In this document: positions 1 through 64,000 of the stretch, piece after piece
Layout of the letters: each line of letters opens with the position of its first letter
Numbering within the stretch: the first letter of the stretch is position 1
Assembly: GCF_029395355.1 (NCBI RefSeq)
Contig: NZ_CP113913.1
Location: 558,001 to 622,000, forward strand
Reading direction: 5' to 3'
Length of the DNA: 64,000 nt
DNA from: Bifidobacterium sp. ESL0800
GTDB taxonomy: Bacteria; Actinomycetota; Actinomycetes; Actinomycetales; Bifidobacteriaceae
Notes under the pieces: generated by a model
The model's input: the letters and a program-made list of their open reading frames with translations, nothing else
Told to the model about the DNA's origin: nothing
Databases searched by the model: none
Position numbers and translations under genes: made by a program

Positions 1-863
1 GACCGCGTCCGGGACATGCCGATCTGACCGGCATGCGCAAATACGGTTTCGATGACGCCCGAAACGCGCTCGAGCGTTCCAGCGCCCGCGAAACGGCTTC
101 ACGCGTGGCGTTGGGAGAAGTGGCCGCGAAATTCCTGGAACAGTCCGTCGGCATTCGCACGGTGGCCCATGTCGTCGCGCTCGGCGGCGAGAAAATCGGA
201 GCCGACGCCCCTATGCCGACGCCTTCCGATGTGGAAGCGCTCGACGCCTCACCGGTGCGCACGCTCGACAAGGATGCCGAGAAGCGGATGATGGCGAAGA
301 TCGATGAGGCCAAGGCCCGGGCGGATACGCTCGGCGGCGTGGTGGAGGTCATCGCCTACGGTGTTCCCGCCGGGTTGGGCACGTATGTCGAAAGCGACCG
401 CAGACTTGACGGCGCTCTGGCTGGCGCATTGATGGGCATCCAGGCGATCAAAGGCGTCGAGGTCGGCGACGGGTTCCTCGAGGCCGACAGATTCGGTTCC
501 GAGGCCCACGACGAGATGTTCGTGGACGACAAGGGCCATATCCGTCGGTATTCCAACCGTTCCGGCGGCACTGAAGGAGGCATGTCCGACGGACAGCCGA
601 TTCGTGTGCGGGCCGCGATGAAGCCGATTCCTTCCATTCCACGCGCGTTGCGTACCGTCGATGTCGCCAACGGCGAGGAGGCCAAGGCCATCAACCAGCG
701 TTCCGACACCACTGCGGTTCCTGCCGCGGCCGTGGTCGCCGAAGCCATGGTGCGCTTGACGCTGGCCGGGTTCGTCATTGAGAAGTTCGGTGGCGACAGT
801 GTCGAGGAGACGCGTCGTAACGCACGGAATTACCTCGATTCGTGGCCGGAGCACATGCGCTGA
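1..863 (+). CDS. aroC: Chorismate synthase, 5' end cut by window edge
   Basis: Catalyses the last common step of aromatic amino acid synthesis, 5-enolpyruvylshikimate-3-phosphate to chorismate, using reduced FMN. The frame is open from base 3 to the left edge and reads PRPGHADL then [17 protein letters not shown], a conserved segment that normally lies roughly 100 residues into the protein, so only the C-terminal part is present and the methionine at base 33 is not the start. Other family segments follow: [21 protein letters not shown] and the [10 protein letters not shown] stretch near the end. It is followed by the aroK-aroB fusion and aroQ on the same strand, as expected of a shikimate operon. 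Confidence 0.96.
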
Positions 864-1015
864 GACGCTGAAACGCATCTATAACGATATCTAGCAATAA
901 CACGACCAAAGTGCCGGCTGTGCGCGACTATATGCAAGGCCGGCACGATGATACGGCAGTGAACCGGTTCAACAATGAGAGAAGGAAGAATGCGAATGCA
1001 GAGGGGAAGCTCGCT

Positions 1016-2641
1016 ATGAGTGGTCATCGTCCGCTTGCCGTGGTCATCGGCATGCCCGGTGCCGGCAAGACGCGCGTGGGGCGCGAGGCGGCGCAGATGC
1101 TCGGTGTCGATTTCGCCGACGCGGATATCGAGATCGAACATGAAACCGGCATGAAGATTCCCCGATATTTCGAAAAATATGGAGAACCTGCGTTTCGTAA
1201 GCTTGAGGCCGAAGTCATCGCGGATCTGCTCGAGTCGTTTGACGGCCTATTGGCTTTGGGCGGCGGCGCTCCGATGACACCGTCCACGCAGAAGGCCTTG
1301 GCCGACTACATCGCCGATAGCGGCAAACTGGTCTATCTCGAGGCCGACAAACACGAGGCCATGGAACGCGCCTCGCGCGGCGGCAACCGACCGATGCTCA
1401 ACGGCGACGCGAACAAGCGTTGGCTGAAGCTCTTCGACGAGCGCGATCCCGTGTTCCGCGAGATCGCCAATCTGCATGTGCACACCCATGGTTCGACGCC
1501 GCGCGTGGCGGCAAGGAAGCTGAGCAATATGATTCAGGAACGCATCATCCATGTCACCGGTTCGGGCATCGAGCCTTATGACGTCTGTATCGGCGAAGGC
1601 ACGTTGAACCGTTTGTCGGATGTGCTCGGCACCGAGGTGCTGCGCGTCGCGCTTATTCACACACAGCCCGTGCAGCGTCATTCCGACCAGGCGCGTGCCC
1701 TGTTGCGTCAGGCCGGCTACGAAGTCTACGACATGGTCATTCCCGACGCGGAAAAAGGCAAGACCATCGACGTGGCCAAAACCATCTGGAAACGTCTCGG
1801 GGAGATAGGTTTCACCCGTTCCGATGCCATCGTCGGCCTTGGCGGGGGAGCGGCCACTGACTTGGCCGGTTTCATCGCCGCTACCTGGATGCGTGGCATT
1901 CGCTACGTCAACTGCCCGACCTCGCTGCTTGCAATGGTCGACGCCTCGACCGGTGGCAAAACCGGCATCAACACCGACGAAGGCAAGAACCTGGTCGGTT
2001 CGTTCTATACGCCTGCCGCTGTGCTCGCCGACCTGCGCACGTTGAAGACCCTGCCGCGCGACATCTTCACCGAAGGGCTCGGAGAGGTCACCAAGTCCGG
2101 ATTCATTTGTGACGCCAAGATTCTTGACATCTTGCAAGAGCATGCCGACGAGCTGAAACACTTCGATGGCGACGATTTTCTGGGAACGCCGCTTGAGGAT
2201 GTGGTCGCCGAGCTCATCGAACGCACGGTGCGCGTCAAGGCCTATCACGTCTCCAACGACTTGAAGGAAGCAGGGCTGCGTGAATTCCTCAATTATGGGC
2301 ACACGCTGGCCCATGCCATCGAGAAACTCGAGCATTTCCGTTGGCGTCACGGCAACGCCGTCGCCGTCGGCTGCGTCTACGCGGCGGAACTTTCCTGCAT
2401 CCTCGGCCATATCGACCAGGAGACCGTCGGTCTGCACCGTTCGATCTTTTCCTCGCTAGGTCTGCCGATTTCGTGGGATGGCGGCAATTGGGATGATGTG
2501 CTGGCGCTGATGCACAAGGACAAGAAGGCGCGCGGCAACACCTTGCGTTTCGTCATCCTCGATGGCGTCGGCCATCCGATGCATCTCGAGGATCCGCCGA
2601 TGGATGCGCTCGTCGAGGCGTTTAAGCGTATCCGCAACTAA
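1016..2641 (+). CDS. aroKB: Shikimate kinase / 3-dehydroquinate synthase fusion
   Basis: One 541-residue polypeptide carrying two shikimate-pathway enzymes. Residues 1 to about 175 are a shikimate kinase with Walker A GMPGAGKT near residue 12 and the substrate segment LALGGGAP. Residues from about 180 on are a 3-dehydroquinate synthase with the NAD-binding [11 protein letters not shown] region near 275, GEVTKSG near 355 and a metal-binding HTLAHAIE segment near 428. The frame is open back to a GTG at 911, but the ATG at 1016 has a purine-rich site (gagggg) just upstream and starts directly at the kinase fold. The bases between contain an 8-bp hairpin (911-918 with 939-946). AroK-AroB fusions are known in bifidobacteria; adjacent aroC and aroQ support the assignment. 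Confidence 0.95.
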
Positions 2642-2753
2642 GCCATGCGCGGGTCGCGGAATAGGTGCTGAGGAATACCGCTATTCGCCATTGCCGAAAA
2701 CGCATGCGCCGACCTGCGTTTTAATATTTCAACCATACAAAAGGACAATCATC

Positions 2754-3209
2754 ATGACCAAGGTAATCGTTGTCAACGGACCGAATCTCGGACGTCTGGG
2801 TGTGCGCGAACCGGATATCTACGGACGTCAGGACCTTCAGACCCTGCGCAAGGACTGCACCGAATGGGGGCATGCGCTCGGCCTCGAGGTCGAAGTCCGC
2901 CAGTCCGACGACGAGGCCGAGGTCATCGGCTGGATGCACCGCGCCGTCGACGAGCAGACCCCGGTGGTGATGAACCCGGCGGCATTCACCCATTACAGCT
3001 ACGGGCTTTCTGATGCGGCCAAGATGGTCACCGACGCCGGCCTGCCGTTGATGGAAGTGCACATCTCCAACCCCTCGGCGCGCGACACGTTCCGCAAGTA
3101 CAGCGTCATCAGCCCGGTTGCCACCGGCACCATCACCGGCATGGGCTTCTACGGCTACAAGCTCGCCCTCGACGCCGTCTCCCATCTGCTGGCCGACAAG
3201 GCTGAATAA
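2754..3209 (+). CDS. aroQ: 3-dehydroquinate dehydratase, type II
   Basis: Dehydrates 3-dehydroquinate to 3-dehydroshikimate. The product is 151 residues, the usual size of the dodecameric type II enzyme. The N-terminus VNGPNLGRLGVREPDIYGR is the family active-site lid with its conserved Arg and Tyr. NPAAFTHYSYGL and the EVHISNPSARDTFR segment supply the substrate-binding Asn and His. The frame is open 64 codons further upstream into the end of aroB, but the ATG at 2754 follows an aaagga ribosome-binding site and matches the family N-terminus. It is the third gene of the aro operon, about 110 bases after aroKB. Confidence 0.96.
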   Translation: MTKVIVVNGPNLGRLGVREPDIYGRQDLQTLRKDCTEWGHALGLEVEVRQSDDEAEVIGWMHRAVDEQTPVVMNPAAFTHYSYGLSDAAKMVTDAGLPLMEVHISNPSARDTFRKYSVISPVATGTITGMGFYGYKLALDAVSHLLADKAE

Positions 3210-3355
3210 GTAGCCTTGCTCACAGATTGCTGCCGGGCTCGGCAAACGTCGTCATCCAAGTCGCTGTAATGGCGAATTTCGGTTGTTTTATCGGTTGATG
3301 AGGGCCGAGCCTTACGAACACGCCGGGTCAATAGGCGCTGATAGACTGAAGTTCC

Positions 3356-5038
<1,683 letters not shown>

Positions 5039-5085
5039 GTTGTGGTGATCGCCATCGGTGATAGTGGCGTATTGCGCTGATATGC

Positions 5086-5123
5086 AAAGGATCCTGTTCG
5101 CTCAGGGTCCTTTGTTTGTATAC
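5086..5123 (+). terminator. Rho-independent terminator of pyrG
   Basis: A 10-bp stem (5086-5095 with 5104-5113, one G-U pair) closes an 8-base loop and is followed by the T-rich gtttgtatac. It lies 48 bases after the pyrG stop and before the suf promoter region. Confidence 0.85.
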
Positions 5124-5151
5124 GTGTTATCTACGGCACTTTTTATAAATT

Positions 5152-5186
5152 GTGAAGTAAATCACTTTCGCTAACGTCGGTGATTT
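5152..5186 (+). promoter_or_regulatory. Inverted repeats upstream of suf operon
   Basis: AAATCAC (5159-5165) is repeated inverted as GTGATTT (5180-5186) with a 14-base spacer, and GTGA (5152-5155) also pairs with TCAC (5162-5165). The position, about 80-110 bases before sufB in the only upstream gap of the operon, fits an operator. No regulator is encoded nearby, so the link to a specific factor is open. Confidence 0.35.
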
Positions 5187-5264
5187 CAGCTGGACTCTAG
5201 TAATCCGGCCACGATTCTGTTACGTTGGTAGGTGAGTGTAGTCAATGATGGGAGGCAGCGTACG

Positions 5265-6761
5265 GTGGCAGAAAAACCAACACCAAACGCCGCGTCTGAT
5301 ACGGAGATGAGCCAGTATGTGGCTGATCGCGAACGTGTCAACGAGGATAAGATCAAACAGGATGACCAGATCATCCAGGAATTCGGCGAGTACAACTACG
5401 GCTGGCACGATTCCGATGCGGCCGGTGAAGCCGCGAAGAAGGGCATCGACGAAAATGTCGTCCGCGCGATTTCCGCCGACAAGGGCGAACCGCAGTGGAT
5501 GCTCGACATGAGGCTCAAGGGCTATCGTTCCTTCATCGAAAAGCCGATGCCCAAGTGGGGCGTGGACCTTTCCGAATTCCATGCCGAGGATTTCAAGTAT
5601 TACGTCAAGCCGATCGACAAGCCCGCCAAGAGCTGGGACGACCTGCCTACGGATATTCGCACCACCTACGACAAGCTGGGTATTCCGGACGCGGAAAAGA
5701 AGCGTCTGGTCTCCGGCGTGGCGGCGCAGTACGAGTCCGAGGTCATCTACAACTCCATCCAGGACGACCTGAAGAAGGAAGGCGTGATCTTCACCGATAC
5801 GGACACCGCGTTGCGCGAGTACCCGGATCTGGTTCGTAAATACTTCGCCACCGTCATTCCCTATGACGACAACAAGTTCGCGGCGCTCAACACGGCGGCA
5901 TGGTCGGGCGGCTCGTTCGTCTACGTCCCTAAAGGCGTTCACGTCGACATCCCGCTGCAGGCCTACTTCCGCATCAACACCCCGAACATGGGACAGTTTG
6001 AACGCACGCTGATCATCGCCGAGGAAGGCTCCTACGTTCACTACGTCGAGGGCTGCACGGCCCCGATCTATGCGACCGACTCCCTGCACGCCGCCAATGT
6101 CGAGATCATCGTCGGCAAGAACGCCCGCGTGCGCTATACCACGGTGCAGAACTGGTCGAACAACGTCTACAACCTCGTCACCCAGCGCGCCTACGTCAAA
6201 GAGGGCGGCACCATGGAATGGGTCGACGGCAACATCGGCTCCAAGGCGAGCATGAAATACCCGTCCTGCATCTTGGCCGAGCCCTACGCCAAGGCCTCCA
6301 CCATGTCGCTGAGCTTTGCCGGTAAGGGCCAGTATCAGGACACGGGCGCCAAGATGATTCATCTGGCTCCGCACACCAGCTCCACCATCGTCGCCAAGTC
6401 CATCTCGCGCGGTGGAGGACGCTGCGCCTACCGCGGCTTGGTCAAGGTGATCGATGGCGCCAAGGGCTCGAGCTCTTCGGTGGTCTGCGACACACTGTTG
6501 GTCGACGACTATTCGCGTTCCGACACGTATCCGCACGTCGACATCCGCGAGGACGACGTGACGATGGCGCACGAGGCGACCGTCTCCAAGGTCTCCGAAG
6601 ACCAGCTCTTCTACCTGATGAGCCGCGGGCTTGAAGAGAAGGAAGCCATGGGCATGATCGTGCGCGGTTTCGTCGAGCCGATCAGCCGTGAGCTGCCTAT
6701 GGAATACGCGTTGGAGCTCAACAGGCTTGTCGAGTTGCAAATGGAAGGATCGGTGGGCTGA
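5265..6761 (+). CDS. sufB: Fe-S cluster scaffold complex protein SufB
   Basis: Core scaffold subunit of the SUF iron-sulfur cluster assembly machine, acting with SufC and SufD. The 498-residue product has the full SufB beta-helix, including [21 protein letters not shown], the [16 protein letters not shown] segment carrying the family cysteine, and the C-terminal [17 protein letters not shown] motif shared with SufD. The chosen GTG at 5265 lies 9 bases after gggagg; an earlier GTG at 5232 is in frame but has no such site. First gene of sufBDC; sufD starts 3 bases after its stop. No sufR- or iscR-like regulator precedes it. Confidence 0.96.
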
Positions 6762-6764
6762 TCG

Positions 6765-7988
6765 ATGGCCGAACAAGAAGTGAATATCCCAGTAGCGGAT
6801 CCCAATGATCCCTATGCGGTGCCGGCTGCGATGCCGTCCAGCGCCGACAACGAGCCCCGCTCGTTTATGGTGGACGACTTCAAAAATCCGACACGCAAGC
6901 AGGAGGACTGGCGCTATACGCCGCTTGATCGCATCAGCGAGTTCTTCGACGTCTTCACCCCAAGCGGCGAAACCAAGGTCACCGTCAGCAATATCGACGG
7001 TAGCCCGATCGACGGCAGCAAGGTGACCACGTCGGTTGTCGAGCGCAAGCAGGCGCCTTCCGGCACTGTTATGAAGCCGAACGACCGCGTTTCGGCCGTC
7101 GAATGGAACAGCGGCAGCAAGACCGTCGTCGTCACCGTCTCCGGCGAGCTGGATCAACCGGTTTTGGTTGACGTTGAAGGACACGGAACCGATCTCGATG
7201 CGCTCCATCTCGTACTTCAGGTAGCCGACCGCACGCACGGCGACATCGTTGTGCGGCACCAGGGTAAGGCCCGCCTGGCCGAAGGTGTCGAAATCATCAC
7301 CGGGCGTGACTCCCACGTCTCCACGACCTTCGTGCAGGAGTGGGACAAGGGCTCCAAGCACGTCGGCAACCAGCGCATCCACGTCGGCGACAACGCCTCG
7401 CTGCGTCACGCCGTGGTCACCCTCGGCGGCGACATCGTGCGTCTGCGCATGGATCAGGAGTTCGGCGGGCCGCAAGGTGACCTCAATATGCTCGGCATCT
7501 ACTTCGCAGAAGCCGGCCAACATCTCGAGCATCGCACGATGGTGGTGCACAATTACCCGGAGTGCAAGTCCCGTGTGGTCTACAAGGGAGCGCTGGACGG
7601 CAAGGACGCGCATTCGACATGGGTGGGCAACGCGCTCATCCAGCCGCAGGCGCCGAACACCGACTCCTACGAGCTCAACCGCAACCTGGTGCTGACCCCT
7701 GGGCCGATAGCCGATTCCGAGCCGAACCTCGAGATCGAAAACGGCAACATCATCGGTGCCGGCCACGCCAGCTCCGTCGGTCATTTCGACGACGAGGAGC
7801 TCTTCTACCTGCAGTCGCGAGGCATCACGGAATCCGAGGCCCGCAAGCTCGTGGTCCGCGGCTTCTTCGCCGACCTGATCGAACAAATCGGCGTGCCCAG
7901 CATCGCCGAACACCTTATGAATGTCATAGACCGTAGGCTCGCGCGCGGTGAAAGCGCCGATATGCAAGCGGTATTGGAGGATAAGTAA
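6765..7988 (+). CDS. sufD: Fe-S cluster assembly protein SufD
   Basis: Paralogue and partner of SufB in the SufBC2D complex, needed for iron delivery to the nascent cluster. The product is 407 residues. The first 60 are variable, then RKQEDWRYTPL is the typical SufD N-terminal signature. A beta-helix core follows, and the C-terminus has DDEELFYLQSRGITESEARKLVVRGF, the conserved SufB/SufD end. The ATG lies 3 bases after the sufB stop and the gene abuts sufC with no gap, so the three are almost certainly co-translated. Confidence 0.95.
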   Translation: MAEQEVNIPVADPNDPYAVPAAMPSSADNEPRSFMVDDFKNPTRKQEDWRYTPLDRISEFFDVFTPSGETKVTVSNIDGSPIDGSKVTTSVVERKQAPSGTVMKPNDRVSAVEWNSGSKTVVVTVSGELDQPVLVDVEGHGTDLDALHLVLQVADRTHGDIVVRHQGKARLAEGVEIITGRDSHVSTTFVQEWDKGSKHVGNQRIHVGDNASLRHAVVTLGGDIVRLRMDQEFGGPQGDLNMLGIYFAEAGQHLEHRTMVVHNYPECKSRVVYKGALDGKDAHSTWVGNALIQPQAPNTDSYELNRNLVLTPGPIADSEPNLEIENGNIIGAGHASSVGHFDDEELFYLQSRGITESEARKLVVRGFFADLIEQIGVPSIAEHLMNVIDRRLARGESADMQAVLEDK

Positions 7989-8765
7989 ATGTCTACATTG
8001 GAAATCAAGGATCTCTACGCATCGGTGGAGACCAAAGAAGGCCGCAAGCAGATCCTGAAGGGCGCGACCCTGACCGTCAACTCCGGCGAGACGCACGCCA
8101 TCATGGGCCCCAACGGCTCCGGCAAGTCGACGCTGGCCTACACGCTGGCCGGCCACCCCAAGTACTTCGTCGATTCCGGCGAGGCCCTGCTCGACGGCCA
8201 GGACATCCTCAAGATGACCGCCGACGAACGTGCCAAGGCCGGTCTGTTCCTCGCCATGCAGTACCCGGTCGAAGTGCCCGGCGTCTCCATGACCAACTTC
8301 CTGCGCACCGCCAAGACCGAGGTCGACGGCAAGGCCCCGGCCATCCGCACCTGGACCAAGGAACTGCAGGCCGCGATGAAGAACCTCAGGATGGACAAGA
8401 AGTTCGCCTCCCGTTCCGTCAACGAGGGCTTCTCCGGCGGTGAGAAGAAGCGTGCCGAGGTGCTGCAGCTGGAGCTGCTGAAGCCGAAGTTCGCCATCAT
8501 GGACGAGACCGATTCCGGCCTCGACGTCGACGCGTTGCGCATCGTCTCCGAAGGCGTCAACCGCGCCAAGGAGAACACTGGGCTGGGCATCATGCTCATC
8601 ACGCATTACACCCGGATTTTGAAGTATATCAAGCCGGATATCGTGCATGTGTTTGCGGGTGGACGCTTTGTCAAGACTGGGGGACCTGAACTGGCGGATG
8701 AACTGGAAGAGACTGGGTATGATCAGTATCTGCCGGAAGGGGCTACCGAATCGGCTATGGCGTGA
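7989..8765 (+). CDS. sufC: Fe-S assembly ATPase SufC
   Basis: ABC-type ATPase that drives conformational change of SufB-SufD. The 258-residue product has Walker A GPNGSGKS near residue 39, the SufC-type signature FSGGEKKRAEVLQLELL, Walker B FAIMDETDSGLD and the H-loop LITHYTRIL. The LFLAMQYPVEVPG Q-loop is typical of SufC and separates it from transport ATPases. Translation begins directly after the sufD stop. The gene is followed by a 545-base hairpin-rich gap before sufS, unlike the tight packing upstream. Confidence 0.97.
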   Translation: MSTLEIKDLYASVETKEGRKQILKGATLTVNSGETHAIMGPNGSGKSTLAYTLAGHPKYFVDSGEALLDGQDILKMTADERAKAGLFLAMQYPVEVPGVSMTNFLRTAKTEVDGKAPAIRTWTKELQAAMKNLRMDKKFASRSVNEGFSGGEKKRAEVLQLELLKPKFAIMDETDSGLDVDALRIVSEGVNRAKENTGLGIMLITHYTRILKYIKPDIVHVFAGGRFVKTGGPELADELEETGYDQYLPEGATESAMA

Positions 8766-8831
8766 TTCTTTCCGATTGATCGCTTTAGGTTGTTGCTGAG
8801 ATTTTGTTTAGCTTGCTTTTAGCGGTTGGTC

Positions 8832-8922
8832 GCGGATTGGGGAAAAAATACAATGCTTCGGAACCCTCCAGGCCGGTAGGCCAAGCTTTACTCCTCGGCA
8901 TCGCATATTTTCCCCAATCCGC
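8832..8922 (+). repeat. Structured element A: 15-bp perfect terminal inverted repeat
   Basis: The ends 8832-8846 and 8908-8922 are perfect 15-base inverted repeats. Inside, ATACAATG (near 8848) faces CATCGCATAT (near 8900), and GGCC-GGTA-GGCC forms a small hairpin. Read on this strand, the element is homologous to the reverse complement of element C at 9104-9277: both have ATACAATG then TTCG near the left arm and GGCC(A/G)AG, CTTTAC and CATCGCATAT near the right arm. The outer arms differ in sequence but are self-complementary in each copy. It appears to be a shorter, internally deleted relative of C. Confidence 0.65.
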
Positions 8923-8966
8923 TTATGTAGCATTAGTTCATCAGGTTGATTTTGAAGGGCTTTGGA

Positions 8967-8995
8967 AGATTTCGATACATCGAGTATCGAAATCT
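8967..8995. repeat. 12-bp hairpin with ATCGA loop
   Basis: Positions 8967-8978 and 8984-8995 are perfect inverted repeats around a 5-base loop. The core TCGATACATCG also occurs inside element C near 9178-9188. No T-run follows on either strand, so it is a poor intrinsic terminator. Confidence 0.6.
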
Positions 8996-9103
8996 GCAAG
9001 CTGCGCTTGAGCGGTTTCATTTTGGTTCAGTTGTTTTAATCGACGCGAAACGCTCTTTAAGAGTTCTCTCTTTTTGAGTATCGTGGAGTTGGATACGTTA
9101 AGA

Positions 9104-9277
9104 GCGGCGGGGCGGGATATGCGATGTTCGACCGTAAAGACTCGGCCGGTAAAATCTTCGGATTTTACCTTCGCGCTCGATACATCGCGCTCACTTCGGC
9201 TACTTTCAGTCCACAGGACTGAAAGCTTTACGCCGAAGCCCAGAGCGTGTCGAACATTGTATATCCCGGCCCGCCGC
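9104..9277 (-). repeat. Structured element C: 29-bp terminal arms with nested hairpins
   Basis: Arms 9104-9132 and 9249-9277 pair over 29 positions with one mismatch and two G-U wobbles (as + strand RNA). Nested inside are CGTAAAG/CTTTACG (9133-9139 with 9226-9232), a 9-bp stem with a TTCG tetraloop (about 9148-9169), CTTCGGC/GCCGAAG (9194-9200 with 9232-9238, an alternative to the first) and a 10-bp stem with loop ACA (9203-9212 with 9216-9225). TCGCGCTC occurs twice near 9170-9192. In reverse complement it aligns with element A. Function is unknown: a mobile repeat, an RNA element or both are possible. Confidence 0.65.
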
Positions 9278-9310
9278 GGGAGTCGAATGTTTATACAGTT
9301 AGAAGGCAGT

Positions 9311-10582
9311 ATGGTCGACTTTTTGAAGATTAGGGAACAGTTTCCTATTTTGGATCAGGAGGTGCATGGGCATCGGCTTGTGTACTTTGATTCGGCGGCG
9401 ACCGCGCAGAAGCCGCAGTGCGTGATTGATGCGGAGTCGGAGTTCTATAGGACCATCAACGCTGGGGTGCACCGTGGGGCCCATGAACTGGCCTCGCGCA
9501 GCACCGTCGCCTTTGAGGAGGCCCGCGCCAAAGTGGCTAAGCTGGTCGGCGCCAACTATGAAGAGGGCGAGGAAGAGGTCGTCGTCACTGCTGGGGCCAC
9601 CGCGGGGCTCAACCTGCTGGCCACCGCCATCGGCAACGCCTCGCTTGGACGTGGGGGAGCGGCCGCCAAGCGGTTTGCCGTTGGTCCCGGCGACGAGATC
9701 GTCGTCTCCAAAGCCGAACATCATTCTGTGCTGCTGCCGTTCCAGGAGCTGGCTTTGCGTACGGGTGCCACGCTCAAGTGGTTCGATTTGACCGATGACG
9801 GGCGGATTCGTTCGGATACTGCCGACGAAGTGATTACCGAGCGCACCAAGATCGTGGCGATCACCCATATCAGTAACGTCACCGGAGCCATCACTGATAT
9901 CGCGCCTATTGTCAAGCGCGCGCATGAGGTCGGTGCCATCGTCATCCTCGACGCCTGCCAGTCCGTGCCCCATCTCAAGATTGATTTCCATAAGATGGAC
10001 GTCGATTTCGCGGCGTGGAGCGCCCACAAGATGTACGGCCCCACCGGTGCCGGATTCCTATATGGCAAGCGCGAACTGCTGGAAGCCCTGCCGCCGGCCA
10101 GCTTCGGCGGGTCGATGGTCGAACTGGCGTGGCTGGACAAGCCGGCGCAGTATATGGCGCCTCCTGAACGCTTCGAGGCTGGCACCCAGCCGGTCGCGCA
10201 GGTCGTGGCCGCGGGCGTGGCCGCCGACTGGATGCGCCAGATCGGCATGGAAAACGTCGAGGAACATGAGAAGGCCATCACCGCCGAGCTTTTGAAGTTG
10301 AACGATGTCCCAGGTTTCCGTGTGCTCGGTCCGGTGGAGACCAAGGACCGCATCGGCACTATCTCCTTCGATGTCGAAGGCGTGCATCCGCATGACGTCG
10401 GCCAGTTCTTCGACGCGCAGGGCATCGCCGTGCGCGTGGGCCACCACTGCGCTCAGCCCGTCCACCGTCATTTCGGCCTGTTCGCCTCGTCGCGCGCCTC
10501 GACCGCCGTGTACAATACCGTCGAGGAAGCCAAGCAGGTAGTCGAAACGGCCGGCAAGGTCCGTGCGTTCTTTGAGGTGTGA
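9311..10582 (+). CDS. sufS: Cysteine desulfurase SufS
   Basis: PLP enzyme that takes sulfur from cysteine as persulfide for SUF cluster assembly. The 423-residue product has the PLP-binding Lys in SAHKMYGPTGAGFLYGK near residue 239 and the catalytic Cys in VRVGHHCAQPVHRHFG near 379, both typical of group II desulfurases. The frame is open upstream to 9074 across element C, but the ATG at 9311 follows gaagg and starts at the family N-terminus VDFLKIREQFPILDQ. sufU begins 3 bases after the stop, so sulfur donor and acceptor are co-translated. Confidence 0.96.
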   Translation: MVDFLKIREQFPILDQEVHGHRLVYFDSAATAQKPQCVIDAESEFYRTINAGVHRGAHELASRSTVAFEEARAKVAKLVGANYEEGEEEVVVTAGATAGLNLLATAIGNASLGRGGAAAKRFAVGPGDEIVVSKAEHHSVLLPFQELALRTGATLKWFDLTDDGRIRSDTADEVITERTKIVAITHISNVTGAITDIAPIVKRAHEVGAIVILDACQSVPHLKIDFHKMDVDFAAWSAHKMYGPTGAGFLYGKRELLEALPPASFGGSMVELAWLDKPAQYMAPPERFEAGTQPVAQVVAAGVAADWMRQIGMENVEEHEKAITAELLKLNDVPGFRVLGPVETKDRIGTISFDVEGVHPHDVGQFFDAQGIAVRVGHHCAQPVHRHFGLFASSRASTAVYNTVEEAKQVVETAGKVRAFFEV

Positions 10583-10585
10583 GCA

Positions 10586-11143
10586 ATGAGTGATTTTGGT
10601 ATGAGCGGTGACGATCTCGAGCAGATGTATCAGGAGGTCATTCTTGACGCCTCGAAGCATCCGCACGGCAAAGAGCATTTTGCCGAGGACGTCACGAAGG
10701 AGCCGAGTAGAGGCAACGATACCGGCGAAACGACGGTGCGAGCCAGCCACGAGTACTGCACGCCGGGGGAATCCCATCAGTTCAACCCGACCTGCGGTGA
10801 CCAGGTGACCGTGCATGTCGAGGTCTCACAGGACGAGCCGCACAAGATCGAGCGCCTTGTCTGGGACGGCAGCGGCTGCTCCATCTCCACCGCCAGCCTG
10901 TCGATGATGGTCGATCTGGTCGACGGCAAAAGCGTCGAGGAAGCCATGCAGCTTGAGGGCGTGTTCCAGAAGCTCATGAAATCACGCGGCGCCGGGCTTG
11001 ACAACGATGCCGATGAAGAGGCGTTGGGTGATGCCGTGGTGTTCCAGGGCGTTTCGAAATACCCGATGCGTATCAAATGTGCGCTGCTGGGCTGGGCCGG
11101 CCTCAAGGATTCACTCGCCAAGGCGCTGGCGGCGGATAAATAA
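10586..11143 (+). CDS. sufU: SufU-type sulfur acceptor / Fe-S assembly protein
   Basis: Zinc-dependent sulfur transfer protein that accepts persulfide from SufS. The 185-residue product has the three conserved zinc-ligand cysteines in NPTCGD, GSGCSIS and KYPMRIKCALLGW, and the DLEQMYQEVILDASKHPHG N-terminus. The 18-20 residue insertion before the last Cys region separates SufU from IscU. An insertion near residues 50-60 (PSRGNDTGETTVRAS) is longer than in the compact Bacillus form. It is downstream of and nearly fused to sufS. Confidence 0.95.
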   Translation: MSDFGMSGDDLEQMYQEVILDASKHPHGKEHFAEDVTKEPSRGNDTGETTVRASHEYCTPGESHQFNPTCGDQVTVHVEVSQDEPHKIERLVWDGSGCSISTASLSMMVDLVDGKSVEEAMQLEGVFQKLMKSRGAGLDNDADEEALGDAVVFQGVSKYPMRIKCALLGWAGLKDSLAKALAADK

Positions 11144-11308
11144 AATCGTCAGGCACGCTAAGCCACCAAGCGTTTGGCGACAAAACGCGGGCCACAGACG
11201 TGTATTCACGGTTCGCAATCCGGGAATAATACGATTATGCTATGCGCTTGCGCCGACGCATGGAATAGATGACATAATGATTGGTGATTCATTACAGTAG
11301 GAGACAAC

Positions 11309-11884
11309 ATGGCCAGTAACGACAACCTCGTTCCGACACCGCAATCCTCGATTCTCGACTCGGCGGTCAAAACGCTTGGCAGCGAGGAGAAGGGTGTGGC
11401 GGCCGTCGCCAATCCGCAGGCGGTGGGTTCGCTCGACAAGTTCGACAAACAGAACGAAACGGATTCCGCTAAGGCTGAAACCAAGGATGAATCGGTCGGC
11501 AACACTGTCAAGGACACCGAAACCGGTATCCCGCTGACTTCCTTCAACGACATCGGCAAGGCCACGGCCGCCGACGTGCGTGAAGCCCTGCATCAGGTCA
11601 TCGACCCCGAGCTCGGCATCGACGTCATTGATCTGGGTCTGGTCTACGGCATCGAGATCGACGAAAAAGGGCGCGCCATCATCACGATGACCCTCACGAC
11701 TCCCGCTTGTCCGTTGACCGACTTGCTCGAGGACGAATGCGCCTCGACGTTGGCCGGCCTGGTGGAGGAGTTCCGCATCGACTGGACGTGGCAGCCGCGC
11801 TGGACGCTCGACATGATTCGCCCCGAAGGCCGCGAACAGCTGGAGGCCATCGGCTTCAACTTCGACAACATGCCGAAGTACTGA
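11309..11884 (+). CDS. SufT-like MIP18/DUF59 Fe-S maturation protein
   Basis: Likely helper for Fe-S cluster delivery. Residues from about 85 to 191 are a MIP18 (DUF59) domain with DPELGIDVIDLGLVYG and the conserved Cys in TPACPLTD, followed by the WTWQPRWTLDMIRPEGREQL segment seen in actinobacterial SufT proteins. Residues 1-80 are a Lys/Glu/Ser/Thr-rich, probably disordered extension not found in the minimal family. The ATG follows aggaga. A 165-base gap separates it from sufU, so it may have its own promoter. It ends the suf block at a strong bidirectional terminator. Confidence 0.88.
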   Translation: MASNDNLVPTPQSSILDSAVKTLGSEEKGVAAVANPQAVGSLDKFDKQNETDSAKAETKDESVGNTVKDTETGIPLTSFNDIGKATAADVREALHQVIDPELGIDVIDLGLVYGIEIDEKGRAIITMTLTTPACPLTDLLEDECASTLAGLVEEFRIDWTWQPRWTLDMIRPEGREQLEAIGFNFDNMPKY

Positions 11885-11902
11885 TTCGACATTTCGACAT
11901 AC

Positions 11903-11950
11903 GAGGGCCGGACCTATTCGACGTAGGTCCGGCCCTCCTGCATTTATTTC
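11903..11950. terminator. Bidirectional terminator between sufT-like gene and glgC
   Basis: A perfect 13-bp GC-rich stem (11903-11915 with 11925-11937) with a 9-base loop lies between two convergent genes and is followed on the + strand by T-rich catttatttc. Confidence 0.85.
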
Positions 11951-11967
11951 AAGGATTGTAATCTATA

Positions 11968-13209
11968 TCAGTCCTTGATAATCGTGCGTTTCGGCACGAT
12001 GGTGATGCCGTCCTTGACTGTGAACCCACGGGCGAGGTCATGCTCATGGTCGATGCCCACGGTCGCGTTCTCTTCCAAAATAACGCTCTTGTCCAAGATG
12101 GCCTTGCAAACGCGCGCACGGCGGCCGACGATGACTCCGTCGAAGAGAATGGAATCGACGACCTGCGACCAGGAATTGACGCGGACGTTAGGTGAAAGCA
12201 CCGAATGCTGTACGTCGCCGCCCGAAACGATGACGCTGGGGGAGATGATGGACTCGGTGGCCCTGCCGATTCGGTTGGTTTCCGAACGGACGAACTTGGC
12301 AGGTGGCAGATTGCCGGAAAGCGTGTAGATCGGCCAATCCTGGTTGTAGAGGTTGAACGGGGGATTGTACTCGATCAGATCCATGTGGGCGTCGTAGAAC
12401 TGCTTGATGGTGCCCACGTCGCGCCAATAGGCGCGGTCGTAATCGGTGGCTCCGGGAATCTCGTTTTCGCTGAAATCGTAGACCCCCGCCTCGCCTCGCT
12501 CGGCGAAGTAAGGCGCGATGTCACCGCCCATGTCGTGTTTCGTGTTCTCGGCTTTTTCGTCGCGTGCCAGGGCATCGAACAGTGCGTCGGTATTGGCGAT
12601 GTAATTGCCCATTGAGGCAAGAATCTGGTCAGGGTGCCCAGGCATACCTTCAGTGGTTTCGGGCTTTTCCTTGAATCCGCGGATCATGTGAGGATGGTCC
12701 GGATCGACGTCGATGACACCGAACTGGTTGGAAGCCTCAATGGGCTGGCGGATGCCGGCAACGGTGAACGCCGCACCGGATTCGATATGCTGTTTCAGCA
12801 TCTGGCCGAAGTCCATACGATAGACGTGGTCTGCACCGACGATGACCACATAATCGGGCTGCTCGTCCTCGATGATGTTGATGGTCTGATAGACCGCGTC
12901 TGCAGACCCCAGATACCAATGTTTGCCGAGCCTCTGTTGCGCCGGGACAGGAGAGACGTACGCGTCTAGCAGGGGAGAAAAACGCCAGACCTTGGAGATG
13001 TGACGATCCAGGGAATGGGATTTGTATTGCGTTAAGACGACGATTTGCGAATAACCTGAATTGACCAGATTGCTCAACGGGAAATCGATGAGACGGTAGA
13101 CTCCGCCGAACGGCACGGCGGGTTTGGCGCGATCGCGTGTCAACGGCATGAGGCGAGTTCCTTCGCCACCCGCCAATACGATAGCCAGTATTTTAGGATT
13201 TTTCGCCAT
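11968..13209 (-). CDS. glgC: Glucose-1-phosphate adenylyltransferase
   Basis: Makes ADP-glucose for glycogen synthesis. The 413-residue product starts [20 protein letters not shown], the nucleotidyltransferase P-loop, and includes [22 protein letters not shown] and the ADHVYRMDF segment; the C-terminal third is the left-handed beta-helix. The frame is open 44 codons further upstream, but the ATG at 13209 is preceded by a strong aggagg site. It is convergent with the sufT-like gene. A GT4 enzyme that could use ADP-glucose lies at 54301, so the pathway is split in this region. Confidence 0.96.
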
Positions 13210-13392
13210 TCCTTGCCTCCTGATTATCGCTATTCGCCGGTTATTGCCAATCGCTGACCCGGCGCTGACGCAATGCGAATCGAACTCACGCCACCGGCCG
13301 TGTCGCAAGAGGTCCATCTTTGCACACGACGCTTCTACCAATCACTGTATCGGATTGAGCCGACGCGAAACGCCTAGGAGGTCTGCAAACGT

Positions 13393-14421
13393 CTAATTTT
13401 TCTTGGCACGGGTCGCATAGAAGGCGACGGCGCTGGAAGCGGCCACGTTGAGGCTGTCGACGCCGTTGCTCATCGGGATTTTGACGGTGAGATCGGTGTT
13501 GGCGATGGTGCGATGCGAAAGCCCGTCGCCTTCCGTGCCGAAAACGAGGGCGAGTTTGTCGATATGATCGGGTTCCTGAGAATCATTGTCAAGGCGCCTG
13601 GTCAGCTCGTCAAGGCTGATGGAATCATCGGTCAATGCCATGGCGACGGTGGTGAAGCCGAGGTCATGGAGTTCCTTCAATCCGCGGACCGGCCAGTATT
13701 TCCGATCCTCCTCTTTGGTGTGGCGGTTGACGGGATTGCTATTGCCGGTTTCAGTCGCCTGATGCCCGTCGGTGTCGCCGGCTGTTTCGCCGTTTGCCAT
13801 GGTCTCCGTCTGGTGGTCGCTTCCGGAACCATTGACGTGCGCGTCGTCGCTATCTTCCAGCGTTTCCGCGTCGATACGGGTCCACGGAACTTGGAATACC
13901 GTACCCATCGAGACGCGTGCCGCGCGACGGTACAGAGGGTCGCCACACGAAGGAGTAACCAGCACCGCATCGACGTCGAGCGCCGCGGCCGAACGCATCA
14001 GGGCTCCGACGTTGGTGTGATCGACTATATTCTCCATCACCGCGATGCGTCGCGCGTCCTTGCAGAGCTCAGCGACAGTCGGCAGTTTCCAGCGACGCAT
14101 GGCGGCCAGAGCTCCGCGATGGAGCCGATAGCCGGTAAGTTTCTTCAACTGCTCGGGTGAAGCGACATAGACCGGAACCTCGTCACCCCAGTGTTCGTCG
14201 ATACGCTCGAACATGTCTGCCATGCCGTCAAGCCAGGGTTCCTCGACAAGCAACGAGACCGGTTCGCGTCCGGCGGCCAGTGCTCGATCGATGACCTTGG
14301 GAGATTCGGCGATGAAGATGCCCTTTTCCGGTTCGAGCCGATTGCGCAGCTGTGCTTCGGTCAAGCTCACATACGCGGCCACCCGTTCGTCGTCGACCGA
14401 CTCGATGTTGATGATCCGCAT
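13393..14421 (-). CDS. SpoU/TrmH-family RNA 2'-O-methyltransferase
   Basis: Probable S-adenosylmethionine-dependent ribose methylase of rRNA or tRNA. The 342-residue product has an N-terminal substrate-binding domain (about 1-110) and a knotted SPOUT domain from about 120 with the three motifs: NIVDHTNVGALMRSAAAL, LVFGTEGDGLS and IPMSNGVDSLNVAAS. A low-complexity insertion of about 45 residues (roughly 190-235, rich in Asp, Gly, Thr and Asn) separates the first and second motifs. The exact target cannot be read from sequence. It is the next gene upstream of glgC on the minus strand, with the tRNA-Leu further upstream. Confidence 0.9.
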   Translation of the reverse strand: MRIINIESVDDERVAAYVSLTEAQLRNRLEPEKGIFIAESPKVIDRALAAGREPVSLLVEEPWLDGMADMFERIDEHWGDEVPVYVASPEQLKKLTGYRLHRGALAAMRRWKLPTVAELCKDARRIAVMENIVDHTNVGALMRSAAALDVDAVLVTPSCGDPLYRRAARVSMGTVFQVPWTRIDAETLEDSDDAHVNGSGSDHQTETMANGETAGDTDGHQATETGNSNPVNRHTKEEDRKYWPVRGLKELHDLGFTTVAMALTDDSISLDELTRRLDNDSQEPDHIDKLALVFGTEGDGLSHRTIANTDLTVKIPMSNGVDSLNVAASSAVAFYATRAKKN

Positions 14422-14530
14422 GTGATTTTAGTCCTTTGTTAGCGAAACCGTTTGAAAGTTCTGTGCCCTTTTATGCCGTTTTGTGCTCAAATCTGATTCG
14501 TATTCAGCACTGAAAAGCGGTCGAATACAC

Positions 14531-14559
14531 TGAGACCCCTTGATTTCCAAGGGGTCTCA
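14531..14559 (-). terminator. Terminator-like hairpin after tRNA-Leu
   Basis: A perfect 12-bp stem (14531-14542 with 14548-14559) and 5-base loop follow the tRNA 3' end on the minus strand. The T-rich tract lies on the + strand side, so it could act in either direction. Confidence 0.65.
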
Positions 14560-14574
14560 AGTCTTTAGTTTTCG

Positions 14575-14663
14575 TGCCCAGGACGGGAGTTGAACCCGTA
14601 CTCCTGTAAAATTATAGGAACTAGCACCTCAAGCTAGCGCGTCTACCATTCCGCCACCTGGGC
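14575..14663 (-). tRNA. tRNA-Leu(GAG)
   Basis: The minus strand folds as a class II tRNA: acceptor GCCCAGG paired with CCTGGGC, D-arm with GGCGGAATGG, anticodon stem CTAGC/GCTAG with loop TTGAGGT (anticodon GAG, reading CUC/CUU), a long variable arm, and T-arm CGGGTTCAACTCCCG. The discriminator base is A and CCA is not encoded. A TATAGT -10-like box lies about 26 bases upstream (14689-14694, minus strand), consistent with its own promoter. Confidence 0.96.
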
Positions 14664-14900
14664 AGGTGTCGTTTAAGCAACAGATAGTACTATACACCAT
14701 TCTGTCGCCGTTCGGCAGGTGGGTGTGTCGAACGGCGGAGGACCAAGACCGGGAACTGAAGTCCTCTCCTCGATACTTGATAAATATGATGCCGGTTGCT
14801 GAATGCGAGTTTTCGGACTGGCCGTCAACATGTAAAAGTAAAAGCGGCGGTTCGGCTGACTTGCCTGGTCGCTCGTCCGTGGTTCCGGTAGCCTTGAATT

Positions 14901-15698
14901 ATGACAAGTCCACTTTTTGTATTTGATGCCGCGCACGACGATGTGCCGGTCAATCGCGACGAGCTGCGTGCGGGATGGACCATCACCCTGCCACCTGCGC
15001 TCAAACGACACGCGATCGGTGCCATGCGCCTGCAACGTGGCGACGAACTGCAGCTTTCGGATGGCCACGGGCTGCGTATCGACGCGCAAGTGGCCGATAC
15101 ACAGAACGGTTTGGTCAAAGTCTCGGAATTCACCACGGAGGAGCGGCCGGTCACCAGACTCGCGTTGGTGCAGGCACTGGCGAAAACCGGTCACGACGTT
15201 GAGGCGATCGACATGGCCACGCAGATCGGCGTCGACGAGGTGGTGCCGTGGCAGGCCAACCGTTCGATATCGAAGTGGAAGGCCGGGCGCACCGACAGAA
15301 AATGGGACCAGACGCTCGTCGCCGCCACCGAACAGTCGCGCAGGGCTTGGAAACCGACACTGGATGAGTGTGTGAGCAGCAAAGGCATCGTCGCGATCTG
15401 CCGTCGGGCGTGCGTCCACCACGAGCTCGTGATCGTCCTGCACCAGGATGCGACCGCGACGTGGGACGGGATCGAGCGCAAGGTCGCCGCGCTTGAGCAG
15501 CGTTGTCTCGACGACGGCAAACCTCGTACGATTTACGTCGTGGTCGGCCCGGAAGGCGGCATCAGCGACGACGAGGTCGGGCAATTCACCGATGCCGGTG
15601 CTGAGGTGTGCGTGCTTGGGGCCAACATCATGCGTGCCTCGACCGCCGGTCCAGTGGCTCTCTCGCTGCTGTCACGTTCGTTGGGCCGGTTCGTCTGA
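14901..15698 (+). CDS. rsmE: 16S rRNA m3U1498 methyltransferase
   Basis: Methylates N3 of U1498 of 16S rRNA in the assembled 30S subunit. The 265-residue product has the N-terminal PUA-like part (HAIGAMRLQRGDELQLSDG) and the C-terminal SPOUT knot with VVVGPEGGISDDEV and LGANIMRASTAGPVAL, both diagnostic of RsmE. The length is normal. It is the first of a + strand block with HIT, phoH, ybeY and era, all tied to RNA metabolism or ribosome assembly. Confidence 0.95.
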   Translation: MTSPLFVFDAAHDDVPVNRDELRAGWTITLPPALKRHAIGAMRLQRGDELQLSDGHGLRIDAQVADTQNGLVKVSEFTTEERPVTRLALVQALAKTGHDVEAIDMATQIGVDEVVPWQANRSISKWKAGRTDRKWDQTLVAATEQSRRAWKPTLDECVSSKGIVAICRRACVHHELVIVLHQDATATWDGIERKVAALEQRCLDDGKPRTIYVVVGPEGGISDDEVGQFTDAGAEVCVLGANIMRASTAGPVALSLLSRSLGRFV

Positions 15699-15889
15699 GA
15701 ATAACCTATACATCGTCTGGTTGCGCGACGGATCATCGAGATTCCATTTTACGGTGCTGTTGTCGACGGTTTGACGGCACGGGCATATCTTCAAATCGCC
15801 TTGTGATGCCAGCGTAATTATCCGTGCAAGCTAATAGCATGGGGGAGTAGGGGCGCGGACGCGTCCGAAAGCTTGAGCAAGGAGCATAT

Positions 15890-16222
15890 ATGGCCGACGA
15901 TTGCCTGTTCTGCAAGATCATCGCGGGTGAAATCCCGAGCACCAAGGTGTACGAAGACGACACCACCTACGCATTCAACGACCTCAACCCCAAGGCGAAG
16001 GTCCATGTGCTGGTCGTGCCGAAGAAGCACTATGCCAACGTCGCCGAACTGGCCAAGGCCGACCCTGCGGAACTCGCGCATATCGTCGAGGTGGCGCAGT
16101 CCATCGCGGACAAGGAATTCCATGGCGCGTTCCGTTTGATCTTCAATTCCGGCAAGGACGCCGGCCAGTCGGTCTTCCACGTGCATGCGCATGTGCTGAC
16201 CGGCGAAACGATGGAGGAGTAG
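15890..16222 (+). CDS. HIT-family nucleotide-binding hydrolase
   Basis: Small histidine-triad protein (110 residues), likely a purine nucleoside phosphoramidase or related nucleotidyl hydrolase. CLFCKIIAGEIPS and the FNDLNPKAKVHVLVVPKKH region open the fold, and the active-site triad is SVFHVHAHVL near residue 98. Cys4 and Cys7 are two of the zinc-site positions found in many bacterial HIT proteins. The ATG follows aggag. It is 6 bases before phoH, implying translational coupling. Confidence 0.93.
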   Translation: MADDCLFCKIIAGEIPSTKVYEDDTTYAFNDLNPKAKVHVLVVPKKHYANVAELAKADPAELAHIVEVAQSIADKEFHGAFRLIFNSGKDAGQSVFHVHAHVLTGETMEE

Positions 16223-16228
16223 TCGGGG

Positions 16229-17374
16229 TTGGCCAGCGCAAAACGTGTCATCACCATTCCTACCGAACTCGATCCGGTTGCCGTGTTGGGTTCGGGTGAC
16301 AAGGTGCTCGCCGAGGTGCAGCACGCCTTCCCCGAAGTCAACGTGTTCGTGCGGGGCAACCGTATCGAGATCGCCGCGTACAACAAGCGCGACGACGTTG
16401 AGGCCGACAAGGTCTTCGACGTGCTGAACAACATCATCGACGCGGCCTACAAGGCGCCGGCCGACGCGATGAACGTGCGGCGGATGCTCGAAGCCCGGCA
16501 GGTCGGCAAGAAGGCTGGACTGATGGGTGACGGCGGCCGCGGGCGCGGCTATGCGCAGCATTCGTATACACGGGGGTTCGCTGGTGCCGGCATGGGTCAA
16601 CGGCCGAAATCACGTTTCGATGTCGATGGTGAGGATGACGTTGCGGAAGCCAAACGTTCCTCTGCCAACCGCCATGTCCCCGGCGTCATCGCCTTCGCCA
16701 ACGGCGAGCCTGTCCGTGCGAAAACCGCCGGTCAGGTCTTCTATGTTCGAGCAATCGATGCCAGCACCATCACCTTTGCCATCGGACCGGCAGGAACCGG
16801 CAAGACCTATCTCGCCGTCGCCAAGGCGGTGCGTGCTTTCGAAGATGGTCGCGTTAGCCGTATCATCCTCACGCGTCCGGCGGTCGAGGCCGGCGAAAGC
16901 CTGGGTTATCTGCCCGGAACGTTGAACGACAAGGTCGACCCGTATCTGCGTCCGCTCTACGACGCGCTTTCCGACATGCTCGGCGCCGGCCAGATGCATC
17001 GCTACATGACCGACGGCACCATCGAAGTCGCGCCGCTCGCCTACATGCGTGGCCGCACGCTGAACGATGCGTTCGTCATTCTCGACGAAGCGCAGAACAC
17101 GACCGAGCAGCAGATGAAGATGTTTCTGACACGTCTTGGCTTCAACACCAAGATGGTCATCACCGGCGACGTAACCCAGATCGATCTGGCCGTACCACAT
17201 TCCGGGCTTAAGTCCATCGAATCGATTCTGGGCGGTATCGACGGCATCAGTTTCGCACATCTTGGCGCCAAAGACGTGGTACGCCATGAGCTGGTCGGCA
17301 AGATCGTGCGGGCCTACGATGAGCATGCCGCCAAAGAGCCCGCACACAAACCGAATGGAAAGGAACGCCGTTGA
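16229..17374 (+). CDS. PhoH-like P-loop ATPase
   Basis: PhoH/YbeZ-type ATPase implicated with YbeY in rRNA processing and ribosome quality control. The 381-residue product has Walker [17 protein letters not shown] near residue 189, Walker [12 protein letters not shown] and the [11 protein letters not shown] motif. The N-terminal ~100 residues resemble the KH-like part of the family. A Gly/Arg-rich stretch ([17 protein letters not shown]) sits near residues 93-110. The start is TTG, 6 bases after the HIT stop. The last four bases overlap ybeY, the usual phoH-ybeY arrangement. Confidence 0.94.
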
Positions 17375-17916
17375 GCGTCGAAGTCACCAATGAGACGGTC
17401 TGGCAGATCGACCCGAAACTCTTCTCCGACCTGGGTTTGTGGGTGATGGAACGCATGCAGGTGAGCACGCAGTCTGACCTGACCATCCTCTTCGTCGACC
17501 CCGACCCGATCGCCCAGCTGCACATGCGCTGGATGCAGCTCGAAGGACCGACTGACGTGATGAGCTTCCCCATGGACGAGCTGCGGCCGGGCGAAGACGG
17601 CCAGATCATGGAGGGTGTGTTGGGCGATATCGTCATCTGTCCGTGGGTGGCTGCGCAACAGGCCGCAGCGGCCGGCCATTCTACGATGGACGAGATGATG
17701 CTGCTGGCCATCCACGGCACCCTTCATTTGCTGGGCTACGACCACATCAACCCCGAGCAGGAACGCCAGATGTTCGGACTGCAGCGTCAGCTGCTCTTGA
17801 CCTTCTTCGCCGTTCGCGACCAGCCGGTGCCGCAGGCCGTCTTACCTGCCGGTTCTACGGACCTGCTCGAGCAATGGGACGCGAACCATACCTCGGGCAA
17901 CAATAAGGAATCGTGA
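17371..17916 (+). CDS. ybeY: Endoribonuclease YbeY
   Basis: Metal-dependent RNase needed for 16S rRNA 3' end maturation. The 181-residue product contains the zinc site [11 protein letters not shown] near residue 115 and DVMSFPMDE. The start is TTG and overlaps the phoH stop by 4 bases. A C-terminal tail of about 40 residues extends past the core. A 209-base gap with only weak stems separates it from the next gene. Confidence 0.95.
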
Positions 17917-18125
17917 GTGGATTTCCAGCCTGTGGCGAAATGCGTTTCGATTCCGTTTTCGTCCGATTCGATAATCAGTCTTGCGGCCTTGCTGTGTTTG
18001 GCCGTCGACGCAAGACCGCTATCGTGCCTTGCGAATAAGCTCGAAGATACCGATGTGAAGATGGATGAAATGTCTATCGCAACAAATCGCAAAACATATT
18101 GGGGAATAGGAAAGTACGTAAGAAT

Positions 18126-19535
18126 ATGGATATCCTGACCGTCGTCACCGTTGTTGTGCTCGTTATCGTGGCGGCACTGCTGGTGTGGCTTTCGCTGATG
18201 ATGGCATCGAGCGAGTCGGCCGTCTCGCGCGTCACCAAGGCCAGTCTCAACAATCGGATCATTGAGATCCAGACCGACGACCAGGACCTCGGCAAGTTTG
18301 CGCAGGCCAAGCAGATTCGCAAGGTTCACCAGGTGCAGCGGCTGATCGTCGACCGTTATGCGACTTCCGGCTCCTGCGCGTTCTTCCGTATTTTCTGCAA
18401 CGTTTTTGACGGCGTTCTGGTGGCGATCATCGTCATGCTCGTTTCGCAGCTGCTGTGGATCGCGTTGGTCACCGGAGTGGTGTTCGCCCTGATCGTGGCC
18501 GTGGTCTCGGTGCTGCTTCGCCCGCGTTCCGCCGGTGCTTCGAAGCCGCTCGACGTGATGATGTGTTTTTCCGGCACCATTTCACTGGCAGTTGCGTTGA
18601 CGCCTTTTGCCAAGGCCGGGGAAGGCAAGGACCAGCGTCGCCGCGACAAGGAAGACGAGCTTTCCGACGACGAGGAGCTCGAGAAGATTCAGCGCGAACA
18701 GGGGCGTGCGACCATCGATCGGCTGGTCGAAACCGACGATTTCGACCCCGAAGTCGCCGAGATGTTGCGCAACGTGCTGATGCTTTCCGACACCTTGACC
18801 CGTGAGATCATGGTGCCGCGCACCGACATGATCTGCGTCGAATCCGATTCCACGCTCGAGCATTTCCTGCAGTTGTGCTCACGTTCCGGCTTTTCACGTA
18901 TCCCGATTATCGGTGAGGACGTTGACGATTTGGTCGGTATGGCCTATCTGAAGGACGCCGTGCGTGCCACCGCCTTCAACCCCGAGGCCCGCACACGCGA
19001 GGTCAAGTCGATTTGCCGGCAGCCGATGCTGGTGCCGGAATCCAAGCCGGTCGATGATCTCTTCCATGAGATGCAGCGCACCCGGCAGCATGTGGCCGTA
19101 GTGGTCGATGAATACGGTGGTATCGCCGGACTGGTGACCATCGAGGACGCCATCGAGCAGATCGTCGGTGAACTCGAGGACGAGCATGACCGCATCCAGC
19201 ACACCGAGCCCAAGAAGATCGGGGAGCGCAAGTGGCAGATGCCGGCCCGCACACCGATTGCCGACTTGGAAGAGCTTTTCGAGGTTGATATCGATGAGGA
19301 CGACGTGGATACCGTCTATGGTCTCCTGACCAAACTGCTCGGCCGTGTGCCGATTGTCGGCATGAGCGCGGTGACGCGAGGTCTACGTCTGACCGCCGTC
19401 GATTCCGCGGGTCGTCGCAAAAAGGTTTCGACCATCGTGGTCGAACCAGCGACATTCAAAACCGAAGACGATGACAGCGAAACCGAGCATCATCGTGATT
19501 CGCGAGCCGATAAAGGCGACGAGACCGAGGACTGA
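18126..19535 (+). CDS. CNNM/CorC-like membrane protein with CBS domains
   Basis: Integral membrane protein of the hemolysin C/CorC family, probably involved in divalent cation (Mg or Co) homeostasis. The 469-residue product has hydrophobic segments at about 5-30, 90-115 and 118-150 (DUF21 region), a CBS pair starting near [22 protein letters not shown] and including [24 protein letters not shown], and a C-terminal CorC_HlyC domain ([17 protein letters not shown]). The ATG at 18126 follows aggaaag; an earlier TTG at 18099 is in frame. Located between ybeY and era, a common actinobacterial order. Confidence 0.92.
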
Positions 19536-19643
19536 GCCTCCGCATACCAAAGGTTTTATCTATCGCGGTTAGCAGTGAACGGATTACCCTTAATTTATAA
19601 TAAAATCATTGTTCGATTCGAATGAGGAAGAAACGGAGCGTGA

Positions 19644-20798
19644 ATGAACGATAAGCAAGGTGCCGACGCGCACATGGCAGCCAACGGCAGGTCCAACGGA
19701 CGCAAGCAGGCAGGGAAGCCGGTTTCGGCAGCGGTGAAGGTCGATAGCAATACCGAGGCGCAATCCCAGCCGTATCGTTCCGGCTTCGTCGCCGTGGTCG
19801 GACGGCCGAACGTCGGCAAATCCACGCTTATCAATTCACTCATCGGCACGCAGGTCGCCATTGCCTCCTCGCGCCCGGAGACCACACGTAAGGCTATTCG
19901 TGGGATTCTCACCACCGACAACGCCCAGCTCGTGCTGGTCGACACTCCCGGCATCCACCGTCCTCGCACGCTGCTCGGCCAGAGGCTCAACGATGTGGTG
20001 GACGAGTCGCTGAGCGACGTGGACGAGATCGCGTTCCTGCTGCCCGCCGACCAAGAGATCGGGCCGGGGGACAAGCGCATCCTGAGCCGACTGCGCAGCG
20101 AGTTTGCCCGCAAGGTCAAGGACGGCAGTGAAATCGGCGGAAAACAGCATGCCGGTGCTGGCAAAGGCGGTAACGGTGCTCAAAGCAGTAAGCACGACGA
20201 TGATCATGAACACGGCAAGTTCGTTTGGAAGGTGCCGCTGATCGCCATCGTTACCAAGATCGACGAGCTCAATCGTCAGGAGCTGATGGCCAAGCTCATC
20301 GAGATCAGCCAGTTCACCGACTTCACCGATGTGGTGCCGGTCAGTGCCTTGGAACGCGACAATGTCGCTGAGGTCAAGCGCGTGCTCATCGACAACATGC
20401 CCGAAGGCCCGCAGATGTATCCCGATGACCAGATTACCGAGGAGAAGCCTGAGGATACCATCGCCGAGCTGGTGCGTGGCGCGTTCCTCGAGGAGTTGGA
20501 CGACGAGCTGCCGCATTCGCTGGCCGTGGTCGTCGACTCCATCGACCGTCCAGGCGAATCCGACAATCCCGAAACGGCCGACGGCAAGGCTCATGTCATG
20601 GTCTCCATCTTCGTCGAACGCAACTCGCAGAAGCCCATCATCATCGGCCACCGCGCCGAGCACCTGGTGCAGGTCAAGAAGCGCCTGCGCACCGCCGTCA
20701 ACCGCATCGTCGGCCAAAAGTCTAAACTCGACCTCCACGTCAAGGTCGCCAAAGGCTGGCAGTCCGACCCGAAGCAGCTCGAACGTCTGGGCTTCTGA
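19644..20798 (+). CDS. era: Era-family GTPase for 30S assembly
   Basis: GTPase that binds the 16S rRNA 3' end in ribosome maturation. G1 GRPNVGKS, G2 in TTRKAIRGI, G3 DTPGIHRP and G4 VTKIDE are present, with a C-terminal KH domain ending in DLHVKVAKGWQSDPKQLERLGF. At 384 residues it is longer than the usual ~300. The additions are a 45-residue N-terminal extension and a Gly/Lys/His-rich insertion (about residues 160-195, with GAGKGGNGAQSSKHDDDHEHG) between G3 and G4. It follows the phoH-ybeY-CorC block. Confidence 0.95.
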   Translation: MNDKQGADAHMAANGRSNGRKQAGKPVSAAVKVDSNTEAQSQPYRSGFVAVVGRPNVGKSTLINSLIGTQVAIASSRPETTRKAIRGILTTDNAQLVLVDTPGIHRPRTLLGQRLNDVVDESLSDVDEIAFLLPADQEIGPGDKRILSRLRSEFARKVKDGSEIGGKQHAGAGKGGNGAQSSKHDDDHEHGKFVWKVPLIAIVTKIDELNRQELMAKLIEISQFTDFTDVVPVSALERDNVAEVKRVLIDNMPEGPQMYPDDQITEEKPEDTIAELVRGAFLEELDDELPHSLAVVVDSIDRPGESDNPETADGKAHVMVSIFVERNSQKPIIIGHRAEHLVQVKKRLRTAVNRIVGQKSKLDLHVKVAKGWQSDPKQLERLGF

Positions 20799-20814
20799 AT
20801 CGCTGTATAAAAGC

Positions 20815-20859
20815 GCGGAAGCCGGGCCCTATGAAACTTGAGGGACATCCGGCTTTCGC
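20815..20859 (+). terminator. Hairpin after era
   Basis: Arms 20815-20825 and 20849-20859 pair with one mismatch around a long loop, 17 bases after the era stop. The following T-run is weak, so termination is only likely. Confidence 0.5.
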
Positions 20860-20942
20860 TTCCAGACCCTCCGCGAGGGAAAAGACATGAGCTAAGCGTA
20901 CCTAAATCGTTGGTTTGACAAAATAAAGCATGCTCTGTAAAC

Positions 20943-20995
20943 AGTTGTGCCTGTTCGATCGCAATCTATACGATTGAACAGGCACAACTTATATG
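20943..20995. terminator. Long hairpin between convergent era and ABC operon
   Basis: A 19-base stem (20943-20961 with 20971-20989) with a single G-U pair and a 9-base loop lies between the convergent era and binding-protein genes. It likely ends the minus-strand importer operon and acts as a bidirectional barrier. Confidence 0.75.
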
Positions 20996-21038
20996 TAGCC
21001 GATTTATTTCTGGGCTTTATTCACCAAGCCGAGAATAC

Positions 21039-21944
21039 TCAGAGCTTGCCGCCCTCAACCACGATGTCGTCGGGGTTGGAGGAGCTGCCATAGACCGGCT
21101 TCAGGGTCTGCTCGTAGTCCTTGTGGAAGAACTGCTCCTTGCCGAGCTTCACGATTTCCTCGTTGATGTAGTTGAGCAGCTCCTTGTTGCCCTTCTGCAC
21201 GGCGGGGGCGATGGGCTGTTCGTCGCCGAGCTTGGTGATGCCGACGGTGAAGCCCTTGTTGGCCTTGGCCCACGCGAGGACCTCGGTGTTGTCGGTGCTC
21301 ATCGCGTCGCCGCGGCCGTCGAGCAGGGCGTTGTAGGCGTCCGCGTACTGATCGTACTTCTGTAGCTTGATGTCGGGGTACTTGGCGAAGTACGGTTCGG
21401 CGGTGGTGCCTTTGGCGATGATCAGCGTCTTGCCCTTGAGCTCGTCGACGCTTTTGATCGGCTTGGACTCGGGGGAGACCACGCCCAGCGCGACCTTCAT
21501 GTACGGCTTGGCGAAGTCGACCTTCTCCTCGCGTTCGGGGGTGACGGTGAAGTTGGCAAGGGTGACATCGACCTTGTTGCTGGCGAGCACGTCGACACGG
21601 GCCGCCGGGTCGACGGTGGTGTACTCCGGCTTGACACCGAGGTCCTTGGCCAGACGCTCGGCGAAGACGATGTCGTAGCCCTGGTTCTTGCCGTCCTTGT
21701 CGACGTAGCCGAACGGTGCCTTGTCGGAGAAGACCGCGACCTTGAGTTTGCCGGATTTCTTAATTTCCGCAAGCGTGCGCGCGCTTTGCTGCTTGCCCGC
21801 TCCGGAGGTGCTGGAACCGGAATTATTGTCGCTGCTTGGCGTGGCACCGGTTGGGCCGCATGCGGCGAATCCCGCCAGCATGGCCACGGCCGCTACCGCT
21901 GAAATCGCTACTTGTGCCGCTCGTTTCAATACGTTCGTTGTCAT
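21039..21944 (-). CDS. Amino acid ABC transporter substrate-binding lipoprotein
   Basis: Periplasmic-type solute receptor anchored to the membrane outer face. The 301-residue product has a lysine/arginine N-terminus, a hydrophobic signal and a lipobox ending FAAC at about residue 30, a Ser/Gly/Asn linker, then an SBP_bac_3 fold (LKVAVFSDKAPFGYVDKDG, GYDIVFAERLAKDLG, DVTLANFTVTPEREEKVDFA). This is the polar amino acid (PAAT) family; the ligand cannot be fixed. The ATG at 21944 is chosen because the signal peptide starts there; the frame is open 31 codons upstream. It follows its ATPase and permeases but behind 332 bases of structured DNA. Confidence 0.92.
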   Translation of the reverse strand: MTTNVLKRAAQVAISAVAAVAMLAGFAACGPTGATPSSDNNSGSSTSGAGKQQSARTLAEIKKSGKLKVAVFSDKAPFGYVDKDGKNQGYDIVFAERLAKDLGVKPEYTTVDPAARVDVLASNKVDVTLANFTVTPEREEKVDFAKPYMKVALGVVSPESKPIKSVDELKGKTLIIAKGTTAEPYFAKYPDIKLQKYDQYADAYNALLDGRGDAMSTDNTEVLAWAKANKGFTVGITKLGDEQPIAPAVQKGNKELLNYINEEIVKLGKEQFFHKDYEQTLKPVYGSSSNPDDIVVEGGKL

Positions 21945-22044
21945 GGTTGTTTCTTTCTTTTCTTTTACTAAGGAATATCGGAAGTGAATATAAAAAGTGA
22001 TGGTTTTATCTGAAAAGATGGAATATCGAAATTCCAATGTTGCA

Positions 22045-22102
22045 CGGGTTTGTCCATTGCAGATTCAAATCGGTATATCTACGTAATGGATTGGCAAACC
22101 CG
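22045..22102 (-). repeat. Nested hairpin in importer leader
   Basis: CGGGTTTG (22045-22052) pairs with CAAACCCG (22095-22102), and just inside TCCATT (22053-22058) pairs with AATGGA (22085-22090), leaving a 4-base bulge TTGG on one side. The loop includes GATT/AATC and AGAT/ATCT pairs. Confidence 0.6.
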
Positions 22103-22103
22103 A

Positions 22104-22159
22104 GATGTCAGATCTGATGAATGCAGATCAGCGAGACATGGAGGCCATGAGCTGACATC
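22104..22159 (-). repeat. Three-way-junction-like element in importer leader
   Basis: The closing stem GATGTCAG/CTGACATC (22104-22111 with 22152-22159) encloses two hairpins: ATCTG/CAGAT (22112-22116 with 22124-22128) and CATGG/CCATG (22137-22141 with 22145-22149). All stems are perfect. The element begins one base after the nested hairpin, so the two probably stack as one fold. Confidence 0.6.
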
Positions 22160-22257
22160 GGTTCGGCTCCGTAGCGTTGCACATTCGTGCCGTCACGCTC
22201 ATATTCGGTAAGTTCCGGTTCATCATTTCGACCTCCCTTTGTTTGTTGTTCGGTTGG

Positions 22258-22278
22258 AGCTGATAAAAAATATCAGCT
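22258..22278 (-). other. Hairpin overlapping the ATPase stop codon
   Basis: AGCTGATA (22258-22265) and TATCAGCT (22271-22278) form a perfect 8-bp stem with a 5-base A/T loop, reaching into the stop codon of the ATPase gene (22277-22279). There is no U-run after it on the minus strand, so it may stabilise or pause rather than fully terminate. Confidence 0.5.
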
Positions 22279-23143
22279 ATTGTCTCTCACGAGCATACGT
22301 GAACGTGTTCAGGAACTGCTGGGCGCGTTCGGATTGTGGATGGGTGAAGAATTGTTCTGCATCGTCGGATTCCTCGACGATACCGCCGTCCTCAAGCAGG
22401 ATGATATGGTCGGCCACCGCGCGGGCGAATGCCATTTCGTGGGTGACGATGAGCATGGTTTGGCCGCTGTCCGCCAGTTCCACGATGACGTCGAGCACTT
22501 CCCGCACCATTTCGGGGTCGAGTGCTGCGGTCACTTCGTCGAAAAGCATGATTTGAGGGTGCTCGATCAGGGCACGGCAGATGGCGACACGCTGGCGTTG
22601 CCCGCCGGAAAGCTCGTGCGGCCACGCGTCCTGGCGGTCGGCGAGCCCTACGCGTTCCAATAGTTTGATGGCCTCGGCTTTGACTTCATCCTTCTTGCGC
22701 TTCTGGACGAGCACCGGCGCGAGCATGATGTTGCCGAGCACGGTCTTGTTGGGGAAGAGGTCATAGCTTTGGAAGACCATGCCTACTTTGACGGGGTTTG
22801 CATCATCATTTCCGGTTTTGGAACCAGACGTGCTGGTCGTGCGGGATTTGCCGGTGTCCTTCTTCTTGCCGGAAGCGCGCAGCACTTCGTCGCCGATGGT
22901 GATATCGCCGCCCTGAATGGGTTCGAGCCCCGCGATGGTGCGCAGCAGCGTGGACTTGCCCGAGCCGGAAGGCCCGAGAATGACGAACACCTGGCCGGCT
23001 GGCACGTCGAAGGAGATGTCGTTCAAAACCGGCTTGTCGGCGTTGTCGTATTGTTTGGTGATATGCCGGATATGCAGGGTTTCGTGCGGGGCGTTCGCGT
23101 TCGCCTGTGATGTTGGAATCGTCGTAACCGTCGTATCAGTCAT
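22277..23143 (-). CDS. Amino acid ABC transporter ATP-binding protein
   Basis: Energises the polar amino acid importer. The 288-residue product has Walker A LGPSGSGKST, a Q-loop FQSYDLFPNKTVLGN, signature LSGGQRQRVAICRAL, Walker B IMLFDEVTAALDPEM and H-loop TLIVTHEM-like IVTHEMAFARAV, all typical of the GlnQ/HisP group. An insertion of about 35 residues (SGKKKDTGKSRTTSTSGSKT) lies between Walker A and the Q-loop. The ATG at 23143 follows gaggtggg; the longer frame starts at 23197. It overlaps the upstream permease by 8 bases. Confidence 0.94.
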   Translation of the reverse strand: MTDTTVTTIPTSQANANAPHETLHIRHITKQYDNADKPVLNDISFDVPAGQVFVILGPSGSGKSTLLRTIAGLEPIQGGDITIGDEVLRASGKKKDTGKSRTTSTSGSKTGNDDANPVKVGMVFQSYDLFPNKTVLGNIMLAPVLVQKRKKDEVKAEAIKLLERVGLADRQDAWPHELSGGQRQRVAICRALIEHPQIMLFDEVTAALDPEMVREVLDVIVELADSGQTMLIVTHEMAFARAVADHIILLEDGGIVEESDDAEQFFTHPQSERAQQFLNTFTYARERQ

Positions 23144-23810
23144 GAGCCCACCTCTTTTCAAGCCTTCTGGCCACAATGGAGAGCGGCCAGCATACAAGGA
23201 AATACATGAAGAAGATCACGCCGTAGATCCACAGCGTCGCGTTCGGATATTGGAAGCGGTTCGCGTCGATGATCTGCTGGCCCACCTTGATGACCTCGAT
23301 CACGCCGAGCAACGCCGCCAAGGACGTGGTCTTGACGATGCGGGTGATGAGATTGACGCTGGCAGGCAGCAGGCGGCGCAGGGCCTGGGGAAGGATGACC
23401 CTGCTGAAAGTCTGCCAGGAGTTGAGACCGAGCACCTGAGCCGATTCGTACTGCGTGCGAGGAATCGATTCCAGCGCGCCTCGCACCAAGTCGCCGAGCT
23501 CGGCCCCGCCCCAAAGCACGAAGACCAGCACGCAGGCACCGGTGGCATCGAGGTTCCAGTTGAAGGCGCGTGCGAAACCGTAGAAGGCGATGAACAGCAA
23601 TGCCAGCTGGGGCATGATGCGGATGAAATCGAGATAGACGCGCATGATGAACCGCACGATCGGATTGCGCATGGTCATCAGCCAGCCGACAATCAGTCCG
23701 ACCGGCAGGGAAAGCAGGACGGAAACCCCGGCAATCCAGATCGTGACCCACAGGCCTTGCAGCAGACGCGGGAAGACGCCCGGCTGCAACAGTATCTCAG
23801 CGCCGTGCAT
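23136..23810 (-). CDS. Amino acid ABC transporter permease
   Basis: One of two inner-membrane subunits of the importer. The 224-residue product has about five hydrophobic segments and the family EAA loop in SAQVLGLNSWQTFSRVILPQALRRLLPAS. An N-terminal amphipathic stretch and LWVTIWIAGVSVLLSLPVGLIVG open the protein, as in GlnP/HisM-type subunits. It overlaps the preceding permease by 14 bases and the following ATPase by 8, so the three are translationally coupled. Confidence 0.93.
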   Translation of the reverse strand: MHGAEILLQPGVFPRLLQGLWVTIWIAGVSVLLSLPVGLIVGWLMTMRNPIVRFIMRVYLDFIRIMPQLALLFIAFYGFARAFNWNLDATGACVLVFVLWGGAELGDLVRGALESIPRTQYESAQVLGLNSWQTFSRVILPQALRRLLPASVNLITRIVKTTSLAALLGVIEVIKVGQQIIDANRFQYPNATLWIYGVIFFMYFLVCWPLSIVARRLEKRWAHD

Positions 23811-24450
23811 AGTCGAACCTCCTCTCCAAAACCGTGCCGATGATGGAGATCGGCAGGAGGATAATCAGGTAGGTGACGATCAGCAAAGTCAACGATTCGT
23901 AGGTGTTGTAGGTCTGACCCATCAAGTCCTTGGTGACGTACATGACGTCGGCCAGTGCAATGGCCGAGACCACTGAGGATTCCTTGACCAGGAAGATGAT
24001 ATTGGCCACCACTCCCGGAATGGCAGTGGAAAGCGCCTGTGGCACGGTGACGTGGAGAAGCATCTGCGAAGGGCTGAAACCGAGCACTTGCGCCGATTCG
24101 CGCTGGACCTGTGGCACGGCTTCGAACCCTCCGCGCAATGCCTCGGCCATATACGACCCGCCGAGGAAGGTGAGTCCGACGATTGCGCAGGTTTCCGCCG
24201 ACCACGAGACGCCGAGTTTCGGCAGTCCGAAATACAGGAAATACAACTGGACCAGCAACGGTGTATTGCGGGAAAGTTCAATATAGATGCGAATGATCTG
24301 CTTCAAAACCGGGACATTCGCCACTTCGATTGCCGAGCAAACCATGCCCAAAATGATGCTGAAGACGATACCGAAGAACGAGATGAAGACGGTCATGTAA
24401 CCGGCGTTGACGAAGTAGTGGGCGTTATGGGCTATAAAGCTCCAGTCCAT
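23797..24450 (-). CDS. Amino acid ABC transporter permease
   Basis: Second membrane subunit and first gene of the importer operon. The 217-residue product starts MDWSFIAHNAHYFVNAGYMTVFISF and has the EAA loop SAQVLGFSPSQMLLHVTVPQALSTAIPG. Five membrane segments are visible. The frame is open 45 codons further upstream, but the ATG at 24450 follows a gggaggg site and opens with the typical permease N-terminus. The region upstream carries three related hairpins that may bear on expression. Confidence 0.93.
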   Translation of the reverse strand: MDWSFIAHNAHYFVNAGYMTVFISFFGIVFSIILGMVCSAIEVANVPVLKQIIRIYIELSRNTPLLVQLYFLYFGLPKLGVSWSAETCAIVGLTFLGGSYMAEALRGGFEAVPQVQRESAQVLGFSPSQMLLHVTVPQALSTAIPGVVANIIFLVKESSVVSAIALADVMYVTKDLMGQTYNTYESLTLLIVTYLIILLPISIIGTVLERRFDYARR

Positions 24451-24982
24451 GGGTGCCCTCCCGCTTCGTGATGAATACTTACTCGCTACTTGCGCCGCGT
24501 CCCATACCTCAACTGAACAATTGAGCGGGACACATTCGCGGCACTTGTTGCCATAGTAGCCGTCAACCGGCCAAAATGCACGCATTGTGCCATATGAAAA
24601 ACTGATACGGGGCTATCAATGATGACCAACGACGTCTTTTACTGCTGGAAAACGGATTATTGCGGCCGTTAATATCCGGTTTTCCAGCAGCAACGTGAAA
24701 AAACTCACGAATGATCGATAGGTACCGGAATTCGACTGTTATACAGATCAGCAGCCCAACTGTCGTGTGAGCATACAGAATACGAGCAACCGCTTATTCG
24801 CATACACGTTAATGCTGGTAAACGGCACTAAACAATTCGTAAAAGTCCGTTTACCAGCACTAAGGTTTGGGAAACCGACAAAAATGTCACCGCATACGAT
24901 TTGGTGCCGGTAAACCGCATATAAGGATAACAAATATGCCCTTTACCAGCACCAAATGAGGTACGCAACGAAACGGAGACGG
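24451..24982. other. 532-bp gap with hairpin array
   Basis: No gene is supported here. The gap must hold the promoter of the importer operon (reading left) and the end of the acyl-CoA ligase transcript. It contains three hairpins with a common core (24642-24690, 24813-24859, 24900-24956) and a small CGTGA/TCACG hairpin (24694-24709). Confidence 0.6.
24642..24956. repeat. Three hairpins sharing a TGCTGGTAAAC-like core
   Basis: Hairpin 1 pairs 24642-24653 with 24679-24690 (arm CTGCTGGAAAAC) and extends inward with GGAT/ATCC. Hairpin 2 pairs 24813-24825 with 24847-24859 perfectly over 13 bp (TGCTGGTAAACGG). Hairpin 3 pairs 24900-24914 with 24942-24956 over 15 positions with one non-Watson-Crick pair (TTTGGTGC(C/T)GGTAAA). 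All loops are AT-rich. The shared arm sequence across three hairpins argues for a repeat family or tandem operator rather than three independent terminators. Hairpin 3 lies 27 bases after the acyl-CoA ligase stop and could also end that transcript. Confidence 0.65.
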
Positions 24983-27025
24983 CTACTTCTTCTTGGTGTA
25001 CATCTGCGTGTTGAGCAGATTGGCGTAGCGCTTGATGACCGCGGGGCGCTTGACCTTCATTGAGGCGGTCATCAGGCCGTTCTCCTGTGTGAATTCTTCA
25101 GGCAGGAGGATGAACTTACGCACGGATTCGGCGCGAGAGACTCCTTCGTTGGCCTTGTCGATCCACTTCTGCACCTCCGCTCGCACCACGGCGTTCTTGC
25201 AGGCTTCTTCCATGGGCATGTTTTGGTCCAGACCGGCGGCATCGAGCCAGGAACGCAGCGAGATTTCGTCCAAAGTAACCAGCGCGGAGATGAACGGGCG
25301 CTTGTCGCCAAGTACCAGAGCCTGCGAAACGAACGGGCAGCGCTGGATGATCTCCTCGATCGGGCCGGGGGCGACGTTCTTGCCGCCGGCGGTGATGATG
25401 AGGTCCTTCTTGCGTCCGGTGATATAGAGGAAACCGTCGTCGCTGATACGGCCGAGATCGCCGGTGGCGTACCAGCCGTCGGGGGTGAAAGCCAGTTCGG
25501 TGGCCTCGTCGTTCTTGTGATAACGGTGGAAGACGCAGGTGCCCTTGACCTGAATCTCGCCATCTTCGGCCAAACGAATCGAGAAGCCGGGGTAAGGCAC
25601 GCCTACGGATCCCTCATGGAACGGCGTTCCCTTAGGATTGAACGCGCAAGGTGCGGTGGTTTCGGTCAGGCCATAGCCTTCGTAGGCGGGCACATTGGCA
25701 CCGCGGAAGAAGGCGAGCAGCTCCGGGTCGAGGGGAGCGCCGCCGGCGACGAACCATTCGGCCTGCCCGCCAAGGACTTCGCGCAACGATTTGTAGACGA
25801 TCGGATCGAAGGCGGCGCGGCGTGCGCGCGTGGTGAAGCCGGCCTTGCCGTTTTCGCTTATTTCCTTCTCGTATTCCTGCGCCGCCACAACGGCTGCGGC
25901 GAATGCGACGCCCTTTGGCCCGTTTCCGGCTTTCTGGGAGGCGGCGTTGTACACCTTTTCCAATACGCGGGGTACGAGGATGGTGACGATGGGCTTGGAG
26001 ACCTGCAGGTCGCTGATCAGCGTTTTGATGCCGCCGGCGATGTAGATGCGCAGATCGCTGGCGACCACGATGTAATTGACCGCACGGGCGAAGGTATGTG
26101 CCTGTGGCAGGAAAAGCAGGACGGATTTGCCCTTTTGATGGAGCAGATCAGGCATGTAATCGCGCAGATTCAGCGCAGTGGTGCAGTAGTGCTCGTGCGT
26201 CATCTCGACGCCTTTGGGTGCTGCGGTGGAACCTGAGGTATAGACGATGGAGCACAGGTCGGTTTTCTTGATGGAATCGATGCGTTGGTCGAGTGTTTCG
26301 TCGCTTACCGACTTGCCGTAATCACGCAGCTCTTCAAGTGCGCCCGCCTCAAGCGTGTAGATCTTTTCCAGCGTGGGGCAGTCTTCAACGGCACCGTCCG
26401 CCTTTTCGCGCATGTCATTGGTTTCGACGATGAGCAGTCGTGAATCCGAATTGTTGACGATATTGCGGATCTGCTCGGCCGAATCAGTGTCGTAAATGGT
26501 CGCAAGCACGCCGCCCACGGCCATAACCGCCGCGTCGACGACGTCCCATTCATAAGAGGTGTGGGACATGAAGGAGACGCCATCGCCTTTGTCAAGGCCG
26601 TAGTGCATCAGGCCCTTGGCCACAGCGCGTACGTCCTCGAGAAACTCGTTGGCCGTTTTGGTGACCCATTGGTTGTTGACTTTGAAAGTATAGAGAGGAT
26701 CGTCGCCCATGCGCTGTGCGCGCTCGACGTAGAGATCGTAGATCGACATGTCGTCGTCTACGGGAGGATTCCCAGCCGTGGTCACGGTTAGCAGGCCGGT
26801 CTTTTCGTCCACGAAAAGCTTGGTGGGGTAGCCCGGACCCCATTCGTGGGTGTGGGGCAGGGTTGAGAAATCGACGGGTTTTACGGTTGCGAGATGGCGT
26901 TCGTCGTTGAAATCGGGTGTTTCCGGATCCTCGGTGTTGACCGGATGCTCGAAACCGCTTCCCAGATGGAAGGCCTTCTGACTTAACTTCAGCGTTCCCT
27001 TTTTCAGTGAATTGATGACTGACAC
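24983..27025 (-). CDS. Long-chain acyl-CoA synthetase (AMP-forming)
   Basis: Activates fatty acids with ATP and CoA. The 680-residue product has the AMP-binding P-loop YTSGSTAAPKGVEMTHEH, GYGLTETTAP, the TGDLGRISDDGFLYITGRKKDLIITAGGKNVAP hinge region, and the long-chain-type C-terminus. The GTG at 27025 follows aggaaag and is preferred to the ATG at 27064. Actinobacterial homologues feed exogenous fatty acids into lipid synthesis. It stands alone on the minus strand between the amino acid importer and a hydrolase. Confidence 0.92.
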   Translation of the reverse strand: MSVINSLKKGTLKLSQKAFHLGSGFEHPVNTEDPETPDFNDERHLATVKPVDFSTLPHTHEWGPGYPTKLFVDEKTGLLTVTTAGNPPVDDDMSIYDLYVERAQRMGDDPLYTFKVNNQWVTKTANEFLEDVRAVAKGLMHYGLDKGDGVSFMSHTSYEWDVVDAAVMAVGGVLATIYDTDSAEQIRNIVNNSDSRLLIVETNDMREKADGAVEDCPTLEKIYTLEAGALEELRDYGKSVSDETLDQRIDSIKKTDLCSIVYTSGSTAAPKGVEMTHEHYCTTALNLRDYMPDLLHQKGKSVLLFLPQAHTFARAVNYIVVASDLRIYIAGGIKTLISDLQVSKPIVTILVPRVLEKVYNAASQKAGNGPKGVAFAAAVVAAQEYEKEISENGKAGFTTRARRAAFDPIVYKSLREVLGGQAEWFVAGGAPLDPELLAFFRGANVPAYEGYGLTETTAPCAFNPKGTPFHEGSVGVPYPGFSIRLAEDGEIQVKGTCVFHRYHKNDEATELAFTPDGWYATGDLGRISDDGFLYITGRKKDLIITAGGKNVAPGPIEEIIQRCPFVSQALVLGDKRPFISALVTLDEISLRSWLDAAGLDQNMPMEEACKNAVVRAEVQKWIDKANEGVSRAESVRKFILLPEEFTQENGLMTASMKVKRPAVIKRYANLLNTQMYTKKK

Positions 27026-27264
27026 GTGCGCTTTCCTCGACCTTCTGTTATGGCGGTATTTCAAGTAATAAAGCCAATTCTATAGGATTTGTCGTGTTTC
27101 GTCACCTTACGGTAGCGTAAGGCGGTTAGACGCGACAGGTAAGTCATGCCATGCTTTCGAAGCTGAAACAGTAGGGAAGAAAATACTGTGCCTGTGCAAA
27201 CGGATATGTGAAGCCGCAACAATGGATTGCCGCCTGAACGTACGGAAACAAACGGTTTGCGCTA

Positions 27265-28302
27265 TCAGTTAAAAACGATATACCCTCCGACGCCTTTGGG
27301 CCGCTCCAGGCGGAACACACGGCCCACGAACGCCGTTACGGTCTTCCAATAGCGTTTGGGATCGGTAGAGGCCGACATCGCATGCGCGGCCCCGGCAATC
27401 ATGAGTTTTTGCTTGACGGTGCTTGCGCAGGCCCGGAAATTGCGGTCGAGGCTTGCCGGGTCGACGAAGTCGTCTGCCGATCCATGGATGAAAAGCATGG
27501 GAATCGAGGTGTGTCCCAAAGCGTTGACGCACGAGGCTTCCTTGAAATCGTAACCGGCGCGCCTGCGTGCGATGGAACTCATGATGCCGATCACCGGGCG
27601 GGCCAGGAACGTCGGGGCGTGGTAAAGGTGTCTCGCGCTATATAGGAATTGGTCTTCAAGGCTGGTGTAGCCGCAGTCGGCGATGGCGGCCTTGACGTTC
27701 TTCGGCAGATGCGGGTCGCCCGCCGTGAGCATCACCGTTGCCGCTCCCATGGAATTGCCGTCCAGCAGGATCTGGGCTTTCGGGTCGGTGGTGACGATGG
27801 TTTCGATCCAGAGCAGCAGGTCACGATGTTCCAAGGCGCCCATGCCGATGTATTTCCCGCCGCTCAATTCGTGGCAACGGCTGGCCGGGGTGAGCACGGT
27901 GAAACCCATGCCGGCGAAACGATGCGCATATTTCGCCATCTCCTTCGGATCTCCGGAGAATCCGTGAGCGCAAATGGCATAGAGATGGCGCGGAGAGTCG
28001 GCGCAGTCGGGGTCGAGCATCCAGCCGTGCAGGCGTGTCCCGTCTCGGGCTGTGATTTTCGCTTCGCGCTTGGCACTGTCGAACCAGCGTACGGCCTCGG
28101 CCTCCTCATCGGCGTCGTGGTGTGGCTGACGGGAGGCAAGAGTGGTATCCGGCCGGTTGCTGCTGAACAGGGAATGCCTTGAGCCGGGCTCGAGAACAAA
28201 GCGGAAAAGATAGTCGGCGAGTGCATAGAACGTGCCGATAGAGACCGTCAGGCCGGTCAAGAGTCGAATAAGCCGTGTCTTGCTGGTGTATTGCTGACTC
28301 AT
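27265..28302 (-). CDS. Membrane-anchored alpha/beta hydrolase
   Basis: Serine hydrolase of unknown substrate. The 345-residue product has one N-terminal hydrophobic segment (about 15-38), then an alpha/beta hydrolase fold with HGFSGDPKEM (oxyanion region), nucleophile elbow GNSMGAAT near residue 182, an acidic residue in HGSADDFVDP and the catalytic His in AAHAMS near 310. It belongs to the YqkD/BAAT-like group often annotated as cell-surface esterase. The active site is predicted outside the membrane from the N-terminal anchor. It is separated by 239 bases from the acyl-CoA ligase. Confidence 0.85.
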   Translation of the reverse strand: MSQQYTSKTRLIRLLTGLTVSIGTFYALADYLFRFVLEPGSRHSLFSSNRPDTTLASRQPHHDADEEAEAVRWFDSAKREAKITARDGTRLHGWMLDPDCADSPRHLYAICAHGFSGDPKEMAKYAHRFAGMGFTVLTPASRCHELSGGKYIGMGALEHRDLLLWIETIVTTDPKAQILLDGNSMGAATVMLTAGDPHLPKNVKAAIADCGYTSLEDQFLYSARHLYHAPTFLARPVIGIMSSIARRRAGYDFKEASCVNALGHTSIPMLFIHGSADDFVDPASLDRNFRACASTVKQKLMIAGAAHAMSASTDPKRYWKTVTAFVGRVFRLERPKGVGGYIVFN

Positions 28303-28392
28303 AGGACCTCCCTGGACATGAACGACAAGCCGTTGAGCTGTTTCACTTCCATTGTAAGGTATCGCTATGCGAATCCAGATATGATCGCGAGT

Positions 28393-29325
28393 TCAGCTTT
28401 TCCCGTTCTTGTCTCTGTCAAAACGACGGTTGACCAGTGAAGAGAACGCCTCGGCTCCTTGTTCGTGACGGGCCGCATGATTCATGAAAGAATAGATGTC
28501 GAAAGAAGGCAGTTGCGCGCCGTCAAGCGGTACGAATCTGAATTCCGGTTCGTCCTCGATTGCTATGGAGGCCATCAGCCCTATGGCTTGGTTTGAAGCG
28601 ATGATGGATTTCATCATGTTGACATCGGAGACCTCGATGGTCGGCATGGGGATATCCAGCTCGTTCAGTAATTGATCAGAGGCCTGTGCATGCACATATT
28701 CATGGTTGAGTGTCACGAAATTGAGATCGCCGTCACCCCTCTGAAGCGTGCCGATGTCCACGCGCGGGGTGATGCCTTTACGGTTGCGCGAGGTCACCAG
28801 GCCGAATGATGAACTGGCCACCTTGACCATATCGATGCCGGGGATATCGGGTGCATCCCCGCTGACGGCGATAATTCCGAAATCGACGGTATGCTGCTTG
28901 ATCTTGTGCAACATGGCTTGCGAACCCACCGTCGAGATGGCGACGTTGCCGCCCACGGCATCGCCCAAAGTCGCGAATGAATTATTGCCGAACAGATATT
29001 TCGAAAGGATGGGAGGCAGGCCGACGCGATAGCGGCTGGGTGAGTTCAGGTGTTTCAAATCATCGTTAAGCCCGTCGATCTGGTCGAAAATAGCTTTGCT
29101 GCGCTGTACCAGCACGCGTCCTGCCGCAGTGATGACAAGACCTCCGTCCGCGCCGAAACGGCTGCGGCGAATCAGCGGGGAACCGATTCGCATTTCCATG
29201 CGTTTCACTGCCTGCGAAACGGTGGGTTGGGAGACATGGGCCACGGCTGCCGCATCGGTGAAGCTTCCAAGCTCACACACCAGACGGAACAATTCGAGAT
29301 CACGAATACTTTCTATAGAAGCCAT
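28393..29325 (-). CDS. LysR-family transcriptional regulator
   Basis: The 310-residue product has an N-terminal winged helix-turn-helix (about 5-65; SFTDAAAVAHVSQPTVSQAVKRME) and a type 2 periplasmic-binding-like effector domain. It lies directly after the malolactic/malic enzyme gene on the same strand, 205 bases away. Regulators of malolactic operons in lactic acid bacteria (MleR) are LysR-type, so control of the enzyme and the divergent transporter is a reasonable inference. A CTATC-G-GATAG palindrome in the divergent promoter region is a candidate site. Confidence 0.88.
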   Translation of the reverse strand: MASIESIRDLELFRLVCELGSFTDAAAVAHVSQPTVSQAVKRMEMRIGSPLIRRSRFGADGGLVITAAGRVLVQRSKAIFDQIDGLNDDLKHLNSPSRYRVGLPPILSKYLFGNNSFATLGDAVGGNVAISTVGSQAMLHKIKQHTVDFGIIAVSGDAPDIPGIDMVKVASSSFGLVTSRNRKGITPRVDIGTLQRGDGDLNFVTLNHEYVHAQASDQLLNELDIPMPTIEVSDVNMMKSIIASNQAIGLMASIAIEDEPEFRFVPLDGAQLPSFDIYSFMNHAARHEQGAEAFSSLVNRRFDRDKNGKS

Positions 29326-29387
29326 ATGACCTGCCCTTCTATCCCCTTTGATACGGTTCAGTTTAAATGATGATTGTCCGGAAATTG

Positions 29388-29456
29388 GCTGACAGCGAAC
29401 GATTCAACCTCATATGCTGCACCTGATGCCGCAAAGTCGAATCGTCCGCTGTCAGC
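29388..29456. terminator. 17-bp inverted repeat after malolactic/malic enzyme gene
   Basis: Positions 29388-29404 and 29440-29456 pair over 17 bases with one wobble/mismatch and a 35-base loop. It sits between the enzyme stop (29531, minus strand) and the LysR start. There is no clear U-run, so it could be a weak terminator or an operator-like palindrome. Confidence 0.45.
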
Positions 29457-29530
29457 GATGGTTATTGTTGGGTTTCGTCTCTACCGATGAGCAAAACGAG
29501 TATTGTCATCAATCGTTTTGCTGCGGAATC

Positions 29531-31165
29531 CTAGTATCCGGGATGCCAGGTGGCCGCGTCCAGTGCCGCATTCACGTCGCCGACGGGCTCGCGGTTGAGA
29601 CCTTCCTTTATGGCCTCGCTGGCCACCGCGTAGGCCACGCGGCGTGAGATTTCGGTGAGACTGCTGACCGGTGGCAGAACGGCCACGCCCGGCTTGTCGA
29701 CGTCGATCATATCCGAGATGGCGTATGCCGCGGCCAGAAGCATGCCTTGGCTGATATGGCTGGCCTTGCCCACGATGGCGCCGAAGCAGATGCCAGGGTA
29801 CATCAGCGCATTGTTGCCTTGGCCGACGTAATGCGTGACCCCGTTGTATTCGACCGGATCGGAAGGTGTGCCGGTGGTGACGAACGCACGGCCGTCGCTC
29901 CAGTTGATCACATCGACCGCCTTGGCCTCCATCAGCTCGGTCGGGTTTGAGATCGGGCAGATCAGCGGGCGCTCGCAGTACTTGGACATCGTGCGCACCA
30001 CGTCCTCGGTGAAGGCACCGGTATTGGTGGAGGTGCCGATAAGCACGGTCGGCTTGAACGCCTCGACAATGGCTGCCAAGTCGGTCGGGTCGCTGAGTCC
30101 GGCGAATTCCCCGGGCTTGCGGGCATACTTCTTCTGGCCTTCGGTCAGGTCGTCCTGACCTTCCTCGATCAGGCCGAAGCGGTCGACCAGCGCCACCTGA
30201 CGCAAGGCGACCTCCGGGTCGATGCCGCCGCGTTCGATGAGATCCTCGACCAGCTGGTCCGCGATGCCCACTCCGGCGGTGCCTGCACCGTAGACCAGGA
30301 TGCGGGTGTCCTTGAAATCGGTTTTCGCGATGTTGCGGGCGGCGATCAGTGCGGCCAGCATGGTCACACCGGTGCCTTGGATGTCATCGTTCAGGGTCAG
30401 TACGTTGTTGCGATAACGTTCGAGAATCGGCGCCGCGGTGGAACGTCCGAAGTCCTCCCAGTGGATGAGGGCGCTGGGGTAGAGATCGAGGCTTGCATGC
30501 ACGAAGTCGTCGATGAAATCGTCGTAACGCTGCCCTCGCACGCGGTTGAAGCGGTTGCCCATGTAATTCGGGTTGTCGAGCAGCTCCTTGCGGTCGGTGC
30601 CGACGTCGATCATCACCGGCAGCACGCGTGAGGGGTCTATGCCGGCTGCGGCCGTGTAGACGGCGAGTTTGCCGGTAAGGATTTCCGCCCCGTTGGAACC
30701 CCAGTCGCCGATGCCCAAGATGCCTTCGCCGTCAGTGGCCACGACCAGGTCGATTTCTCGATCGCCGGCATATTGTTTGAGCGCAGCCTTGATGCGGTCG
30801 GGGTGGTCGATGGAGATGTAGGCCACATCGCTGCCGGTGTAGAACTCTGTGTAACGCTGGATGGACTGGGCCACGGTCGGCGCGTAGACGATGGGCATGT
30901 ACTCGGTCAGGTGACGACCCATGCTCACGTAGAAGAGGTTACGGTTCCTGCGGCATACGCTCATCAGATAGATTCGCTTTTCCAGATTGGTCGTCTTCGA
31001 CTGGAAACGTTCATAGACCACGGCCTCCTGGTGATCGAGGTCCTGGACGGCCGCAGGAAGCAGGCCATCGATGCCCAGTTCCTTGCGTTCGTCGTAGGAG
31101 TAGGCCAGATCACGGTTGACAAAGGAATCGTGTAACGCGTTCATCGTTGTCATCATCGCTCGCAT
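29531..31165 (-). CDS. Malolactic enzyme / NAD malic enzyme
   Basis: Acts on L-malate with NAD and Mn/Mg, giving lactate (malolactic) or pyruvate (malic). The 544-residue product has the malic N-terminal domain (EKRIYLMSVCRRNRNLFY, YMPIVYAPTVAQS), DGEGILGIGDWGSNG, the NAD fold VYGAGTAGVGIADQLV and CPISNPTELMEAKA. Its start and its end (NREPVGDVNAALDAATWHPGY) resemble remembered lactococcal MleS rather than the shorter bacterial malic enzymes, so malolactic activity is favoured but not certain. Neighbouring LysR and dicarboxylate transporter genes fit malate use. Several nearby ATGs (31165, 31156, 31153, 31144) make the exact start unclear. Confidence 0.88.
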   Translation of the reverse strand: MRAMMTTMNALHDSFVNRDLAYSYDERKELGIDGLLPAAVQDLDHQEAVVYERFQSKTTNLEKRIYLMSVCRRNRNLFYVSMGRHLTEYMPIVYAPTVAQSIQRYTEFYTGSDVAYISIDHPDRIKAALKQYAGDREIDLVVATDGEGILGIGDWGSNGAEILTGKLAVYTAAAGIDPSRVLPVMIDVGTDRKELLDNPNYMGNRFNRVRGQRYDDFIDDFVHASLDLYPSALIHWEDFGRSTAAPILERYRNNVLTLNDDIQGTGVTMLAALIAARNIAKTDFKDTRILVYGAGTAGVGIADQLVEDLIERGGIDPEVALRQVALVDRFGLIEEGQDDLTEGQKKYARKPGEFAGLSDPTDLAAIVEAFKPTVLIGTSTNTGAFTEDVVRTMSKYCERPLICPISNPTELMEAKAVDVINWSDGRAFVTTGTPSDPVEYNGVTHYVGQGNNALMYPGICFGAIVGKASHISQGMLLAAAYAISDMIDVDKPGVAVLPPVSSLTEISRRVAYAVASEAIKEGLNREPVGDVNAALDAATWHPGY

Positions 31166-31430
31166 TCTCTTAAAGGCCTCGGCGTCTTTACCGAAGCATG
31201 TGCTTACGTGTTCACGCTATACAAGAGGATGGCGGCCCCGCAAATAAATATTTCCAATATCGTATACACGACGGTTGATCTGTATAAAACGTCGGAATTT
31301 CAAGGATTGACGCATATTAGAAAATGTTATTTGTGGACAACATTGCCTATCGGATAGCCTAGAAAAACGATCTGCTGAGTGGCAAAGAAGCCCATTTATC
31401 AGGCACCGTCCACTAGTTTAAGGAGAAGCT
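31166..31430. promoter_or_regulatory. Divergent promoter region with CTATCGGATAG palindrome
   Basis: This gap separates the minus-strand malolactic/malic enzyme from the + strand transporter. It contains the AT-rich ATAAATATTT and an 11-base palindrome CTATC-G-GATAG (31347-31357) about 75 bases before the transporter ATG, inside TTGCCTATCGGATA, which fits the T-N11-A form of LysR sites. Binding is inferred only. Confidence 0.45.
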
Positions 31431-32885
31431 ATGGCAGCAAATTCCCCGGCTCCGTCGTCTGGAGCCATCGCCATTAACAAGACCAAGATCATCAAGGCCG
31501 CCATCTGCGTGGTTGTCGGACTTGCGATTTTCGTCATACCGCCTCCCCAAGGGGTGCACCCAGGTGGCATGCATATGCTGGGCGTGTTCGTCGGTACGAT
31601 TCTCGGCCTGATTCTCCAGCCTTTGCCGACTTCCGCTGTCGCCATCATCGGCCTGACCGTGGCCATGCTCACCGGGGCGATGGATCCTTCGAAAGAGGCG
31701 TTCTCGGGCCTTGGCAGTGCTTCGATCTGGCTGATCGTCGCGGCGTTCTTCATTGCCCAGGGCTTCGTCTCGACCGGTCTGGGACGTCGCATCGCGCTGG
31801 TCTTCATTTCATGGCTTGGCAAATCCTCCCTCGGCATCTCCTATGGCCTTGCGGCCGCTGATTTGGTGCTGGCGCCTGCCACACCTTCCAATACCGCACG
31901 TCTGGGCGGCATTCTGTTCCCGATCATCCAATCGATCAGCGAGGTTCAGGGGTCGACCACCGAATCCGAGGAATCCCGCAAGAAGCTGGGTGGGTTCCTT
32001 TCCGCCACGGCCAACAACGTCAACGCCATCACTTCGGCGATGTTCGCCACTTCCATGGCCGCCGGGCCCGTGGTGATTCAGCTTGCCTCGCAGATGCACC
32101 ATCCGATCGGCTGGGGAACGTGGGCAATCGCCTGCATTATTCCCGGTCTGCTCTGCCTGATCCTCATTCCGATCTTGATCTACAAGATATTCCCGCCGAC
32201 CATCAAGCATGTGCCCACCGCCAGGACGGACGCCAAAGCGGAACTCAAAGCGATGGGTTCGCTGAGCCCCAAGGAATGGGTCATGGCGCTTTCCTTCGTG
32301 CTGATGCTCATCCTCTGGGCCACCGGTTCGATGACCGGCATCTCGGCCACCACGGTCGCCTTCCTCGGCGTCACCATCCTACTGTGCACGGGAATCATCA
32401 CTTGGAAATCCATGGCCAACGACAAGTCCGCTTGGTCCACGCTGATCTTCTTCGGCGTGCTGGTCGGCATGGCCAAGCCGTTGAGCACCCTCGGCGTCAC
32501 CGATTGGCTCGGCGGCCTGATCGCACACATGGTAGGTGGCATGCCTTGGTATGCTGTCCTCTTCATTCTTGGCATCTGCTACGTGCTGGTCCATTATCTG
32601 TTCGCCTCCGAGCTGGCTCAGGTGGTCGCGCTGTACACGCTCTTCGTCACCGTCACCATCGCTGCAGGTGCGCCTGCGCCCGTTGCCGTACTCACCTTTG
32701 GCGCTCTTTCCGGTCTGATCGGAGCCATGACGCATTATGCGTCCGGCCCCTCCGCCCTGATCTACGGCGCGGATTATCTCAAGACCTCCGAATTCCTTCG
32801 TGTGGGCATCATCTGCGCCATGGTCACCACCGTCATCTTCCTGACCGTCGGCGTCGGCTGGTGGAAGGTCATCGGTCTTTGGTGA
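31431..32885 (+). CDS. DASS-family anion (dicarboxylate) transporter
   Basis: Membrane transporter of the divalent anion:sodium symporter family, probably importing malate or exchanging it. The 484-residue product has about 11-12 hydrophobic segments, the substrate/sodium signature VLAPATPSNTARLGGI near residue 155 and a second half repeat ending FGALSGLIGAMTHYASGP. This resembles the CitT/2-oxoglutarate-malate branch. The ATG follows aaggagaag. It is divergent from the malolactic/malic enzyme, which supports malate or a related dicarboxylate as substrate. Confidence 0.9.
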   Translation: MAANSPAPSSGAIAINKTKIIKAAICVVVGLAIFVIPPPQGVHPGGMHMLGVFVGTILGLILQPLPTSAVAIIGLTVAMLTGAMDPSKEAFSGLGSASIWLIVAAFFIAQGFVSTGLGRRIALVFISWLGKSSLGISYGLAAADLVLAPATPSNTARLGGILFPIIQSISEVQGSTTESEESRKKLGGFLSATANNVNAITSAMFATSMAAGPVVIQLASQMHHPIGWGTWAIACIIPGLLCLILIPILIYKIFPPTIKHVPTARTDAKAELKAMGSLSPKEWVMALSFVLMLILWATGSMTGISATTVAFLGVTILLCTGIITWKSMANDKSAWSTLIFFGVLVGMAKPLSTLGVTDWLGGLIAHMVGGMPWYAVLFILGICYVLVHYLFASELAQVVALYTLFVTVTIAAGAPAPVAVLTFGALSGLIGAMTHYASGPSALIYGADYLKTSEFLRVGIICAMVTTVIFLTVGVGWWKVIGLW

Positions 32886-32920
32886 TGTATTATTCGCCGT
32901 ATCGGTAGTTTCGTGCCATA

Positions 32921-32963
32921 AAAATCTCGTTCCGCCAATGAAGGCTGGAGCGGGATTTTGCAA
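32921..32963 (+). terminator. Terminator of dicarboxylate transporter gene
   Basis: AAAATCTCGTTCC (32921-32933) pairs with GGAGCGGGATTTT (32947-32959) with two G-U pairs; the stem ends in A/T as intrinsic terminators do, 36 bases after the stop. Confidence 0.75.
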
Positions 32964-33200
32964 TCGGAGACATCGCTTTACGCCATTATCGACAATGTGA
33001 GGTGGCATGTCAGGCCGGCTGATATGATATTGAGTGTTGTTTCGGCAGGTCTGAATATCTGCCGCGCTTTGGCGAGGGGAAGCGATTCCCGTTATCGACT
33101 GGGCTGAATGTTTTGGGTCTCTTTGAGGCTGTGATTTCGGCGCGTCGGTGCACCGAAACAACGCAGTGTATTAGTAGGTAAATCTCAAGGAGATTAGATT
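32964..33200 (+). promoter_or_regulatory. rplY leader region with TCGGTGCACCGA palindrome
   Basis: The gap before rplY has a perfect 12-base palindrome TCGGTGCACCGA at 33145-33156, nested in TTTCGG...CCGAAA, and a clear aaggag ribosome-binding site just before the ATG. It may be an operator or an RNA hairpin in the leader; nothing further can be assigned. Confidence 0.4.
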
Positions 33201-33869
33201 ATGGCAAACACCATTACCATCGAAGGCGAAGTCCGCAATGAGTTCGGCAAGGGCGTGGCCCGCCGTATGCGCGTGGCCAAGCAGATTCCGGCCACCATCT
33301 ACGCCGGCGGCAACGACCCAGTTTTCGTGAAGCTGCCGATGCGTGAGACCACCTTGGCCCTGCGCCGCACGAACGCGCTGTTCACCATCAAGTACGGCAA
33401 GGATTCCAAGATGGCCGTCGTCAAGGACGTCCAGCGCAACCCTGTCAAGCGCATTGTCGAGCACATCGACTTCTACGAGGTCAAGGCGGGCGAGAAGATC
33501 GAGGTCGAGGTCCCGGTCTTCGCCGTGGGTACCCCGAAGGGCGCGGCAGTCGCGTTCGTCGATATTCAGCAGCTGCGTGTGCGTGCCAGCGTCGACCAGC
33601 TGCCCGAGCGTATCGACGTCAATGTCGATGGCCTGCAGGACGGCGAGAAGGTCTTTGCTCATGATCTCGAGCTGCCGAAGGGCGTCGAGCTCGTCAACAC
33701 CGATCCCGAAGAGTCCGTGGTCACCGTCGAGGTGCCTGAGGACGCCACCGCCACCACCGCGGTCTCCGCTGAGGATGCCGCCGCCGAAAGCACTGAAGGC
33801 GCCGCGGCCGAAGGTGACGCCGCTGCTCCTGCTGCTGATGCCGCAGCTGCTGACGCCGACAAGAAGTGA
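33201..33869 (+). CDS. rplY: 50S ribosomal protein L25 (Ctc form)
   Basis: Binds 5S rRNA in the large subunit. The 222-residue product has the L25 N-terminal domain (TITIEGEVRNEFGKGVARRMR, PVKRIVEHIDFYEV) and the TL5/Ctc C-terminal beta domain (LPERIDVNVDGLQDGEKVFAHDLELPKGVE). The last 45 residues are an Ala/Glu/Asp/Thr-rich tail, common in actinobacterial L25. Standard length for this form. Confidence 0.96.
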   Translation: MANTITIEGEVRNEFGKGVARRMRVAKQIPATIYAGGNDPVFVKLPMRETTLALRRTNALFTIKYGKDSKMAVVKDVQRNPVKRIVEHIDFYEVKAGEKIEVEVPVFAVGTPKGAAVAFVDIQQLRVRASVDQLPERIDVNVDGLQDGEKVFAHDLELPKGVELVNTDPEESVVTVEVPEDATATTAVSAEDAAAESTEGAAAEGDAAAPAADAAAADADKK

Positions 33870-33873
33870 TCAG

Positions 33874-33906
33874 CAGATATCGTTAGCGATATCTGAGATT
33901 TTTGGA
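33874..33906 (+). terminator. Terminator of rplY
   Basis: CAGATATCG (33874-33882) and CGATATCTG (33887-33895) form a perfect 9-bp stem with TTAG loop, followed by agattttt, 5 bases after the stop. Confidence 0.8.
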
Positions 33907-33939
33907 TTCTTTGTTGGTCCGTAAATCTCTTCATATTGG

Positions 33940-33985
33940 CCCGTGCAGTCCGTTTATATCGGCTGCACGGGTCATTTTGTTCTTT
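33940..33985 (+). terminator. Second terminator after rplY
   Basis: CCCGTGCAG (33940-33948) pairs with CTGCACGGG (33963-33971) around a 14-base loop; the T-rich tcattttgttcttt follows. Confidence 0.75.
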
Positions 33986-34157
33986 GGTTTTGATAGGTGA
34001 TTGTTTTCGATTGACTAGGCAGGATTTTCAGAATGTGAACTATTCCACCATACCTGTGCGGTTCTGTGCAAAGGTAGCAGCATAACCAAAGCGCCACAAG
34101 CGTACGGCAAACCACCATTCCGGCCGTCACGGCGGCTGAAGCAAAGAAGAAGTGCAA

Positions 34158-35285
34158 ATGACTGAGCAAACCCATCATGATCCGCAAGCGTTGTCGCAAT
34201 TGACCGAGCCTTTCGAGGTTCTCGACAACCCACATCCCGCAACCGACGCCGAGCGCGCGAAGCTGATTGACAAGCCGGCGTTCGGCCAGCTTTTCAGCGA
34301 CAACATGGTCCACATGGTATGGCACAAGTCCAGCGGCTGGGGCGATCGCCGGGTCGAACCGTATGGCCCGCTTGCCATGGATCCTGGCGCCTCTGTTCTG
34401 CACTATGCGCAGGAGTGCTTCGAAGGTCTCAAGGCCTATCGCCACGCCGACGGCAGCACATGGCTGTTCCGTCCGGACGCGAACGCCGAGCGTTTCGCCA
34501 ATTCCGCCAAGCGCCTTTATCTGCCTGAACTTTCCAAGGACGATTTCCTGGGTTCCGTCGCCGCGCTGGTCAAGCGCGACGTCGAATGGGTGCCGACCCG
34601 TCGCGAGTACACGCTCTACATGCGCCCGTATATGTTCGCCTCCGAGGCGTTCCTCGGCGTGCGCGCCCCGCAGACCGTCGACTACTGCGTCATCGCCTCG
34701 CCCTCCGGCCCGTACTTCCCGGGCGGCGTCAAGCCGGTGAGCATCTGGGTGGAGGACAAGTGGTTCCGCACCGGCCCCGGTGGCACCGGCTTCGCCAAGT
34801 GCGGCGGCAATTATGCGGCCTCCCTGCTGGGCGAGTACCGCGGCGCCGACCACGGCTGCGAGCAGGTCTGCTTCGTCGACGCGGCCACCAAGACCTACCT
34901 TGAGGAACTCGGCGGCATGAACATGTTCACCGTGCACAAGGACGGCCATTTGGAGACTCCGTCGCTGACGGGCAACATCCTTCCCGGCGTCACCCGCCGT
35001 TCGCTCATCCAGCTGGCGCAGGACCACGGCCGCGATGTCGTCGAGACCATGATCAAGCTCGACGACCTGCTGGAAGACATCAAGTCCGGCGAGGTCACCG
35101 AGGTCTTCGCCTGCGGCACCGCCGCCATCATCACCCCGATCGGCCGCTTCAAGTCCGAGACCTTCGACGTCGAGGTCAACGGCAACAAGTCCGGCGACCT
35201 CACGCTGCAGCTGCGTGACGAGCTGCTCGGCATCCAGATGGGTGAGATCGACGATCCGCACGACTGGATGTGGAAGGTCTGCTGA
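34158..35285 (+). CDS. ilvE: Branched-chain amino acid aminotransferase
   Basis: PLP enzyme interconverting Leu, Ile and Val with their 2-oxo acids. The 375-residue product has the class IV fold: HYAQECFEGLKAYRHADG, MRPYMFASEAFLGV, the PLP Lys in GFAKCGGNYAASLLGEY near residue 213, GGMNMFTVHKDG and CGTAAIITPIG. The ATG at 34158 is preferred to the in-frame GTG two codons earlier. It forms a single unit between terminators. Confidence 0.96.
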   Translation: MTEQTHHDPQALSQLTEPFEVLDNPHPATDAERAKLIDKPAFGQLFSDNMVHMVWHKSSGWGDRRVEPYGPLAMDPGASVLHYAQECFEGLKAYRHADGSTWLFRPDANAERFANSAKRLYLPELSKDDFLGSVAALVKRDVEWVPTRREYTLYMRPYMFASEAFLGVRAPQTVDYCVIASPSGPYFPGGVKPVSIWVEDKWFRTGPGGTGFAKCGGNYAASLLGEYRGADHGCEQVCFVDAATKTYLEELGGMNMFTVHKDGHLETPSLTGNILPGVTRRSLIQLAQDHGRDVVETMIKLDDLLEDIKSGEVTEVFACGTAAIITPIGRFKSETFDVEVNGNKSGDLTLQLRDELLGIQMGEIDDPHDWMWKVC

Positions 35286-35323
35286 ACGGCTTCGCCGATT
35301 GCCGGCTTTGAGGTTTGTTGAAG

Positions 35324-35372
35324 CGGCCTGCATTGTTTCCTGGGGTTTGGAGACGATGCAGGCCGTTTTGTA
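35324..35372 (+). terminator. Terminator of ilvE
   Basis: CGGCCTGCAT (35324-35333) and ATGCAGGCCG (35356-35365) form a perfect 10-bp stem followed by ttttgtatg, 39 bases after the ilvE stop. Confidence 0.85.
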
Positions 35373-35532
35373 TGTGAGGATTCGGTCTGAATCGCTGCGC
35401 CGCTTCAACGGGACGCTGCAATAAACCCAAGGATTACAGTATCGCATGCGAACAGAGTGTTGGATAGCCGTGTTTGGCCGTTACCTGGTATATTCTTCAA
35501 TTATTCAAACGAATATGCAAAGGATGTGCGAT

Positions 35533-36246
35533 ATGCAGTTGGCGCTGGAAAGTAACGTGTTTTTCTGGGCCATCGAATATATCGCGACTTTCTGCTGCGG
35601 TCTTTTGGGCGGGCTGTGCGCCGTCAAGAAAAAGTATGATTTCATCGCCATCCTCCTGACCGTCTGGCTCACCGGCCTCGGCGGCGGCATCATCCGTGAC
35701 GTGCTGCTTGGTGCATTGCCACCTGTCGGTGTTTCCGACAGGGGACTGGTCATCACCTCATTGATTACCGGCGTCGCCGTCGCTGTCATCTATCCCGAGG
35801 TGGACAGGCTCAAATGGCCGATGGTGGCGCTTGACGCCTTGGCGTTGGGGCTGTATGCGGTCAATGGGACGCAAAAGGCGCTGATCTATCACACCTCCGG
35901 CATGACCGCCGTCTTCATGGGGTTGATTACGGCCATCGGGGGAGGGCTGATTCGCGACATGCTCTTGAACGATGTGCCTGCGGTCATCCGCGACAGTCAT
36001 TGGTACACCGTTCCGGCGTTGATCGGCAGCGTCCTGACGGTGTTCGTCACCCGTGCCTATCAGGGTGGGCATATCCCGTTCACATTCGAAGTCATCGGCG
36101 ATATTGCCGTTGTGGCTTTCGTTGTCGTCCTGCGTGTATTGTCCGTCCGTTTCGATTGGAAGGTGCCGGGGGCGATCAAACGCCATCATGCGTTGCTGCC
36201 GTTGCCGGTCAAGGGCGACGACGAAAAAGCTGACGGTAATCGTTGA
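35533..36246 (+). CDS. TRIC/YadS-like (UPF0126) membrane protein
   Basis: Small integral membrane protein of the trimeric intracellular cation channel-like UPF0126 family. The 237-residue product has seven hydrophobic segments arranged as an internal repeat; each half carries the glycine motif (LTGLGGGIIRDVLLG near residue 48 and ITAIGGGLIRDMLL near 135). Some family members conduct glycine or cations, so a channel role is only likely. Several ATGs are close together; 35533 has an aaagga site 9 bases before it. Confidence 0.85.
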   Translation: MQLALESNVFFWAIEYIATFCCGLLGGLCAVKKKYDFIAILLTVWLTGLGGGIIRDVLLGALPPVGVSDRGLVITSLITGVAVAVIYPEVDRLKWPMVALDALALGLYAVNGTQKALIYHTSGMTAVFMGLITAIGGGLIRDMLLNDVPAVIRDSHWYTVPALIGSVLTVFVTRAYQGGHIPFTFEVIGDIAVVAFVVVLRVLSVRFDWKVPGAIKRHHALLPLPVKGDDEKADGNR

Positions 36247-36443
36247 CAGATGTGACCAATTCTGACTGCGAACGATAATGCCTTTAGAATTGCGACAAGT
36301 TCAAATGACACATTGATGCTATCTTGGCTAGAGCGGGCGAAAAACCGAGAATCGACCAAGATTTTCTGCTGAAGGAACCCTTCCCGGGTTCGAGAGCAGA
36401 TAAGATCTCTTTTATCCGTTCTCGACAAGAGGATTTGTTTCAT
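36247..36443 (+). other. Gap upstream of small ORF and exporter
   Basis: Base composition drops visibly here relative to the flanking genes. No clear hairpin or repeat was found apart from a short CCCTTCCCGGG stretch near 36380. It presumably holds the promoter for the small ORF and exporter; no convincing -35/-10 pair with standard spacing was seen. Confidence 0.3.
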
Positions 36444-36545
36444 ATGCACGTCAATGATATATATGGGTCAGGTGGACTATTAGAAAAAGATGGTTATTGG
36501 CTGATTCGTAGCATTGGCCATATCGCATCTATGGAATCGACTTGA
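36444..36545 (+). CDS. 33-residue peptide ORF ahead of ABC exporter
   Basis: A short frame starts at ATG 36444, 11 bases after aagagg, and encodes 33 residues beginning MHVNDIYGSGGLLEKDG and continuing YWLIRSIGHIASMEST. Its stop lies 11 bases before the exporter ATG, inside the exporter ribosome-binding region, a spacing that would couple the two. The glycine pair followed by a mixed C-terminal part superficially resembles exported peptides. No modification enzyme is nearby and the exporter has no peptidase domain, so this could also be a leader ORF for translational coupling. An in-frame extension to 36324 is possible but lacks a good ribosome-binding site. Not a recognised family. Confidence 0.4.
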   Translation: MHVNDIYGSGGLLEKDGYWLIRSIGHIASMEST

Positions 36546-36556
36546 AGGGGAGCGGC

Positions 36557-38456
36557 ATGGAAGCTGGTGATAGTACGAGGAATGATAAGCCTGCGGCAAA
36601 GGGGCGTTCTCGCATCCCGTCTCTGACGACATTGCGAAAGTCATTACGGCTATTGACGGCAGTAGCACCGATATCCGTCATTGTCCTCCTTGTTCTTACT
36701 GTGGTGCGGGCCCTGCTGTCGCCCCTACAGATTTTGGCCACAACGCAGATCGTGAATTCCGTGGCTACGGGTGTGCTTGCGAAGGTTGTCGATTCGGCGA
36801 TATTTTTTGCTCTGGTCTTAGTGTCAATGTTCGTGGCCGAGAACGTCATTAAATATCTCTCCGACTCAATTCGAGAAAAACTATCCTACCACGCTAATTG
36901 CAGTATCGTCGATAAGCTCACTACGCTCGAAACGCAGCAGTTCGAGGATGCACAGACCAACGATTGCATACAGCGGGCCGGAGGGGATACCGGCGGACAT
37001 ATCTTCGCTATATTTGATAGCGCACGTGATTTTCTACAGTCGCTGCTCACTATCGTATCCGTATTCTCCTTACTGGTTTCATGGAACAAATGGGTGGCCT
37101 TTTTCCTTCTGCTGGCGCCTATTCCAGGTACCATCGGCACATTGATGGCCAGTTCCAAACAGTACAATATCGATTACCAGCGGGCAGGCGAACAACGCTT
37201 GTCGGACTATTATCGTTCGATTCTGACATCGGATAATGCAGCCAAGGAAGTCCATCTGTTTGGTCTGGGTGGTTTGTTGTCAGGACGTTACAAGACGCTT
37301 ATCGCAGGTTTTCTCAAACAGGATCTCGCTATGTCGCGTACCTATCTGTGGATTGCGCTTGGCTTGGGGATTCTTACGACCCTAGCCAATATCGGGGCGG
37401 TCTCCGTAGGTGCGATTCAGGCCATGCATACAGGCAACGTCGGGCAGCTGGCCGGTTATATCAGCGCGACAGGTTCATTCGGACAATCGGTACTGCTCAT
37501 TTTGGTTTCGGTCTCCAGCGTCTATCAGAGTCTGCTGTACGCCGGCAATTGGGTTCATCTCATGGACATTGAGCCGGCTGTGATCCGCTCCGGCGACGAG
37601 AAACTCGATGATGGAACGCCCGTGACCGTTTCCTTCCGAAACGTACGATTTGCCTATCCTGGTTCCATCGATGGCAAAGAGATTCTCCATGGTGTCTCCT
37701 TTGATCTTCCCGCCGGTCAATGTTCGGCTCTGGTTGGACTCAATGGTGCGGGTAAATCGACGATCGCAAAACTGATTTTACGTGTCTATGAGCCCACTGA
37801 AGGGTCGATTTTCATTAACGGCAGAGATATCAGTGAATATTCCCGTACGTCATTGTACGAGCGGTGTTCCGCGATTTTCCAGGATTATATACGATATGAG
37901 CGGCCCTTGCGTGAGAATGTGGGATTTGGCGATCCGGATCGCATCGACGATGATGATGCCATTGAACATGCGCTTGATCTGGTAGGGATGAAGAGGCTCG
38001 GGCAGTCGCTGCCCGAGGGGCTGGATACTGTATTGGGAAGGCACTTCGAGGGTGGCTACCAACTTTCCATTGGGCAATGGCAGCGAGTCGCCCTGGCCCG
38101 CGCTTTGTTCAGGCGGCCGTCATTGCTGATCATGGATGAGCCGACCGCATCCGTGGACGCCCTTTCCGAGAAGCATTTCTTCAACTCACTGGATCGGGCG
38201 GATAATACGGAAGAGGGGGGCGCGGCGCACCACCATCCTCATCGCCCATCGTTTCACCACCATCACCCACGCCAGTCATATCGTCGTCCTGCGTGACGGC
38301 GATATCGTCGGAGAGGGTGATCACGAGACATTGCTGTCCGATTGCCCGTATTACCGCGGTTTATATGAGGCCCAAGTGGTCAGTCAGCGGCACGAGGATC
38401 CCGCATCGATGCTGCGTCCGGAGAATATCGAAGGTACTTCCCGTTGTAATCATTGA
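36557..38456 (+). pseudogene. ABC exporter (membrane + ATPase), frameshifted near 38216-38221
   Basis: Type I ABC exporter with fused membrane and ATPase domains. Six hydrophobic segments lie in residues 35-330. The ATPase has Walker A GLNGAGKST, a Q-loop FQDYIRYERPLRENV, signature LSIGQWQRVALARAL and Walker B LLIMDEPTASVD. The frame changes after about residue 552 in a run of six G (38216-38221). The original frame then reads a His/Pro-rich tail and stops at 38296. The next frame continues the family sequence, TTILIAHRFTTITHASHIVVLRDG (H-loop), to a stop at 38456. Joined length is about 631 residues, normal for the family. Causes may be a real mutation, slippage-based phase variation or a sequencing error. 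ATG 36557 follows aagggg. Confidence 0.88.
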
Positions 38457-38478
38457 TTGCCTGCGGATTCTGTCATCG

Positions 38479-38519
38479 CGTTCGCCTGGAAGTCCAGATA
38501 TTCGAATTCGAGGCGAACG
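38479..38519. terminator. Hairpin between convergent exporter and regulator genes
   Basis: CGTTCGCCT (38479-38487) pairs with AGGCGAACG (38511-38519), 9 bp, around a 23-base loop that includes TTCGAATTCGA. Its position between convergent genes suggests a bidirectional terminator; no strong T-run. Confidence 0.45.
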
Positions 38520-38573
38520 ACGAAAGTCACGAAAACGGACCAGGAACGTGCTTTTCGTCGTTTGGACGGGCGT

Positions 38574-39041
38574 TTATCGCATCGATTGTTTTGTCTCGTA
38601 CTTGAGGATGTCGCCGGGCTGGCAGTCCAAAGCTTCACAGATGCCGGCCAGTGTCGTGAAGCGGATGGCTGCCACGCGGTTGTTCTTGATTTTCGAAAGA
38701 TTGACGTTGGAGATGCCCACCTCGTCCGCCAGCTCCTTGAGCGACATATGCCGGTCGACCATCACCTTGTCGAGTTCCAGCACGATGGTTCCTTTTGGCT
38801 GGTGAGGTTCATCGGCTGCTGGAACGGATGGAGTGATGGCGTCGGTCGTGGTGTGCTGTTGTTGGGCAAGGCGGACTTTCTCCTCATACGTCAATGGTAA
38901 AGAATCCCGATTTTCTGATAGGGTATCGGCGGTGTCGTTTTGGTCCGCTACATTTGCGGTATTCGCGGATTGGTTCTCATCGTTCGGTGATGACGTGGTA
39001 TCTCGAGTTGCTGAACGTGCCGAGTGTTGCTTGAAAATCAT
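38574..39041 (-). CDS. XRE-type transcriptional regulator with long N-terminus
   Basis: The 155-residue product has a compact Cro/CI-like helix-turn-helix at about 85-150 (MSLKELADEVGISNVNLSKIKNNRVAAIRFTTLAGICEALDCQPGDILKY), the type paired with DUF2975 membrane proteins (YozG group). Residues 1-80 are Ser/Thr/Asn/Asp-rich and probably disordered, unlike the minimal ~70-residue family members. It starts 11 bases after the DUF2975 gene stop, so the two are co-transcribed. An internal start could give the short form. Confidence 0.85.
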   Translation of the reverse strand: MIFKQHSARSATRDTTSSPNDENQSANTANVADQNDTADTLSENRDSLPLTYEEKVRLAQQQHTTTDAITPSVPAADEPHQPKGTIVLELDKVMVDRHMSLKELADEVGISNVNLSKIKNNRVAAIRFTTLAGICEALDCQPGDILKYETKQSMR

Positions 39042-39052
39042 GATTTACCTCT

Positions 39053-39652
39053 CTAAATCAACTCGTCATATTCTTGCTGCAGTTTTTCGCCATAGCGCAG
39101 AATGCGAGTGATGCAGAGAATGAAGATACCGATGATGAGCCAAGGCAGCCAAGCGTTGGAAATATCCGCACTATCTAAATGTTCAGTGTGTGACAGGAAG
39201 TAATCAGAAGCTCCGTCAATGGCTCCCATTACAAACGAAACGATCATATCCAATACTGCAACAACGATGAAGCATATTCCGGAGACGTGAATGTTTTTCG
39301 TGATTGAGCTTTGAAACGGGGTCGGGTTCTGACCATCAACTGGCTGGTGCAAGGTTTTGAAGGCCGCGCTCAGATTGTGGAATGCATACGCCAGAATCAA
39401 GAGAATGGCAATGCCTTCCATAGCGTACCAGCCCAAAGCAACCAAATGATGGGATATGACTGAGAATGTCATACCGAAAGTAAAACCGTAAATACTTGGA
39501 ATGGTGGCCTCTTTGATCCAGCTTGGGCAAGGTTGCCCGACACCGAGATAAATCGTGCCGGCCAGCAGAACCACCGATGCCACGATGTTGAACCATTCGA
39601 GGATTTTCGCGGCCCACATGATGAAGGCGTCGACTTTGTTTGTTTCATACAT
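39053..39652 (-). CDS. DUF2975 membrane protein
   Basis: The 199-residue product has four hydrophobic segments (about 18-38, 60-80, 130-155 and 172-188) and matches the DUF2975 layout seen next to YozG-like regulators. The function is unknown; the pairing suggests a membrane sensor or a target of the regulator. The ATG at 39652 follows aaaggag and replaces a 17-codon longer frame. Base composition is lower in GC than the flanking housekeeping genes, so it may be acquired. Confidence 0.82.
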   Translation of the reverse strand: MYETNKVDAFIMWAAKILEWFNIVASVVLLAGTIYLGVGQPCPSWIKEATIPSIYGFTFGMTFSVISHHLVALGWYAMEGIAILLILAYAFHNLSAAFKTLHQPVDGQNPTPFQSSITKNIHVSGICFIVVAVLDMIVSFVMGAIDGASDYFLSHTEHLDSADISNAWLPWLIIGIFILCITRILRYGEKLQQEYDELI

Positions 39653-39806
39653 GGCGTTGCTCCTTTGTCGATTGTAAACTGACTGATAGCAAGAGCATAT
39701 CACTAATCAACAAAGAATTAATGATAAACGTTAAAAAAATTATGAATTTCGATACGATTATGGTATTTTGAATATATTCCAACAAAATCGAGACGCGGAG
39801 GAGAAG

Positions 39807-41132
39807 ATGGTCGAGACAGGGGAGAAGGCGACAGGTGACATGGGGAGCTTGAACGGGTTGAACGTCACGGACGTTCCGCGAGACCCGAATAACTCCTACA
39901 TTTCGAATGGCATGGATAACGTTGGCAATATAGACCGAAATAATGGCGTAGATGATTCTGGTTATCAAGGAGATGACGGTTTAAGCGGCTCTGGTTGTCA
40001 AGGAGACGGTGACCGTTTGAGCGGTTCTGACCATGTTAATGGCGTTGATGGCGTTGACGTTGTTGACGGTGAGAATGGTGAGAACGCCGTTGCTGCAGAA
40101 GGAGAAGTTGATGAAAGAGCTGCGACGGCATTGAATGTTCAAGGTGGATTTTCCAACCTGCCTGCGCCATTCCAACAACCGCAAGCTGAAGCTAAACCGT
40201 TGAGCCCAGACGGGCAGCGACGGCACGATGTGGGGCACCAGGCCGCAATCATCTGGGGCTTTATAGTGCTGTGGCTTGTATTGCAGGTGATTGGTGTTGT
40301 TTTCGCCATGCTTGGCCATATGCCGGAGAAGAAGACAGACGCCGTGGTCGGCACCGTCAGCGAGCCGATCGCCATCCTTGTCGTGCTGCTGGCGTGTCGG
40401 AAGCTCTATATCGACAAATCGCAAGGCTCAAGATCAATCCGCTTCACGATACGTCTCTCATCCCGAAAACCGATGAACTGGCGGATGTGGCTCTGCTTGC
40501 TTGTCGCGATGCTGGCTTTCTCGGCGGTCGGCGACCTGTTCGCCCAAGGTTTCCAAGGCGCGCTGGATCTGTTGGGATGGTCGCAACATAGCAATGGCGA
40601 CGAGATCGACCAGATGGTGAGCAGCTCGATCTTCGGTCTGCTTTCGTTGGGTTTCGTCGGGCCTGTGACCGAGGAGCTGCTGATGCGTGGCATCGTGATG
40701 CCGAATCTGGAACGCTATGGCAGGATTTTCGCCATCGTAACGTCAGCGTTGCTGTTCGGTTTCATCCATGGCGACATCAGCCAAGGCTTCAATGCCGTGC
40801 TGCTGGGCTTGGTGCTCGGTTGGATGGCCAGCGAGTATTCTGTGGCATGGTCGATGAGCATGCACATCTTTTATAATCTCGTGATATGCGAAGGAGTCGG
40901 CAGGCTGTTCGGCATGCTTGCCGAGCCCATGCAGACCGTGGCGCAGTGGACATTCGATGGTGTCTTCTTCGTCGTCGCCATCGTGTTGGTGGTGGTGAAC
41001 AAGGACAAGATCATGGCTTGGTACCGCCGCAACCGTAGCCCCAAGCACGCCTACCGTGGCTGGCGCTCACCGCTGTTCATCTTCACCTTGGCGGCGTTCC
41101 TCTTCTTCGCGCTGACCAGGATTTCGTTCTGA
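39807..41132 (+). CDS. CPBP (CAAX/Abi) intramembrane metalloprotease
   Basis: The C-terminal ~300 residues form a membrane protease of the CPBP family with motif 1 EELLMRGIVMPNLERYG, motif 2 LLFGFIHGDISQG and motif 3 SMHIFYN, giving the Glu-Glu, His and His/Asn metal site. About eight hydrophobic segments follow residue 145. The first ~110 residues are acidic and Gly/Asp/Asn-rich, with a DNA-level repeat at 39960-40028. Family members process prenylated or bacteriocin-related proteins or give phage/bacteriocin immunity; which applies here is unknown. ATG 39807 follows ggaggag; the longer frame starts at a TTG (39768). Confidence 0.87.
   Translation: MVETGEKATGDMGSLNGLNVTDVPRDPNNSYISNGMDNVGNIDRNNGVDDSGYQGDDGLSGSGCQGDGDRLSGSDHVNGVDGVDVVDGENGENAVAAEGEVDERAATALNVQGGFSNLPAPFQQPQAEAKPLSPDGQRRHDVGHQAAIIWGFIVLWLVLQVIGVVFAMLGHMPEKKTDAVVGTVSEPIAILVVLLACRKLYIDKSQGSRSIRFTIRLSSRKPMNWRMWLCLLVAMLAFSAVGDLFAQGFQGALDLLGWSQHSNGDEIDQMVSSSIFGLLSLGFVGPVTEELLMRGIVMPNLERYGRIFAIVTSALLFGFIHGDISQGFNAVLLGLVLGWMASEYSVAWSMSMHIFYNLVICEGVGRLFGMLAEPMQTVAQWTFDGVFFVVAIVLVVVNKDKIMAWYRRNRSPKHAYRGWRSPLFIFTLAAFLFFALTRISF
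39960..40028 (+). repeat. In-frame tandem repeat inside CPBP gene
   Basis: Two copies of a 33-36-base unit starting GGTTATCAAGGAGA (39960) and GGTTGTCAAGGAGA (39993) encode GYQGDDGLSGSG and GCQGDGDRLSGSD. A GTTGATGGCGTTGA-type repeat follows. Such tracts are prone to length change. Confidence 0.6.
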
Positions 41133-41173
41133 GCCACAGGTTCGACGCGGTGGAGCCGACGGCACAATAACAA

Positions 41174-41228
41174 AACTCCTCCGGTTTCCAAAGGATATTG
41201 AAATCCTGGAAACCGAAGGAGTTTTTAC
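41174..41228. terminator. Bidirectional terminator of rpsT and CPBP gene
   Basis: A 17-position stem (41174-41190 with 41207-41223, one mismatch that is G-U on the minus strand) lies between the convergent genes. T-runs follow on both strands (gttttt on + and ttttgttatt on -). Confidence 0.85.
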
Positions 41229-41260
41229 TGACCCTAAGGTCGATGCCTAAAGCGAAAAGC

Positions 41261-41521
41261 TCACATCTTGTTGATGGCAACCGCGAGATTAGACTTGCGG
41301 TTGGCGGCCTGGTTCTTGTGAACCACGCCCGCGCTGGCGGCCTTGTCGAGCTTCTGGCCGGCGATCTGGTAAGCAGCCTGGGCTGCCGCCTTGTCTCCGG
41401 ACTCGATGGCTTCACGGGTCTTGCGAATCGCAGTCTTCAGGCTGGACTTCACGGACACGTTGCGCTTGTGCGCCTTTTCATTGGTCAGCACGCGCTTCTT
41501 CTGCGACTTAATGTTTGCCAC
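41261..41521 (-). CDS. rpsT: 30S ribosomal protein S20
   Basis: Primary 16S rRNA-binding protein. The 86-residue product [21 protein letters not shown]... is typical. The GTG at 41521 follows ggag and gives the family N-terminus; a longer frame from 41536 would add five residues. Non-ATG starts are also known for S20 in other bacteria, where they take part in autoregulation. Divergent from lepA, with which it shares a 262-base promoter region. Confidence 0.96.
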
Positions 41522-41783
41522 AATTTCTCCAAACAACGTTTTCTATAAGGACATACAAGACTTTAGAATAACACTGTATGCCGATATTTCGTGCGTATTT
41601 GAAGGAAATGACGTTGCGTGTTTCACCATTGCATGATTTCTTATACTTTTTATAAGGTTCCTCGGCAATAATCTCCGGCAATCCTTTGCCCACCTCGGCC
41701 GATAGAATAAGACATAGCAATAGGAAAAAGCGGAGTCGGAGAGACCCCGTTACGAAACGTTTGGGTATGAAGGAGTGACATCA

Positions 41784-43676
<1,893 letters not shown>

Positions 43677-43681
43677 GGTTC

Positions 43682-44365
43682 ATGATGGAACTGAGCGAAG
43701 CGATTCGGGTGCGTCATGCCGTTCGGCATTATACCGACAAGCCGATTCCGCAGGATATTGTCGATGAGCTTCAAAGGACCATCGACCAATATAACCGCAA
43801 AGGCAACCTGAGCATGCAGTTGAAGCTCAACGATCCTGCCGCATTCGAGGGTTTCCTCACCGACTACGGCATCTACAAAGGCGCCCGCAACCTCGTCGCC
43901 ATCGTCTCGGATCGTACGTCGGACTGGGAGGAACGTTGCGGCTATTACGGCGCACACGTGCTGTTGCGCGCCACGCAGCTCGGTCTCGATACTGGTTGGG
44001 TGCGTCAGTTCGGACGTCACCTTTCCAAGCATGTCGCGCTGGAACGCGGTGAGCGGCCAAGGTTCGCCATCGTCATGGGCTATGGCACCAATCACGGCCA
44101 ACAGCATCGTTGCAAGCAATACGATCAAGTTGCTCAGGTTCCACAAAACGTGGCGACGCCGCAATGGTTCCGAGCCGGCGTCGAGGCCGCATTGCTTGCC
44201 CCCACGTCGTTGAACCAGCAGAAATTCACGTTCACTTTGCAACCCGATGGCCGCACGGTCGAAGCCAAAGCCGGCCTAGGCCTCTGCACCCGCACCGACC
44301 TTGGCATCGCAAAATATCATTTCGAAATAGGCGCCGGTCCCGATGCCGATTTTGTGTGGGCCTAA
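43682..44365 (+). CDS. Nitroreductase-family flavoprotein
   Basis: FMN-dependent NAD(P)H oxidoreductase of unclear substrate. The 227-residue product starts with the family motif AIRVRHAVRHYTDKPIP and has AALLAPTSLNQQKF, which in nitroreductases contacts FMN, then a C-terminal FEIGAGPDADFVW. It begins 5 bases after lepA and is probably co-transcribed. Members of this short group may act as flavin reductases or on nitro or enone compounds; nothing here decides. Confidence 0.85.
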   Translation: MMELSEAIRVRHAVRHYTDKPIPQDIVDELQRTIDQYNRKGNLSMQLKLNDPAAFEGFLTDYGIYKGARNLVAIVSDRTSDWEERCGYYGAHVLLRATQLGLDTGWVRQFGRHLSKHVALERGERPRFAIVMGYGTNHGQQHRCKQYDQVAQVPQNVATPQWFRAGVEAALLAPTSLNQQKFTFTLQPDGRTVEAKAGLGLCTRTDLGIAKYHFEIGAGPDADFVWA

Positions 44366-44406
44366 ATACGATATCGGTTTTTTTACCCAACTGTTTATGC
44401 TCTGAA

Positions 44407-44678
44407 TTATTTATCGAAGTGTATGTTACTACCGAAAAGGCGACGCCAATCATCAACGATTTCGTCAAAGTTTTGTCTGATGGCAATTTCGATCAGCTTG
44501 ATATGTTTTGACGGAATGTGACCATGGTTATGAGCGAAAACTACTGTGCCGTCACTTTGTAAAACAAAGCGCGCAAGATCTCTTTTCGATCCGCGCGCTA
44601 CGTGCACATGGATACCATGTTCTTTGTCCAGAGTACTGAAGTAACGCTGTAACCGGCGAGGAAGAATACCTCAGGCAT
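44407..44678 (-). pseudogene. DUF4160 protein, frameshifted
   Basis: From ATG 44678 one frame reads MPEVFFLAGYS and soon stops. Two bases further on another frame reads RYFSTLDKEHGIHVHVARGSK and continues through FAHNHGHIPSKHIKLIEIAIRQNFDEIVDDWRRLFG to a stop at 44407. Joined at TAC|CGT (near 44643-44650) the two halves give a complete DUF4160-like protein of about 90 residues with the HVHV motif. A 1-base loss or 2-base gain is therefore likely. DUF4160 genes often pair with a small partner, here the 77-residue gene whose stop overlaps the ATG by 8 bases. Confidence 0.72.
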
Positions 44679-44904
44679 GGGCGTATTCCCGGTCGATGGC
44701 GCGGAACTCGTCGATCATCGGCTTGACACGGGCGAACCAATGATTCAGGAATGGAATGCCTTCTTTACCGAATGTGGAGGAAAGGATGTTGCCGCGGTTG
44801 TCCATAAGCGCGGTGCGGTCGAAACCTTGCTCGGAGATGCGCAGTGAGTCGTCGTCCCATTGCGTTTTGATGCCGTCGATGATGAACACGTTCTCGTCGC
44901 TCAT
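44671..44904 (-). CDS. Small hypothetical protein paired with DUF4160
   Basis: The 77-residue acidic product (MSDENVFIIDGIKTQWDDDSLRISEQGFDRTALMDNRGNILSS...) matches no family I recognise. The ATG follows a gaaggagacatc-type site and the gene is upstream of and overlapping the broken DUF4160 gene, so they form a two-gene operon. By position it may be a partner or antitoxin-like protein. It is divergent from the DinJ/YafQ module and shares its promoter region. Confidence 0.65.
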   Translation of the reverse strand: MSDENVFIIDGIKTQWDDDSLRISEQGFDRTALMDNRGNILSSTFGKEGIPFLNHWFARVKPMIDEFRAIDREYAHA

Positions 44905-45035
44905 GATGTCTCCTTCGGCTGTTTCCAGTTGTCGGTTTCTCTTTAGCCTAACGTATAGCAGAGCGGATTGTCTATTGTGCTGATTCTGCTCTCTGTTGAT
45001 GAGCGTAACCGGTTTTTCTTCGAAAAATTGGATGA

Positions 45036-45086
45036 ATACACCGAATTTTGTATCGAAATCGGTATGAATACAACTAGATTCTGTAT
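45036..45086. promoter_or_regulatory. Two ATACA-N8/9-TGTAT inverted repeats
   Basis: ATACA...TGTAT occurs at 45036-45053 (8-base spacer) and again at 45068-45086 (9-base spacer), each preceded by GATG or TATG then A, 32 bases apart (three helical turns). They lie between the divergent small-protein and toxin-antitoxin operons, so they are candidate operator sites for either. Confidence 0.5.
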
Positions 45087-45125
45087 TGGAGCTAAGCTAT
45101 CTCTCTTTTAAGGTTCAACGTGATA

Positions 45126-45143
45126 CTATTGTACGTACAATAG
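45126..45143. promoter_or_regulatory. 18-bp perfect palindrome, likely DinJ operator
   Basis: CTATTGTACGTACAATAG is a perfect palindrome 18 bases before the antitoxin ATG and just upstream of its aaggag site. RelB/DinJ antitoxins repress their own promoter through such palindromes. Confidence 0.7.
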
Positions 45144-45160
45144 ACATATAAGGAGCAATT

Positions 45161-45442
45161 ATGAGTTTGTCTGCAAGTGCGCCGAAGGTCACGAGAATCA
45201 ACTTCAGGACCGATACCGAAACCAAGGAGAAGGCGAGCTCAGTCTTTGCCAAGCTGGGACTGGATATGTCAACCGCGCTCAACATGTTTCTGCATCAGAC
45301 GGTGGTCGACCAGGCGTTGCCTTTCCGACCTGAACTATCCGGCTTCGAGGAAAGAGTGCTCAAGGCCGCGAGCGAGCCTACGCGTTCGTTCGACAGCGTG
45401 GACGACCTGATGGAGGAGATTCGTGGCACTTCAACGCATTGA
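45161..45442 (+). CDS. RelB/DinJ-family antitoxin
   Basis: The 93-residue product has an N-terminal ribbon-helix-helix DNA-binding part (RINFRTDTETKEKASSVFAKLGLDMSTALNMFLHQTV), the hallmark of RelB/DinJ, and a C-terminal toxin-binding segment (FDSVDDLMEEIRG). The ATG follows aaggag. It overlaps the toxin gene by 20 bases, the standard antitoxin-first order. A perfect palindrome upstream is a likely autoregulatory operator. Confidence 0.92.
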   Translation: MSLSASAPKVTRINFRTDTETKEKASSVFAKLGLDMSTALNMFLHQTVVDQALPFRPELSGFEERVLKAASEPTRSFDSVDDLMEEIRGTSTH

Positions 45443-45713
45443 GCGCTCGCCGACATTTCTGCGTCAGGCAAAGGCGCTTGGCAGAAAACACTACGATCTC
45501 GACAAACTCGAGCGGGTGGTGCGTGTGCTGGTCAACGAGGACAAGGAGACCTTGCGTCGTCGATACCATGACCATGCGCTGAAAGGGAATCTGAGCGTTT
45601 TCCGCGAGTTGCATATCGAGTCAGACTGGCTGTTGATTTATCGTGTCAAACATGAGACATTGACTCTGCTGCTGGTGGAGACGGGTAGTCACCGCCAGTT
45701 GCTTGGGAAGTAA
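45423..45713 (+). CDS. YafQ/RelE-family mRNA interferase toxin
   Basis: The 96-residue product matches YafQ: FLRQAKALGRKHYDLDKLERVVRVL, HALKGNLSVFRELHIESDWLLIYRV and a C-terminal LVETGSHRQLLG. It carries the His residues and the Arg/Tyr expected in ribosome-dependent RNases of this group, in particular the His of SHRQL. The start is GTG within the antitoxin gene. The frame is intact, so the module is probably functional. Confidence 0.92.
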   Translation: MALQRIERSPTFLRQAKALGRKHYDLDKLERVVRVLVNEDKETLRRRYHDHALKGNLSVFRELHIESDWLLIYRVKHETLTLLLVETGSHRQLLGK

Positions 45714-45783
45714 TCGTTCTTGACAAGAAACGCAAAGGGCGGCTTATCCGGTCAATATCGTCCTCACGCTAGACTGAAACGTT

Positions 45784-47154
45784 ATGTTCGAAGTGTATAT
45801 TCATGTGCCGTTTTGCTACCGGCGGTGCGGGTACTGCGATTTCAACACGTATACGGCCGTCGATATGGGTTCTGGCGCGTCGCGTGGCAATTACGCGAAC
45901 CTCGCCATCGGCGAGATGAAGCTCGTGCGGGCGTGGCAGGAGCGGCACGGCATCGACGAACCGGGCGCGGCGACGGTGTTCTTCGGGGGAGGGACGCCGA
46001 CATTGTTGCCTGCGGAGGACCTTGGGCGGATGCTAGGCGCGGTCAACGATATCTGGGGTATCGAGGACGGTGCGGAAATCACCACCGAAGCCAACCCCGA
46101 CACGGTGGACGAACGGTATTTGGAAACGTTGGCAGCCGCAGGATTCACGCGTATCTCATTCGGTATGCAATCGGCGGTGCCGCATGTGCTCAAAACGCTT
46201 GACCGCACGCATACGCCGGCCAATGTCGTCGCCGGAGTCAAGGCGGCGAACAAGGTCGGGCTGCGTTCCAGCGTCGACCTTATCTATGGGGCGCCCGGCG
46301 AGAGCATGGATGATTGGCGTGTGTCCGTCGAAACGGCCATCGAGCTGGGAGTCAACCATATATCGGCGTACGCGCTGACCGTCGAACCGACCACCAAGAT
46401 GGGCCGGCAGATCAAGGCCGGGCAGATCGCCAAGCCCGATGACGACGATGAGGCGGCGAAATACGAGCTCGCCGACGACCTCTTTGCGCAGGCCGGCCTC
46501 AAATGGTACGAGATCTCGAACTGGGCGCGGCCGGGTTATGAAAGCCGGCACAACCTGGGCTATTGGCGCAACGTCGACTGGGCTGGCATCGGCCCGGGCG
46601 CCCACTCGCACTACCGCACGTCGAGCGTCGGCGCGTGGCGTGAGCATGCGGACGGTGGCGCACGCGATGTGGATGAAGGCGGGTTTCGAAAAACCGTTGT
46701 TGCCTCTACCGGCAACGATGAGGCCCATACCAAAATGGATTTTACTGGTCTCTCGCAAGTCGAACAAGGTGATGAAGGCAGCACATCAGGAGTCGGTAAT
46801 GGCGGGCAATCGGACGACAACCAGTTTGGCATCCGCGCTTGGGACATCGCACATCCGCGCAAGTGGGCTGAGGCGATGCACGCCGGCTGTGTGCCGTGGG
46901 CCGGCAGCGAGGCCATCACCCACGAGGAGAACCTAGAGGAGACGGTGATGCTCGGGTTGCGTCTGCACGAGGGGCTTGATATTTCGCGCGTCGATCAGGC
47001 CTCGGGGCATACGGTCGACCGGAGCCGGCTTGAAGGCATCGAACGTGCCGGACTGATCGAGATCCTTGATGGCAATCGCATCGTCCCTACCCGTAAAGGG
47101 CGGTTGCTCAACGACACGGTCATCGCCGAGGTGCTCGACATCTGCGGTTGGTGA
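45784..47154 (+). CDS. hemW: HemW-like radical SAM heme chaperone
   Basis: Often annotated as oxygen-independent coproporphyrinogen oxidase. The 456-residue product has the radical SAM cluster motif CYRRCGYCDFNTY (CX3CX2C) near residue 12, GGGTPTLL, TTEANPDTV and the HemN/HemW C-terminal domain (EENLEETVMLGLRLHEGLD). An insertion of about 70 residues (roughly 280-360, Asp/Gly/Ser-rich, VASTGNDEAHTKMDF) interrupts the usual sequence. CX3CX2CDF fits HemW rather than HemN. Follows the toxin gene by 70 bases. Confidence 0.92.
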   Translation: MFEVYIHVPFCYRRCGYCDFNTYTAVDMGSGASRGNYANLAIGEMKLVRAWQERHGIDEPGAATVFFGGGTPTLLPAEDLGRMLGAVNDIWGIEDGAEITTEANPDTVDERYLETLAAAGFTRISFGMQSAVPHVLKTLDRTHTPANVVAGVKAANKVGLRSSVDLIYGAPGESMDDWRVSVETAIELGVNHISAYALTVEPTTKMGRQIKAGQIAKPDDDDEAAKYELADDLFAQAGLKWYEISNWARPGYESRHNLGYWRNVDWAGIGPGAHSHYRTSSVGAWREHADGGARDVDEGGFRKTVVASTGNDEAHTKMDFTGLSQVEQGDEGSTSGVGNGGQSDDNQFGIRAWDIAHPRKWAEAMHAGCVPWAGSEAITHEENLEETVMLGLRLHEGLDISRVDQASGHTVDRSRLEGIERAGLIEILDGNRIVPTRKGRLLNDTVIAEVLDICGW

Positions 47155-47525
47155 AGGTTTGGGTGCAGCGGTGCCGCCGACAGTAGCAGCATGAACGGCC
47201 GCATTTATGTGATTGGCGTACATACAACTACCCAATATGCAGAGATAATCACAGAATTTGCCGTGGAAATGTGATTTTCTCTGCAATACTGTTGGAGATA
47301 CAGAGATAATCACAAAAATTGGCACGGAAACGTGATTATCTTTGTTGATGGGCGTGGCATACAGAGATAATCACTGTAAATGGCACACGTTACTGGAAGA
47401 ATGTCCATAATATGGAAGAATTCGTCTGAAATTGGACAACGACACATTTCTGACATGACATGCCGCTAGTCTGTGAAAGCACTTGCAACGAAGTTGCGGT
47501 TCCACAGAAGTTAGGGGTGATTGTG
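47155..47525 (+). other. hemW-gltB gap with 61-bp tandem repeats
   Basis: The 371-base gap holds the 61-base-period repeat (47238-47422), a TCCAT-AAT-ATGGA palindrome (47404-47416), two TGGAAGAA direct repeats (47394 and 47413) and the gltB ribosome-binding site aggggtga (47513-47520). No ORF is supported. Confidence 0.55.
47238..47422. repeat. Three units of a 61-bp-period hairpin repeat
   Basis: CAGAGATAATCAC starts at 47240, 47301 and 47362, exactly 61 bases apart. Units 1 and 2 each have a matching inverted arm (47238-47253 with 47270-47285, and 47300-47313 with 47332-47345, one mismatch each) around a conserved loop of the form AATTTGCCGTGGAAA / AATTGGCACGGAAA. Unit 3 keeps the left arm and loop (AAATGGCACACG) but has lost the right arm. 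It lies 100-290 bases upstream of gltB. Too few units, and the wrong architecture, for CRISPR. Confidence 0.7.
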
Positions 47526-50500
47526 GTGACTGATAAAACTCCACTTGATTTGACGATTCATCATGCGCAAGGTATGTATGACCCTGCGGCAGAGCATGAT
47601 GCGTGCGGCGTCGGCATGGTCACCACCCTCAACAGAAAACCGGAGCGCAAGATCGTCGACGACGCCATCGAGGTGCTCGTCAATCTCAACCATCGCGGGG
47701 CCGTGGGCGCCGAGGAGAACACCGGTGACGGAGCCGGGATCCTCATGGCCATGCCCGATGAATTCATCCGCTCGGCAGTGGCGGACGCTGAGCTGCCGGA
47801 AGCCGGCCATTACTCGGCCGGTATCGCTTTCCTCGACCGTGACCTTGCCAAGGCCAGCGGCCAGAAACGTCAGATTGCAGGCATCGTGGCCGATGAGGGA
47901 CTGCAGGTTCTCGCTTGGCGCACGGTGCCGACCAATCCGGATGGATTGGGGCTGCAGGCGCTCGCATCCATGCCGTCCTTCGAGATGCTGGTGATGGCCT
48001 CGGCTCCGCAGGATGGTCTGGACGGCCGGAATATTCAGAATGACCAAGCAGGACAGGTCGGAAGCCTGGGCGGTATCGACCTCGAACGCAAGGCTTTCCG
48101 CGTGCGCAAGCGCGTCGAACACGAGGCCGGTGTCTATTTCGCCTCGCTTTCCGCCCGGACGATCACCTACAAGGGCATGCTCACCACGATGCAGCTGACG
48201 AGCTTCTTCCCGGATCTCCTTTCGTCGACGATGAAAACAACTATCGCCATCGTCCACTCGCGCTTCTCCACCAACACTTTCCCGAGCTGGCCGTTGGCAC
48301 AGCCGTTCCGCATGATCGCTCACAACGGCGAGATCAACACTATCCAAGGCAACCGCAATTGGCTCTCCGCGCGCGAGGGACGGTTCAGCAGCAGACTGCT
48401 GGGCGATTTCAAGCCGTTACTGCCCGTCGCCACGCCGGGCTACTCCGATTCCGGAACCTTCGATGAATGTCTTGAACTGCTGCACCTGGCCGGACGCAGC
48501 CTGCCGCACGCCGTGCTGATGCTGTTGCCGCCCGCCTGGGAGAAGGACCAGACGCTCGACCCCGACATCCGGGCGTTCTACGAATACAACAACAGTCTTA
48601 TCGAGCCGTGGGATGGTCCGGCCGACATCGTTTTCACCGACGGCACGTTGGTGGGCGCACAGCTCGACCGCAACGGGTTCCGCCCGGGGCGTTGGCAGAT
48701 GACCGATGACGGCTATGTCGTACTGGCCAGCGAAGCCGGGGTGCTTCCCGAAACGCCCTTGGACCATATCGTCGCCAAAGGCCGGCTCGAACCCGGCAAG
48801 ATGTTCCTGATCGACACGGGCGAAGGGCGCGTCGTTCCCGATACGGAAATCAAACACCAACTCGCGACCCAGCATCCGTATCGCGAATGGATCGAAGGCA
48901 ATGCCGTGCGCTTGAGCGACCTGCCCGCGCGCGAGCATGTCCGCCATTCCAACGTTTCGGTTGTTCGCCGTCAACGCGCATTCGGCTATACGCAGGAAGA
49001 CCTGAAGATTCTGCTGGCGCCGATGGCCAACACCGGCAAGGAACCGATCGGCGCGATGGGCAACGACACCCCGCAGCCTGTGCTTTCCAACCATAGCCGC
49101 ATGCTCTTCGACTATTTCACTCAGAAGTTCGCGCAGGTCACCAACCCGCCGCTGGACTGGGAACGTGAGGAAATCGTCACGTCGCTGGCCTCGGCGATCG
49201 GCCCGGAACCCAATTTGCTCGATGATCTGGAGCTTTCCGCGAAGAAGATCGTGATTCCCGATCCGGTCGTCGATTCCGACGAGATGGCGCAGCTCAAGCG
49301 TCTCGATCGCGCCAAAGTGCTCGGCGGCTACTACAAGCCGTTCGTCGTTCACGGCCTCTATCAGGTCGCCGGTGGCGGCAAGGCGCTTGAGGCGCGGCTG
49401 GGTGAGATCTTCAAGGAGGTCGACCAGGCCATCGCCGAAGGCAAGAACTTCATTGTGCTCTCCGACCGTGATTCCAACCATACGTGGGCTCCGATTCCTT
49501 CGCTGCTGCTGACCAGCGCCGTACAGCATCATCTGCTGCGCATGCACACCCGCACCCAGATCTCGATGGCCGTCGAAGCCGGCGACGTACGCGAGATTCA
49601 CCACGTCGCCCTGCTGATCGCCTACGGCGCCGCCTGCGTCAACCCCTATCTTGCCTTCGAATCCGTCGAGGATCTGGCACGTGGTGGTTTCCTCGATGTC
49701 GACGCCAAAACCGGAGTGGAGAACCTGCGCAAGGCGCTATCCACTGGCGTGTTGAAGATCATGAGCAAGATGGGCGTATCCACCATCATGAGCTATCGCG
49801 GCGCCCAGCTTTTCGAGGCTGTGGGCCTTAACCAGGACGTCATCGACGAATATTTCACCGGCACCACTTCGCGTGTCGGCGGCATCGGCCTCGACGAGAT
49901 CGCCGAGGAAGTCGCCACCCGCCACCGCGTCGCGTATCCGAACCAGTGGACGGCGACCCCGCACCGCAGGCTTCGTGTCGGCGGCCAATACAAATGGCGT
50001 CGCACCGGTGAGGACCATCTGAACGATCCGGAATCCGTGTTCCTGCTGCAACAGGCCACCCAGCGTGGCGACTACGACCTGTTCAAGCGCTATTCCAAGC
50101 ATGTCAACGACACCTCCAACCGGCTGATGACCCTGCGAGGGCTCATGAAATTCGCCGGCGGCCGCAAGCCCATCCCGATCGAGGAGGTCGAGCCGGAAAG
50201 CGAGATCGTCAAGCGGTTCTCGACCGGCGCGATGAGCTATGGGTCCATCTCGCAGGAGGCCCACGAGACGCTGGCCATCGCGATGAACTCCATCGGGGCG
50301 CGCTCCAACTCCGGCGAGGGCGGCGAGTCCGACGACCGTATCGAGGACCCGATGCGATCCAGCCGTATCAAGCAGATTGCCTCGGCGCGTTTCGGGGTGA
50401 CCAGCGACTATCTCGTGCACGCCACCGACCTGCAGATCAAGCTCGCCCAAGGCGCCAAGCCCGGCGAGGGCGGCCATCTGCCCGGCGCGAAGGTGCCGCC

Positions 50501-52154
50501 GTGGATTGCCAAGGTGCGCCATGCCACGCCCGGCGTCGAGCTCATCAGCCCGCCGCCCCATCACGACATCTATTCCATCGAGGACCTGAAACAGCTGATC
50601 TACGATGCGAAGATGGCCAATCCCAAGGCCCGCATCCATGTCAAGCTCGTCTCCGAATTCGGGGTCGGCACCGTGGCGGCCGGCGTGGCCAAATGCCATG
50701 CCGACGTCGTGCTCATCTCCGGCTCCGATGGCGGCACGGGTGCAGCGCCCTTGAATGCGATTAAGCACGCCGGCACGCCTTGGGAGATAGGCCTTTCCGA
50801 AACCCAGCAGACGCTGGTCTTGAACGGCCTGCGTTCCCGCATCGTCGTACAGTGCGACGGCGAGCTCAAAACCGGCCGCGACGTAGTCATCGCTGCGCTG
50901 CTGGGCGCTGAGGAGTTCGGTTTCGCCACCACGGCGCTCATGGCCGAAGGATGCGTCATGATGCGCGCCTGCAACTTGAACACTTGCCCGCAGGGCATCG
51001 CCACCCAGGACCCGGAGCTCAGAGCACGGTTCACCGGTAAGCCCGAATATGTGGTCAATTTCTTCATGTTCATCGCCCGCGAGGTGCGAGAACTGTTGGC
51101 GCAGCTCGGTTTCCGCAGTCTTGAGGAGGCGGTGGGCCACGTCGAATGCCTCGACCAGGATGAAGCAGTGGAACGCTGGAAATCCAACGGCGTCGACCTG
51201 TCCAACGTCCTTGCTCAGTCCGGACCGACGCCTGGCACGATCCTGCACCAGACCATCGCACAAAACCATGAGCTCGACAAGGCGATGGACAACCAGCTTA
51301 TCGATTTGGTCAAACCCGCGCTCGAACATCGCGAGCCGGTGCGTCTCGACCTGCCGATTCGCAACGTCAACCGCACCGTCGGCACGATGGTCGGCTACGA
51401 GATTACCAAACGCTACGGCGCCAAAGGCCTGCCCGACGACACCATCGACATGACCCTGCGCGGTTCCGGCGGCCAGTCCATAGGCGCGTTCATTCCGCGC
51501 GGCGAGACGCTGCGCATCTACGGCGAGGTCAACGATTACGCGGCCAAGGGGCTTTCCGGCGGACGCATCATCGTCCGCCCTCAAGACGGAACGCTGCACT
51601 TCGACCCACACACCAACGTCATCGCCGGCAACGTCACCGGTTTCGGTGCGACCAGCGGCGAGATGTACGTCGCCGGACGCGCGGGGGAGCGCTTCGCCGT
51701 GCGCAACGGCGGCGCCACGTTCGTCGTCGAAGGCGTGGGCGACCACGGCTGTGAATACATGACCGGCGGCACCGTGGTGGTGCTCGGCCCCACCGGACGC
51801 AACTTCGGCGCCGGTTTCTCCGGAGGCCACGCCTATGTACTCGATCTGGATATGAACAAGGTCAATCCGGCAGCGGTCAAGTCCGGTTCATTGCTCTTCG
51901 AGGCGTTGGACGATGTCGAATCCCAGCAGGTTCGAGCGTTGGTCAAGAAGCATGCGGAGGAAACCGGTTCCGCCTTCGCGAGCGGCCTGCTCGACGATTG
52001 GGAAGGGACGCGTTCGCGGTTCACCCACATCGTGCCCAAACAGTTCGTCGCGATGAGCGCGGCCATGGAGGCGGCGCAGGCCGACAATGTCGATTTCAAC
52101 GCCCCCGGAGCCTGGGATAGTGTCTATGAGCATGTGATGGAGGGAGTGGACTGA
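47526..52154 (+). CDS. gltB: Glutamate synthase large subunit
   Basis: NADPH-GOGAT alpha subunit: transfers glutamine amide N to 2-oxoglutarate. The ~1542-residue product has the class II amidotransferase domain with the N-terminal nucleophile Cys at about residue 27 (AEHDACGVGMV), preceded by a short propeptide, a central domain, the FMN/Fe-S synthase domain (GAKPGEGGHLPGAKV; the cysteines in CVMMRACNLNTCPQG near residue 1143-1155) and the C-terminal beta-helix (GGTVVVLGPTGRNFGAGFSGG). The GTG at 47526 follows aggggtga; a GTG at 47523 or the ATG at 47460 are alternatives. It overlaps gltD by one base. Confidence 0.97.
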   Translation: MTDKTPLDLTIHHAQGMYDPAAEHDACGVGMVTTLNRKPERKIVDDAIEVLVNLNHRGAVGAEENTGDGAGILMAMPDEFIRSAVADAELPEAGHYSAGIAFLDRDLAKASGQKRQIAGIVADEGLQVLAWRTVPTNPDGLGLQALASMPSFEMLVMASAPQDGLDGRNIQNDQAGQVGSLGGIDLERKAFRVRKRVEHEAGVYFASLSARTITYKGMLTTMQLTSFFPDLLSSTMKTTIAIVHSRFSTNTFPSWPLAQPFRMIAHNGEINTIQGNRNWLSAREGRFSSRLLGDFKPLLPVATPGYSDSGTFDECLELLHLAGRSLPHAVLMLLPPAWEKDQTLDPDIRAFYEYNNSLIEPWDGPADIVFTDGTLVGAQLDRNGFRPGRWQMTDDGYVVLASEAGVLPETPLDHIVAKGRLEPGKMFLIDTGEGRVVPDTEIKHQLATQHPYREWIEGNAVRLSDLPAREHVRHSNVSVVRRQRAFGYTQEDLKILLAPMANTGKEPIGAMGNDTPQPVLSNHSRMLFDYFTQKFAQVTNPPLDWEREEIVTSLASAIGPEPNLLDDLELSAKKIVIPDPVVDSDEMAQLKRLDRAKVLGGYYKPFVVHGLYQVAGGGKALEARLGEIFKEVDQAIAEGKNFIVLSDRDSNHTWAPIPSLLLTSAVQHHLLRMHTRTQISMAVEAGDVREIHHVALLIAYGAACVNPYLAFESVEDLARGGFLDVDAKTGVENLRKALSTGVLKIMSKMGVSTIMSYRGAQLFEAVGLNQDVIDEYFTGTTSRVGGIGLDEIAEEVATRHRVAYPNQWTATPHRRLRVGGQYKWRRTGEDHLNDPESVFLLQQATQRGDYDLFKRYSKHVNDTSNRLMTLRGLMKFAGGRKPIPIEEVEPESEIVKRFSTGAMSYGSISQEAHETLAIAMNSIGARSNSGEGGESDDRIEDPMRSSRIKQIASARFGVTSDYLVHATDLQIKLAQGAKPGEGGHLPGAKVPPWIAKVRHATPGVELISPPPHHDIYSIEDLKQLIYDAKMANPKARIHVKLVSEFGVGTVAAGVAKCHADVVLISGSDGGTGAAPLNAIKHAGTPWEIGLSETQQTLVLNGLRSRIVVQCDGELKTGRDVVIAALLGAEEFGFATTALMAEGCVMMRACNLNTCPQGIATQDPELRARFTGKPEYVVNFFMFIAREVRELLAQLGFRSLEEAVGHVECLDQDEAVERWKSNGVDLSNVLAQSGPTPGTILHQTIAQNHELDKAMDNQLIDLVKPALEHREPVRLDLPIRNVNRTVGTMVGYEITKRYGAKGLPDDTIDMTLRGSGGQSIGAFIPRGETLRIYGEVNDYAAKGLSGGRIIVRPQDGTLHFDPHTNVIAGNVTGFGATSGEMYVAGRAGERFAVRNGGATFVVEGVGDHGCEYMTGGTVVVLGPTGRNFGAGFSGGHAYVLDLDMNKVNPAAVKSGSLLFEALDDVESQQVRALVKKHAEETGSAFASGLLDDWEGTRSRFTHIVPKQFVAMSAAMEAAQADNVDFNAPGAWDSVYEHVMEGVD

Positions 52155-53686
52155 TGAGCGACCCCAAAGGATTTCTGAAAGTACGTACCCGCCACGAGGC
52201 ACAGGACCGCCCAGTCGCCGAGCGCATCCATGATTGGAAGGACGTGCACGCCCAGTCCGGCTTCCAGCCGTGGACCAAGGAGCAGGCCTCGCGCTGCATG
52301 GACTGCGGCACGCCGTTCTGCATGACAGGTTGCCCGCTGGGCAACATCATCCCCGACTTCAACGATTTGGTGCGGCAAGGTCAGTGGGAAGAGGCCTATC
52401 AGCGGCTTTCGGCCACCAACAATTTCCCCGAAGTTACCGGGCTGATCTGCCCGGCGCCGTGCGAACAGGCGTGCGTGCTGGGCATCCACCAGCCGCCGAC
52501 CATGATCAAGGCCGATGAGCAGACCATCATCGACCAGGCCTGGAAGCTCGGTTACGTCAAGCCGATGCCGCCGCAGCGACTGACCGACATGACCATCGCC
52601 ATCGTCGGTTCCGGCCCCGCCGGCCTCGCATGCGCCCAGCAGCTGACCCGCGCCGGCCATACCGTCGTCGTCTACGAGCGCGACGACGAGATCGGTGGCT
52701 TGATGCGTTACGGCATCCCGTCCTTCAAGCTCGACAAGCACCTGATCGACCGTCGTATCGAGCAGATGGAGGCCGAAGGCACCGTCTTCCGCACCAATAT
52801 TGAGATCGGCAAGGACGTGAGCTGGGACGAGCTACGGTCGCGCTACGACGCGGTGGTCGTCGCCATCGGTTCGGGTGTCCCGCGCGATGTGAACGTGCCG
52901 GGCCGCGAGCTCGACGGCATCCATTTCGCGATGGACTTCCTGCCCGATGCCAACAGGCGCGTCGAAGGCAAGGAGCCGGTCAACAACATCGATGCCAACG
53001 GCAAGAACGTCCTCATCATCGGCGGCGGAGACACCGGTTCGGACTGCCTGGGCACGGCCATCCGCCAAGGTGCCGCCAGCGTCACCGTCTTGCAGATCAA
53101 CCCCAAAGAACCCACGGTTCGCCCGGACAGCCAGCCGTGGCCCACGTACGCGCGTCTCTACCAGCCCACTACTTCGATGCAGGAGGGCGGCACCTATGAA
53201 TACAGCACCGATACCGTCAGTTTCGCTGGCATCGAGGAAGCGCAACGCGTCGAACGGGTCACACTTGATGAAACAGGCCTCGCCAGCAGGTTCCTCGCTG
53301 ATGAGTCCGGCCATGTCACCGGCGTCAAGGTCGTTGACGTCAGACGCGATGAAGACGGCAAACGAGAGCACGTCGCAGGAACGGAGCGGATCATCGACGC
53401 CGATCTGGTACTGATTTCCACCGGTTTCCAGCATCCGGATACGTCGACGCTTCTGGACCAGTTGCCGGTCGAACTCGACGGTCGTGGAAACGTGTCCCGC
53501 AACAAGCAATTCGAGACCAGCCAGGAGGGTGTCTTCGTGTGCGGCGACGCCGGCCGTGGCCAAAGCCTTGTCGTCTGGGCGATTGCGGAGGGTCGAAGTT
53601 GTGCTTCGGCGGTTGATCGTTTCCTCAATGGCGCCACCGAACTTCCGGATCCGATTGTTTCGACTCAGAAGCCGATGACACTGTAG
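52154..53686 (+). CDS. gltD: Glutamate synthase small subunit
   Basis: NADPH-GOGAT beta subunit that passes electrons from NADPH through FAD and Fe-S clusters to GltB. The 510-residue product has the N-terminal cysteine clusters CMDCGTPFC, GCPLGN and CPAPCEQACVLGI, the FAD-binding IVGSGPAGLACAQQL near residue 150, the NADPH-binding IIGGGDTGSDCLG near 292 and the C-terminal GDAGRGQSLVVWAIAEGR. Its ATG overlaps the gltB TGA (ATGA-type), so the two subunits are translationally coupled. Confidence 0.97.
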   Translation: MSDPKGFLKVRTRHEAQDRPVAERIHDWKDVHAQSGFQPWTKEQASRCMDCGTPFCMTGCPLGNIIPDFNDLVRQGQWEEAYQRLSATNNFPEVTGLICPAPCEQACVLGIHQPPTMIKADEQTIIDQAWKLGYVKPMPPQRLTDMTIAIVGSGPAGLACAQQLTRAGHTVVVYERDDEIGGLMRYGIPSFKLDKHLIDRRIEQMEAEGTVFRTNIEIGKDVSWDELRSRYDAVVVAIGSGVPRDVNVPGRELDGIHFAMDFLPDANRRVEGKEPVNNIDANGKNVLIIGGGDTGSDCLGTAIRQGAASVTVLQINPKEPTVRPDSQPWPTYARLYQPTTSMQEGGTYEYSTDTVSFAGIEEAQRVERVTLDETGLASRFLADESGHVTGVKVVDVRRDEDGKREHVAGTERIIDADLVLISTGFQHPDTSTLLDQLPVELDGRGNVSRNKQFETSQEGVFVCGDAGRGQSLVVWAIAEGRSCASAVDRFLNGATELPDPIVSTQKPMTL

Positions 53687-53791
53687 AGGCTTGCATTTTT
53701 AGCGTGGCCGAAAAATGTGAGCCGTCGGTTTGACAGGCCTAGGACTAAAATCCATATTTAGGACGAAATTCAAAAGCCGAAAGGAACAGAG

Positions 53792-54244
53792 ATGCCGAAT
53801 CGCGCCGAACGTCGGGCCCAAGCCAAGCAGAGCCGCAGGGGGGTGCCACAGCCCAATCAGCCGCAAAATCGTGGCCGAGGAGGGCTCATTGACGAGTACT
53901 CACTGCAAGAGCGCAGCCGTCGCCTCGAGGAAAACGGCGATACCGAGTGGAAACCCAAGGCCGAGACGCTTTCGGCGCCGGCGCAGAATCTCGATCCGAA
54001 TTACAGCGATCCGAAGGTCATGCGCGCCCCGCATTCGTTGCATCAGTGGTTCAGGATCATCAGCTGGACCCTGATTGTTCTTTCCGGCATCGCCTTCGCG
54101 GTTCTGATGTGGGTGCCCAAGCATCCGTTGTGGCTGATCGTCACTGTTTCCGTGATCTTCGTCGTCGGCGTGCTGAGCCTGTTCTTCACCGCCGGCAATT
54201 ACCGCCACAACCCGAACCTTGACTCCAACGGCACCGCGATTTGA
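53792..54244 (+). CDS. Two-TM membrane protein of unknown function
   Basis: The 150-residue product has a basic, Arg/Gln/Asn-rich N-terminus (PNRAERRAQAKQSRRG), a polar region, then two hydrophobic segments (about 92-112 and 116-136). The family is not recognised beyond actinobacterial small membrane protein; the basic N-terminus implies a cytoplasmic domain. It follows gltD by 105 bases and has its own site, aaagg, before the ATG. Confidence 0.7.
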   Translation: MPNRAERRAQAKQSRRGVPQPNQPQNRGRGGLIDEYSLQERSRRLEENGDTEWKPKAETLSAPAQNLDPNYSDPKVMRAPHSLHQWFRIISWTLIVLSGIAFAVLMWVPKHPLWLIVTVSVIFVVGVLSLFFTAGNYRHNPNLDSNGTAI

Positions 54245-54300
54245 CGGGAATCGTTGGGCTTGCAGGCAGTTGTTCAATATTGATGGGCGAATAAGGTTGA

Positions 54301-55533
54301 TTGACTCGTATGAAGATTGATTTGCTGACCCGCGAGTACCCGCCGCATGTGTATGGCGGTGCTGGCGTGCACGTCGAGGAGTTGTCGAAAGTGCTCGCGA
54401 AACGCGCCGAAGTCACGGTCCGTGCGTTCGACGGGGCAAGAAAACCCGATGAGGTTCCTCAGGTTTCTGGCGGCAGTCTGCGCGTGGTCGGCTATGATGT
54501 GCCTCGCGAATTGTCGCAAGCCAACATGGCCTTGCAGACGTTCGGGGTCGATCTTCAAATGGCGGGTGACGCCGACGGAGATATCGTTCATGCGCATACG
54601 TGGTACGCGTGTCTCGCCGGAAGACTGGCGGCTCAGCTGCACGAGATCCCGCTTGTCGTCACCGCGCACAGCCTCGAACCGTTCCGTCCGTGGAAACGTG
54701 ACCAGCTTGGCGGCGGCTATAACCTCAGCTCGTGGGCCGAACGCGACGCCTTCACCCACGCCGACCGTGTTATCGCGGTATCGCTTGGTATGAAGCAGGA
54801 TATTCTGACGGCTTATCCCGCCATCGATCCGGCGAAAATCTCCGTGGTCCATAACGGCATCACGATCGCCGACTTCACCACGCCCGAGTCCGATGATCCG
54901 GCCTGGAAGGTGTTCGAACGTTACCATATCAATCGAAGCCTGCCCACGCTGCTCTTCGTCGGTCGCGTCACACGGCAGAAGGGCCTGCCTTATCTTCTGC
55001 GCGCCCTCCACTTGGTCGACAAGGGCATTCAGGTCGTGCTGTGTGCCGGAGCGCCGGATACCGAGGAACTCGGCGCCGAAGTGCGCGCTTCGTTCGCCAA
55101 GCTCAAAGCCGCGCGCGGCAACGTCATTTGGATCGAGGAGATGCTGCCACGCCCCGAACTCAACGCGTTGGAACACGGATGTGACGCCTTCGTCTGCCCG
55201 AGTATCTACGAACCGTTGGGCATCGTCAACCTCGAGGCGATGGCCTGCGGCCTGCCGGTGGTGGCCAGCGCCACGGGTGGGATTCCCGAAGTCGTGGTCG
55301 ACGGGGTCACCGGCTACCTGGTGCCGATCGAGCAGAAGCACGATGGCAGCGGCACGCCGACGCATCCCGACGATTTCGTATACGATATGGCTGCGGCCAT
55401 CAACCGTCTCATGGCCGACCCGCAGCGTGCCAGGGAAATGGGTGAGGCCGGTTTCAGGCGTGCCCGCGACGAGTTCAGCTGGGAACGTATCGCCGACGAG
55501 ACGATGGACGTGTATCGTCAGGTTTTGCGGTGA
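54301..55533 (+). CDS. GT4 glycogen synthase / maltose-1-P synthase type
   Basis: Glycosyltransferase using ADP-glucose. The 410-residue product has the N-terminal LTREYPPHVYGGAGVHVEEL motif, VVTAHSLEPFRPWKRDQLGGGY and the GT4 motif in CPSIYEPLGIVNLEAMACGLPVVAS near residues 295-320. It closely resembles what I remember of the actinobacterial GlgA/GlgM group: in mycobacteria this enzyme makes maltose-1-phosphate, in others it extends glycogen. Which activity applies is open. Partner glgC lies in this window at 11968-13209. Start TTG 54301 or ATG 54310. Confidence 0.9.
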   Translation: MTRMKIDLLTREYPPHVYGGAGVHVEELSKVLAKRAEVTVRAFDGARKPDEVPQVSGGSLRVVGYDVPRELSQANMALQTFGVDLQMAGDADGDIVHAHTWYACLAGRLAAQLHEIPLVVTAHSLEPFRPWKRDQLGGGYNLSSWAERDAFTHADRVIAVSLGMKQDILTAYPAIDPAKISVVHNGITIADFTTPESDDPAWKVFERYHINRSLPTLLFVGRVTRQKGLPYLLRALHLVDKGIQVVLCAGAPDTEELGAEVRASFAKLKAARGNVIWIEEMLPRPELNALEHGCDAFVCPSIYEPLGIVNLEAMACGLPVVASATGGIPEVVVDGVTGYLVPIEQKHDGSGTPTHPDDFVYDMAAAINRLMADPQRAREMGEAGFRRARDEFSWERIADETMDVYRQVLR

Positions 55534-55649
55534 CGGCACGATTTTGGTCATTGATTCAAAGAATGTTAGATTTGGATTGCGAAATATGAATGATTCAGAA
55601 TCATCGCCGTTGCCAATAGTCATGAATCGGTAAGCGGGAAAGGTACGAC

Positions 55650-55823
55650 ATGTTCCAGTATGTGCTGTACGTGGTATTAGCCATTGTCGTCGTTCTGGCC
55701 ACCGCGCTTTGCCTTTCCGCCGCGCTCGGCAAGAAACGGGCGTTGCGTACTCTTAAAATCGTGGTGGGCTGCTGCCTTTATTTCTTTGCCGTCATTATTA
55801 TGGTGGCGAGTTTTCTCACTTAA
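55650..55823 (+). CDS. 57-residue two-TM membrane protein
   Basis: A short frame from ATG 55650 to TAA 55821-55823 encodes MFQYVLYVVLAIVVVLATALC then LSAALGKKRALRT and a second hydrophobic segment. It follows aaagg by seven bases, and its composition matches coding DNA. The two helices flanking a short basic loop (GKKR) suggest a small membrane subunit or regulator. No family recognised; SecG-like proteins have a similar two-TM plan (N-terminal TM, basic loop, TM) and are a possibility. Confidence 0.65.
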   Translation: MFQYVLYVVLAIVVVLATALCLSAALGKKRALRTLKIVVGCCLYFFAVIIMVASFLT

Positions 55824-55966
55824 GTGTTTCTTCTAGACGTTTCTCTCTTCAACGGTTTCTGTTTTCGTCACAATATGGAATCAAGACATTTTGGGCGACT
55901 TTTCGGGATTAGTCTAATGAGCACGGATGCGATCCGCGCAATCAAAGGCAAATTCACGGTGAAGGG

Positions 55967-56830
55967 ATGACAATGGGCGAGGCTGTTTCGGCGCTGAAAC
56001 TGAGCAATGTGGAATTTCGTAGGAACCGTCGCGTCATTTTGACCGACGTGAACCTCGACCTCAAACGTGGCGAGAAATGGGTGCTGTTCGGTCCCAACGG
56101 CATCGGCAAATCCAGTCTCGTGGCGATGATGGCGACCCGCGGGTTCCCCTCAGTAGGAACCGTTGATATTCTGGGCAACCGACTTGGCAAGGTCAATGTC
56201 TTTTCCTACCGCAATCGGATCGGGCTGAGCTCCGCAGAACTGTCGCGTTCGTTCCCTAACGGCGAGGACCCGCTTGACGTCATTTTGACGGCGTTGACCG
56301 CGACCACCGGCCGTTGGCGCGAACAGTTCACGCAGGCCGATTACGACAAGGCCCGCGGGTTCATGACCATGTTCGGCATTGAATACCTCGAAGGCAAGCA
56401 GATGTTCAAACTTTCGGAAGGCGAGCGCACCCGTGTGCTCATCTGCCGGGCGTTGATGGGCAATCCCGATCTGCTGATTTTGGACGAGCCGACCACCGGG
56501 CTCGACCTCGGCGGCCGGGAGCTCGCGTTGCGTGCGCTGAGCGACATCGGCCGGCACGACACCGAGCGTACCGTGCTGCTGGTGACGCACAGGCTCGAGG
56601 AGATTCCGCAGGGTTTCGACCATGTCGCCATCATGGGACGCATGGCCGGCAACGAGACCGACGCGCATGCGGACAACGTCGCCGGGGCCGACCCGCAGCC
56701 CGGAACCATTATTTACACCGGTGACCTTGAGCACGGTTTCACCGCCGAACGCCTGAGCCATATCTTCGGCCTGCCGCTCAAGGTGACACACGACGAAGGC
56801 CGTTGGTCGGCCTACGCCATCGAAGAGTAG
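55967..56830 (+). CDS. ABC ATPase, function unassigned
   Basis: The 287-residue product has Walker A FGPNGIGKSS near residue 41, signature LSEGERTRVLICRAL, Walker B LLILDEPTTGLDLGG and H-loop LVTHRLEEI. No permease or binding protein is adjacent, so it resembles the soluble ModF/YlmA-like or iron-complex-type stand-alone ATPases of actinobacteria. Start at ATG 55967 or 55973. The gene stands between a small membrane protein and trmI. Confidence 0.85.
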   Translation: MTMGEAVSALKLSNVEFRRNRRVILTDVNLDLKRGEKWVLFGPNGIGKSSLVAMMATRGFPSVGTVDILGNRLGKVNVFSYRNRIGLSSAELSRSFPNGEDPLDVILTALTATTGRWREQFTQADYDKARGFMTMFGIEYLEGKQMFKLSEGERTRVLICRALMGNPDLLILDEPTTGLDLGGRELALRALSDIGRHDTERTVLLVTHRLEEIPQGFDHVAIMGRMAGNETDAHADNVAGADPQPGTIIYTGDLEHGFTAERLSHIFGLPLKVTHDEGRWSAYAIEE

Positions 56831-56994
56831 ACGGGCCTGAATTCCGGCTGACAGGCGGTTGCCGCCGGCAACGTCGCTATCGCGTTTGCGTCGTCGGTAA
56901 TCGCTTGGATATCGCTTGACGTAATTCGCCAATCCGCATGGTATGAGAATATATACGTTGGTTGATTGTTCAAGTAACGAAGGATGGCGTGGGT

Positions 56995-58071
56995 ATGCCG
57001 AGACGTGGGGCGCTGCAGGCGGGGGAGAAGGTTCAGTTCACGGACCGCAAGGGCAAGAAGATCACCGACCAGCTGGTGCCTGGCGGCTCCACCCAGACCG
57101 ACCACGGCATCATCCTGCACGACGACGTGATCGGCGGCACGGAAGGTGTCGTCGTCACTACCGTCACTTCGAAGCGTGAGGCGCAGACGACGGGTGGCAC
57201 GCCCGGGCACAACAAGCCGAAGCCGTGGAAGGCGGCCCGTGCCATAGGCGGCTGGGACTACGCCGTCATGCGTCCGCGGCTTGCTGATTACGTGCTTTCC
57301 ATGCCCCGCGGCCCGCAGATCATGTATCCGAAGGATATCGCCCAGGTCATTCAGCTCGGCGACATCCGCACGGGGCTGAGCGTACTGGAATCCGGCGCGG
57401 GCAGTGGCGCGATGAGCCTCAACCTGCTTGACGCCGTAGGGGAGTCCGGCCACCTGACCACCATCGAGATGCGTCCCGAATTCGCCAAGGTCGCCGCGGC
57501 GAACGCGACGCTCTATTACGGCGAACGTCCGGAATGGTGGGATTTGCTCACCGGCGATTTTGACTCGGTGGCCGCCACGCTACCCGAACATTCCTTCGAC
57601 CGGATCATGCTCGACATGCTAGACCCGTGGAATCGGCTGGAACAGGCCTATCGGGTCATCGCTCCCGGCGGGGTGCTTGTCGCCTACGTCACCACGACCA
57701 CGCAGATGTCGCGGTTCTGCGAGGCGTTGCGCGAAGCCGGCTGCTGGACGGAACCGGAAGTCCAGGAGACCTTCGAACGCACATGGAAGGCACAGGGTCT
57801 CGCCGTGCGCCCCGACCACCAGATGATCGGCCATACCGGTTTCCTGGTCGTCACCCGCGCCATGGCCGACGGGTTCAAGGCGCTGCGCAAACGCGAGCGC
57901 GCCACCAAGGACACGGTCACCGACATCGATTCGCTGACCGAAGAGCAGCAGGCCGAACGTCTCGCCGACCTCGAGCTGCGCGATATCAGCGACCGCAAGC
58001 TGCGCAAGGTTCTTCGCGACCTCGGCGACCAGTTGCGTGTAATCGGCGAGGATACTCGATCGGAAGCTTGA
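56995..58071 (+). CDS. trmI: tRNA (adenine-58-N1) methyltransferase
   Basis: Methylates A58 of tRNA. The 358-residue product has an N-terminal beta-barrel, then a class I methyltransferase domain with SAM motif VLESGAGSGAMSLNLL near residue 132, acidic segment TTIEMRPEFA, and the LDMLDPW active-site motif. GGVLVAYVTTTTQM follows. The N-terminus and the charged C-terminal ~60 residues are actinobacterial. The ATG at 56995 follows aagga; the frame is open 11 codons earlier. Confidence 0.93.
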   Translation: MPRRGALQAGEKVQFTDRKGKKITDQLVPGGSTQTDHGIILHDDVIGGTEGVVVTTVTSKREAQTTGGTPGHNKPKPWKAARAIGGWDYAVMRPRLADYVLSMPRGPQIMYPKDIAQVIQLGDIRTGLSVLESGAGSGAMSLNLLDAVGESGHLTTIEMRPEFAKVAAANATLYYGERPEWWDLLTGDFDSVAATLPEHSFDRIMLDMLDPWNRLEQAYRVIAPGGVLVAYVTTTTQMSRFCEALREAGCWTEPEVQETFERTWKAQGLAVRPDHQMIGHTGFLVVTRAMADGFKALRKRERATKDTVTDIDSLTEEQQAERLADLELRDISDRKLRKVLRDLGDQLRVIGEDTRSEA

Positions 58072-58078
58072 CAGGATG

Positions 58079-58106
58079 TTGGCAATGACGGTTGAGCATA
58101 TATAAT
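58079..58106 (+). promoter_or_regulatory. metE promoter
   Basis: TTGGCA (58079-58084) and a perfect TATAAT (58101-58106) lie 16 bases apart, about 95 bases before metE. The leader between shows no clear riboswitch fold. Confidence 0.7.
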
Positions 58107-58201
58107 CTCAATCTATAACGACACCTTAAGTGGACTGATGAGCTTAGAACGCCGATGTTTGATAAGATTTCGATAGTCATTGGTCGATTTTTGGAGGAAA
58201 T

Positions 58202-60541
58202 ATGTCTGCTCTCACATCGGTTTCCGGCTTCCCGCGCATCGGGCGCGACCGAGAATTGAAGAAGGTCATCGAAGGCTATTGGAAGGGCAAGTCCAGCCTC
58301 GACGACGTGCGCGCGACGGCCAGGCAGCTGCGCGCCGAGCATTGGAAGCTGCAGGCCGACGCCGGTGTCGACTTGATCCCCAGCAACGATTTCAGCTATT
58401 ACGATCAGATGCTCGATACCGCCATTCTGCTCAATGCGATCCCCGAACGCTATCGTCGCCTCTCCTTCGAAAATCCCGAAGACACCCTCTTCGCGATGGG
58501 CCGTGGCTATCAGGGTCCGGAAGGCGACGTCACCGCGCTGCCGATGAAGAAGTGGTTCACCACCAACTACCATTACCTGGTTCCAGAAATCGATGCGTCC
58601 ACGCAGATCAAGCTCAATTCCACCAAACCGTTCGACGAATTCAACGAAGCCAAAGCGCAAGGCATACTGACCAAGCCGGTGCTGATCGGCCCCTACACCT
58701 TCCTCAAGCTGGCCCGCAACCCGCAGGCCGAAGAGCTGGAACTCGACCGCGGCCTGGTCGACGCGGTCTCGGGTGTCTATGCGCAGATCATCCGCAAATT
58801 CGCCGAACTCGGCGCACTGTGGGTGCAGCTCGACGAGCCGTATCTCGTGCTCGACAAGGAGGACGGTGACACCGAACTCTTCAAGGCGCTCTATTCCGCC
58901 ATTCTGCCGGCGCGTTCCGCCGTTGCAGGCAAGAACGTCAAGGTGCTGCTCAACACCTACTTCGGCAATATCGCCGACATCTATGAGACGGTGAATCTCT
59001 TTGGCTTCGACGGCGTCGGTCTCGATCTCATCGAAGGCCGCGACGAGAATCTCGCCGCTATCGAGCAATACGGTGTGGCCGAAAACACCACGATTTTCGC
59101 CGGCGTCATCAATGGACGCAACATCTGGCGCAACAACTACGCGCAGAGCCTGGGGCTCCTTGACGCATTGAAGACCAAGACCGGTAACGTCGCGGTTTCC
59201 ACCGCCTCCTCGCTCTTGCACGTCCCGTTCAGCACGCAAGGCGAGACCGGATTGAAGCCGGAGGTCCTGAAGCACTTCGCCTTCGCCGTCGAGAAACTCG
59301 ACGAGCTGGTCGACGTGGCCAAGCTGGCCGATGCCGACGATACGTTGCGCAAGGAATCGCAGGCTCTTGCCGACAACCAGGCCCTGTTCGACGGTAGCCG
59401 TGTGGCGCCAGATCAGGCTGTGGCCAAGCGTCTTGCAACGCTTACCGACAAGGACTTCGTGCGCCAGCCGGCCCGTGCCGAGCGTCGCAAGCTCCAGCAT
59501 GAGGAGCTCGGCCTGCCGCAACTGCCGACCACCACCATCGGTTCCTTCCCGCAAACCCGTGAGATCCGCTCCATGCGCGCCAAGGCCCGTAAAGGCGAGA
59601 TCGCGCAGGAGACCTATGACGCGTTCATCGCCAGCCAGATCGACCAGGTCATCGCCCGTCAGGAGCAGATCGGCCTCGACGTGTTGGTGCATGGCGAGTT
59701 CGAGCGTAACGATATGGTCGAGTACTTCGGCCAGCACCTGAACGGTTATCTCTTTACCAAGAACGCCTGGGTGCAGTCCTACGGCACCCGCTGCGTCAAG
59801 CCTCCGATCGTCTGGGGCGACGTAAGCCGCGCCGAGCCGATCACCGTGCGCTGGAGCAAGTACGCCCAGAGCCGCACCAAGCACGTGGTCAAGGGTATGC
59901 TCACCGGCCCGGTCACCATTTTGAACTGGTCGTGGCCGCGCGAGGACATCAGCAACGAGCTGCAGACCCAGCAGCTGGCGCTGGCCATCCGAGACGAGGT
60001 GCTCGACCTCGAGGCCGCGGGCATCAAGGTCATCCAGATCGACGAGGCCGCGCTGCGCGAGAAGCTGCCGCTGCGCCGCTCCGACTGGCACAAGAAGTAC
60101 CTTGACTGGGCGATTCCGGCCTTCCGTCTGGTGCATTCCGCTGTTAAGCCGACCACGCAGATTCACACCCATATGTGCTATTCGGAGTTCAACGACATCA
60201 TCAAGGATATCGACAACATGGATGCCGACGTGATCTCCTTCGAAGCCTCCCGAGGCGATTTGGTCGTCCTCGACGCCATTCATGACGCGCATTTCGAAAC
60301 CGAGGTTGGCCCCGGTGTCTACGACATCCATTCGCCGCGCATCCCGTCCACGAAGGAACTGGTCGAGCGTATCCACGCGATCTTGAAGAAGGCCGACGCC
60401 GGCCGCGTGTGGATCAACCCCGACTGCGGCTTGAAGACCCGCGGCAACGAGGAGACCTGGCCGAGCCTGACACACATGGTCGAGGCCGCCAAGACGGTTC
60501 GCGCCGAATTGGCGAACGATTCGCAGGCCTCGCGTAACTAA
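58202..60541 (+). CDS. metE: Cobalamin-independent methionine synthase
   Basis: Methylates homocysteine with 5-methyltetrahydrofolate polyglutamate, using Zn. The 779-residue product has both halves: N-terminal [21 protein letters not shown] and C-terminal catalytic part with Zn ligands in THMCYSEF near residue 656 and [10 protein letters not shown] near 741. The ATG follows ggagg by 7 bases. metF follows after 87 bases, so the methyl donor and acceptor enzymes are likely in one operon. Confidence 0.97.
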
Positions 60542-60628
60542 GCCGATATTGAAGTAGTTCAACGTGTGGCCGACATCAAGCAGAATCAAAATGATGCCGG
60601 CCACACGATTTGTCACAGGAGACAAGAC

Positions 60629-61480
60629 ATGCATTCGCCGATTTTTTCGCTGGAAGTATTTCCGCCCAAGCCGCACGCCCCGGTAGGCACCATCTATGAT
60701 GCGCTCGACGGGTTTCAAGGATTGGACCCTGACTTCATTTCGGTCACTTATCGTCACGGCAGCCATGCCAACCGGCTCAACACCGCCAGAATAGCCCACA
60801 CCATCAATGCCGACTATCACATCCCGGTCGTGGCCCACTTGACCGCCTTATACAGCGACAAAGCATCGGTTGATGAGGCTTTGGACCTCTTCCGAAAGGC
60901 GGGGGTTTTCGGCGTGCTGGCGTTGAGAGGCGATTACGTCGAAGGCAACGAGCCTTGCGGGGATTTCGAACATGCCAGCGACCTGGCCGCCTACATCCGC
61001 CGGCACGACCCCGACATGCAGATCATGGGCGCCTGCTACCCGGAATGCCACCTCGAAGCCTCGTGCCTCGAAGTGGACGTCGATAACCTCAAAAAGAAGG
61101 TGGACGCCGGGGTGACCCACCTGATCACCCAGCTGTTCTACGACAATGAGGACTTCTACCGCTTCCTCGATCTGGCGCGAGCCAAGGGCATCGACGTGCC
61201 GATCGAGGCGGGCATCATGCCGATACGCAGCGTCAGATCGATCAACAACATGACCAAACGCAACGGTTCCAAGATTCCGGCGGGCGTGCAACGCATCGTT
61301 GACAAGTGGGGTGAGAATCTGCCCTGCCTGCAGCAGGCCGGCATCGTCTACGCCTCCGAGCAGATTGCGGACCTTGTGGCGCATGGCGTCGACGGCATTC
61401 ATCTCTACACGATGAACCGCCCCGCACTGGCCCGGCATATCTGGGCCAACGTCGAGCCGCTGTTCAAGGTCGTCGAATAA
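60629..61480 (+). CDS. metF: Methylenetetrahydrofolate reductase
   Basis: Reduces 5,10-methylene-THF to 5-methyl-THF with NAD(P)H and FAD, feeding MetE. The 283-residue product begins SPIFSLEVFPPK and has DFISVTYRHGSHANR, LALRGDYVEGNEPC and AGVTHLITQLFYDNEDFYRFLD, the TIM-barrel flavin and folate sites. The ATG at 60629 follows aggagac; the frame is open 21 codons upstream. Directly downstream of metE. Confidence 0.96.
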   Translation: MHSPIFSLEVFPPKPHAPVGTIYDALDGFQGLDPDFISVTYRHGSHANRLNTARIAHTINADYHIPVVAHLTALYSDKASVDEALDLFRKAGVFGVLALRGDYVEGNEPCGDFEHASDLAAYIRRHDPDMQIMGACYPECHLEASCLEVDVDNLKKKVDAGVTHLITQLFYDNEDFYRFLDLARAKGIDVPIEAGIMPIRSVRSINNMTKRNGSKIPAGVQRIVDKWGENLPCLQQAGIVYASEQIADLVAHGVDGIHLYTMNRPALARHIWANVEPLFKVVE

Positions 61481-61502
61481 CGACTTCTGCGATCCCAATT
61501 CA

Positions 61503-61530
61503 GGATTGCGCAGGATGAATATCGCAATCC
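61503..61530. terminator. Hairpin between metF and convergent small membrane gene
   Basis: GGATTGCG (61503-61510) pairs with CGCAATCC (61523-61530), 8 bp, 12-base loop, 22 bases after metF. No strong T-run on either side. Confidence 0.5.
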
Positions 61531-61542
61531 GGTGAATGTCGA

Positions 61543-61953
61543 TCAGTGGACGTGACGATGCTTTTTGCGATTGTTCTTCTTTGACTTTGGATGGTTTGCA
61601 GCGCTCGCCTGGTTGTTGTTTCGTGCCTTGCGTGGCTTAAAAAACTTGAATTTCGCGAGAAGCCGGCGGTTGATCGCCGGAATTTTGGCGATGGCCATGC
61701 CGACGATGGCCGCGAGAATGATCGCCCACGAGGCTGCGTCCTGTTTGAAATACATCAGCAGGATAATGACGAGGATAAAGGCGATGGCCAGCCATTGCTG
61801 CAAGCGGTTCTGTTTGTCCGTCATTTTGTAGGTGCGCATCGGCATCAAGCCGAAAAAGAAGCCGAGAGCAAGCCCTACGATACCCATGGCTATTGCAATC
61901 GCGAGATTGACGGGATTCATGTTGTTCATATTGGATTTCTTTCGGTTGTTCAT
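61543..61953 (-). CDS. Small multi-TM membrane protein of unknown function
   Basis: The product (128-136 residues depending on start) has hydrophobic segments at about 13-40, 52-68 and 72-88 and a strongly basic C-terminal tail (FKFFKPRKARNNNQA...KKNNRKKHRHVH), which probably faces the cytoplasm. No family recognised. ATG 61953 or 61929. Isolated between metF and the sugar ATPase gene. Confidence 0.65.
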   Translation of the reverse strand: MNNRKKSNMNNMNPVNLAIAIAMGIVGLALGFFFGLMPMRTYKMTDKQNRLQQWLAIAFILVIILLMYFKQDAASWAIILAAIVGMAIAKIPAINRRLLAKFKFFKPRKARNNNQASAANHPKSKKNNRKKHRHVH

Positions 61954-62061
61954 TCAACAATGGATTGGTTCGCTGCCTGTCTGATCAATTTGAGGAACCT
62001 GGCACACACAGCTGTCTCCTGACTTGAGAACAGATGATGACGGGCTCGCGCCATGGCCGTT

Positions 62062-62958
62062 TTATGAAGAATGCCGTTCATCGGCCTGTTTGACGCTGTT
62101 CAGGTTGTGTTGTTCGAGATTCTGCATCTCTTTGGTTCTGTCTATGAGCCTGTTGTTTTGGACTACGCTTTTATACTGCTTCAATCCGACGTTGGATTCA
62201 TGAGCTCCTATTTTGTCATCGACCCCTGCGATTTCGGCGATGATCTCCTCATAGCTCGTTTCATTGGTCTCATGAATGCCTTTGATGCGTCCGTGTCTTA
62301 AAACAATGATTCGGTCGCTGACCGCGAAGACATCGGGAAGATCGTGGCCGACCAGTACCACGGAACGGGTTTGGGAGCGCAATCGTTTGATGTAATTGAG
62401 CACTTCGGCGGTCTGTATCATCGAAAGCGATGATGTCGGCTCATCCAGAAGAATCAGTTTTGGGTCGTTGAGCATGGTTCTTGCCAGAGCCACGGTCTGC
62501 TGTTGCCCGGCAGAGAGGGAGGAAATCGGTTGCCCTACACGGATCGGTGAGTTGAATTCCTGCAGGATTCTGCGGGCCTCGTTGTTCATGGCGGCATCAT
62601 CCCTCATGCCCGTCGAATCGCGAAGTTCCCGTCCCAGGAACAGATTTGAGGATACGTCAAGGTTGTCGCAGAACTCCTGGCCTTGGAATACGGAAACAAT
62701 GCCAAGGCCATTGGCCTCATGAATGTTGTGGATGGTTATGGGGTCGCCCTGAAACTCGATTTCCCCACTGGTCGGTTGCAACAATCCTGCCAGCAATTTG
62801 ATGATTGTCGATTTGCCTGCCCCGTTGTCGCCCACGATGGCGATGATCTCCTTGGGCCTGATATCGAAATTGACGGACTTGAGTGCCTCTACGAAACCAA
62901 AGCGCACTGTGACATTGCGCATGGTGATCAACGGCACCTCGTTGCGAACAGACATCAT
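62062..62958 (-). CDS. Sugar-type ABC ATPase (single domain)
   Basis: The 298-residue product has Walker A GDNGAGKSTIIKLLAG near residue 41, signature LSAGQQQTVALARTM, Walker B LILLDEPTSSLSM and H-loop VLVGHDLPDVF. This is the CUT2 sugar-import group (like the single-domain FrcA) rather than the tandem RbsA form. No permease lies in the window, so the rest of the importer may lie past the right edge or elsewhere. It follows a ROK regulator gene by 38 bases on the same strand, which implies sugar-dependent control. Confidence 0.87.
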   Translation of the reverse strand: MMSVRNEVPLITMRNVTVRFGFVEALKSVNFDIRPKEIIAIVGDNGAGKSTIIKLLAGLLQPTSGEIEFQGDPITIHNIHEANGLGIVSVFQGQEFCDNLDVSSNLFLGRELRDSTGMRDDAAMNNEARRILQEFNSPIRVGQPISSLSAGQQQTVALARTMLNDPKLILLDEPTSSLSMIQTAEVLNYIKRLRSQTRSVVLVGHDLPDVFAVSDRIIVLRHGRIKGIHETNETSYEEIIAEIAGVDDKIGAHESNVGLKQYKSVVQNNRLIDRTKEMQNLEQHNLNSVKQADERHSS

Positions 62959-62996
62959 CGCCTCTTTCGTACAGATACTTTTAATTGTGGTCTATG

Positions 62997-64000
62997 TTAT
63001 CGACGTTTTTCAGCATTTTCCAACGCCAGAATGGCCGCCCCCAACGAAGCCGCGTTCACCGGATGCTGCGCAGGTATGACTTCGATCGGTTTCAGGACAT
63101 AGGGAAACAGCAGTCTTTGCAGGGACTCGGAGAACGGGTCGATGAAATCTGCGCCAGCCAAGGAAAGCCTGCCTCCCAATACGACCACTTCGGGGTCGAC
63201 GGAAATACAGAGGTCCGCGCAGACGTTGCCGATTCGTACTGCGGCATCCGAAATGACCTTGCGGCACCCCGGGTCTCCTTTGTGCGCCAAAGACACCAGA
63301 TCCGAAAGGGTCATATTGCCGTGGGTCACGCTCAGCAACGAAATCAGACGGTCTTCGCCGACAACGGTATCAAGGCATCCCCGGTTTCCGCAAGTGCAGA
63401 TGCTGCCGAGGGGATCGACCTGGATATGTCCGATTTCGCCGGCCAATCCTGTCACGCCGTGCCATAGCTTTCCGTCGATGATGATGCCGGCGCCGGTACC
63501 TTCGCCGGCCTGGATAAAGACGTAATCCGGTTTTCCCTGCACGCAGCCGATCGAGCCCTCGCACACCGCCGAGGCGTTGGCATCGTTTTCGATGATCACC
63601 GGTACGTGGAAGGTGTTGGACAGGGGAGAGGTGATGTCGACCCCGTCCCATCCCGGGAGGATGCCGGGCAGGGAGATGGTATGCGTCTTGTTATCTACGG
63701 GCGCGGAGACCGCCATGCCGATGCCAAGGATTTCGCTGGCCTCGGCACCGATGTTTTCCAAGGTTTCGTTGATCAGCACGATGGCGCGTTCGAGCGTGGT
63801 GTCGGTTTTATGGTCCTTTGCCAGAGGAAGATCATGTTCCGCGACGATGTCCTTCGAAGCGTCGATGATCGTCAACAGCAAATCGTGACGGCTGATGTGA
63901 AGGCCTATGCCGAGACCGTGTTGTCTCACCAGCGTAACCAGCGTGGCCCGACGTCCGTTTCTCACCGTGTTCTGCGTGGTGAGCTTGTTCTCTTCGACAA
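62997..64000 (-). CDS. ROK-family regulator, N-terminus cut by window edge
   Basis: The frame stays open to the right edge (VEENKLTTQNTVRNGRRATLV precedes the GTG at 63965), as in ROK repressors (NagC/XylR type) that have an N-terminal winged helix. The visible ~330 residues show the ROK sugar-kinase-like domain: GEGTGAGIIIDGKLWHGVTGLAGEIGH and a zinc site CTCGNRGCLDT. In the zinc motif the usual Glu after GCL is Asp. Upstream of a sugar-type ATPase on the same strand, it probably controls that importer. The full length and the helix-turn-helix lie outside the window. Confidence 0.85.
   Translation of the reverse strand, partial: VEENKLTTQNTVRNGRRATLVTLVRQHGLGIGLHISRHDLLLTIIDASKDIVAEHDLPLAKDHKTDTTLERAIVLINETLENIGAEASEILGIGMAVSAPVDNKTHTISLPGILPGWDGVDITSPLSNTFHVPVIIENDANASAVCEGSIGCVQGKPDYVFIQAGEGTGAGIIIDGKLWHGVTGLAGEIGHIQVDPLGSICTCGNRGCLDTVVGEDRLISLLSVTHGNMTLSDLVSLAHKGDPGCRKVISDAAVRIGNVCADLCISVDPEVVVLGGRLSLAGADFIDPFSESLQRLLFPYVLKPIEVIPAQHPVNAASLGAAILALENAEKRR

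Follow-up and report, generated by a model that had tools for sequence, protein, structure and literature searches.

Between sufC and sufS of a bifidobacterial suf cluster, the genes of which are confirmed by Pfam, lie two long inverted repeats, elements A and C, with a smaller hairpin, H, in the spacer between them (Table 1). The window, that is the whole 64-kb stretch of DNA analysed here, covers positions 558001-622000 of a 2.25-Mb genome. The nearest named SufD loci are those of Bifidobacterium sp. ESL0784, MAG B-bin1, ESL0682, ESL0763, B. commune and B. bohemicum.

Table 1. Features of the sufC-sufS region, in window coordinates
Feature	Position	Strand	Remarks
sufC	7989..8765	+	upstream neighbour
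Element A, short 'TACC'-tip type	8826..8928	-	R1 match, 50.4 bits, E 4.1e-11
Element A stem, left arm	8832..8856	none	inverted repeat
Element A tip	8857..8897	-	GTAAAGCTTGGCC..GGCC..GAG core on - strand
Element A stem, right arm	8898..8922	none	inverted repeat
Middle hairpin H	8967..8995	none	A-C spacer; 12-bp perfect arms
Element C, long type	9104..9277	+	+ strand folds, sense to sufS
Element C 5' arm	9104..9132	none	inverted repeat
Extra module in C tip	~9148..9237	+	approximate boundaries
Element C 3' arm	9249..9277	none	inverted repeat
sufS	9311..10582	+	downstream neighbour; in-frame start 9311

The first-pass annotation had placed two inverted repeats between these genes, and both are present. 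That of element A spans 8832-8922, within its match to R1, a covariance model built from 26 copies. The 25-bp arms of A pair perfectly over the outer 15 positions, followed by an A.A and two A.C oppositions on the + strand. In the 29-bp arms of C, 26 Watson-Crick pairs, 2 G.T and 1 G.G are found. The self-complementarity described earlier (15 of 15 outer pairs in A; 28 of 29 pairable in C, including the two G.T) is therefore as claimed. An exact palindrome with 15-bp arms (loop up to 130) occurs in the window at A alone; the mean chance count is 0.02, with a maximum of 1 in 50 Markov-1 simulations. Element A folds with z-scores of -5.1 on the + strand and -6.9 on the - strand, at -43.4 and -53.6 kcal/mol respectively. 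Its best-folding, G.U-bearing strand is the - strand, antisense to suf. The + strand of C folds at -103.9 kcal/mol (z -10.3). The hairpins of A and C are beyond chance. Hairpin H (z-scores -4.4 / -5.1) is neither a copy of A nor a copy of C, and its pairing appears by eye to be retained via double changes in those clade suf spacers that carry A.

By sequence comparison, A and C are two sub-types of one repeat family. The homology proposed for them holds by way of the similarity of C to copies found by R1, with the correction that C carries an extra module of ~90 nt in its tip. This module, together with a broken apical GGCC helix, is why R1 does not recover element C; other copies having long inner modules are missed as well. 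Membership of C is drawn from DNA similarity to R1-found copies at 858, 1537 and 806 kb and from the alignment of orthologous suf spacers. Stretches similar to the ~90-nt module also occur alone or in tandem in the host genome (~1758250-1758700 and 2150640-2150840, contig coordinates). The module bears small hairpins of its own, the arms of which are variable yet paired by eye. On the same visual comparison, it looks like a second repeat nested in the tips of long copies.

Copy number, orientation and gene context

Searches of the host genome with A as query gave 7 places at E 1e-3 or better, A itself counted, and with C as query 23 stretches, C itself counted; some of the latter represent one copy and several match only the extra module. 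The genome holds about 23 copies in all (11 R1 places at E 1.4e-9 or better, opposite strands excluded, plus 12 copies read from loci of the DNA searches), of which 18 form 9 close pairs, all facing apart. R1 matches were detected in 83 of 189 Bifidobacteriaceae genomes, representing 5 of 16 genera, so that copies beyond A and C, which a repeat family would call for, are plentiful in the host and in its relatives. At least 21 scored candidates occur in 14 of the 83 positive genomes, although a copy may be counted on both strands in such per-genome figures. Copy number differs widely, with a single R1 match in G095 and 55 tip matches in G073. When only the tip was used as a pattern, leaving the stem out of account, 63 of 112 genomes of the genus gave matches, against 0 of 112 for the reversed-pattern control. 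An order-wide R1 search of 396 genomes gave 10 positives, nine in the genus and one from another family. Among the genomes searched, the family is confined almost only to Bifidobacteriaceae. The match from the other family (G449:C1:4654515-4654624) is single, scores 49.3 bits (E 5.9e-9) and may be either a chance palindrome or a distant relative.

Close neighbours nearly always face apart. The 150 listed R1 matches, from 8 genomes, fall into 121 clusters that include 29 pairs; the folding strands face apart in 29 of 29 pairs among the matches listed, the model ends of a pair being 24-384 bp from each other. The 150 stem-blind matches listed include 17 neighbours no more than 600 nt away from one another, of which 14 face apart ('-+'), 2 are in tandem ('++') and 1 is facing ('+-'). 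Exceptions to facing apart are seen at G001:C1:1919604-1919747, G009:C12:19828-19977 and G030:C20:278831-279120. A pair just before the window (G000:C1:556743-557055) and the one at window positions 8826-9277, ~10 kb apart, flank the stretch from pyrG to suf. A-like matches ~10-12 kb apart are also found in genomes G082, G083, G084, G088, G089, G091 and G092.

Gene context was counted in three genomes and six host regions, 82 clusters in all, by means of a crude in-house gene caller and with no baseline of junction types. For pairs, 23 junctions are codirectional, 4 convergent and 1 divergent; for the 52 singles with both neighbours known, the numbers are 33, 14 and 5. The outer side of an element lies a median of 28 nt from a stop codon (n=57), versus 70.5 nt for the inner side of singles (n=24; p 1.4e-4; only distances under 400 nt counted). 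Among singles between codirectional genes, 17 carry the folding strand in sense and 16 in antisense, an even orientation that does not favour a plain cis role in the mRNA. Just behind one pair, at L242:2948-3069 (G088), there is a match resembling a TPP riboswitch (47.7 bits vs a cut-off of 54.3).

A free but paired stem under a conserved tip

Read along the folding strand, the element consists of a 5' foot, a ~29-bp stem, GAC-YG, a bulge UA..R, CUY-GGCC and a loop of 4-5 nt, after which come GGCC, two bulged bases, GAG-YG, a bulged U, GUC, the second arm and the 3' foot. The stem is variable in sequence but paired, while the feet and the asymmetric tip are conserved. In genome G073, for example, the stem is 29 bp long in 44 of 52 copies, and the feet read AACGGA and GGTCAC by eye.

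Fair tests of the pairing are provided by the stem-blind tip matches and by the suf A site aligned across 13 species. At the latter, pairing holds in 99.3% of 301 cells, and both sides have changed in 13 of 24 pairs; covariation is 0.452 versus 0.195 in shuffled alignments and at most 0.146 in slid ones. Four of five measures lie above all 500 shuffles, the number of pair types being the one that does not. Among the stem-blind matches (150 listed, 30 loci), 33 of 35 reach 70% Watson-Crick pairing or more across 26 positions. In another set of 138 tip matches, most of whose loci were fetched with R1 or for suf, 13 fell below the in-register threshold; these have a long stem by eye, mostly with an offset of one base. 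A larger alignment, A2 (26 sequences), shows change on both sides at 28 of 31 stem pairs and covariation of 0.623 versus 0.192 shuffled and at most 0.129 slid. The 96.7% of its 983 cells that pair is an inflated figure, since most rows were chosen for long stems. In its source scan 32 of 161 core matches passed, one of which (L081) is unrelated. Pair counts of a further alignment, A3, were left aside, since some copies are present in it on both strands. The first-pass annotation had read the diverging but paired arms as either a selected structure or a repeat family with coevolving ends. Both are borne out, by the further copies and by the covariation, the latter including one orthologous site.

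The exceptions to Watson-Crick pairing are unevenly spread over the strands. On the strand defined by the tip, G-U outnumbers A-C by 31 to 4 (p 3.5e-6) in a set where stem scoring favoured the opposite strand. The numbers are 106 and 11 in a larger set that overlaps those loci, and 37 and 12 in the stem-blind set (p 5e-4). The outer stem is Watson-Crick in 1714 of 1750 cells, with 21 G.U versus 6 A.C among the exceptions. Cruciform DNA or fold-back correction predicts symmetry, so these lopsided exceptions point to one folding strand, and a single strand seems to fold under selection. The bias fits RNA and single-stranded DNA alike.

Shared sites and apparent exchange of tips

The suf site itself is variable. 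A scan for core and long stem over 80 suf loci fetched with SufD gave 32 matches; the sufC-sufS spacers of 26 loci account for 29 of these. An in-frame sufS follows sufC in 75 of the 80; of these 75 spacers, 26 have an element match, 26 are under 80 nt and 23 are longer without a match. In the suf spacers of other species, the folding strand is antisense to suf in 23 of 29 copies. Element C is missing from 5 of 13 clade suf sites, which together with the element-free spacers means that suf does not need the element. A clean empty-site junction at suf, sought with the five species that lack C, was not found.

Of 14 host element loci, 12 have flanking DNA in common with an element locus of genome G087 and 10 with one of G088, as judged within the fetched loci. 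A stricter junction test left 9 of 14 and 7 of 14 shared, with both flanks in 6 and 6. Between G087 and G088 only 5 loci pass this test, 2 of them with both flanks. The counts are minima, drawn from partial element lists. When G073 is compared with the host clade, a flanking protein is common to 6 of 42 loci, and copies adjoin the same gene at sufS, glmS and pta.

Arms are tied to their locus more closely than tips. In 2 of 13 species, the suf A site has a clearly different tip on related arms. Tip classes were compared among short-tip copies only (14, 15, 7 and 52) in four genomes, each of which holds two to eight of them. In G087 one class accounts for 7 of 14 copies and another for 1; in G088, with 15 copies, the numbers are 0 and 6 (p 0.005). 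One class is common to G087, G088 and G073. Ten same-locus comparisons between G087 and G088 gave arm identity above background (mean 0.50, maximum 0.82) in two, at 0.88 and, for the suf C site, 0.94; the other eight fall within background. Both of these loci carry different tip classes; the two classes are a few bases apart. Since tips have changed at sites that keep their arms, copies seem to swap tips with one another, gene conversion being the simplest route. In locus L030 (G084) the suf C site has a hybrid tip, half of class C and half of A type, with a mismatched inner stem by eye. By eye, this is the pattern expected of a conversion breakpoint.

Relation to known repeats and possible roles

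Rfam 15, searched with 2 kb of the window and six other loci, has no family that matches at the elements; the only matches there are miRNA models far below cut-off (21.1 vs 108; 44.5 vs 196; 34.6 vs 79). Y1 (RAYT) transposase, PF01797, was detected in 11 of 189 genomes and not in the host. It shows no association with the element, occurring in 5 of 83 genomes with it versus 6 of 106 without. Reverse transcriptase, PF00078, is found in 14 of 189 genomes, none of them the host (7 of 83 with the element vs 7 of 106 without), and a retroelement-derived repeat was rejected for want of association across the 83 positive and 106 negative genomes. An intrinsic terminator was also rejected, with no U-tract directly after the hairpin at A or C, nor by eye at other copies. 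A reading of the arms as target-derived duplications was dropped, as the conserved feet lie outside the variable arms. A full-length version with a transposase gene between copies facing apart, sought by eye at 0.6-3 kb spacing, was not seen among the matches listed. As for the features of a MITE, stems vary between copies, and target duplication was not seen by eye. A literature search over titles and abstract openings, with thin coverage of subscription journals, gave no bifidobacterial repeat of this kind.

Among the closest known systems are the REP sequences and their dimers (BIMEs, REPINs), the CGTC-tagged class included. According to the available text of PMC3733652, REPs and BIMEs are high-copy intergenic palindromes, often present as oppositely oriented dimers with spacers mostly of 20-100 bp, and located shortly after stop codons, mostly where the flanking genes are codirectional or convergent. 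The bifidobacterial elements resemble them in being intergenic palindromes, in their inverted dimers and in their placement behind genes. They differ in the stem, which in the same text is 5-13 bp in REPs, where stem and loop sequence define a family (PMC3733652); here it is ~29 bp and variable, and tip and feet are conserved. The unpaired GTAG or CGTC tag at one foot of REPs is not found, a CGTC foot being present by eye only on some host-clade copies. One dimer orientation strongly predominates in the bifidobacterial element, and it lacks the Y1 (RAYT) association of REPs. Identity with a RAYT-linked REP/BIME was rejected on stem, foot tag and transposase, and the same three points make the element a distinct variant among interspersed palindromic repeats.

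The integron attC site is a palindrome that folds in a strand-specific way and in which structure outweighs sequence. Strand-specific folding is what the bifidobacterial element has in common with it, but no cassette array was seen. The hosts of ERIC and Correia repeats are Proteobacteria. Orientation-dependent cleavage of transcripts at ERIC and RNase III cleavage at Correia elements (CE), as cited in PMC3049150, are the kind of role proposed here, a comparison made by description only. BOX and RUP of Streptococcus pneumoniae are also folded intergenic repeats, and the inner module boxB, which can be absent or repeated without disturbing the remainder, resembles the extra module of C (PMC3049150). 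Compared by description only, they differ in that the available part of PMC3049150 describes neither covarying locus-specific stems nor exchanged tips.

The choice between mobile repeat, cis-acting element and free RNA, which the first-pass annotation had left open, is narrowed only. On the reading preferred here, tentatively and as something short of probable, the likeliest use of these structured, dispersed intergenic repeats is as a hairpin acting at the RNA level at transcript boundaries. Something common to all copies in a cell, either gene conversion or a protein, would act on the tip, and the stem would need only to be a paired spacer of set length. Once folded in RNA, a copy might be cut, with RNase III as a candidate, or might stop exonucleases or polymerase. 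Since paired copies point away from each other, a transcript running into the junction, whichever its side of origin, would contain one copy in the orientation that folds. At suf, this might allow sufBDC and sufSU to differ in expression level. The RNA step, the factor involved and the consequence for suf are proposals, and the function is one that we infer.

It is rather unlikely, though not far-fetched, that the family is instead a once-mobile REP- or MITE-like DNA repeat, with a transposase that read a folded single DNA strand and with most resident copies old; the strand-specific pairing would then stem from recognition of single-stranded DNA. The wide variation in copy number (1 to 55, by the two measures given above) would fit, as would the intergenic placement, which is that of REPs, and such an enzyme would be expected to recognise a hairpin whose feet and tip are conserved. 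The distribution of Y1 transposase argues otherwise, as do the several sites common to species and the suf pairing kept by double changes, which relics should lose. In addition, the spacers of host pairs look mutually unrelated by eye, and the suf site has yielded no clean empty counterpart. That the element serves in cis as a 3'-UTR element of the upstream gene, a terminator or 3'-end protector in the sense transcript, is doubtful. A median of 28 nt behind stop codons suits such a role, and in the available text of PMC5746004 transcripts of B. breve are reported to end at GC-rich stem-loops that are not classical terminators. However, in the sense transcript of sufBDC element A has A.C mismatches and folds 10 kcal/mol worse than antisense, A and C have no U-tract terminator, the sole terminator-like site (1.1 expected) sits in the spacer, and codirectional singles are evenly oriented.

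Separate small RNAs, running outward from a divergent promoter situated between the two copies of each pair, are improbable. The folding strands of listed pairs do diverge, but where the model ends are as little as 24-35 bp apart two promoters would hardly fit, and many copies are single. At suf the sole promoter-like site (0.7 expected) is within C rather than in the spacer, and a -10-like box was not seen by eye in the flanks of G073 copies. Very improbable indeed is an origin without selection, by which palindromes would be held perfect by fold-back templated mutation. An outer stem almost purely Watson-Crick is what this process would leave, but it gives no reason for G.U over A.C on the tip-defined strand, where the outer stem has the 21 and 6 noted above, nor for G073 stems of mostly 29 bp.

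Beyond the hairpin at transcript boundaries, a bolder and unlikely extension would be a novel system in which a dedicated trans-acting factor, or a few with one for each tip class, would read the tips. Tips would turn over at sites where stems remain local, with the 29-bp stem as a ruler and the pairs marking the two sides of a junction. The several tip classes per genome and the class common to three genomes weaken the simpler form of one tip-reading factor per species.

The work has given a covariance model and a set of shared sites for testing, and the repeats are a candidate explanation for a separation in expression of adjacent genes such as sufC and sufS. As far as the available text of PMC3733652 goes, a REP family is defined by its stem and loop sequence; in the present repeats the stem sequence is free to vary, and what is retained of the stem is pairing, length and strand. 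The bifidobacterial repeats may offer a natural case, at defined sites in numerous bifidobacteria, for the study of concerted evolution or of a tip that has a putative partner. If the proposal of a tip-reading system is true, up to dozens of hairpins per bifidobacterial genome would make up a previously undescribed, family-wide nucleic-acid system.
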